DNA of 32,837 bases, from assembly GCA_028291615.1 (NCBI GenBank), contig JAQGHM010000392.1:1-32837 (forward strand), given 5' to 3'. Positions 1 to 32,837 of this stretch are shown here, piece after piece (within the stretch, counting starts at the first letter, position 1; the number at the start of each line of letters is the position of its first letter). The position numbers and the translations under genes are program-made. The DNA comes from Phycisphaerales bacterium. GTDB lineage: Bacteria; Planctomycetota; Phycisphaerae; Tepidisphaerales; Tepidisphaeraceae. A model generated the notes under the pieces. The model was given only the letters and a program-made list of their open reading frames with translations, was not told the origin of the DNA and made no database searches.

Positions 1-50
1 CGGGTCACGGAGTGACCCGCGGCTCGCACGGAGGCTCGCCCTCCCACATG
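1..50. repeat. Hairpin and repeat-like intergenic sequence at the left edge
   Basis: The first 19 bases form a hairpin with an 8-bp stem (CGGGTCAC / GTGACCCG) and a 3-nt loop. A GC-rich segment with the look of a dispersed planctomycete intergenic repeat (GGCTCGCACGGAGGCTCGCC) follows. It lies just past the 3' end of the minus-strand gene ending at 62, so it could act in transcription stop, but there is no T-tract. Dispersal in the genome is a guess from style; only one copy is visible here. Confidence 0.35.
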
Positions 51-61
51 CGATTGCACGA

Positions 62-811
62 TTACTGTTTGGCGGGTTCGGCGTTCCAGACTTTGATGTC
101 ATCGAAGAGGCCGTCCTTGCCGGCTACGCCGAGCTCGATCTTGGACTTGGTCTCGTGGGCGATGCCGGGGGATTTGAGGAAGGCGGCGGGTTTGCCGTCG
201 ATCGTGACGCGCATGGTGTCGCCGACCGTCTCGACGACCAGCGTGTACCACTTGCCGGCCTCGAGCTTGTCGGCGAGCGGATAGGTGACGCTCTTGCCCT
301 TGAGGAGGGCGGCGCGCTCGGCCTTCTTGGCGGGGTCTTTCATCTCGTAGATGTCGTTGCGCATCGAGCCTTCTTTTTCGTCGATGATGGAGACGCCGCT
401 CTGGCGGACCTGGGCGCGGCAGAGGTGGCCGTAGTGCGAGCCGGTGTACTTGCGGTCGTCGAACTCGACGTCGATCATCGATGCGCCTTCGAAGCGGATC
501 TTGACCTCGACGACGCTGTCCTTGGTCGGAAGCTCAAGCCCGTGGACGGCGGCGTGGGGGGTGACGGCGGGCTTGCCGTTTTCGGCGGGGGCGGTCTTGT
601 CGCGCGTCTGCGTGCCCTTGAGCACGCCCTTCTCGGCGGCGAAGGTGGGGACGACCTTGTGCCAGGGCTTGGCGGGCTCGGTGCCTTCGAAGTCGTCGGA
701 GAAGAGGAGTTCTTTTTTGTTGGCGATCGAGTTGGCGGGGATGGCGGGCAGATCCGCGGCGAAGGTGGCGGAGGCGATGAGGAGGCAGGCTAGCGTAAGT
801 AAAAGTCGCAT
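62..811 (-). CDS. Secreted concanavalin-like (LamG/DUF1080-type) protein
   Basis: This 249-residue protein has a clear signal peptide (residues 1-18, cleavage near ATFA-AD). The mature part shows the alternating strands of a concanavalin-like beta-sandwich: LLFSDDFEG near residue 35, VVEVKIRFEG, GKWYTLVVETVGDTMRVTIDG near 185-210, and the closing GLFDDIKVWN. The pattern resembles the DUF1080/3-keto-disaccharide hydrolase and LamG families common in planctomycetes, where such proteins bind or process glycans outside the cytoplasm. I see no catalytic signature I can name, so a binding role is as likely as an enzymatic one. It is divergent from the DUF1549/DUF1553 gene across about 200 bp. GGAAC 8 nt upstream is a weak ribosome site. 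The fold call is good; the function is open. Confidence 0.75.
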   Translation of the reverse strand: MRLLLTLACLLIASATFAADLPAIPANSIANKKELLFSDDFEGTEPAKPWHKVVPTFAAEKGVLKGTQTRDKTAPAENGKPAVTPHAAVHGLELPTKDSVVEVKIRFEGASMIDVEFDDRKYTGSHYGHLCRAQVRQSGVSIIDEKEGSMRNDIYEMKDPAKKAERAALLKGKSVTYPLADKLEAGKWYTLVVETVGDTMRVTIDGKPAAFLKSPGIAHETKSKIELGVAGKDGLFDDIKVWNAEPAKQ

Positions 812-948
812 TGGTTATGTTCCAGCTAAAGAATGGAGAGCCGTCAAAACCGCCCCGGTGGCGGCCCGAAACAGGCGATCTCAAGGCGGGAGTCTATCGT
901 ATACAAGCCTGGGTGGGCAATTTCGAAGGTAGGGGCATTGGCGTTTAC

Positions 949-983
949 TATAATCGCCTCAACACCCGCGCTGGCGCGCGGGT
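949..983 (+). promoter_or_regulatory. Perfect -10 box followed by a 5' leader stem-loop
   Basis: TATAAT occurs at 949-954 in an otherwise GC-rich gap, upstream of the DUF1549/DUF1553 gene. No good -35 is visible at 16-18 bp. Starting about where transcription would begin, ACCCGCGC (964-971), loop TGGC and GCGCGGGT (976-983) make a perfect 8-bp stem with a tetraloop, so the mRNA 5' end would carry a stable hairpin about 28 nt before the start codon. This could protect the transcript or affect translation. The promoter is inferred from the hexamer alone. Confidence 0.4.
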
Positions 984-1011
984 AAAAGTCCGGGAGATGC
1001 CCATTCTACTT

Positions 1012-4000
1012 ATGATAAACCGCGCCTTCCTTCTCCTGATCGCGTTCCTCGTCGCTGCCCCCGTGCGCGCTGCCACACCGCCGAGCCCCGAGGCGATCGA
1101 CTACTTCGAGAAGAACATCCGTCCGATCCTCGTGGATACGTGCTACAAGTGTCATTCGGCGCAGTCGGAGAAGTTGAAGGGGGGGCTTTACGTTGATTCG
1201 CCGTACGGGTTGCGGACGGGGGGGAAGACCGGGCCGGCGATCGTGCCGGGGGAGCCGGAGAAATCCCTGCTGATCAAGGCGGTTCGGTACGCGGATGAAG
1301 ATTTGCAGATGCCGCCCAAGGAGCAGCTTTCCAAGGCGCAGGTGGCGGCGCTGGAGACGTGGGTGAAGATGGGGGCGCCTGATCCGCGGCCTGATCCTGC
1401 GACTGCGGGGAGCAGGGTGGCTGAAGCGACCCCGCCGGCGGCGACGAAGCTTTCGCTGGCGGAGTCTAAGAATTTCTGGTCCTTCAAGCGGCCGGTGATG
1501 CCGGCTGTTCCCGTGGTCAAAGGCGATTGGGCGAAGTCGCCGGTGGATGCATTCATCATCGATAAGCTGTCGGCCAGCGGGATGCAGCCTGCGGCGGCGG
1601 CAGATAAGCGGACGCTCATCCGCCGCGCGACGTTCGATCTGACGGGTCTTCCCCCTACTGCGGCCGATGTTGCGGCGTATGAGGCTGATAATTCGGCGAA
1701 TGCGTTGGAGAAGGTTTTGGATCGGCTGCTGGCATCTCCGGCTTACGGGCAGCGGTGGGCCCGGCACTGGCTTGACGTGGCGCGGTATGCGGACACGAAG
1801 GGGTATGTTTTTCAGGAAGAGCGGCGGTATCCGTTTGCGTACACGTATCGCGACTGGGTGGTCTCGGCGTTGAACCAGGATATGCCTTACGATCAGTTCC
1901 TGATCAATCAGATCGCGGCGGACCGGGTTGTGGCGGAGGATCCGAAGGCTGACAAGGCGAACCTGGCGGCGATGGGGTTTCTCACGGTCGGCCGGCGGTT
2001 TCTGAATAATCAGTCGGACATCATCGATGATCGGCTGGACGTGCTGTCGCGCGGGACGATGGGGCTGACGGTTGCGTGTGCGCGGTGCCACGATCATAAG
2101 TTCGATCCGATTCCGGCTGCGGACTATTACAGTCTCTATGGCGTGTTCGCTTCCAGCAGCGAGCCTAAGGACCCGCCGCTGCTGGCGGCGGGGGCTGAGA
2201 AATCGCCGCAGACGATTGAGTACGAGAAGGAACTGGCGACGCGCGAGGCGGCGATCGTGAAGTTTAAAGAAGATCGCTTGGAGAAGGCGGTTGCGCCGCT
2301 GAAGAGCGCGGCTAGCATCCAGGCATACCTTTTGGCAGCGAGCAAGCCGCGCGGGGCGGGGGACGCTTCTGCGGACAATGCGAAGCTGAACCGATTTGCC
2401 ATCCGACGCTGGCGGACGTTTTTGGATGAGACGGCGGCGAGTAAGGATGCGGTCTTCGCGCCGTGGCATAAGATCGCTGCGCTGCCGGAGAAGGAGTTCG
2501 CGGCGAAGGCGCCGGAGATTCTTGAGACGTTTATTGCCGACGAGAAGAAGCCGCTTAATCCGGATCTGGCTAAGGCGCTTTCGGCTAAGCCGCTCGCCTC
2601 GCTCGCGGACGTCGCGAGTGCATACGCGAGCTTCGTTGAAGGGGAGATCGCGAATCCGAAATCCGCGGTCGCGACCGCGCCCAACTTTCCGACCAATATC
2701 TCGCTGGCCAACGTTGAATCTGTTTTCACCGGCGACGACCGTGGAGCTTACAACGGCCTGCTGCAGAAGCGCGACGCCGTTACGGCTACGCATCCTGGCG
2801 CGCCCGCGCGGGCGATGGTGATGGTTGATGCGCCGACGCCGGTGAATCCTGTGATCTTCAAGCGCGGCAACCCGGGGATGCCGGGAGCGGCGGTGCCGCG
2901 GCAGTTCCTGGCGTGTGTCGCTGGAGATGCTCGTCAGCCGTTTAAGGAAGGGTCCGGGCGACTGGAGCTCGCGCGGGCGATCGCTTCTAAAGATAATCCG
3001 CTTACAGCGCGCGTGTTCGTCAATCGCGTCTGGCTGCAGCATTTTGGCAAGGCCCTGGTGCGCACGCCCAGCGACTTTGGCATTCGCGGCGAGCGGCCGA
3101 CGCATCCCGAACTGCTCGATTATCTGGCCGTCAACTTCATGCAGAACGGTTGGAGCATCAAGCGGCTGCACAAGACGATCATGCTGTCGGCTGCGTACCA
3201 GCAGTCGAGTGTTGCTTCGACCAAGGCGCTGCAGGACGATTCGGAAAATCGCCTGATCTCGCACCAGAACCGGCAGCGGTTGGATTTTGAAGCGTTGCGC
3301 GATTCCTTGCTGTTCGCGTCGGGGGAGCTTGACCAGAGCGTCGGCGGGCGGGCAGTGGATATCCTCGCCCAGCCGTTCTCGCACAGGCGCACGATTTACG
3401 GGTTTATCGATCGCCAGAATTTGCCGAGCATGTTCCGCGCGTTCGACTTTGCCAGCCCGGATCAGCATGCGCCGATGCGGTTTGCCAATACGGTGCCGCA
3501 GCAGGCGCTGTTTATGATGAACAGCCCGTTCATCATCGAACAATCGCGCGCCTTGGCAGGCGGGGTCGCTTCAGCAACCCTATCCCCCGAGCAAAAGATC
3601 CGCACCCTCTACCAAAAGGTCTTCGCGCGCAACCCGTCACAAGACGAAATCAAGCTGGGTCTCTCCTTCATCAACGCCGAAACGTCTCCGTCGACACTTG
3701 CAACTTCGCACGCCCCGCTCTGGCAATACGGATACGGCGCTTACGACGAGTCTGCCCAGCGCCTTACCACGTTCACGCCCCTGCCCTTTTACACCGGCGC
3801 CGCGTGGCAGGGGGGGAAGGCGCTGCCGGATCTGAAGCTGGGATATTGCCTGCTGACGCCGCAGGGAGGGCATGCGGGGAACGATCTTGCGCACGCGGTG
3901 GTGCGACGCTGGACGGCGCCGCGCGACGGGGCGATTGCCGTCAGCGGCACTCTGGCCCATACGTCGGCAAACGGCGATGGCGTTCGGGGGCGGATTGTCT

Positions 4001-4329
4001 CTTCGCGTATTGGCGAGCTGGCTTCGTTGACGGTGCATAACAAGTCGGCCCAGACGCAGCTTGAAACGCTGGACGTCAAGGCGGGCGAGACGCTGGACTT
4101 CATCGTGGATTGTCGAACGTCGGTCACGTCGGATTCGTTCACCTGGCCGGTGATCGTGAAGATGAAGAACCTTCCCGAAGGGATTGCGGGCGGTGAAGAC
4201 ACGCTGGAGTGGAATTCCGTCACGGACTTCGCCGGCCCGCAAACCGCGGCGCCGATGACGCCGCTGACGCCGTGGGAAAAATATGCCCAGATCCTTCTAG
4301 AGACTAACGAGTTTGTCTTTGTAGATTAA
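1012..4329 (+). CDS. Secreted planctomycete cytochrome-like DUF1549/DUF1553 protein with inserted beta domain
   Basis: About 1105 residues starting at ATG 1012, which begins a clean signal peptide (residues 1-20); ATG 997 in frame is the alternative, and GGGAG at 992-996 fits neither perfectly. The open frame continues upstream to 811, but that part is not protein-like. Domains: planctomycete cytochrome c-type region with CYKCH at residues 44-48 (haem-binding CxxCH); DUF1549 at about 175-380 (YGQRWARHWLDVARYADTKG); DUF1553 at about 650-890, completed by the usual C-terminal LLETNEFVFVD. Between the last two DUF1553 parts lies an extra region of about 190 residues (about 893-1086) rich in short strands. 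The family is hugely expanded in planctomycetes and usually paired with a DUF1501 gene, as here; a role in oxidative or electron-transfer steps of glycan breakdown is suspected but unproven. Confidence 0.88.
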   Translation: MINRAFLLLIAFLVAAPVRAATPPSPEAIDYFEKNIRPILVDTCYKCHSAQSEKLKGGLYVDSPYGLRTGGKTGPAIVPGEPEKSLLIKAVRYADEDLQMPPKEQLSKAQVAALETWVKMGAPDPRPDPATAGSRVAEATPPAATKLSLAESKNFWSFKRPVMPAVPVVKGDWAKSPVDAFIIDKLSASGMQPAAAADKRTLIRRATFDLTGLPPTAADVAAYEADNSANALEKVLDRLLASPAYGQRWARHWLDVARYADTKGYVFQEERRYPFAYTYRDWVVSALNQDMPYDQFLINQIAADRVVAEDPKADKANLAAMGFLTVGRRFLNNQSDIIDDRLDVLSRGTMGLTVACARCHDHKFDPIPAADYYSLYGVFASSSEPKDPPLLAAGAEKSPQTIEYEKELATREAAIVKFKEDRLEKAVAPLKSAASIQAYLLAASKPRGAGDASADNAKLNRFAIRRWRTFLDETAASKDAVFAPWHKIAALPEKEFAAKAPEILETFIADEKKPLNPDLAKALSAKPLASLADVASAYASFVEGEIANPKSAVATAPNFPTNISLANVESVFTGDDRGAYNGLLQKRDAVTATHPGAPARAMVMVDAPTPVNPVIFKRGNPGMPGAAVPRQFLACVAGDARQPFKEGSGRLELARAIASKDNPLTARVFVNRVWLQHFGKALVRTPSDFGIRGERPTHPELLDYLAVNFMQNGWSIKRLHKTIMLSAAYQQSSVASTKALQDDSENRLISHQNRQRLDFEALRDSLLFASGELDQSVGGRAVDILAQPFSHRRTIYGFIDRQNLPSMFRAFDFASPDQHAPMRFANTVPQQALFMMNSPFIIEQSRALAGGVASATLSPEQKIRTLYQKVFARNPSQDEIKLGLSFINAETSPSTLATSHAPLWQYGYGAYDESAQRLTTFTPLPFYTGAAWQGGKALPDLKLGYCLLTPQGGHAGNDLAHAVVRRWTAPRDGAIAVSGTLAHTSANGDGVRGRIVSSRIGELASLTVHNKSAQTQLETLDVKAGETLDFIVDCRTSVTSDSFTWPVIVKMKNLPEGIAGGEDTLEWNSVTDFAGPQTAAPMTPLTPWEKYAQILLETNEFVFVD

Positions 4330-4370
4330 CCGTGCATTCACGTAGGATTCGCTTCAGCGGACGGAAACTT

Positions 4371-5837
4371 ATGTCGCAGTACGATCATCGCCCGCAACTT
4401 CAAGACCAGTTTCTCACCCGACGCCAGATGCTCCAGCGCACGGGGATGGGACTGGGCGCTCTTGCGCTGGGGGCGCTGTTTCCAGAGATCAGCGGTGCCG
4501 CCACCGCCGCCCCGATCAGCAATTCCGTCAACCCGTTGCTTCCCAAGGGCCCGCACTTTGCCCCCAAGGCCAAGCGGATCATCCACCTCTTCCTCAACGG
4601 CGGGCCGAGCCAGGTGGATACGTTTGACCCCAAGCCGTCGCTCACCAAGTACCATGGCCAGACGCTGCCGGGCGAGTACCTGAAGACCGAGCGCAAGACG
4701 GGGGCGGCGTTCAAGTCGCCGTATGCGTTTAAGAAATACGGGCAATCCGGCATCGAGGTGTCAGAGATCTTTTCCAACGTCGCGCAGAACGTGGACGACA
4801 TGTGCATCATCCGCTCGATGCACGCGGACGTGCCCAATCACGAGCCGTCGCTGCTGCTGATGAACTGCGGCGAGGCGCGGCTGATCCGGCCTTCGATGGG
4901 TTCTTGGCTTACCTATGGCCTGGGGACGGATAACCAGAACCTGCCCGGATTTGTCGTGATGTGCCCCGGAGGTTACCCGATTCAGGAATCGCAGAACTGG
5001 CAATCCGGTTTTCTGCCCGGCATCTACCAGGGCACCTACATCGACACGAAGAATACTGAGCTCGACAAGCTGATCGAGCACATTCGCAACAAGTACGAGA
5101 ACAAGACCCAACAGCGCCGGCAGCTTGATTTGTTGCTGCAGCTCAATGACAAGCACCTGCAGGAGCGGCAGAAGGACGCGCAGCTCGAGGCGCGGATTCA
5201 GTCTTACGAGTTGGCGTATCGCATGCAGACGGAGGCAGCGGATGCGTTCGATATCAGCCGCGAGCCCGAGCACATCCGCGAGATGTATGGCGCGGAGAAG
5301 AGCACGCAGGCGAGGCAGATCCTGATCGCGCGCCGACTCGTCGAGCGCGGCGTGCGGTACGTGCAGGTGTGGCACGGGGACGGGCAGCCGTGGGACAACC
5401 ATGACGACATTGAGGTCAATCACCGCCGCCTGGCCAAGCAGTGCGACCAGGCAATGGGGGCGCTGATCAAGGATCTCAAGCAGCGCGGGATGCTGGAGGA
5501 TACGCTGGTGATGTGCGGCGGCGAGTTCGGCCGCACGCCGGTGGTGGAGTTGCCGACGCCGGGCTCGAACGCGGGGAAGATCAACGGTCGCGATCACAAT
5601 CATTATGGGTTTACATACTGGCTGGCGGGCGGCGGGGTGAAGGGCGGGTATGTACACGGTGCGACGGATGAATTCGGGTTCCGCGCGCAGGAGAAGCCGG
5701 TGCACGTGCATGACCTCCACGCGACGATCATGAAGCTGATGGGGTTTGATCACGAGAAGTTCACGTACCGGTATGCGGGGCGGGATTTCCGGCTGACGGA
5801 CGTGCATGGGACGGTGGTGAATGAAATTATCGCGTGA
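4371..5837 (+). CDS. Tat-exported DUF1501 (alkaline phosphatase/sulfatase-fold) protein
   Basis: 488 residues from ATG 4371; an in-frame GTG at 4332 would add 13 unlikely residues. The N-terminus has a twin-arginine signal (TRRQMLQRTGMGLGALALGA, residues 16-35), so it is probably exported folded. Hallmarks of DUF1501: HLFLNGGPSQVDTFDPKP near residue 75, MCGGEFGRTP near 385, the His-rich RDHNHYGFTYWLAGGGVKGG near 405, and HVHDLHATIMKLMG near the C-terminus. The family shares the alkaline-phosphatase-like metal-binding fold, but its substrate is not established. It follows the DUF1549/DUF1553 gene after 41 nt and is almost certainly co-transcribed; the two families are near-constant partners in planctomycete genomes. 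Length is normal and nothing is missing. Confidence 0.92.
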   Translation: MSQYDHRPQLQDQFLTRRQMLQRTGMGLGALALGALFPEISGAATAAPISNSVNPLLPKGPHFAPKAKRIIHLFLNGGPSQVDTFDPKPSLTKYHGQTLPGEYLKTERKTGAAFKSPYAFKKYGQSGIEVSEIFSNVAQNVDDMCIIRSMHADVPNHEPSLLLMNCGEARLIRPSMGSWLTYGLGTDNQNLPGFVVMCPGGYPIQESQNWQSGFLPGIYQGTYIDTKNTELDKLIEHIRNKYENKTQQRRQLDLLLQLNDKHLQERQKDAQLEARIQSYELAYRMQTEAADAFDISREPEHIREMYGAEKSTQARQILIARRLVERGVRYVQVWHGDGQPWDNHDDIEVNHRRLAKQCDQAMGALIKDLKQRGMLEDTLVMCGGEFGRTPVVELPTPGSNAGKINGRDHNHYGFTYWLAGGGVKGGYVHGATDEFGFRAQEKPVHVHDLHATIMKLMGFDHEKFTYRYAGRDFRLTDVHGTVVNEIIA

Positions 5838-5854
5838 TGTAGTCACCACCCCGA

Positions 5855-5890
5855 TTGACCGCGCTCACAAACGTCGCGAGAATATAAGCC
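5855..5890 (+). promoter_or_regulatory. Candidate leaderless promoter of hicB
   Basis: TTGACC (5855-5860), a 17-bp spacer and GAGAAT (5878-5883) stand 7 nt before the hicB ATG, so transcription would begin at or next to the start codon. There is no purine-rich ribosome site before this ATG. The hexamers are seen in the sequence; promoter activity is inferred. Confidence 0.45.
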
Positions 5891-6103
5891 ATGAGATTTC
5901 GCGTCCTGATCGAGCCCGATGAAGACGGCGTGTTCGTCGCCGAGTGCCCGACGCTCCCTGGATGCGTCTCTCAAGGCAACACTCGCGACGAGGCGATCGC
6001 CAACATCCGCGACGCAATCGGCGGTTATCTCAAGAGCCTTGAGAAGCATGGCGAGCCCGTTCCACTCCCAATTTCCGAGGAAATTGTCGAGGTCGCGACG
6101 TGA
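5891..6103 (+). CDS. hicB: Short HicB-like antitoxin
   Basis: This 70-residue protein has the HicB partial RNase H-like fold: MRFRVLIEPDEDGVFVAECPTLPGC at the N-terminus (quoted in parts: RFRVLIEPDEDG, FVAECPTLPGC), then TRDEAIANIRDAIGGYLKSL as the long helix. It should bind and neutralise the adjacent HicA toxin. Many HicB antitoxins carry a C-terminal helix-turn-helix or ribbon-helix-helix DNA-binding domain for autorepression; this one stops after the core fold, so autorepression would need another factor or does not occur. The gene overlaps hicA by 4 nt (GTGA), with the antitoxin first. No Shine-Dalgarno is seen, but a promoter sits 7 nt upstream. Confidence 0.9.
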   Translation: MRFRVLIEPDEDGVFVAECPTLPGCVSQGNTRDEAIANIRDAIGGYLKSLEKHGEPVPLPISEEIVEVAT

Positions 6104-6321
6104 GCAGATTGCCGGTTTGCTCTGGTCGCAATGCGGTCAAGGCCTTCTCCAAAGTTGGATATCTTCTCGACCATCAAACTGGCAGCCATATGATTCTGCG
6201 GCACCCGAACCGCCGCCGGTTGACGGTTCCCGATCATCATGAGTTGGCCAAAGGGACACTCCGATCATTGATTCGGGAAGCTGGGTTAACGGTCGATCAG
6301 TTCACTGCGTTGCTCGACTGA
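6100..6321 (+). CDS. hicA: HicA-like mRNA interferase toxin
   Basis: 73 residues starting with GTG at 6100, overlapping the hicB stop. It has the double-stranded-RNA-binding-like HicA features: GRNAVKAFSKVGYLLDHQTG, then GSHMILRHP with the expected catalytic histidine (His30 by count), then the VPDHHELAKGTLRSLIREAG helix. HicA toxins cleave mRNA and halt translation until HicB binds them. Its conserved core is intact, so the pair is probably functional. The 4-nt overlap implies coupled translation, giving antitoxin before toxin. Confidence 0.9.
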   Translation: MSRLPVCSGRNAVKAFSKVGYLLDHQTGSHMILRHPNRRRLTVPDHHELAKGTLRSLIREAGLTVDQFTALLD

Positions 6322-6351
6322 ATTCAAGAGCGATTCTGATAGGAATCAACA

Positions 6352-7278
6352 ATGCGTCGAATCGTCTTCGTTCTAAGCATTGCCCTCGTCGGCCTCGTCG
6401 GCCTCGTCGGCCTCGTCGGCCTTGCCGCCGCTCCGGCCGTCGAGGCGCCGCCACAGCAGCAGCAGGTCGATCGTTGGTCCACGCTTCCCGCCAAGCCGCA
6501 ACCGCTGCTGGTTCATAAGACGTTTCGTTCAAAATCCATGGATGCGGAGGTGGGGTACAACCTTTACCTGCCGCCCGGTTACGACGCTGACGCGGCGACT
6601 CGTTACCCCGTGCTTTACTGGCTTCATGGGATGAACCAGTCGGAGTCCACGGATCAATATCCGATTCGCTACCTCGACGACGCGATCAAGGCGAAAGCCG
6701 TTAAGCCGATGATCGTCGTTTACGCTTCGGGCGGGCAGCGGACTTATTACACGGACAATCCGGGCATCCATTGCATGCCGGAGACTTCGATTATCGAGGA
6801 GTTGATTCCGCTGATCGACGCGACCTGTCGCACTAGTGCGGTTCGCGAGCAGCGTGCGATCGCGGGGATGTCGATGGGCGGATTTGGATCGCTCAAGTTC
6901 GCGTTCAAGCACCCGGAATTGTTTTCTTCTGTGACGGCGTTTGCGCCGGGGATTCGCGATCAGGAATCGTTTGCGAAGGATCGGCCTGACATCCTGCTGC
7001 GGATGTTTGGGAATGATGCGAAGAACTATGCGGCGAACCACCCCGCGACGTGGTTGAAGACGAATTTGAAGGAGATCAAGGGGAAATTGCCGGTGTCGCT
7101 GTATGTGGGAACGAAGGATTATCTGCTGGCGGGGTCACGGTCGCTTCATCAGATGATGACGGAGATGGGGGTCGAGCATGCTTATCAGGAGTTTGAGGGG
7201 GTTACGCATAATCTTTCGCAGTATTCTGCGCAGACGAAGGCTGTCCCGTTTGTTTTTGCGGCGGAGCATTTTCGATGA
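6352..7278 (+). CDS. Secreted esterase D/feruloyl-esterase-like alpha/beta hydrolase
   Basis: 308 residues; AGGA 7 nt before ATG 6352 supports the start. The signal peptide (1-27) contains four perfect 9-bp DNA repeats that give LVG triplets. The mature enzyme belongs to the esterase D (PF00756) group: VGYNLYLPPGYD, then YPVLYWLHG, then the nucleophile elbow GMSMGG with Ser174. Asp256 (GTKDYLL) and His286 (GVTHNLSQY) are good candidates for the rest of the catalytic triad. Family members hydrolyse acyl or feruloyl esters on carbohydrates, or act as S-formylglutathione hydrolases; export favours a carbohydrate ester substrate, matching the polysaccharide theme. The gene stands alone between hicA and the convergent pilin-like operon. 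Confidence 0.85.
   Translation: MRRIVFVLSIALVGLVGLVGLVGLAAAPAVEAPPQQQQVDRWSTLPAKPQPLLVHKTFRSKSMDAEVGYNLYLPPGYDADAATRYPVLYWLHGMNQSESTDQYPIRYLDDAIKAKAVKPMIVVYASGGQRTYYTDNPGIHCMPETSIIEELIPLIDATCRTSAVREQRAIAGMSMGGFGSLKFAFKHPELFSSVTAFAPGIRDQESFAKDRPDILLRMFGNDAKNYAANHPATWLKTNLKEIKGKLPVSLYVGTKDYLLAGSRSLHQMMTEMGVEHAYQEFEGVTHNLSQYSAQTKAVPFVFAAEHFR
6385..6420 (+). repeat. Four tandem 9-bp units inside the signal peptide
   Basis: CTCGTCGGC is repeated four times without a mismatch, immediately followed by a degenerate fifth (CTTGCCGCC). Each unit encodes Leu-Val-Gly and the array forms the hydrophobic core of the esterase signal peptide. Gain or loss of a unit keeps the frame and only changes hydrophobic length by three residues. 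Confidence 0.9.
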
Positions 7279-7292
7279 GGGGGTGGGACGCT

Positions 7293-7306
7293 CTGGGCAA
7301 GCCCAG
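7293..7306. terminator. Hairpin between convergent genes
   Basis: CTGGGC-AA-GCCCAG is a perfect 6-bp inverted repeat in the 44-bp gap between the convergent esterase and GspK-like genes. Its place suits a bidirectional terminator, but the loop is very short and no real T-tract follows on either strand (only TAAAA to the right), so the call is weak. Confidence 0.3.
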
Positions 7307-7322
7307 CGGCTAAAAGGTGAGG

Positions 7323-7646
7323 TTATTCCTGAAGCGTTCGGGCGCGGCCGTATTGCGCTTCGATTGCGACGTGCTTTGCACGGATCGTTACCTTTAGCTT
7401 AGCGCCGGCTTCGACGAGTTCCTCGGGGAGGGGGATGTTTTGGTCAACGTCGCCGGTCTGTTGCGCGGCGATCTGGAGGCCGACCAGCACGAGTTGCTCG
7501 ACTTGGGCCTGCTCGCGGGCGGCGGTTGCCTGGCGGGCGGCGGTGCCGAGGCGCGTGGTCAGGGCGGCCAGGGCGACGGCGACCAGCGCGATCATCATGA
7601 CGGCCAGCGTCGTTACGAACGCGGGGCGGGTAGTTTTTCGCTTCAT
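7323..7646 (-). CDS. Small GspK/PilX-like minor pseudopilin candidate
   Basis: 107 residues from ATG 7646, which overlaps the upstream stop by 4 nt (ATGA); an in-frame ATG at 7763 exists, but the coupled start is far better. A short basic leader (MKRKTTRP) precedes a hydrophobic helix (AFVTTLAVMMIALVAVALAA) without the usual Glu at mature position 5, as in GspK and PilX. The rest (TRLGTAARQATAAREQAQVEQ) continues as an amphipathic helix followed by a short strand region. True GspK proteins are about 300 residues, so this is only the pilin-like head. As last gene of the operon after I-like and J-like genes, it takes the K position. The family call rests on position and hydrophobic pattern. Confidence 0.55.
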   Translation of the reverse strand: MKRKTTRPAFVTTLAVMMIALVAVALAALTTRLGTAARQATAAREQAQVEQLVLVGLQIAAQQTGDVDQNIPLPEELVEAGAKLKVTIRAKHVAIEAQYGRARTLQE

Positions 7647-8086
7647 TTCGCACCGCCCTTCGTCGTCGATGGGGCTTGCCTGAGCAGCGCGATCTCTGCG
7701 CCGCGGCGGCTTACCACGAGCCATGAGCCCTGGCGTTCGAAGCTCAGGTTTAAGGCGGTCCATTGTTGTTCGGAATCCTTGTCGGTGCGTTTCAGGTCGT
7801 CGTCCGGCAGGGTTTGCCAGGTCACGTCCGTGCCTTCAGCAGTAAGGTGTACGGTTGACTTGTCGGGCGTCTCTACCTTTGCGGCTTGCCAGACTTCGGC
7901 GCGCAGCGCGGTCATGGCCTGTTCTAGCCGCAGCAGGTCTTCCTGCTCTTTGGCGGCGCGGGCGGAGGTCTGCACCGACAGGCGGAAGACGCGGTCGGCG
8001 ACGATCACGAAAGCGCCCATCAGGCCGAGCACGAGCAGCATCTGCACCAGCATGAACGCGCGGCGTGGTTGGTGACGCTTGTTCAT
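7643..8086 (-). CDS. GspJ-like minor pseudopilin
   Basis: 147 residues from ATG 8086, coupled by a 4-nt overlap to the preceding gene, whose last codons contain the ribosome site GGAGGTG. The leader MNKRHQPRRA is followed by a type IV pilin N-helix (FMLVQMLLVLGLMGAFVIVA), with prepilin peptidase cleavage expected at Ala10-Phe11. Mature position 5 is Gln15 instead of the near-invariant Glu. The remainder has an alpha-helical arm (DLLRLEQAMTALRAEVWQA) and a beta-rich C-terminal part (TVHLTAEGTDVTWQTL, SFERQGSWLVVSRRG) as in GspJ. It would sit at the tip of a pseudopilus in the inner membrane and periplasm. Confidence 0.65.
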   Translation of the reverse strand: MNKRHQPRRAFMLVQMLLVLGLMGAFVIVADRVFRLSVQTSARAAKEQEDLLRLEQAMTALRAEVWQAAKVETPDKSTVHLTAEGTDVTWQTLPDDDLKRTDKDSEQQWTALNLSFERQGSWLVVSRRGAEIALLRQAPSTTKGGAK

Positions 8087-8442
8087 TTCGCACCTCCGCG
8101 CGGTGTCAGGCCGACCAGCGTCGCGGTGCGGCCGTGATAGTTGACGGTAACCTCGACCCATGCCTGCCCCGTGACGGCAGCGCCGCCGGTTGCGGAGGAG
8201 ACCTTCACTTCCGCGTCGTCCAGTTTGGCCGGCGCGGGTTTGCCTGCCTGCAGATCGGTCATTACGCGGCGGGCGATGCGGGTGGCGGTCGTCGTTTCGT
8301 CCAGGCGCTCCTGCGAGCGTTTGGTTTGCGTGATGGCGGTTACCAGGACCAGGCCGAGCACCGCGGTGATGGCGAAGCCGATCATGGCGTCGGCGAGGAA
8401 GAGGCCGTGGCGGTGTTGTCGTTGTTGTGAGTGGTGGATCAT
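8083..8442 (-). CDS. GspI-like minor pseudopilin
   Basis: 119 residues from ATG 8442, overlapping the upstream F-type gene by 4 nt; AAAGGTGGTG lies just upstream. The leader MIHHSQQRQHRHG ends in Gly13, so prepilin cleavage would give LFLADAMIGFAITAVLG as the N-helix. Mature position 5 is Asp18, an acidic substitute for the usual Glu. Size, single small C-terminal beta region (WVEVTVNYHGRTATLVGL) and position just before a J-like gene all fit GspI. Expected role: minor pseudopilin that helps start pseudopilus assembly. Confidence 0.65.
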   Translation of the reverse strand: MIHHSQQRQHRHGLFLADAMIGFAITAVLGLVLVTAITQTKRSQERLDETTTATRIARRVMTDLQAGKPAPAKLDDAEVKVSSATGGAAVTGQAWVEVTVNYHGRTATLVGLTPRGGAK

Positions 8443-9707
8443 TTTGACACCACCTTTACGCTGCCGGCGAGGTGGTCCATCATTGAGATCAGCGGTGTGA
8501 ACAGGCCGGCGGCAATGAAGAGGACGATGCCGCCGAAGATCAGGGCCATAATCGGCACCGCGCCGGCGCGGATGAGCTCGCGGGAGCGGCTGAAGCGGCC
8601 GTGGTAGTAGGACGCGAGGAATTCGATGGACGCGGCCGGGTCGATACCGCGCCCGGAGCCGATCATGCCGGTGAAGAGTGGGGGGAGCTTGGCCTGCCGC
8701 GCCGCTTCGTCGGCTGGCTGCCCGGCTTCGACACCGGCCTGCCACTCGCGCATGCGTTCGCGGACGATCTCATTCATGCGCAGGGTCGTCGCCTCTTCGA
8801 TGGCGCGATGGAGCGGTTGTCCGCCGCGCAGTGCGCCGGCGATCGTGTCGCAGGCGTCGGCCATGCTGCGGTCGCGCACGACGCCGTGCCAGACCGGCGT
8901 TATCCATGCGATGTAGTCGAACCATGTCGGCCGCGGAAGTTCCTGCGGCTGGGTCCAGATGCGCTCGAACATGCCGCCCAGCGCGATCACCGCGGTCACC
9001 ACGACGACGATCAGCATCAAGGGAATGTCGAAGAGATCCGCCTGGAAGATCGCCCGCGATAGATTCATCAGCATTCGTGTGACCGGCGGAATCCGCAACC
9101 CGAAATCATGGAAGATGTATTCCATTTTGGGAACGACGAACACCATGATCATCGTGGTGACGCCGAGCAGCACCAGCGTCATCATCAGCGGGTACCAGCG
9201 GCCGAAGGCGTTGCGCTCGGCTTGCTCGGGGCTCTCCTGTTCTTCATCCATGATCCGCGCCAGTGCCTGCGGTAACTGGCCCGTGCGCTCGGCGGCGCCG
9301 ATCAGGCTTACGACGCGGCGGCTAATTTCCGGTGTTTCCAGCCGAAGCGATGTTTCCAACGATGCGCCCTTTTCCAGCAGTTCTTGAACCTTGAGCAGCC
9401 GCTGCGCCATGAGTCCCTGTTCAGATTTTCGCGCCGCGGCGAGCATGCCGGGGAGCGGCAGGTTGAGTCGCACAGCCTGTTCCAGGTAACTCAGGATCAT
9501 GGCCGCCCGCTGCTTTCGCACGCGGGTGCTCATCCCCGCGAGTTCTGGGAAAAATACGACGATCAGGAGCGGGCTGACCAGCGCCAGCAGCGGAGAGATG
9601 GTGAACCAGAGCGTGGCGACGAAGAGCGTGATCACCGCCGCGGTGACGATCCGCCACGCGATGAACTTCATCAATGCCAGGCCGGTCCTTGTCGGTTCCG
9701 TCGGCAT
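8439..9707 (-). CDS. Second GspF/PilC-like inner-membrane platform protein (divergent)
   Basis: 422 residues from ATG 9707, which shares one base with the previous stop (TGATG) and follows GGGGGAGG. Two hydrophobic segments replace the usual soluble N-terminus (about residues 18-53). Two T2SSF domains then follow: MILSYLEQAVRLNLPLPGML...ERTGQLPQAL in the first, and DTIAGALRGGQPLHRAIEEA...GSGRGIDP in the second. Hydrophobic segments follow each (LLGVTTMIMVFVVPKMEYIF; AVPIMALIFGGIVLFIAAGL). F-type proteins form the membrane platform that the E ATPase drives. It is much more diverged than its upstream neighbour, so the pair may form a hetero-oligomer, or one may serve a different pseudopilus. 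Confidence 0.85.
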   Translation of the reverse strand: MPTEPTRTGLALMKFIAWRIVTAAVITLFVATLWFTISPLLALVSPLLIVVFFPELAGMSTRVRKQRAAMILSYLEQAVRLNLPLPGMLAAARKSEQGLMAQRLLKVQELLEKGASLETSLRLETPEISRRVVSLIGAAERTGQLPQALARIMDEEQESPEQAERNAFGRWYPLMMTLVLLGVTTMIMVFVVPKMEYIFHDFGLRIPPVTRMLMNLSRAIFQADLFDIPLMLIVVVVTAVIALGGMFERIWTQPQELPRPTWFDYIAWITPVWHGVVRDRSMADACDTIAGALRGGQPLHRAIEEATTLRMNEIVRERMREWQAGVEAGQPADEAARQAKLPPLFTGMIGSGRGIDPAASIEFLASYYHGRFSRSRELIRAGAVPIMALIFGGIVLFIAAGLFTPLISMMDHLAGSVKVVSK

Positions 9708-10930
9708 CACTTGCCTCCCCCGCTGACCGATTGGATCAGCGTGATCAGCGGCGCGAACATCGCAACAATGACGAAGCCGATGATCCCGGTCAGCAGCGCG
9801 AGCATGAGCGGCGTCAGCACCGCGGGGATGAGTCCGACCTTGGCACGGGCCTGTTGCTGGTACATCTGCGAGAGCGTGCCAAGGACTTGAGCGAGAACGC
9901 CCGGGCCGCCCTGACGCGTTGAAAGGTCCATGGCCGCCAGCACGGTTGCGGGGATCAATCGGTATCGCCGGCCATCGTCGAGCGGTTGACCGGCTTCGAG
10001 GCGCGCCACCAGTTGCTCGACTTCGCGCGCCAGGCGCGGAGAGCCGACGGCATCGGAGGCGGTACGCATGGCGCTGGGCAGGTCCATTCCGCCGCTCACG
10101 CCCAGGCGCACCGCGTCGCACCAGCGGGAGATCAGGCTGCGCTTGAGCGTCTGGCCGATGAGCGGCAGGCGCAGGCCGACGGCGTCGCGCAGGCCTGCGT
10201 CGCGGCCGGTGGAACGAAGCACCTGCCAGAGCACGATGGCGGCGATCAGCAATGCCGCCGCGATGATCGCGGTGGTTCCCATGACCCGGCTGCCCGAAAG
10301 CAGGAGTTCGGTCATCAACGGGAGCCGCGTGCCGAAGTCCTTGAAAACCTCTTCGAATTTAGGAAGCACCAAGTGGCCGATGAACGCCAGCACGAAGCAG
10401 AGCGCCAGGAAGACCATGATTGGGTACGAGAGCGCCCGCCAGAGCGCCGAGCGCAGGCGCGCGACGGTTTGCAGGTGCTGGCCGAGGCTGAGCAGCATGC
10501 CCGAAAGATTGCTGCTGCGCACGCCGGCGTCGATCAGGCGGCCGTACGCGGGGGGGAAGCGGTTTGCGTATTTCTGGAAGGCGTCGCCGAGCGAGCTTCC
10601 CTTTTCCAGGTCGTCGGCGATCTGGCGGACGGTGGCGGCGACCTTGCCGCGCCGCAGGTCCTGGGCGATCAGGCGCAGGCCCTGTTCCATCGGAAGGCCG
10701 GCGGCGGTCAGGTGGGCAAGCTGCTGGTTGAAAGTGACGAAGTCGTCGCCACGCAAGGCGCGGACGCTGGTTGCGGCAGAGGCGGCGGGTTCAAGTTCCA
10801 GCACGCGCAGGCGGAGCGACTCGAGGCGCTCGCGCGCCTGGTCGGCGGTGGCGGCGTCGATCGTGCCCGAGAGGGGCTGGCCGTCGAGGCTCTGGGCGCG
10901 GTAGGCAAATGTGGGTGCGGTGGAAGACAT
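9707..10930 (-). CDS. gspF: GspF/PilC-like inner-membrane platform protein
   Basis: 407 residues, the normal GspF length. The N-terminus has the typical start TFAYRAQSLDGQPLSGTIDA, then two T2SSF domains (FNQQLAHLTAAGLPMEQGLR near 67-86, and a second copy near 270-300, ISRWCDAVRLGVSGGMDLPS) with membrane segments at about 169-189, 218-237 and 370-395. The signature LVLPKFEEVFKDFGTRLPL lies at 187-205. It forms the inner-membrane platform linking the E ATPase to pseudopilin assembly. The next gene, also F-like, starts on its stop codon. Upstream is a 179-bp gap holding an inverted repeat, so it may have its own transcript. Confidence 0.9.
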   Translation of the reverse strand: MSSTAPTFAYRAQSLDGQPLSGTIDAATADQARERLESLRLRVLELEPAASAATSVRALRGDDFVTFNQQLAHLTAAGLPMEQGLRLIAQDLRRGKVAATVRQIADDLEKGSSLGDAFQKYANRFPPAYGRLIDAGVRSSNLSGMLLSLGQHLQTVARLRSALWRALSYPIMVFLALCFVLAFIGHLVLPKFEEVFKDFGTRLPLMTELLLSGSRVMGTTAIIAAALLIAAIVLWQVLRSTGRDAGLRDAVGLRLPLIGQTLKRSLISRWCDAVRLGVSGGMDLPSAMRTASDAVGSPRLAREVEQLVARLEAGQPLDDGRRYRLIPATVLAAMDLSTRQGGPGVLAQVLGTLSQMYQQQARAKVGLIPAVLTPLMLALLTGIIGFVIVAMFAPLITLIQSVSGGGK

Positions 10931-10968
10931 TGGCGTTCTCTTAATTGCGGTGCGACGTTCCAGCCACG

Positions 10969-11062
10969 GTCATCCCGAGGGAGTTTCAACGACCGAAGGA
11001 TCTGCGTGGCAGTAGCCTGACTTCGACTGCCGGCTAGATCCTTCGGAGTACCTCAGGATGAC
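10969..11062. repeat. Inverted repeat with GTCATCCYGAGG and CCGAAGGATCT blocks
   Basis: The left arm contains GTCATCCCGAGG (10969-10980) and CCGAAGGATCT (10993-11003). The right arm carries both blocks in reverse order and complement (AGATCCTTCGG 11036-11046, CCTCAGGATGAC 11051-11062). The blocks are 12 nt apart in the left arm and 4 nt in the right, so only the blocks are conserved. It separates the sigma factor gene from gspF. The form suggests a dispersed REP-like element; transcript folding here could reduce read-through. Confidence 0.8.
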
Positions 11063-11109
11063 GGTGTTGCTGGGTTGCGGTTGTACGGTTTTGCAGCTCG
11101 CTACCCTGG

Positions 11110-12084
11110 CTATCCGCTCAACCCAGCCTGGCGGAGCTTTTGCAGCCGGTCCTGGCGGAATTGATCGGCTTCAGGACGGTGTTCTTCGGTGGCAGAAGGT
11201 GTCGGCGCGGGCGGCGGCGGGATTCGCGGCATTGCAGTCATAAATATCGCCGCGAACGCGATGGCCAAAGATCCGATCGCGGTCACCCACCATGCGCCGC
11301 AGGAAAACGGCGCGGGAGCGACGACGCCGGCGGGTTTGCCGCCGCTTAACATTGTGATTTTCCCGAGCTCGTGCAGCAGCTCGGCGGGGGCGGCCTGGGC
11401 GCCGTGGTCGCGCATCATCGTGATCAGCAGGGCGACGGCGACGCAGACGCCTTTCTTGGCGAGCCGCTTGCGCAGCAGCTCGACGCCGGCCTTGATCTTG
11501 CGCGAGACGGTCGCCGGGCTGGTGCGCAGCTCGCCGGCGATGACGCATTGCGAGACGTTCTGGAGAAAGTGGCGGACCAGGAGCACGCGGGTTTCATCGG
11601 GCAGTTCGGCCAGCGCCTGATCGACGTGGGGCGAGATGTCCGCCCACTGCATGGAATCCGAAGCGGGCTTGCGCTCGTACTTGGCCTCGCGCTCGGCGCG
11701 GCTTGCCTCGCTGCGGACGGCGTCGATCGCCAGTCGGGTGGCGGCGGTGTGCAACCAACCCCCCACGGATTGCTTCACGGCCTCGGGCTTTTGCGAGAGG
11801 CGGAAGAACGTCTCCTGCGAGACGTCATCGGCGCTGGCCTTGTCGCCCAGGATGCGCATGCAGGTTGAAAAAACTGCGGAGGCGTAGCGGCGGACGATTT
11901 CGGCGAACGCTTCCTGATCGCCTTCCTCGCGAAAGCGGTCGAGGAGGATCAGGTCGAGGCTGGCCGGATTCTCCTCCTCCAGCGCTTCGGGAGGGATGGC
12001 TACGGGCCAAGTGGGGAGCTTGCCAGCGCCGACCTTGGCGGCGTCTAAGATCGGGTCGTCGAGTAGTGTGGTGGCCGCGGTCAT
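11110..12084 (-). CDS. ECF RNA polymerase sigma factor with C-terminal transmembrane extension
   Basis: 324 residues against about 180-200 for a plain ECF sigma. Region 2 is at about 47-135 (FREEGDQEAFAEIVRRYASA, DDVSQETFFRL) and region 4 at about 155-210 (LAELPDETRVLLVRHFLQ, then the helix-turn-helix TSPATVSRKIKAGVELLRKR). The extra 110 residues have one membrane segment (about 264-286, AWWVTAIGSLAIAFAAIFMT), a proline-rich stretch and a charged tail. With the sigma part in the cytoplasm, the tail would be periplasmic. C-terminally extended ECF factors are known from planctomycetes. It lies between the E ATPase and F genes on the same strand, so it may sense or control the secretion machine. 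No anti-sigma gene is adjacent. A TAGAAT -10-like site lies at 12135-12130 on the minus strand. Confidence 0.9.
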   Translation of the reverse strand: MTAATTLLDDPILDAAKVGAGKLPTWPVAIPPEALEEENPASLDLILLDRFREEGDQEAFAEIVRRYASAVFSTCMRILGDKASADDVSQETFFRLSQKPEAVKQSVGGWLHTAATRLAIDAVRSEASRAEREAKYERKPASDSMQWADISPHVDQALAELPDETRVLLVRHFLQNVSQCVIAGELRTSPATVSRKIKAGVELLRKRLAKKGVCVAVALLITMMRDHGAQAAPAELLHELGKITMLSGGKPAGVVAPAPFSCGAWWVTAIGSLAIAFAAIFMTAMPRIPPPPAPTPSATEEHRPEADQFRQDRLQKLRQAGLSG

Positions 12085-12149
12085 GGCTTCATGAGAATGA
12101 CGGAAGCGCTCCGGGTATCTTTCACGCGAATTCTAACCGACTGGGCGGG

Positions 12150-13235
12150 TTAGACGCCTGGGGAATCTCCCAATACCCGCCGGACTTCGCCTTCGTCTGT
12201 AATCCCTGTGGCAGTAAGGTCTTGAGCGGCTTGACGCAAGGTTTGGTAGCCGGGTTGATTGCGCAGCAGAGCGGAGATTTCTTCAGCGTCAGCGCGGGCG
12301 AGGATCGCCTTGCGAAGTTCGGGGCTCGATCGGGCGAACTCGGCGACGGGAGTGCGGCCGCGGTAGCCGTCGGCGGTTTTGCGGCGGAGGAGACGCTGCG
12401 CGAGGACGCCGAAGAGCGAACTGGTGAGCTGATACGGTTCGAGCCCCATCTCCAGCAGACGCGCGATGGCCGACCCGGGTGAGCCGGCGTGGAGCGTGCA
12501 CAGGAGGCGATGACCGGAGAGCGCGGCTTGGATGGCCAGCGACGCGACGGCAGCGTCGCGGATCTCGCCGAGCATGAGCACTTGCGGGTCCTGGCGGAGG
12601 ATGCTGCGGAGCGCTTTTTCGTAGGTGAGTTCGCCGAAGGGAGAGACTTCGATCTGCGTGACGCCGGGGAGATCGCGCTCGACGGGGTCTTCGAGCGCGA
12701 TGATGCTCACGCCGGGCGTGGTTTCGACGATCTGCTGGAGCAGGGCGTAGAGGGTGGTGGTTTTGCCACTGCCGGCGGGGCCGGTGACGATCAGCATGCC
12801 GGCGTCGCTAGCGGCGAACGTTTGCAGGCCTTTGATGGCGCGGGGCGGCAGGTTCAGATCGGATAATCGGCGCGCGAGGTTGAGTTCGGCAGGCATGCGA
12901 ACGGCCGCGCGGAGGCCGTGGGTGGTGGGGATGACGGCAAGGCGGACCTCGACGGCTTCTTTGGCGGAGGGGACGACGACCTTCACGCGGCCTTCCTGTG
13001 GGACGTCGAGGCGATAGGTCAGCAGTTGGCCCATGACCATCAGGCGGCTGACTAGGCTTCGGCCGATCGTGGGATCGTGATGCGCGACAGTTTCGAGCAC
13101 GCCGTCGATGCGCAGGCGCGCTTCGTAGCCGGCGGAGGTGGGCTCGAGGTGGAGATCGGACGCGCCGCGGCGCAGGGCCTGGTCGAGCAGGTCTTCAACG
13201 AGTTGCCGGGCGTCGGCGGCGGGCATGTCTGGCAT
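12150..13235 (-). CDS. gspE: GspE/PilB-type secretion ATPase, short form
   Basis: 361 residues from ATG 13235; no clear ribosome site. The protein starts directly in the GspE N2-like domain (RGASDLHLEPTSAGYEARLR, 23-42) and has Walker A GPAGSGKT (152-159), the Asp box IALEDPVE (179-186), Walker B QVLMLGEIRD (218-227) and the His box CTLHAG (246-251). Two parts of typical GspE are absent: the N-terminal domain that binds GspL/GspM-type partners, and the four-Cys zinc finger, replaced by the direct join RLLRRKTADGYRGRTPVAEF. It powers pseudopilus assembly through F-type proteins downstream. Length and missing parts also recall PilT-like ATPases, but GYRGRTPVAEF is E-like. It heads a minus-strand cluster and is divergent from the aldolase gene. 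Confidence 0.88.
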   Translation of the reverse strand: MPDMPAADARQLVEDLLDQALRRGASDLHLEPTSAGYEARLRIDGVLETVAHHDPTIGRSLVSRLMVMGQLLTYRLDVPQEGRVKVVVPSAKEAVEVRLAVIPTTHGLRAAVRMPAELNLARRLSDLNLPPRAIKGLQTFAASDAGMLIVTGPAGSGKTTTLYALLQQIVETTPGVSIIALEDPVERDLPGVTQIEVSPFGELTYEKALRSILRQDPQVLMLGEIRDAAVASLAIQAALSGHRLLCTLHAGSPGSAIARLLEMGLEPYQLTSSLFGVLAQRLLRRKTADGYRGRTPVAEFARSSPELRKAILARADAEEISALLRNQPGYQTLRQAAQDLTATGITDEGEVRRVLGDSPGV

Positions 13236-13276
13236 TGTATGGAAAGGACGGAGTTGAAGGCGAGGATTGCGGCTAA

Positions 13277-13328
13277 TTGTGGTGCGGCCTTTCAGGCTGC
13301 AGTTGCAGGCTGAAAGCCCGCACCACAA
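13277..13328. repeat. 52-bp near-perfect palindrome between divergent genes
   Basis: The left arm TTGTGGTGCGGCCTTTCAG (13277-13295) pairs with CTGAAAGCCCGCACCACAA (13310-13328) at 18 of 19 positions, and the loop (CTGCAGTTGCAG) is itself almost palindromic. Overall about 46 of 52 positions are self-complementary. It lies between gspE (minus) and the aldolase (plus). A REP-like dispersed element is the likeliest explanation; cruciform or hairpin effects on the divergent promoters are possible. Confidence 0.85.
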
Positions 13329-13340
13329 AGCGTGGAGAAA

Positions 13341-13377
13341 TTGCCGCGGCGGCGCGGGGGCGGTTAGACTTTGGGCG
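13341..13377 (+). promoter_or_regulatory. Candidate leaderless promoter of the KDPG-type aldolase gene
   Basis: TTGCCG (13341-13346), an 18-bp spacer and TAGACT (13365-13370) end 7 nt before ATG 13378. No Shine-Dalgarno is present in those 7 nt (TTGGGCG). Hexamers are seen; activity is inferred. Confidence 0.45.
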
Positions 13378-14040
13378 ATGGGAACGCGCGGCGAGATTGG
13401 CCTAAAGATCATCGAGGCGGGATTGATCGTGATCGTGCGCGCGGCGTCATCGGAGAATCTGGTGGAGGCGGCCCAAGCTCTGCAGGCCGCCGGCGTGCGG
13501 GTGATGGAAATCACGCTGAATACGCCAGGGGCGCTGAAGGCGATCACGTCTGTGCGTGAAGCGTTACCGGAGATGCTGTGCGGCGCGGGGACGATATTGA
13601 TGCCGGGTGATGCGGTGGTGGCGATCGAGGCGGGGGCGCAGTTTATCATCACGCCGACGCTGCAGCTCGATACGGTGGCGTATTGCCGCGAGCAGGGGGC
13701 GCCGGTAGCACCCGGATGCGCCAGCCCCACCGAGGCGCTGGCGGCGCATCGAGCGGGCGCGGACATGATCAAGATCTTTCCCGCCGCGACCTTCGCATTG
13801 CCGCACATCCGCGCGATGCTTGAAGAGATGCCGTACTTGAACCTCGTCCCCACCGGCGGGGTGACGCCGGCGAATCTCCGGCATTATTTCGAGGCGGGGT
13901 GCCGCGTGGTGGCGGTGGGATCGAATCTGCTGAGCCGGACGGTTCTGGAGACGCGCGATTGGGATGGGCTGACGCGCGCGGCGAGCGCCTACGTTGAAGC
14001 CATCACGGCGGCGCAATCAACCGCGGACGGAGTCTTATGA
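13378..14040 (+). CDS. eda: KDPG/KDPGal-type 2-keto-3-deoxy-6-phosphogluconate aldolase
   Basis: 220 residues, standard for the class I aldolase that splits 2-keto-3-deoxy-6-phosphogluconate (or the galactonate isomer) to pyruvate and glyceraldehyde 3-phosphate in the Entner-Doudoroff and uronate pathways. The active-site Glu44 (MEITLNTP), the phosphate-binding PTGGVTP region and the Schiff-base Lys132 (MIKIFPA) are all in place; PGCASPTEA (112-120) is the family loop. I start at ATG 13378 because the promoter-like -10 is only 7 nt upstream and the frame before it runs through the palindrome. It overlaps the sugar kinase by 4 nt (ATGA), so the two steps are made together. KDPG versus KDPGal specificity cannot be read from sequence alone. 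Confidence 0.9.
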   Translation: MGTRGEIGLKIIEAGLIVIVRAASSENLVEAAQALQAAGVRVMEITLNTPGALKAITSVREALPEMLCGAGTILMPGDAVVAIEAGAQFIITPTLQLDTVAYCREQGAPVAPGCASPTEALAAHRAGADMIKIFPAATFALPHIRAMLEEMPYLNLVPTGGVTPANLRHYFEAGCRVVAVGSNLLSRTVLETRDWDGLTRAASAYVEAITAAQSTADGVL

Positions 14041-14984
14041 TCGTCACGATCGGCGAACCGATGATGGTCTTCAACGGCCCGGCCGACGCGCCGATCTCGG
14101 TCGGCGCGGCTTTGCAGGCGACGTTCGCCGGCGCCGAATCGAACGTGACGATCGGCCTGGCGCGACTGGGGCATGCGGTTCGATATCTCACAGTTCTGGG
14201 CGACGACCCTTTCGGGCACGCGATAGCAAAGGGATTGCGCGGAGAGGGTGTCGATGTTTCGGCGGTGCAGTTCTCGCCGGAGCATCCGACGGGTGTGATG
14301 TTCAAGAACCGCTGGCCGGGCGATGAGCCTGAGGTGATGTACTATCGCAAAGCGTCGGCCTTCGCGCACGCGGATGCGGGCACGTTTGACGCAGAACTGT
14401 GGCGCGACGCGCGGGTGATTTATCTCACCGGGATTACGCCTGCGCTTTCGCCGGGGTGCCTCGCGCTCATGCGGCAGGTGCTGGCGGATGCGGCGGCACG
14501 GGGCATTCCGATCTGGCTGGATCCGAACTATCGCAGCAAACTCTGGGGAGCGGACGCATTTCGGCAGGCCATTGCAGGCATGCTTCCGCAAGTCGATACG
14601 GTGCTTCCGGGGTTGGCCGAAGGGCGGTTGCTGACCGGCAAAACCGATCCTGGCGAGATCGCCTGTGCGCTGATGGGCCTTGGGGCGAAGAACGTCGTCT
14701 TGAAAGCCGGCGACGGCGGCGCCGTGGTCTACGCAAAAGAAGGATTGGCGGCCGTCGCGGCTAGGTTCGAAGTGAACCGCGTGGTCGATCCGATCGGCGC
14801 GGGCGATGCGTTTGCGGCGGGATATTTGTCGGGGCATCTCGATGGGTTGTCGCCGCAGGATGCGCTTCTTCGCGCCCACGGCGCGGCGGCCATGGTCTGT
14901 GTGACGCACGGCGATTGGGAGGGTTTGCCGGATCGCGCGCGACTCGCGCGGTTTCTCGAGCGCGGCACGGAGGCGGATCGGTGA
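14037..14984 (+). CDS. kdgK: PfkB-family 2-keto-3-deoxygluconate kinase
   Basis: 315 residues starting inside the aldolase stop (ATGA), with GGAG 4 nt upstream. PfkB/ribokinase fold: the N-terminal MIVTIGEPMMVF, the sugar-site GAESNVTIGLARLG near 35-48, DPNYRSKLW near 162 and the signature DPIGAGDAFAAGYLSG near 247-262 with the catalytic Asp. Position after a KDPG-type aldolase makes 2-keto-3-deoxygluconate (or galactonate) the likeliest substrate, giving the 6-phosphate that the aldolase cleaves. The pair would process deoxy-keto sugars released from uronate-containing polymers. A general fructokinase role is the alternative. Confidence 0.87.
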   Translation: MIVTIGEPMMVFNGPADAPISVGAALQATFAGAESNVTIGLARLGHAVRYLTVLGDDPFGHAIAKGLRGEGVDVSAVQFSPEHPTGVMFKNRWPGDEPEVMYYRKASAFAHADAGTFDAELWRDARVIYLTGITPALSPGCLALMRQVLADAAARGIPIWLDPNYRSKLWGADAFRQAIAGMLPQVDTVLPGLAEGRLLTGKTDPGEIACALMGLGAKNVVLKAGDGGAVVYAKEGLAAVAARFEVNRVVDPIGAGDAFAAGYLSGHLDGLSPQDALLRAHGAAAMVCVTHGDWEGLPDRARLARFLERGTEADR

Positions 14985-15061
14985 TGGCTCTGCTTCCACA
15001 CGGCGATGCCACGCGGGTAGAGTGGATGGCGTCGGCACATCTCAAGTTCACGGAGACAAAT

Positions 15062-16495
15062 ATGCTGCATCGAACCGCGCATTGGTTCCTCCTCCTCGTC
15101 GGATGGATGGCATTGACGAGTGCCCGCTCGGCCGTCGCGCAAGTTGCGCCGGACGCTCGGCCGAATATCATTTTTGCCATCGCCGATGATTGGGGTTATC
15201 CGCACGCCGGCGCGTACGGGTATAAGGCCGCCAAGACGCCGACGTTCGATCGCCTGGCGACGCAAGGCATGCTCTTCAATCGAGCTTATTGCGCCGCGCC
15301 AAGCTGCACCGCATCACGCGGGTCGATCCTGACGGGGCAGGCGCCGCATCGCCTGGAAAACGGCGGCGATCTCTGGAGCCATTTACCGGCTAAGTTCACG
15401 GTTTATCCTGATCTGCTGGAGCGGGCTGGGTACGTCGCCGGGGCGCGGCAGAAGGCGTGGGGGCCGGGGAAGGTGATCGATCGCCCGCGTCCACCGGCCG
15501 GGCCGGATTTCAAGTCGTTGGATCAATTTCTCAAGACGGTGCCGGCGGGCAAGCCGTTCTGCTTCTGGTTCGGCTCGCACGATCCGCATCGGCCTTACGT
15601 GCGCGCGTTTACGGAGAAGTCTGGGATCGATCCGAAGGACGTCGTCGTGCCGCCGTATCTGCCCGATACGCCGGAGGTGCGGATGGACATTGTTGATTAC
15701 CTCGCGGAGGTGCAGCGGTTCGACACCGAGCTTAGCGAAGTGATGGCGTCGCTCAAGGCGGCTGGGCGCGACGGAAATACGCTGGTGATCGTCACCGGCG
15801 ACAACGGCTGGCCCTGGCCGCACGGGAAGGCGAACCTTTACGATCCGGGCGTACATCAGCCGTTCGTGGCGTATTGGCCAGGCAAGATAAAGGCGGGAAC
15901 GAAGACGGATTACCTGACGTCGCTGACCGACCTCGCGCCGACATTTCTCGCCGCCGCGGGCGTTGAGGTTCCGAAGGACATGACCGGCCAAAACCTGCTG
16001 CCGGTGTTGCTGGATCAAAACCCGCCGCCGCGCCACGCGATCTTCGTCGAGCGCGAGCGCCACGCGCGGGCGCGCGAGGGGAACACCAGCTACCCCAGCC
16101 GCGCCGTCATCACCGACCGATATCTCTTCATTCGCAACTTCGAGCCCAGCCGCTGGCCCGCGGGCGACCCAAATTACCCCGGCATCATGGGCACGTTCGG
16201 CGACATCGACAATGGCCCGACCAAGCAGGAATTCCTGAAAAACCGCGACGATCCGAACTTCGCGAAATTCTTCCACCTCGCGACCGACAAGCGCGCGGGG
16301 GAAGAGCTGTTTGATTTGAAGGCCGACCCGAATTGTCTGAACGATCTGGCGGACAATTCGGATTTTCAAGACGCGAAGAAGCAACTTCGCAGCGACGTCG
16401 AGACGTGGATGAAGGAAACCGTCGACCCGCGCGCGGTCAACCCGCACGACGACCGCTGGGACAAGTACGAATACTACGGCGACAAGGCCAAGTGA
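15062..16495 (+). CDS. Secreted formylglycine-dependent sulfatase
   Basis: 477 residues from ATG 15062, chosen for GGAG 6 nt upstream and for the signal peptide it begins (1-26, ...SARSAVAQ). Sulfatase features: metal-binding Asp pair in NIIFAIADDWG (residues 35-45), the modification motif SCTASRGSILTG with Cys82, VTGDNGWPWPHGK (second metal site), and a C-terminal LFDLKADPNCLNDLADN. The motif is C-T-A-S-R, with Ala instead of the common Pro at the third place; it is still a Cys-type site, so it needs formylglycine conversion by an enzyme encoded elsewhere. It resembles choline-sulfatase/heparan-sulfatase-like planctomycete enzymes; the substrate is unknown. A weak -10-like TAGAGT lies at 15018-15023. 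The top-strand base skew changes near its 3' third. Confidence 0.9.
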   Translation: MLHRTAHWFLLLVGWMALTSARSAVAQVAPDARPNIIFAIADDWGYPHAGAYGYKAAKTPTFDRLATQGMLFNRAYCAAPSCTASRGSILTGQAPHRLENGGDLWSHLPAKFTVYPDLLERAGYVAGARQKAWGPGKVIDRPRPPAGPDFKSLDQFLKTVPAGKPFCFWFGSHDPHRPYVRAFTEKSGIDPKDVVVPPYLPDTPEVRMDIVDYLAEVQRFDTELSEVMASLKAAGRDGNTLVIVTGDNGWPWPHGKANLYDPGVHQPFVAYWPGKIKAGTKTDYLTSLTDLAPTFLAAAGVEVPKDMTGQNLLPVLLDQNPPPRHAIFVERERHARAREGNTSYPSRAVITDRYLFIRNFEPSRWPAGDPNYPGIMGTFGDIDNGPTKQEFLKNRDDPNFAKFFHLATDKRAGEELFDLKADPNCLNDLADNSDFQDAKKQLRSDVETWMKETVDPRAVNPHDDRWDKYEYYGDKAK

Positions 16496-16508
16496 CGGAG
16501 CAACGCGG

Positions 16509-19500
16509 ATGTATCGATCGCTGATCGTTATCTTGGTCTGTCTGGCGCCCTGCTTTGTCTGGGCCGCAGACCTGCAAATCGGCGTCGCCAAGACCGACGT
16601 CACCCCCACCACGCCCATCCGCCTCAGCGGTTACGCCGCGCGAAAGACGGAATCTAAAGGCGTCGAGCAGAAACTCTTCGCCCGCGCGATCGCGATCGGC
16701 ACGAACAACGCCGACGCGTCGATCCTGATGACGCTGGACAGCATGGCCATCCCCCGCGAGTTGACCGAGGAGGTTGCATCGCGCCTCAAGACCAAGGCCG
16801 GCCTGCCCCGTGAGCGCTTCGTCCTCTGCGGCACGCATAGTCATGGCGCGCCCTGCATCGCCAACGCGGCGATCAACATCTTCGGCCATCCGGTTACGCC
16901 TGAGGAACAGGCGCACATCGACCAGTACACGAAGGAACTGGCGGACAAGCTCGAACAGACCGCGCTGGCGGCGCTGGACGATCTCAGGCCCGCCACGCTT
17001 GCGATCGCGCGCGGCAACGTCGCCTTTGCCGCCAATCGGCGCAAGCCGATCGCGCCCGGCGTTGCCGGTCCGGTCGATCACGAATTACCGGTGTTGGTGG
17101 CGAAGAACCCGAACGGCTCGATCCGCGCCATCCTCGCCAACTACGCCTGCCACTGCACGACCGGCGGCTCGGACATCAACAAGGTGCACGGCGACTGGGC
17201 CGAGTGCGCCAGCGAAGATCTGGAGGCTGCGTACAAGGGCGCGGTTGCAATGGTCACGATCGGCTGCGGCGCGGACGCCAATCCCAGCCCACGCGGCACG
17301 TTTGCGCTGGCGCGGCAACACGGCGCAGCCGTCGCCAGCGAAGTGGCGCGTCTCCTGAAGACGCCCGATTCATTCAAGCCGCTGGCAAGTGCGCCGACAG
17401 GCCAGTTTAAGACGATCGACCTCGCCTTCGACAAGCTGCCGACGAAGGAAGAATTGGAGAAACTCGCGAAGGAGCAAACAGCGCCGGGCGGCAACGCCCG
17501 CATCCAGCTCGACCGACTCGCCCGCGACGGCAAGCTCGCCGAGACGATTCCGTACGCCATTCAGACTTGGACCTTCGGCGACGACCTCTCGATGGTCTTT
17601 CTGGCCGGCGAGGTCGTCGTCGATTACGCCCTGCGCCTCAAGCACGATTTTGATCCCGCGCGGCTCTGGGTCAGCTCCTATTCTAACGACGTGCCGTGCT
17701 ACATTCCCTCGCGGCGGGTTCTCGCCGAAGGCGGTTACGAGGCCGAGGGCGCGATGGTTTATTACGCGAAGCCGACGCGCTTCGCCCCGGCCATGGAGAA
17801 CGACATCATCCGCGCCGTCCACTCGATCCTGCCCATCAGCCTGCGCACCGCGGCGTCGTTAAAAGAGTTCCCGCTGCCCAAATCCCCCGAAGAATCGCGG
17901 CAATGCATGAAGGTCGAAGGGGACCTGCGGGTCGAGCTGGTCGCCGCCGAGCCGCTCGTGCAATCGCCCGTAGCGATCGATTGGGATCTGCGCGGCCGTC
18001 TCTGGGTCCTCGAGATGTACGACTATCCCTCCGGCCTCCACGACAACAACACGCCCGGTGGCCGCGTCGTCATCCTCGAATCGACCCAACACGACGGCCA
18101 CTACGACAAGCGGACCGTCTTTCTCGACCACCTGGCCTATCCGCAGGGCCTGATGTGTTGGCGCGGCGGTGTCCTGGTCTGCACCGCACCCAACATCCTC
18201 TACGCCCCCGACGACAACCACGACGATCGTCCCGACGCCGTCAAGACGCTCTTCTCCGGCTTCGGCCCCGACAATCAGCAGTGGGAAGTGAACGGCCTCA
18301 CCTGGGGCTTGGACAACTGGGTTTACGGCGCCAGCAGCATCCATAACAATCCCATTAAACTCGGCGAAACCGAGCAGGCGATCGACCTGGGCAGCCGCGA
18401 CTTCCGCATGAACCCTGACACGCTTGCCTTTGAGCCCGCGTCCGGGCGCACGCAGTTCTGTCGCGTCCGCGACGACTGGGGCAACTGGTTCGGCAACGAC
18501 AACAGCAACCCGCTCTGGCACTACCCGCTTGAAGACCGCTACGTCCGCCGCAACCCGCACGTGGTTTATCCACCGCCGCGCGTCGGCGTGGTCGCGGATC
18601 GCGATCCGAGCAAGCTCTTCCCGCTCAGCCGCCTGCTCGAACGCTTCAACAATCCCGAAAGCGCCAATCGCGTGACCAGCGCCTGCGGGCCGACGATCTA
18701 TCGCGACGAGCTGCTCTTCCCGGACTCGGCCTCTACTTCCAATGCCTTCTTCTGCGAGCCCGTCCATAACATGGTCCGACGGCTGATCCTCCAACCCAAC
18801 GGGGCCACCTTCACCGCCCACCGCTCCCCGGCCGGCGAATCCGAATTCCTTGCCTCAACCGACAACTGGTCCCGTCCCGTCCAAACCCGAACGGGCCCGG
18901 ACGGCGCGCTCTACGTCGTGGACATGTACCGCTTCGTGGTCGAGCACCCGCGCTGGATCACGCCGCAGCGCCTCGCGACGCTCGACACGCGAGCGGGGCA
19001 CGATAAAGGCCGCATCTACCGCCTCCTGCCAAAAGGGACTCAAGGCCGACCGATCGAGGATCTATCTCAATTCTCGACGGAGCAACTCGCCGCCAAACTG
19101 GACAATCCGAACGGCGTCATTCGCGACCTCATCCACCGCGAGCTCGTTCATCGACAAGACAATGCCGCCGTTCCCGCGCTCGAAAAGATCGCCACACAAT
19201 CCACCCGTCCAGCCTCCCGCGTTCAGGCGATCTGCGATCTGGACAGCTTGAATGCAGTGAAGCCTGAGATACTCATTTTCCAGATCTCCGACGCTGATCC
19301 GCGCATTCGCCGCAATGCGCTGCGAGTTGCAGAACCACGTCTCGCCAGCGATCCCGCGCTGCTCGCCGCCGCCCTCAAGTTGGCGGCCGATCCCGATCCC
19401 GCCGTGCGATATCAACTCGCCCTGTCGCTCGGCCAACTCGACGACGACCGCGCCACCGCCGCGCTAGTCGAAATCGCCAGTGCCACTCCCGTAGACGTCT

Positions 19501-20696
19501 GGACCCGAGCCGCCATCCTCAGTTCCTCACTCCACCGTCCCGCAAAGATGCTCGCCCTGATCGCAGCATGGCCACCCGATCGCCCCGGCCGAGCCGAATT
19601 GCTCGGCGCGCTCGTTTCCATGGTCGCCGCCGTAGGAGAGCCCGCCGACATCACCGCCGCCATCAACGCAGTCGCCCCATCGTCGCCGGACTCCGCCGCC
19701 GCTTGGCAACTCAGCGCCACCGCCGCCATTCTCGACGCGCTCGACCACCGCCCCACGCCACTCTCCGCTTCGCAACTCCCCGGCGACGCCGCCACCCGCA
19801 TAAGCGCCACGACGAACCTCGCCCGCCGTCTCGCCGCCAGCACCGGCATCCCGCTCGTCCAGCGGCTCACCGCCGTCGCCCTCCTCTGCCGCGATCCCGC
19901 CGCCGCCCAGGCCGACCTGCGCCTCGCCGACGATCTGCTCTCCCCCGCGAATCCGCCCGCCCTGCAATCCGCCGCCCTCGCGGCACTGTCGCGCGGCAAG
20001 GTTCCCGGCGCCGCCGGCGTCCTGATCGCGGCATTACCGCGCATCTCTCCCACCCTCCGCGCCGTCGCGCTGGATGCGCTCACCGCTCGCCCCGAATCCG
20101 CCGAGCTGCTCATTGCCGCAGTCGAGGCGAAGAAACTCTCCCCCACCGATCTTCCCGCCGCCACGCGCGAAAAGCTCCTCGCCCATCCCAACGCCGCCCT
20201 CCGCGATCACGCCGCCAAGGCGCTCGCCTCATCGCGTCCGCCCGCGCGCACCCAGGCGCTCAAAGATCTCCAGCCCGCCCTTACCCTCAAAGGCGACGCC
20301 GCCAAAGGCAAGCTCACCTACGAAAAGACCTGCGCCGCCTGCCACCAGCTCTCCGGCGTCGGCAATGCCGTCGGCCCCGACCTCGCTGCCCTGACCGATA
20401 AATCCCCCGGCTATCTCCTCACCGCGCTGCTCGACCCCAACGCCGCCGTCGAAGGCCGCTTCGTCGCCTACCAGGTCGAAACTACCGACGGCGAAACCTA
20501 CGTCGGCCTCCTCGGCGACGAAAACGCCTCGGCCATCACGATCGTCCAGCCCAACGCGATCAAGCAGCGCGTCCCCCGCGCCAGCATCAAATCCCTCACC
20601 AGCTCCAGGCTCTCCCTCATGCCCGAAGGCCTCGAACAGGGCATGACACCCCAGGACGTCGCCGACCTGATCGCGTTCGTCCAGAAGCCGCAGTAG
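16509..20696 (+). CDS. Secreted ceramidase-like / PVC dehydrogenase / HEAT / cytochrome c fusion
   Basis: 1395 residues; GGAG 8 nt before ATG 16509. After a signal peptide (1-19): (a) about 20-447, a neutral/alkaline ceramidase-like domain with AKTDVTPTTPIRLSGYA, a GTHSHG metal motif (His110, His112) and YACHCTTGG; (b) about 465-840, the PVC-type membrane-bound dehydrogenase propeller (RVELVAAEPLVQSPVAIDWD, GPDGALYVVDMYRFVVEHP); (c) about 850-1250, HEAT-like repeats; (d) a PVC haem domain with CAACH at 1275-1279, GVGNAVGPDLAAL and a late Met (LMPEGLEQGM) as possible axial ligand. Parts b-d are a known planctomycete unit; fusion to a ceramidase-like N-terminus makes it a hydrolase plus redox protein. 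Catalysis on sphingolipids is not implied: the domain is also found in glycan-linked proteins. It follows the sulfatase after 13 nt and is likely co-transcribed. Confidence 0.9.
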   Translation: MYRSLIVILVCLAPCFVWAADLQIGVAKTDVTPTTPIRLSGYAARKTESKGVEQKLFARAIAIGTNNADASILMTLDSMAIPRELTEEVASRLKTKAGLPRERFVLCGTHSHGAPCIANAAINIFGHPVTPEEQAHIDQYTKELADKLEQTALAALDDLRPATLAIARGNVAFAANRRKPIAPGVAGPVDHELPVLVAKNPNGSIRAILANYACHCTTGGSDINKVHGDWAECASEDLEAAYKGAVAMVTIGCGADANPSPRGTFALARQHGAAVASEVARLLKTPDSFKPLASAPTGQFKTIDLAFDKLPTKEELEKLAKEQTAPGGNARIQLDRLARDGKLAETIPYAIQTWTFGDDLSMVFLAGEVVVDYALRLKHDFDPARLWVSSYSNDVPCYIPSRRVLAEGGYEAEGAMVYYAKPTRFAPAMENDIIRAVHSILPISLRTAASLKEFPLPKSPEESRQCMKVEGDLRVELVAAEPLVQSPVAIDWDLRGRLWVLEMYDYPSGLHDNNTPGGRVVILESTQHDGHYDKRTVFLDHLAYPQGLMCWRGGVLVCTAPNILYAPDDNHDDRPDAVKTLFSGFGPDNQQWEVNGLTWGLDNWVYGASSIHNNPIKLGETEQAIDLGSRDFRMNPDTLAFEPASGRTQFCRVRDDWGNWFGNDNSNPLWHYPLEDRYVRRNPHVVYPPPRVGVVADRDPSKLFPLSRLLERFNNPESANRVTSACGPTIYRDELLFPDSASTSNAFFCEPVHNMVRRLILQPNGATFTAHRSPAGESEFLASTDNWSRPVQTRTGPDGALYVVDMYRFVVEHPRWITPQRLATLDTRAGHDKGRIYRLLPKGTQGRPIEDLSQFSTEQLAAKLDNPNGVIRDLIHRELVHRQDNAAVPALEKIATQSTRPASRVQAICDLDSLNAVKPEILIFQISDADPRIRRNALRVAEPRLASDPALLAAALKLAADPDPAVRYQLALSLGQLDDDRATAALVEIASATPVDVWTRAAILSSSLHRPAKMLALIAAWPPDRPGRAELLGALVSMVAAVGEPADITAAINAVAPSSPDSAAAWQLSATAAILDALDHRPTPLSASQLPGDAATRISATTNLARRLAASTGIPLVQRLTAVALLCRDPAAAQADLRLADDLLSPANPPALQSAALAALSRGKVPGAAGVLIAALPRISPTLRAVALDALTARPESAELLIAAVEAKKLSPTDLPAATREKLLAHPNAALRDHAAKALASSRPPARTQALKDLQPALTLKGDAAKGKLTYEKTCAACHQLSGVGNAVGPDLAALTDKSPGYLLTALLDPNAAVEGRFVAYQVETTDGETYVGLLGDENASAITIVQPNAIKQRVPRASIKSLTSSRLSLMPEGLEQGMTPQDVADLIAFVQKPQ

Positions 20697-20802
20697 CGCG
20701 AGCGCGGCATTATCGCACCTCGCCGGCGGGGCAGTCGGCTTTCTTCACCGCCTCACAAAACCGGCCGATACCTCTCCTAGTCCATTCGCAAGGAGAGCCC
20801 CG

Positions 20803-21360
20803 ATGGCCGATTTCGCAACCCTTCAACTCATCCCCATGCAGGCCGACGGCGTCGAGCCAACCAGCCCGGACCTCGCCCCCTACGCCAAGCTCCGCGCCGA
20901 GATCAAGCTCGGCTTCCGCAAGCACCTCCTCGCCCTCAGCGACGAAGAGCCGTACATCGGCGTCTTCTTCAACGTCCCCGCGCTCGGCCGCGTCATCGTC
21001 GGCATCGACTCCGTCAAGTGCACCGCCGCATTGGTCACCATCGCCCTCTACAAAGAACCGCCCGAGGCGAGCTCGCTCCTGGCGACGGCCATCCTCCTCT
21101 GCGGCTTCAAGGACGCCGACGACCTCGCCCTCGACCAAGCCGCGCAAACCCCCGCCTTCCGCGACAACCCGCACTACCCAGCCGAGACCTACGAATCCGC
21201 CCGCGAAGGCCCACGCCCGATGATGGTCAACTGCATGATCTCCCAGGACTCATTCAAGAACCCGCTCCTCCGCCTGCTAAGCGAAACCGTCGCCGACGCC
21301 TTCTTCGACATGTTCGGCCAATCGCAGGTGGACGATTCCGACGAATCCAAGTGCAAGTAA
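20803..21360 (+). CDS. Uncharacterised cytosolic protein
   Basis: 185 residues with a strong ribosome site (AAGGAG, 6 nt before ATG 20803). I do not recognise the family. There is no signal peptide or membrane segment. The protein looks like a small alpha/beta domain: helix KLRAEIKLGFRKHLLAL, strands EPYIGVFFNVPALGRVIVGI, then ATAILLCGFKDADDLALDQA and a basic/acidic C-terminus (QSQVDDSDESKCK). It contains several Cys (residue 73 region, 99 region, near 145 and 184) without a clear metal motif. It stands alone between the fusion gene and the beta-propeller gene, each about 75-105 bp away. Confidence 0.75.
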   Translation: MADFATLQLIPMQADGVEPTSPDLAPYAKLRAEIKLGFRKHLLALSDEEPYIGVFFNVPALGRVIVGIDSVKCTAALVTIALYKEPPEASSLLATAILLCGFKDADDLALDQAAQTPAFRDNPHYPAETYESAREGPRPMMVNCMISQDSFKNPLLRLLSETVADAFFDMFGQSQVDDSDESKCK

Positions 21361-21434
21361 AGCCCGGCCACGCCGTGTCCGTTCCGCGGTAGATCGTAGG
21401 GAGTGACCTCTCACGTCCCAACCAAGGAACCAAC

Positions 21435-22520
21435 ATGCCCTCCCGCCGCCTCTTGCTCTTATCTTGCATTATTACATGTTATGTCTCCGCGGCCGCCCAC
21501 GCCGCCGACTCACCCTGGGTCAACATTTCAGATCACCTGATCGCCCGCCTTACCGCAGACGGCAAGAAACCCGTCTGGCCGGGCGAGACCGCCGGCGTCG
21601 CCGTCGATCGCACCACCGGCAACCTCTTCCTCGTCGTCCCCGGCGACGGCCTCTTCAAATCCACCGACCGCGGCGTAACCTTCGCCCGCTGTGACGACGG
21701 CAAAGTCACCGGCCGCTGCGAAACCGCCTACGCTCTCCACCTCGACCCCGCCACCAGCCGCATGGCCTGCTTCATGCTCGACGGCAAGTGCGCCATGTCG
21801 CTCGACGCCGGCCAGACCTGGCATCCGTTCAAAGACGTCGGCCGCAACTGGGACTATGCCGCCGTCGATTGGTCCACCGAAAAACCGCAGGTCATCTTCG
21901 GCGCCCGCCACGAATCCGGCGGCGAATCCTACGTCTCCACCGACGCCGGCGTATCCTGGACCATGCTCGCCAAAGAAAAGGCGTTCGACGCCCAGGGCGC
22001 CGTGGGCGTCGTAGACGCGAACCCCGTCCTCCCCCCCCCGGGCGATGGCCTTCACCGCTCAACCGATCAAGGCAAGACCTGGACCAAGGTCAGCGACTTC
22101 ACGCCCGTTTCCCACGTCATGCAGACGTTCAACGGCGCACACTACTTCTTCGCCGTCAACCACGTGGATCCAGCCGCCCCCGCCGATCCGAAAAAGAAGA
22201 AACCCGCGACTTACGAGTCCTTCCTGATCGTCTCAAAAGACAAAGGCGCGACGTGGACCAAGCAGGGCGTGACCACCGACGCCGCCTGGGGCCCCTACTT
22301 CGGCAAGGACGATAAACACCTCATCACGGTCGGTAAAAAGTCGGCCATTCTCGAATCCACCGACGCCGGCGAAACCTGGAAAGAGGTCGTTGCTCTCCCG
22401 CCCAAAGGCTTCGACACCAACCGCGCCGGCTGGTTCACCAACCTCGCCTACGACCCCAAGTCCGACACGTTCTACATCTCAAGAATGGGACAACCGGCGT
22501 TCAAATACGAACGAAAATAA
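21435..22520 (+). CDS. Secreted Asp-box (BNR-type) beta-propeller protein
   Basis: 361 residues; AAGGA 6 nt before ATG 21435. After a signal peptide (1-24), six Asp-box-like motifs (S-x-D-x-G-x-T/S-W/F) lie at 76-83, 122-129, 168-175, 209-216, 267-274 and 308-315, for example STDAGETW. The spacing gives a six- or seven-bladed propeller such as the YCF48/sialidase-like or sortilin-like folds. Asp boxes are structural, so this does not prove sialidase activity, and the arginine triad of sialidases is not obvious. Likely a surface or periplasmic binding/enzymatic protein of glycan metabolism. A run of nine C at 22031-22039 lies in the coding region (NPVLPPPGDG) where other propellers have a regular blade; check that run for error. 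Confidence 0.85.
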   Translation: MPSRRLLLLSCIITCYVSAAAHAADSPWVNISDHLIARLTADGKKPVWPGETAGVAVDRTTGNLFLVVPGDGLFKSTDRGVTFARCDDGKVTGRCETAYALHLDPATSRMACFMLDGKCAMSLDAGQTWHPFKDVGRNWDYAAVDWSTEKPQVIFGARHESGGESYVSTDAGVSWTMLAKEKAFDAQGAVGVVDANPVLPPPGDGLHRSTDQGKTWTKVSDFTPVSHVMQTFNGAHYFFAVNHVDPAAPADPKKKKPATYESFLIVSKDKGATWTKQGVTTDAAWGPYFGKDDKHLITVGKKSAILESTDAGETWKEVVALPPKGFDTNRAGWFTNLAYDPKSDTFYISRMGQPAFKYERK

Positions 22521-22522
22521 CG

Positions 22523-23806
22523 CTACGCCATCTCCTCTTTAATCGCCCCCGCCAATCGCTCGATCCCCGGCGCAATCTCCTCGAACGTCACCTGCCCAAA
22601 GCACAACCGCATGTGATGATTAGGCGTCCGCCCCTGCGCATCCGGATGGAACGAATACGCCCCCGGCACGTACAACACGCCATACTTCACGCACCGCTCG
22701 AATAGCCGCCCCTCGCGCGACGTGTTCACGTGCTTCGGCAGCGTCAGCCAGACGTAAATCCCGCCGCTCGGATGGGTCCAGTGCAGCTCCGCCGTCTCAG
22801 TCAAATTCGCCCGCAGCGCCGCCAGCGTCGCATCCCGTTTCCTTCGATATTCGTTCTTCAGCACTTCGAGGTGCCGCACATAGCTGCCGTCCGTCATCGT
22901 CTCCAGCGCGATCTCCTGACAGACGTTCGACGATCCAAAATCATGGCTCCCCTTCTGCCGCAGCACCTGGTCCAGCAGATCAGGCGGCATCGCCGTATAC
23001 CCAAGTTTAATCCCGGGGGCAAACGGTTTCGAAAACGTCTGCGTGATGATCGTGAACTGATTCTCCGCATCAAACGACTTAATCGAAGGCAGCGGCGCGC
23101 CGTCATACCCCAACTCGCGATAAGCCGCGTCTTCCAAAATCAGGATGCGATGCGACGTGCTAAACCGCCGCACGATCTCCACCAGTTGCCGCCGACGCGG
23201 CGTCGAAAGACTCAACCCCGTCGGGTTATCGAAAAAGCTAGTGCAATAAACAAACTTCACCCGCGCCAATTCCCCCTTCGCCTGCAGTTGCTCCAGCAAC
23301 CGCTCGACCGCATCGACATCCATCCCCTCATCATCCATCGGCACCGCCAGCACACGCGCCCCCATCGACTGCAGTGCCCCGGTAAAGACGAAATAGCTCG
23401 GATTCGCCGTGATCACGATGTCCCCCGGATCCAGCAGCACATCCGCGATCAGGTAAAGCGCCTGCTGCGACCCGGTGCTGACCAGCACGTCATCCGCCGA
23501 CAGCCCCAGGTCCCCCACATGCCGACCATCCAGCCGCTCCAGGTGCGCGATCAGCGCCTCGCGCAATTCGCGCAGCCCAATGGCCGTCCCGTACTGCAGC
23601 GCCCGCTGCCCGCGCCGGCTCTCTCCAAACAATCGCTTCGTGATGGCCGCCACCTCGTCCACCGGCAGCGTCGCCTCATCCACCAGCCCCGCGGCAAAGT
23701 TCACCAGATCCGGATTCGCCAGCTTCGCCGCGATCAGCGCATTAATCGGCGAATCCGCAGTCCGCGAAGCCTTGGCCGAAAGACGCAGGGGCAGGGGGGT
23801 GGACAT
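22523..23806 (-). CDS. PLP-dependent aminotransferase, class I/II (2-aminoadipate/MocR-like)
   Basis: 427 residues from ATG 23806; a further in-frame ATG at 23839 lies inside an inverted repeat and I reject it. No Shine-Dalgarno is visible. Fold-type I aminotransferase motifs: NFAAGLVDEATLP near the N-terminus, LQYGTAIGLRELREAL, STGSQQALYLIADVLLDPGD (cofactor phosphate site), FFDNPTGLSLS, LEDAAYRELGYDG and the Schiff-base Lys260 in TQTFSKPFAPGIKLGY. The whole resembles 2-aminoadipate/aromatic aminotransferases and the catalytic half of MocR regulators, but no winged-helix part is present. It is cytosolic. The 3' end is only 2 bp from the convergent propeller gene. The specific amino acid is not predictable. 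Confidence 0.9.
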   Translation of the reverse strand: MSTPLPLRLSAKASRTADSPINALIAAKLANPDLVNFAAGLVDEATLPVDEVAAITKRLFGESRRGQRALQYGTAIGLRELREALIAHLERLDGRHVGDLGLSADDVLVSTGSQQALYLIADVLLDPGDIVITANPSYFVFTGALQSMGARVLAVPMDDEGMDVDAVERLLEQLQAKGELARVKFVYCTSFFDNPTGLSLSTPRRRQLVEIVRRFSTSHRILILEDAAYRELGYDGAPLPSIKSFDAENQFTIITQTFSKPFAPGIKLGYTAMPPDLLDQVLRQKGSHDFGSSNVCQEIALETMTDGSYVRHLEVLKNEYRRKRDATLAALRANLTETAELHWTHPSGGIYVWLTLPKHVNTSREGRLFERCVKYGVLYVPGAYSFHPDAQGRTPNHHMRLCFGQVTFEEIAPGIERLAGAIKEEMA

Positions 23807-23829
23807 GAGGATAAGAGTAAAACAAAAGG

Positions 23830-23912
23830 CATGAAACATGAAACGTAAAACATGAAGCCCAGGGGGACAGGCGGTCTACGCCTCTTCATGCTTCACGTCT
23901 TCATGTTTCACG
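23830..23912. repeat. AT-rich inverted repeat at the 3' end of the cation transporter
   Basis: The left arm (23830-23857, containing CATGAAACATGAA and ACATGAAG) is the reverse complement of the right arm (23884-23912) at about 25 of 28 positions with one 1-nt gap, around a 26-bp centre. The arms are far more AT-rich than the surrounding DNA. The right arm contains the last codons and the stop of the transporter gene. It resembles a REP-like dispersed element. Confidence 0.85.
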
Positions 23913-24863
23913 GTTGTTTCCGCCACACACCGCACACCCCGGGTCCACGCACGGCTCCACGTGCGCCGTCGCGTTTCCCTCCCCCAGCGCCTGCTCGATC
24001 TCGTACTCGATCGTGCTGGCGATCGCGTGACCCTGATCGATCGTCAGCGCCGGCGGCACCATCATGTGAAAATCCACCCAGTGATACCGCCCGCTGTGCC
24101 GGTGCCGCAGCTTGTGATACGAACAAATGCGCGGCTCCTTCCCGTTCGGCGCTAAATGCGAATCCAAAATCCGCACCAGCAGCGCATCATCGTCCAGATC
24201 CTGCTGATCCAGCAGTCCCGCCGCCCCCGACCGCATCAAGCCCACCGCCATGTACGTAATGTAGACCGCAATGATCAACGCGATAATCGGATCAACGATC
24301 CACAACCGCCCATTCGACAGCTTCACGATCACCAAGGCCACGATGGTTGCCGCGCTCGTCACCGCGTCGGCGAACAAATGCTTCCCGTCCGCCTCCAGCG
24401 TCAACGATTTATGTTTCCGCCCCGAGCGAATCAGATAAACCCCCATCGCCCCGTTGACGACCATCGCCGCCCCCATCAGCACCAGGCCGACGCCGATCTC
24501 CGCCACCGCCGTCCGCCGCAGCATCGCCTCAACCGCGTGATAGGCGATCACCAGCGCCGCCACGAAGATCATCCCGCCCTCAAACCCCGCCGACATAAAT
24601 TCGATCTTGCCATGCCCGTAGGGGTGCTCGCGGTCCGCCGGCCGGTGGGCGTAATAAATTGCATAGACCGCGAACCCCGCCGCCAGCACGTTCACGATCG
24701 ACTCCATCGCGTCGGAAAAAATCGCCGCCGAACCCGTCTTGTAGTACGCGATGAATTTAATCGCCAGCAGCACCACGCCAACCACGATGGAGCCCAGCCC
24801 CGCGATCGCCTCGGGAGCAGGACTGTGCGGCAAAAATTTGCGGGCGATCAGGCGCAGCGGCAT
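23901..24863 (-). CDS. Cation diffusion facilitator family metal transporter
   Basis: 320 residues from ATG 24863; no Shine-Dalgarno, but a -10 lies 7 nt upstream. Six membrane helices fit the CDF fold: first near 22-40, then FSDAMESIVNVLAAG (50-64), with HRPADREHPYGHGKIEF in the loop, and EADGKHLFADAVTSAATIVAL in helix 5. The helix-5 site is H162-x3-D166, while the helix-2 pair aligns as E54-x3-N58 instead of the usual H/D-x3-D. The cytosolic C-terminal domain has HWVDFHMMVP and ends with HVEPCVDPGCAVCGG: three Cys close together, perhaps a metal sensor. The last residues NNRET come from an inverted repeat. It exports divalent metal (Zn, Fe, Mn or Co unclear). The divergent neighbours look iron-related. 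Confidence 0.9.
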   Translation of the reverse strand: MPLRLIARKFLPHSPAPEAIAGLGSIVVGVVLLAIKFIAYYKTGSAAIFSDAMESIVNVLAAGFAVYAIYYAHRPADREHPYGHGKIEFMSAGFEGGMIFVAALVIAYHAVEAMLRRTAVAEIGVGLVLMGAAMVVNGAMGVYLIRSGRKHKSLTLEADGKHLFADAVTSAATIVALVIVKLSNGRLWIVDPIIALIIAVYITYMAVGLMRSGAAGLLDQQDLDDDALLVRILDSHLAPNGKEPRICSYHKLRHRHSGRYHWVDFHMMVPPALTIDQGHAIASTIEYEIEQALGEGNATAHVEPCVDPGCAVCGGNNRET

Positions 24864-24899
24864 TCGCCCATCTCTAACCCATCCCCTCGCGCCGGGCAA
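24864..24899 (-). promoter_or_regulatory. Candidate leaderless promoter of the cation transporter gene
   Basis: Read on the minus strand: TTGCCC (24899-24894), a 17-bp spacer and TAGAGA (24876-24871), then exactly 7 nt (TGGGCGA) to the ATG at 24863. There is no ribosome site. Same geometry as for hicB and the aldolase gene. Confidence 0.45.
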
Positions 24900-24950
24900 C
24901 CGCCTCGCTCGATCGCGGAAGAATCAACCTCCCGCCAACGTCCTACCTGT

Positions 24951-24959
24951 TGCTATAAC
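24951..24959 (+). promoter_or_regulatory. Extended -10 promoter candidate for the iron-permease-like pair
   Basis: TGC-TATAAC at 24951-24959 is an extended -10 element (TGn plus five of six matches to TATAAT) in the divergent gap, giving a leader of about 42 nt before ATG 25008. No -35 is evident, as is common with extended -10 promoters. Confidence 0.4.
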
Positions 24960-25007
24960 GACTCGGATGGGGTCGGTGCCGCCGCCGAGAAAGGATGTGT
25001 TTCCCCC

Positions 25008-25430
25008 ATGAACGAATGGATGCGACGCAGCGCCATGCGGATCTCCGCGATCTTCGGCTCGCCCTGGTCGATCGCCGCCGCCCTGATCGCCGTAGGGTCG
25101 CTCATGCTCTGGATGCGTGTCCGCGGCTATAGCCAGGAACTGCTCTGGACGTTCGCGAGCTGGCTCACGGTCGTCACGTTCATCATGGTCTTCATCCTGC
25201 AAAACGCGCAGAACCGCCACGACCGCGCTCTGCAGCTCAAGCTCGACGAACTGCTCCGCGCCGTCGAAGGGGCACGGACGCAAATGGTCAACCTGCAGGG
25301 CATGTCCGAGACGGATCTCGAAAAGCTCGAAGCCGATTTCAAGCAACTGCGCGAGCAGGAGCGGCGAAAACATGGCGCTTTGAAATCCAGCGCCGCTCAA
25401 ACCGGCGTCACCGCGGCGGACAATGGCTGA
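25008..25430 (+). CDS. Low-affinity iron permease-like small membrane protein
   Basis: 140 residues from ATG 25008 (AAGGA about 13 nt upstream, weak). The open frame runs back to 24156, but that part is antisense to the cation transporter and is not real. Two membrane helices (about 17-37 and 46-66) are followed by the conserved VFILQNAQNRHDRALQLKLD (61-80) and LLRAVEGARTQMVNL of the low-affinity iron permease family (PF04120), then a charged helix. Members were named from the fungal FET4 context, but bacterial ones are short and their transport role is little tested. It is the first of a tandem paralogous pair. Confidence 0.82.
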   Translation: MNEWMRRSAMRISAIFGSPWSIAAALIAVGSLMLWMRVRGYSQELLWTFASWLTVVTFIMVFILQNAQNRHDRALQLKLDELLRAVEGARTQMVNLQGMSETDLEKLEADFKQLREQERRKHGALKSSAAQTGVTAADNG

Positions 25431-25450
25431 GCAATGGCATGGCCATTGCT
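25430..25450 (+). terminator. Hairpin between the tandem permease-like genes
   Basis: AGCAATGGC-ATG-GCCATTGCT is a perfect 9-bp stem with a 3-nt loop that begins on the last base of the first gene's stop codon. No T-tract follows (TGCATAAATGG), so it would attenuate or protect mRNA ends more than end transcription cleanly. Confidence 0.4.
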
Positions 25451-25513
25451 GCATAAATGGCAGCCCGAAAAGACGCTGCTGATGCTTCAGTCGGCGATCC
25501 ACCCACGAAAGGA

Positions 25514-26128
<615 letters not shown>

Positions 26129-26146
26129 CCCGCCCGCGCGGCTGGG

Positions 26147-27505
26147 TCACTTCAGTGAGCCTGACTTCCCGATCAGCGCCGTCGCATCCGCAGGCAACGC
26201 TGTATACGTATCCGCCGGCACCAGCCCAAGCCACGGGTCCGATCGCGGCATAAGGAACAACTGCGCGTAAACCTTCTCGTTCAACTCGTCCAAAGTCGCC
26301 AGCGCCTGCCCGCGCACGAACCACTCATGAATCTGTCCGTGAAATAGGTACTCATTGCGTACAGTGTCCTCCGCCACCGACCGCTCAAAATTGCGGATCA
26401 TCCGCACGGTCGGGTCCTCGACAAATTTCTTCGACACCGTGACCAGGTTCGCCGCCACCGCGTCCGGCCCCTTGGACAGAATAACCGCCCGGCTCGACGC
26501 ATCCAGCCGCGCATCCGGCGCGTGCAGCGCCGCGATCTTCGCCCACGTCGCCTCGTCCGTCCGCTCCTCTAGCGTCCCGCGATCCGGCGTCATCGCCAGC
26601 AGCGGCCGAAGCTCCACAGCCATCTTCGACGCCGTAATCCGCGTCCCCGCCATCGCCGTCGGCTTTGCCGCGCCCGCAGCCGCCGGCTGCGCCCCGCCCG
26701 CCGCACCCACGGTCCGCAGGTCATTATCCCATGCCCGCCGGCCGGCGACCAGTCGCGTTTCGTGATACGTCGCCAGCATCGCGTTAAAATCCGCGCGATC
26801 CGCCGCCCGCGCCACACCGCTCGCATCCGTCACCGCCCGCAAAAATGCCGCCGGTCCGTACAATCCCGGGATCACGTCCACCACGCGCCCGTTCGGCGTC
26901 AGCACGTAATGCACGCTGTTCCCCGTAATCGTCCGCTCGATCTTCCGTCCGTCGCCGAAATCGATCGTCAGCTTCGGCACCGGCCGATGGCTCTGCCAAT
27001 GCAACACGAACCCTTCGCGCAGCGCCCGCCCCACGGCCGCATCCGGATAGAGCACCGTCCGGAAAAACCGGCTGTTGGCACACGAAAACTCCGTATCAAG
27101 CGTTCCCAGCAAACGCAACGACAGGATCGGCCGCCCCGATTCCTTCGCCGCCCGCTGCGCCGCCCCCAGGTCGGTATACCAGTAAAGCCCCGCCGCCCAC
27201 GCATCCTTCTGCGCCGCCACACCATCCAGCGCCGCCGCCAGCCGATCCCACATCGGCTCGGATTTCGTCGGGTTCCGCCGGTGCCGATCGATCGCCGCCT
27301 GATATGTCGAAACCAGCGCCTCCAACCCTGACGGTCCCTCAGCCCGCAGCGCCAGGATCGCCCAGCTCGCCTCCTCCTTGTTCTCCGACAACGCCGCGAT
27401 GCACAGCGCCGTCTGATCCTCGCTCGCGTGCGCGCGGCTCCGCGCCAGCGGCACGAACACGGCACAGATCAAAACCGCAACCAACAAGACCATCGTGCGA
27501 CGCAT
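26147..27505 (-). CDS. Secreted protein with thioredoxin-like domain
   Basis: 452 residues from ATG 27505, with GGGAGGT 5 nt upstream. A signal peptide (about 1-28) is followed by a short helical region, then a thioredoxin-like domain at about 108-228: LYWYTDLGAAQRAAKESGRPILSLRLLG (given in part: AAQRAAKESGRPILSLRLLG), Cys142 in TEFSCANSRFF and the strand SVHYVLTPNGRVVDVIPGLY. The usual CxxC is absent, leaving one Cys, so redox exchange is doubtful. The C-terminal 200 residues, after an Ala/Gly linker, hold a helical region (EYLFHGQIHEWFVRGQALAT) I do not recognise. It is convergent with the permease pair and divergent from the HD gene over 252 bp that hold only weak promoter-like sites. Confidence 0.75.
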   Translation of the reverse strand: MRRTMVLLVAVLICAVFVPLARSRAHASEDQTALCIAALSENKEEASWAILALRAEGPSGLEALVSTYQAAIDRHRRNPTKSEPMWDRLAAALDGVAAQKDAWAAGLYWYTDLGAAQRAAKESGRPILSLRLLGTLDTEFSCANSRFFRTVLYPDAAVGRALREGFVLHWQSHRPVPKLTIDFGDGRKIERTITGNSVHYVLTPNGRVVDVIPGLYGPAAFLRAVTDASGVARAADRADFNAMLATYHETRLVAGRRAWDNDLRTVGAAGGAQPAAAGAAKPTAMAGTRITASKMAVELRPLLAMTPDRGTLEERTDEATWAKIAALHAPDARLDASSRAVILSKGPDAVAANLVTVSKKFVEDPTVRMIRNFERSVAEDTVRNEYLFHGQIHEWFVRGQALATLDELNEKVYAQLFLMPRSDPWLGLVPADTYTALPADATALIGKSGSLK

Positions 27506-27757
27506 GAAAACCTCCCGCGGGAAAAGGGGGACAACTGTTCGACGGCAACAACGCCAAACGTTCACCCATTAGACGCGCGAGTTCCCCCCATGTCCGTAAA
27601 GGCCCTGTAACAACCCGTAGGGGTGAGCGTCGCCCGCACGACGACTGGGCGTCCACTCGTTAAGTCATCCCCGGAGTCGGGCGATAATTATTACGAAGAC
27701 TTTCCAAAAACCACGTATCGAACAATTCCCGATCCCGCTATTCTTCTTACAACTGCC

Positions 27758-28360
27758 ATGGATTTACGCCCGATCGCACATTGGGTCTCCAAGCACCTCG
27801 ACGAGGGAATTGAACACGAACAGCGTGTCGTCCGCATCGCCTCCACCCTCTTCGACCTCACCGCCGATCTCCACCAACTAAACGCCGGCGCCCGCAACCT
27901 CCTCCGCGCCGCCGCCCTCGTCCACGATGTAGGCCGCTGCGTGGACAAAGCCGACCACCCCATCGTCGGCGCACGCCTGATCCTCGCCGACCGCTCTCTG
28001 CCCGTCGCCGGCGCCGATCGCCGCGCCCTCGCCTTCCTCACGCTCTATCATCGCGACGCCCTCCCCCGCCTCGGCGACGAAGCCCTTATCCGCAACCAGG
28101 ACGACCGCGCAGACCTGCGAAAAATCCTCGCCATCCTCCGCGCCGCCGACTCCCTCGACAGCCGCTCGCTCGAATCCCCCCAGCTCGTCTTCGGCCTCAA
28201 AAAGCGCCGCGTCCACGTCACCTGCTACCTCCGCGACCTCACCGGCAAAGCCCGCCGCGTATACCTCCGCCGAAAAAAGTTCCGCCTGTTAGAAGACGAA
28301 CTAAGCTGCACCGTGGAAGTAGACGTCCGTGCCGCCGAAGCGCTCACCCTGGTCGCCTGA
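27758..28360 (+). CDS. HD-domain protein like the C-terminal part of Ppx/GppA
   Basis: 200 residues from ATG 27758; the frame extends upstream to 27623, but the earlier part has no protein character. HD phosphohydrolase residues are His20 (IEHEQRV), His56-Asp57 (AALVHDVGR), His67 and Asp131 (RAADSLDS), and LTLYHRDALPRL (94-105) is reminiscent of exopolyphosphatase/pppGpp phosphatase C-terminal domains. The sugar-kinase-like N-terminal domains of Ppx are missing. It may hydrolyse a nucleotide or polyphosphate, or be a regulatory remnant. The last 60 residues form a beta-rich end (KKRRVHVTCYLRDL...SCTVEVDVRA). It is followed 69 nt later by the HEAT gene. Confidence 0.8.
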   Translation: MDLRPIAHWVSKHLDEGIEHEQRVVRIASTLFDLTADLHQLNAGARNLLRAAALVHDVGRCVDKADHPIVGARLILADRSLPVAGADRRALAFLTLYHRDALPRLGDEALIRNQDDRADLRKILAILRAADSLDSRSLESPQLVFGLKKRRVHVTCYLRDLTGKARRVYLRRKKFRLLEDELSCTVEVDVRAAEALTLVA

Positions 28361-28429
28361 TCCACATGGTTGTTTCCCGTCCCGCGGGTACAATGTCCCC
28401 TGGCGCATCAATTCGAGGGGAGCAATCCC

Positions 28430-29485
28430 GTGTGGCTCTCATTCCTCATCATCCTGCACTCCACCGCCGCGACCACTGCGCCGGCAACCCAACCCACGCC
28501 TGCCTTCCCCACCAATTCCTTCAATTGGCAACTGACGGATTCCCTCTTCGAGCTCCGCGATCCGAGATCCACTCCGCTCGAGCGACAGGTCGGCCGCGCC
28601 CGCCTCGAGAAACTCGGCCCCCGAGCCATTCCCGCCGTCCGCCGCGTTGCCAATGACGATCCATCACCCGAGGTTCGTGCGCTGGCACAATCCGCCCTCG
28701 CGTACCTCTACGGCTTCACGCTTGACGTCGACGGCGAGGACGACAACAACACACCCGCGCGTACGCCCGCCTTGTCTCTCTTCGATCAAATCCGAACCTC
28801 CAGCGAAGCCGTGCAACGCCTTCAGTACCTCCTGAGCTTTGCCAAGGACGATCTCCTGAATGAAGCCCTCGAACGGAACATTCACCTTCTCGACCACGGC
28901 GCCCCGGGCGATCGCCTCGACGCCGCCGACCGTCTCTCCCACATCCGCCCCTTCGCCTCCGCCGCGCTCCCCGCCCTCATTCGCACGCTGAACGATTCCA
29001 ATTCCCTGGTTCGCGACGCCGCCTTCAACGCGATCGCCGAGGATGCCGCCTCCGCCCCGATCGATATCTTTCTCACGCTTCTGAACGATCGCGACCCCGC
29101 CCTCAGCCAAGGCGCCATCCGAGCCCTCCATCGCTTCGCCCCGGACGATCCGCGCTTCCTGCAGTTTATGCATCCCGCCCCCTCGCGCGAGTCGCTCCTC
29201 GCTCAACTGCGCAGCCAACTCCCCGAGCAGCGCGTTCAGTGCGCCGCCTACCTCGCCGGCCAGAAGTTGGTCCCCCACCCCGTCGCCGCCGCATTACTCA
29301 AAGCTGCCCGAACCGGCGACTTCGTCGCGCGCGAAGGCCTCGTCCTCGGTATCGAGCGCGCCTGGGCCGACGGCCGCGAAGTCGATGCCGCCCTGAAAAC
29401 CATCCAGGACGACGACCCCGACCCGACCAACCGCGCCTATGCCGGCGCTGCCCGTCGCGCAATCGCGTCAATCGATCCGAATTGA
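28430..29485 (+). CDS. Secreted HEAT-repeat protein
   Basis: 351 residues. I start at GTG 28430 because GAGGGGAG lies 7 nt upstream and it begins a signal sequence (WLSFLIILHSTAATTAPA); the frame upstream is open but unsupported. The rest is a series of HEAT-like helical pairs: LGPRAIPAVRRVANDDPSPE, then ASAALPALIRTLNDSNSLVR, ALSQGAIRALHRFAPDDPRF and so on. Such proteins act as scaffolds for protein contacts; no enzyme motif is visible. TACAAT at 28389-28394 is a possible -10 without a clear -35. Confidence 0.8.
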   Translation: MWLSFLIILHSTAATTAPATQPTPAFPTNSFNWQLTDSLFELRDPRSTPLERQVGRARLEKLGPRAIPAVRRVANDDPSPEVRALAQSALAYLYGFTLDVDGEDDNNTPARTPALSLFDQIRTSSEAVQRLQYLLSFAKDDLLNEALERNIHLLDHGAPGDRLDAADRLSHIRPFASAALPALIRTLNDSNSLVRDAAFNAIAEDAASAPIDIFLTLLNDRDPALSQGAIRALHRFAPDDPRFLQFMHPAPSRESLLAQLRSQLPEQRVQCAAYLAGQKLVPHPVAAALLKAARTGDFVAREGLVLGIERAWADGREVDAALKTIQDDDPDPTNRAYAGAARRAIASIDPN

Positions 29486-29538
29486 GAAGACTTAATTTGG
29501 ACGGCAGGGGAGCTACCGCGCCGAGAGGAGGGAGGGAA

Positions 29539-29754
29539 TCAGCAATAAACGTCGTAGCAGATCGGATAGAGAATCAAATCCGGCCGCACCAAGTGCAGCT
29601 TACGAAGGCGAACTTCGTAACGGTTGGCGTAGGCATCCATGTCCGGGGAGGTCGTCGGCGTCCGTGCTGACGTGGGGGCGGGCGGGATCATCCCGGCCGA
29701 CAAGAGCATCGCAATTGCGAATGCCCGCGAGAGAAAACGGATCCCGCGTTTCAT
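29539..29754 (-). CDS. Small secreted protein with conserved-looking aromatic tail
   Basis: 71 residues from ATG 29754, with AAGGTG about 7 nt upstream and a promoter candidate about 70 nt away. N-terminus: MKRGIRFLSRAFAIAMLLSAG, a signal peptide or membrane anchor ending near residue 34 (PTSARTP). The mature part is only about 35 residues: a polar linker, then YEVRLRKLHLVRPDLILYPI and CYDVYC, basic and then aromatic with two Cys near the end. I do not know its function; a secreted peptide that disulfide-bonds or joins a surface complex is a guess. Having a promoter, ribosome site and signal peptide together makes it likely to be real despite its size. Confidence 0.65.
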   Translation of the reverse strand: MKRGIRFLSRAFAIAMLLSAGMIPPAPTSARTPTTSPDMDAYANRYEVRLRKLHLVRPDLILYPICYDVYC

Positions 29755-29820
29755 GATGGACACCTTTGGCTGGCGAGGCCGAAAACAGCCGCAAAACCGC
29801 GGCCGCGTGTTGTGTGCTTC

Positions 29821-29849
29821 AGACTACCCCGCTTCGGCCCCCACGCCAA
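29821..29849 (-). promoter_or_regulatory. Promoter candidate for the 71-residue secreted protein
   Basis: Minus strand: TTGGCG (29849-29844), a 17-bp spacer, TAGTCT (29826-29821), which matches the TTGnCn / TAGnnT style seen at other genes here. The leader would be about 60 nt, with a ribosome site AAGGTG before the ATG. Confidence 0.45.
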
Positions 29850-29938
29850 TAAAGAAATTTTCAAGTAACAGCGCCACCCTGCCGATAGGTGGTAGTTTTG
29901 GCAAGATCGATGGGTCGCATCACCCCGCGGATCGGCCG

Positions 29939-30544
29939 TCAGGCATTGCGGAATGCGGTATCGGTCGTCCCATGTGCCCCATCAGACGGCGGATGTCCGT
30001 TCTCCGGCTGAGCCGCCTTACCCGCCGCCACCCCGCTAACCAAACCTCCCAGGATCGGCCCCAGGTTCTTCATCGCCTCGCGAATAATAGTCCCAAGTAT
30101 CGATGGGCTCTGCGCTTGTGGCGGAGGCGGAGCGTCGGTTCCGACGGTGGCCGTCGCCGTGGCAGGCGGGGTCATCTTCTCCTTGAACGCCTCCCACTTC
30201 TCCTCGAAATAGTCCTTGAACGACTCGTTCTTGGACGGCATCACCAGCATTCCAGCGACAAATCCCGCCACGGTCGCCGTACCCGCCATAATTAAGGGGT
30301 GCTGCCGCGTCCACTCGCGCAGGTCCGCTCCCTGGGCCACGGCATGCTTCATGTCCGCCAGCACCGCCGAGATTGCCGCCTTCGCCTGATCCTGCTCCCG
30401 CGTCAGGAAATCGGCCTCGGTGGGCGGCTTATCGCCGACCGGCGGCTTCTCGCCGCTCTGCCGCTGCGGTTGCTGCGGCTTCGGCTGCCCGCTTGGAGAC
30501 GTCGTGGCCGAAGCGTTCACGTTGGGATTGTTTTCGCTGTTCAT
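29939..30544 (-). CDS. Proline-rich membrane-anchored protein, third gene of a yqjDE-like operon
   Basis: 201 residues if translation starts at ATG 30544 (AAGAAG just before, weak). The N-terminal 45 residues are Pro/Gln/Ser-rich, then TREQDQAKAAISAVLADMKH is an amphipathic helix, RQHPLIMAGTATVAGFVAGM (about 81-100) a membrane segment, followed by a charged helix and a second hydrophobic stretch (about 149-175, LGPILGGLVSGVAAGKA). It is not a family I can name; it takes the place of yqjK or DUF3618-type partners. The start lies inside the preceding gene, giving a 116-nt overlap in a different frame. A later start would remove the low-complexity part and shorten the overlap, so the true N-terminus is uncertain. 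Confidence 0.65.
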   Translation of the reverse strand: MNSENNPNVNASATTSPSGQPKPQQPQRQSGEKPPVGDKPPTEADFLTREQDQAKAAISAVLADMKHAVAQGADLREWTRQHPLIMAGTATVAGFVAGMLVMPSKNESFKDYFEEKWEAFKEKMTPPATATATVGTDAPPPPQAQSPSILGTIIREAMKNLGPILGGLVSGVAAGKAAQPENGHPPSDGAHGTTDTAFRNA

Positions 30545-31019
30545 ACTTCTTCAAGGTTTGAGATCGCCACGTGTTCGTCAGCTTGTTCATCATCATCCAG
30601 GCCCCGACGCCGACCGCGCCCAGGACCACAAGCCCCGCCACGATATCCCCCAGCCAATACCGGTCGCCAAACAACCGCCCCAGCCCCTCGGCCAGCCCGA
30701 CGATCAGCAACCCCGCCGCCGTCGCCACGATCGCCCCGCCGGCGATCAGTCCCACCACGCCCAGCGCCGCGTAAAGTCCGATATTACGAACCGTCCGCTT
30801 AACGCCATCCACCTTCGCCGCGACGTAATAACCGGCATATTCCTTCAGCTCATTGATGTCCCCCTTGATCCGCTGGAACGCCTCGGCCGCCGGGTTTCGG
30901 GCATCGTCTTCCGATGCCCCCGCACCCGTCGGCGCGACGTGCGGCGCCGGATGCTCCCGCCCCCCCGGCGGCGGGGGAGGAGTCGTCGTCGACGACGTCT
31001 TGTACATTTTGGAACTCAT
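30429..31019 (-). CDS. Holin-X/YqjE-like membrane protein
   Basis: 196 residues from ATG 31019 with GGAG 7 nt upstream. After a Pro-rich, disordered N-terminus comes FQRIKGDINELKEYAGYYVA (about 49-68), then two membrane segments: GLYAALGVVGLIAGGAIVAT and following (80-113), and IVAGLVVLGAVGVGAWMMM (126-144). A basic, Ala-rich cytoplasmic tail follows (KRAAEAAATAAAERREAAGR). The layout is that of the Phage_holin_3_6/holin-X family, to which E. coli YqjE belongs. The preceding gene is a DUF883 protein as in yqjD-yqjE. These are general inner-membrane proteins linked to stress or stationary phase; lysis is not implied. Confidence 0.8.
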   Translation of the reverse strand: MSSKMYKTSSTTTPPPPPGGREHPAPHVAPTGAGASEDDARNPAAEAFQRIKGDINELKEYAGYYVAAKVDGVKRTVRNIGLYAALGVVGLIAGGAIVATAAGLLIVGLAEGLGRLFGDRYWLGDIVAGLVVLGAVGVGAWMMMNKLTNTWRSQTLKKYEQRKQSQRERFGHDVSKRAAEAAATAAAERREAAGRR

Positions 31020-31086
31020 TGCGGTGCTCCGGGAAATAAGACCGATCGCCACCGCCACGCGCGCAATCGAGCGGCCACTCTAAATC

Positions 31087-31110
31087 CGCGCGTCGGCCGG
31101 CCGGCGCGTG
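31087..31110. terminator. GC-rich palindrome after the DUF883 gene
   Basis: CGCGCGTCGGCC / GGCCGGCGCGTG is a 12-bp inverted repeat with no loop and 10 of 12 pairs, 6 nt past the DUF883 stop on the minus strand. It could weaken read-through into the holin-X gene, which has its own ribosome site but needs this transcript unless a second promoter exists. No T-tract. Confidence 0.35.
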
Positions 31111-31116
31111 CGCGTG

Positions 31117-31410
31117 TTAGATCCGCTTCCAGATCGCCCCGATAACCGCGCCCACGCCCGCCGCGATCAGCAACGCCTTCACCGGCTGCTCGCGAACGTA
31201 GTTCTCCAGTTGTTCTTCCCACTGCGCAGCCTTCTCGCGGCCGGCCTGGTAATACTCCGTGGCCGACTCTTTCGCCGCCTGATACTGCTCGGTCGCGGTG
31301 TCGCGCACCTGCGAAGCCGTATCGCGAACGCTGTCTACCATTTCGCTGGCCTTGTCCTTAATTTGAGAAGCCATTCCTTCGGGGGTTTTTCCTGCATCGG
31401 CACGAGACAT
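31117..31410 (-). CDS. yqjD: DUF883/YqjD-like C-tail-anchored membrane protein
   Basis: 97 residues from ATG 31410, chosen because AGGAG stands 6 nt upstream; the frame has another ATG at 31431 that lacks one. The body is a long charged coiled-coil-like helix (MASQIKDKASEMVDSVRDTA, with 7-residue repeats of VRDTAxQ type), then the glycine-zipper membrane tail REQPVKALLIAAGVGAVIGA ending in WKRI. This is the layout of E. coli YqjD/ElaB, inner-membrane proteins reported to bind ribosomes in stationary phase. First gene of the operon. A promoter (TTGTGA-18-TAACAT) lies upstream. Confidence 0.88.
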   Translation of the reverse strand: MSRADAGKTPEGMASQIKDKASEMVDSVRDTASQVRDTATEQYQAAKESATEYYQAGREKAAQWEEQLENYVREQPVKALLIAAGVGAVIGAIWKRI

Positions 31411-31472
31411 ATTGTGCTCCTTGTCTTCCATGGCAAGTCTGGGGCAACGCGCCCGTCGCTCACCTCCGCCGC

Positions 31473-31502
31473 ATGTTACGGTCCGCGTCACGCACGTCAC
31501 AA
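31473..31502 (-). promoter_or_regulatory. Promoter candidate of the yqjDE-like operon
   Basis: Minus strand: TTGTGA (31502-31497), 18-bp spacer, TAACAT (31478-31473), four of six matches in each hexamer. It is about 62 nt upstream of the start codon and fits a vegetative sigma factor. Confidence 0.35.
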
Positions 31503-31571
31503 TGGGAAAAATTCGCCGGCTCCACACGTCCGTTCCGCACCATCCCTCCTTGTCTCGCCAGCCCCTCGATC

Positions 31572-31600
31572 TTGTCCCCCATACGGCTCGGCCATACACT
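31572..31600 (+). promoter_or_regulatory. Promoter candidate of the membrane-anchored unknown gene
   Basis: TTGTCC (31572-31577), 17-bp spacer, TACACT (31595-31600), four of six matches in each hexamer. The leader would be about 55 nt and carries GGAGGA 6 nt before the GTG start at 31662. Confidence 0.45.
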
Positions 31601-31661
31601 ATCCCTTCCGGCACGTCGCGCTGTTGGAAAAGAAGGGTCACTTCCGCGCGGAGGAACGCAC

Positions 31662-32138
31662 GTGGGCATCAGAGAGACCCTCAACAAAAAACCCGCACTG
31701 ATCACCGGCGTCACCATCGGCATCGTCGTCATCGCCCTCGTCGCCATTCTCCTGCAGAGTCGCGCCAAGCCGCTCCGCCCCGCCACCAAGGCCTACTACA
31801 CCACCGACGACGGCCAAACCGTCTTCGCCGACGACCTGGGCAAAGCGACTCCTTTCCTTCGCGACGGCGTCCCCGCCGTCCAGGCCCACATGTTTTCCTG
31901 CAACGACGGGCGCAGCAAGTTCGTCGGATTCCTCGAGAAACTCCCCGACAAGCTCCCCGCGCCCGCCACCCCCGGCGGCCGTGACCCCCGCGTCTTCGCC
32001 GCCCTGGTCAAACCACCGAAAAACACCAACGCCAACTGGGTCGCCAAGAACAGCTCCGAAGGCTTCGCGGTCATCGCCGCCGTGCAATGCCCCGAAGGCG
32101 GCGGCAACGCCCTGCCCGCCGAAGTGTTTGCACAATGA
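31662..32138 (+). CDS. Membrane-anchored unknown protein, GTG start
   Basis: 158 residues. GTG 31662 is preferred because GGAGGA is exactly 6 nt upstream and the first codons begin a short cytoplasmic stub (GIRETLNKKPALI) and one membrane helix (TGVTIGIVVIALVAILLQ, about 15-32); the frame is open further upstream but unsupported. The outer part begins AYYTTDDGQTVFADDLGKAT and contains Cys80 (HMFSCNDG) and Cys143 (AVQCPEG), possibly disulfide-bonded, with SKFVGFLEKLP between. This layout is like other planctomycete anchored proteins of unknown role; I recognise no domain. Confidence 0.75.
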   Translation: MGIRETLNKKPALITGVTIGIVVIALVAILLQSRAKPLRPATKAYYTTDDGQTVFADDLGKATPFLRDGVPAVQAHMFSCNDGRSKFVGFLEKLPDKLPAPATPGGRDPRVFAALVKPPKNTNANWVAKNSSEGFAVIAAVQCPEGGGNALPAEVFAQ

Positions 32139-32182
32139 GGCCTTGCTAGACCCCGCGACCCATCAACCAAGGTGAACCGTAC

Positions 32183-32837
32183 ATGAGCGATACCGCCCTT
32201 AACGCCCAGCTCGCAAGCCGCCTGACCTCCACCCAGATCCAGGTCCGCCTGTCCGTCATGATGTTCCTCCAGTTCTTCATCTGGGGCGCGTGGTACGTTT
32301 CCATGGGCCCGTTCATGGCCGAGCACGGCATGGGCGCCGTCATCGGCCGCGCCTACACCCTTGCCCCCTTCGCCGCCATTATCTCCCCCTTCTTCCTCGG
32401 CATGATCGCCGACCGCTTCTTTCCCTCGCAGCGCGTCCTGGGCGTTATGCATCTCCTCGGCGCGGTCGCGATGCTCGCGATACCCGCGGTGATTCCCGCC
32501 ACCATTCCCAACCCCGCGCCCAACGCCGCGCCGCTCCCCGCACCCGGCTCCTCCGCCGCACCCTTCCTCGCCCTCATCTTCGTCCACTCCCTCTTCTACA
32601 TGCCGACGATCAACCTCACCAACTCCGTCGCCTTCGCCAACCTCACCAACCAGGAAAAACAGTTCCCCTACATCCGCGTCTTCGGCACCCTCGGCTGGAT
32701 CGTCGCCGGCCTCCTCGTCAGCTTCCTCCACGTCGATGTCGCCGTCGGCCAGTTCCAGATCGCCGCCGGCGCTGGTATCGCCCTCGCCCTCTTCAGCTTC
32801 TTCCTCCCCCACCCCCCCCCCCCCCCCCCGGGCCAAC
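32183..32837 (+). CDS. NupG-like MFS nucleoside transporter, 3' end cut by the window
   Basis: The first 218 residues from ATG 32183 (AAGGTGA about 6 nt upstream); no stop before the edge. It is a polytopic major facilitator of the nucleoside:H+ symporter type: SVMMFLQFFIWGAWYVSMGP in helix 1, AYTLAPFAAIISPFFLGMIA then DRFFPSQRVLG in the conserved 2-3 loop, INLTNSVAFANL in helix 4 and YIRVFGTLGWIVAGLLVS in helix 5. Full length should be about 400 residues. It lies 44 nt after the unknown gene and may share its transcript. The last visible residues come from an 18-C run and are not trustworthy. Confidence 0.85.
   Translation, partial: MSDTALNAQLASRLTSTQIQVRLSVMMFLQFFIWGAWYVSMGPFMAEHGMGAVIGRAYTLAPFAAIISPFFLGMIADRFFPSQRVLGVMHLLGAVAMLAIPAVIPATIPNPAPNAAPLPAPGSSAAPFLALIFVHSLFYMPTINLTNSVAFANLTNQEKQFPYIRVFGTLGWIVAGLLVSFLHVDVAVGQFQIAAGAGIALALFSFFLPHPPPPPPGQ
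32812..32829. other. 18-base poly-C run at the window edge
   Basis: Eighteen consecutive C near the right end, inside the transporter coding region, where homologues have a normal polar sequence after the FLPH motif. Likely an assembly end effect, not biology. Confidence 0.8.

Follow-up and report, generated by a model that had tools for sequence, protein, structure and literature searches.

A predicted exported micro-peptide of Tepidisphaeraceae with a conserved C-terminal tail that is also encoded in two phage contigs

The window, a stretch of 32,837 nucleotides, is contig 43 of a 6.9-Mb assembly (G000) of a Phycisphaerales bacterium. An open reading frame for a micro-peptide of 71 residues was found on its minus strand, with the ATG read from position 29754, the coding part covering 29754-29542 and the TGA stop codon at 29541-29539. 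The first-pass annotation had given the outer coordinates and the number of residues exactly, and the strand is minus; a plus-strand reading of 29539-29754 was rejected, since it meets a stop at codon 44. The protein sequence of the window copy is MKRGIRFLSRAFAIAMLLSAGMIPPAPTSARTPTTSPDMDAYANRYEVRLRKLHLVRPDLILYPICYDVYC. Ahead of the ATG lies AAAGGTG (29767-29761), the likely ribosome-binding site that had been claimed before. The features of the gene are collected in Table 1.

Table 1. Features of the micro-peptide gene in the window.
Feature	Position	Strand	Basis
Conserved promoter-like site TTGGCG-N17-TAGTCT, with a T-rich stretch upstream	29821..29853	-	Sequence, conservation, matrix
Likely ribosome-binding site AAAGGTG	29761..29767	-	Sequence, 5' of the ATG
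ORF of the micro-peptide (predicted exported)	29539..29754	-	Translation; homologues in 21 genomes; pN/pS
Predicted Sec signal, about residues 1-31	29662..29754	-	Hydrophobic core from residue 13 (p 0.02 against shuffles); modelled helix 3-20
Variable linker, about residues 32-47	29614..29661	-	Alignment A1
Conserved tail, residues 48-71, ending in Cys71	29542..29613	-	Nine residues invariant in 22/22

In a single-sequence search of 150 relatives, the peptide gave matches with E values from 1e-14 to 2.5e-6 in 21 other genomes, all within the same family and each extending through the last residue. A profile search of 397 genomes of the class was positive for 22 of the 26 Tepidisphaeraceae genomes, with one copy each. 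No credible homologue was found in the other 371 genomes of the class, where four weak matches stop short of the last profile column. Among 392 genomes drawn from the phylum the sole credible match was the window's own copy; weak matches in 10 of 391 genomes all stop before the final profile column and were disregarded. A scan of genome contigs with the pattern R[KR]LH[LM]VRPD returned 71 stretches and led to 17 confirmed loci, 16 of them in genomes already positive. The one new locus (L063) comes from a MAG labelled Verrucomicrobiales, and the bacterial copies total 23 (22 family genomes and L063). The peptide family is near-universal in Tepidisphaeraceae and absent from the sampled relatives.

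Nearly all genomes examined were metagenome bins. The gene was also found in a single-contig genome of 7.19 Mb (G012), presumably that of the isolate Humisphaera borealis; if it is an isolate, a bench test is possible. Two genomes of one genus (G008 and G024) have the neighbouring operon, and the peptide was found neither there nor elsewhere in them, which argues that it can be lost. The contig of G011 stops 751 nt past the neighbour gene, so the negative result for this genome does not show absence. G014 matched neither the peptide nor the neighbour gene. The peptides form an unnamed protein family without a credible match in four libraries (Pfam, NCBIfam, PHROGs and PDB). The few weak library matches each involve one member of 21 and are not credible, the best of them (E 0.0024, an APH(3') model) included. 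Neither a description of the peptide nor the letters of its tail motif were found in the papers searched.

Alignment A1 revealed a three-part layout with a drifting hydrophobic N-terminal signal, a drifting linker that differs greatly in length and make-up between copies, and a near-frozen C-terminal tail. The last 24 residues have the consensus VRLRKLHLVRPDLIPYPIAYEVYC. R51, H54, V56, R57, P58, D59, L60, P64, and C71 are invariant across the 22 host copies, and the C-terminal Cys is invariant in 23/23 bacterial copies. The tail had been described as non-random before, and it is the conserved portion of the family. The two Cys residues counted among its features did not hold up: only the terminal one is common to the family. 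Cys66 occurs in 1/22 copies and was for this reason rejected as half of a disulfide pair. Cys71 is usually the sole Cys outside the signal (the window copy, L026, L030, L034, and L041 have additional ones), which argues against an intramolecular disulfide as the rule.

At the codon level, purifying selection was shown to act on the protein. Over the last 28 codons pN was 0.228 compared to a pS of 0.636, pN was lower than pS in 231 of 231 pairs of host copies, and the mean major-base frequency was 0.56 at third codon positions compared to 0.85 at positions 1 and 2. Because of these pN and pS values and the matches in 21 genomes up to the last residue, the micro-peptide gene was confirmed, at the level of sequence, as real and as more than a chance ORF. 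The first-pass annotation had suspected a real but overlooked small product and had named a lack of homologues together with a lack of a transcript as what would speak against it. The suspicion is borne out by homologues in 22 of the 26 family genomes, by a tail that is the conserved part and by a conserved promoter. The reading of raw sequence can thus reveal genuine genes whose small size keeps them out of the usual family libraries.

The terminal Cys codon (29542-29544 in the window) was found to be TGC in 22/22 host copies, although adjacent third positions vary. In long ORFs of the same loci TGC and TGT occur 528 and 176 times, respectively. The fixation of TGC is modest and possibly due to chance.

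The peptide is predicted to be exported through Sec by its N-terminal signal. The hydrophobic core of the window copy begins at residue 13, with a net charge of +4 ahead of it, and only 2% of shuffles were equally hydrophobic. In 18 of the 22 copies the core was more hydrophobic than shuffles at p<=0.06. Cleavage of the signal is weakly supported, with strict AxA-like sites in 13/22 copies; the window copy has none by that rule, and its putative site TSA-RT was picked by eye rather than by a predictor. No lipobox with a Cys at the signal end was found in the window copy. A lipobox-like motif occurs in host copy L040 (LSAC), and L037 has IIAC. AlphaFold2, run with 17 sequences, gave a helix from residue 3 to 20 and coil for the remainder (mean pLDDT 64, pTM 0.29). 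The tail is predicted not to fold alone, so it is most likely a linear ligand.

The promoter TTGGCG-17-TAGTCT that had been proposed for the gene is present at 29849-29821, ends 66 nt upstream of the ATG and is conserved in 17/22 loci. Among the 21 other loci, 16 carry a comparable site with the 17-nt spacing, which ends 42-141 nt upstream of the start codon. For the pattern TTNNTTGG-N16-GGGTARNCT the window site was the single match in the 6.9-Mb assembly, even with one mismatch. In a matrix made from the 16 other sites it scored 32.1, compared to 8.0 at the next-best place in the window. Leave-one-out tests placed the own site first in its locus in 17/17 cases, ranks that are partly circular since the consensus described by the matrix had also served to choose the sites. 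Five loci (L040-L044) had been excluded from the matrix, having no clear 17-spaced site by the rule used; L041 afterwards reached 17.0 at the expected place, unlike the remaining four.

In a pattern scan of 12 genomes, eight of which have the peptide, the site of the peptide gene was found at 0-1 mismatch in six and at 2 mismatches in G005; that of G001 was not found by the pattern. Seven other sites with 2 mismatches were found in the 12 genomes, compared to six for a reversed control pattern. Six of these seven were read by eye, and each lies before an apparently ordinary gene (acs-, csrA-, and cdaA-like genes and genes for secreted proteins). As 2-mismatch sites also precede ordinary genes, a single-gene regulon or a private regulator is not claimed. 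The site may be no more than a very good promoter of the general kind.

No gene common to all 22 loci was found among the neighbours. In the window, positions 29939-31641 of the minus strand hold an operon-like set of YqjD-like, holin_3_6/DUF7269-like, and DUF883_C-like genes, relatives of which lie 5' of the peptide in 10-11 of the 22 loci. A holin_3_6-like gene with YqjD/DUF883-like partners is located upstream on the same strand in 11/22 loci. Just downstream, a convergent cysteine-desulfurase-like gene was found in seven loci (L031, L032, L033, L035, L041, L042, and L044), the cluster member in L031 being TIGR01977. A CPBP protease cluster occurs at varying distance in 5/22 loci (TIGR03008 in L031). 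Since L033 has both the holin_3_6-like set upstream and the desulfurase downstream, the two kinds of neighbours may go back to one ancestral order. Elsewhere the downstream gene varies by locus and is in many cases convergent; in the window it is a convergent HEAT-repeat gene, and most of the other identities were read by eye from the sequences. Judged from this variation, the peptide has a gene in its own right rather than serving as the leader of a single operon.

In IMG/VR, a scan turned up the tail in two phage contigs (L114 and L115), at different genome positions. Phage contigs that carry the same signal-plus-tail peptide as the hosts are the new observation here. The L115 copy has an 80-aa product with a lipobox-like MYGC and the tail VLRKLHLVRPDLIGYPLDVRTYC, and lies upstream of a gene resembling a large terminase (PHROG 5989, E 0.0012). 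The L114 copy has a 51-aa product in which the signal is followed directly by FKLRKLHLVRPDLIYYPLYVEVYA, and is flanked by genes for a DNA polymerase and an exonuclease (PHROGs 17 and 69). As L114 keeps signal and tail with almost no linker, the tail looks like the functional unit. The stop of the L114 peptide overlaps the start of a run of ORFs of 37, 65, 41, and 31 residues, membrane-protein-like and in one case lipoprotein-like; none of these four tiny ORFs had a PHROGs match of known function. The L114 copy, on the basis of this single contig, ends in Ala in place of Cys. By protein identity the two contigs are distantly related: their tails are 77% identical over 22 residues, their other proteins 23-47%. 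On phage contig L134 (G748) a pyridine-nucleotide disulfide-oxidoreductase-like gene (6482-7558; Pyr_redox_2, E 9e-30) adjoins the DNA polymerase gene that lies 5' of the peptide copy.

Two further pattern scans of IMG/VR gave no third phage copy, the tail not being encoded in 10 of the 12 contigs of one scan and in 3 of the 5 of the other. At least 124 IMG/VR stretches share the terminase with the L115 phage, of which 80 were kept (L144-L223). No tail was found in the sequence examined of 79 further contigs that have a related terminase; for 57 of them this sequence covers 1300 nt or more on the upstream side of the terminase. The 640-aa neighbour protein of the L115 phage had no match in 50,697 named phage records, and neither had the tail. 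Phages of the L115 type represent an undescribed lineage, perhaps of Phycisphaerae. As the phage copies are sporadic and differently placed, they probably represent separate captures from hosts. The copies come from two metagenomic contigs, whose hosts we infer. Relatives of the 778-aa protein of the phages were found, among 150 genomes, in one Tepidisphaeraceae bin (G006, contig 288) and, one weak match included, in three more bins of the class; this fits Tepidisphaeraceae hosts and is not proof of them.

Altogether, we favor a reading, with a probability of roughly 0.35, in which the peptide is a Sec-exported ligand whose tail docks on an envelope protein and which phages captured to occupy or control that target. 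The single-copy Tepidisphaeraceae gene would send its product through Sec by the N-terminal signal, and after cleavage the tail would be an extended ligand, basic and then hydrophobic. It would dock on one conserved envelope protein, in the periplasm or at the inner face of the outer membrane, where the terminal Cys could contribute through a thiol contact, a disulfide or a metal bond. Phages that infect such bacteria would have acquired the gene, at two separate places in their genomes, and would use it on the same target during infection, e.g., by closing a receptor or tuning the envelope. The lipobox-like motifs of L115 and L040 fit retention in the envelope. The copy ending in Ala shows that the Cys is not needed in every copy, and it could compete, without the Cys, with the peptide of the host. 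Against a ligand stand the lack of a neighbour gene common to all loci and the fact that the peptide can be lost (G008 and G024), as well as the weakly supported signal cleavage, the small number of phage contigs (two) and the 79 related contigs in which the tail was not found in the sequence examined. A more far-reaching version is doubtful: in it, an important envelope protein has the frozen 24-residue tail as its ligand, and phages have taken this ligand over on more than one occasion, once as a competitor that lacks the Cys, so as to control the protein during infection. If true, a host peptide was turned into a phage tool. The phage copies offer a handle, as the target of the tail would be worth phage coding space.

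Some of the same evidence can be read differently. The signal might stay uncleaved and hold the tail at the periplasmic face of the inner membrane, as an anchored small subunit that assembles with or tunes a membrane complex. This agrees with the single copy, with the lack of a predicted fold and with the 9/22 copies without a clear cleavage site by the strict rule, whereas the very different linkers and the processing implied by the lipobox-like motifs in L040 and L115 do not fit it well; we consider it possible, if tentative. The tail could also be the product of a RiPP-like or signalling precursor, with the terminal Cys as the modified or linked residue. A conserved C-terminal segment behind an export signal and a Cys invariant in hosts are in agreement with this, as are the cysteine desulfurase directly downstream in 7/22 loci and the CPBP protease cluster in five. 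However, no maturation enzyme common to all loci was found in the sequence around the 22 loci, and one phage copy ends in Ala. Kin-recognition signals usually diversify in sequence, which this tail does not, and a precursor of either kind appears unlikely.

Translation arrest would require that Sec pulls on the signal and that the tail stalls in the ribosome tunnel, thereby setting downstream expression. In its part on the search for such peptides, PMC10987492 names an uORF upstream of secA, secDF or yidC, an N-terminal secretion signal or TM segment, a C-terminal sequence conserved among homologues, and more than 30 residues from the signal to the end of the conserved segment. The micro-peptide shares this anatomy in its N-terminal signal (18/22 copies) and its conserved segment up to the stop. 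The length differs between copies, with more than 30 residues in the host copies, judged by the position of the hydrophobic core, and only about 24 past the signal in phage L114, which is too few. The defining location upstream of sec or yidC was found in 0/22 loci, and downstream genes vary and many are convergent, that of the window included. A cis-acting Sec/YidC arrest role is not supported by the gene order, and we regard it as very improbable. A chance ORF conserved for another reason, such as an RNA element or an overlapping gene, is hinted at by TGC as the terminal Cys codon in all 22 copies. It is contradicted by codon-level conservation, with variable third positions and pN below pS in every pair; Rfam gave no match anywhere in the window, the tail recurs in phages, in other contexts, and the probability left to it is close to nil. 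The ligand captured by phages remains the reading we prefer.

MgrB, SafA, AcrZ, and CydX are small membrane or periplasmic regulators. The micro-peptide resembles them in size, export signal and single copy, whereas here conservation lies in a tail of 24 residues with Cys at its end. With SecM, MifM, ApdA, ApdP, and uA_LPPP (Planctomycetota orders), as far as treated in the relevant part of PMC10987492, it shares an N-terminal signal and a conserved C-terminal segment at or near the stop. It differs from them in not being located upstream of sec or yidC, in a tail without a RAPP- or LPPP-like motif and in having phage copies. According to PMC9586334, Llp of phage T5, a small phage lipoprotein located in the periplasm, blocks the receptor FhuA. 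The proposed likeness to such superinfection-exclusion lipoproteins is one of function: two phage contigs encode a small, predicted exported peptide that may act on a host envelope protein from its predicted location in the periplasm. Unlike Llp, the micro-peptide is mainly a host gene with rare phage copies, only one of which has a lipobox-like motif. By this analogy the phage copies may work like superinfection-exclusion lipoproteins.
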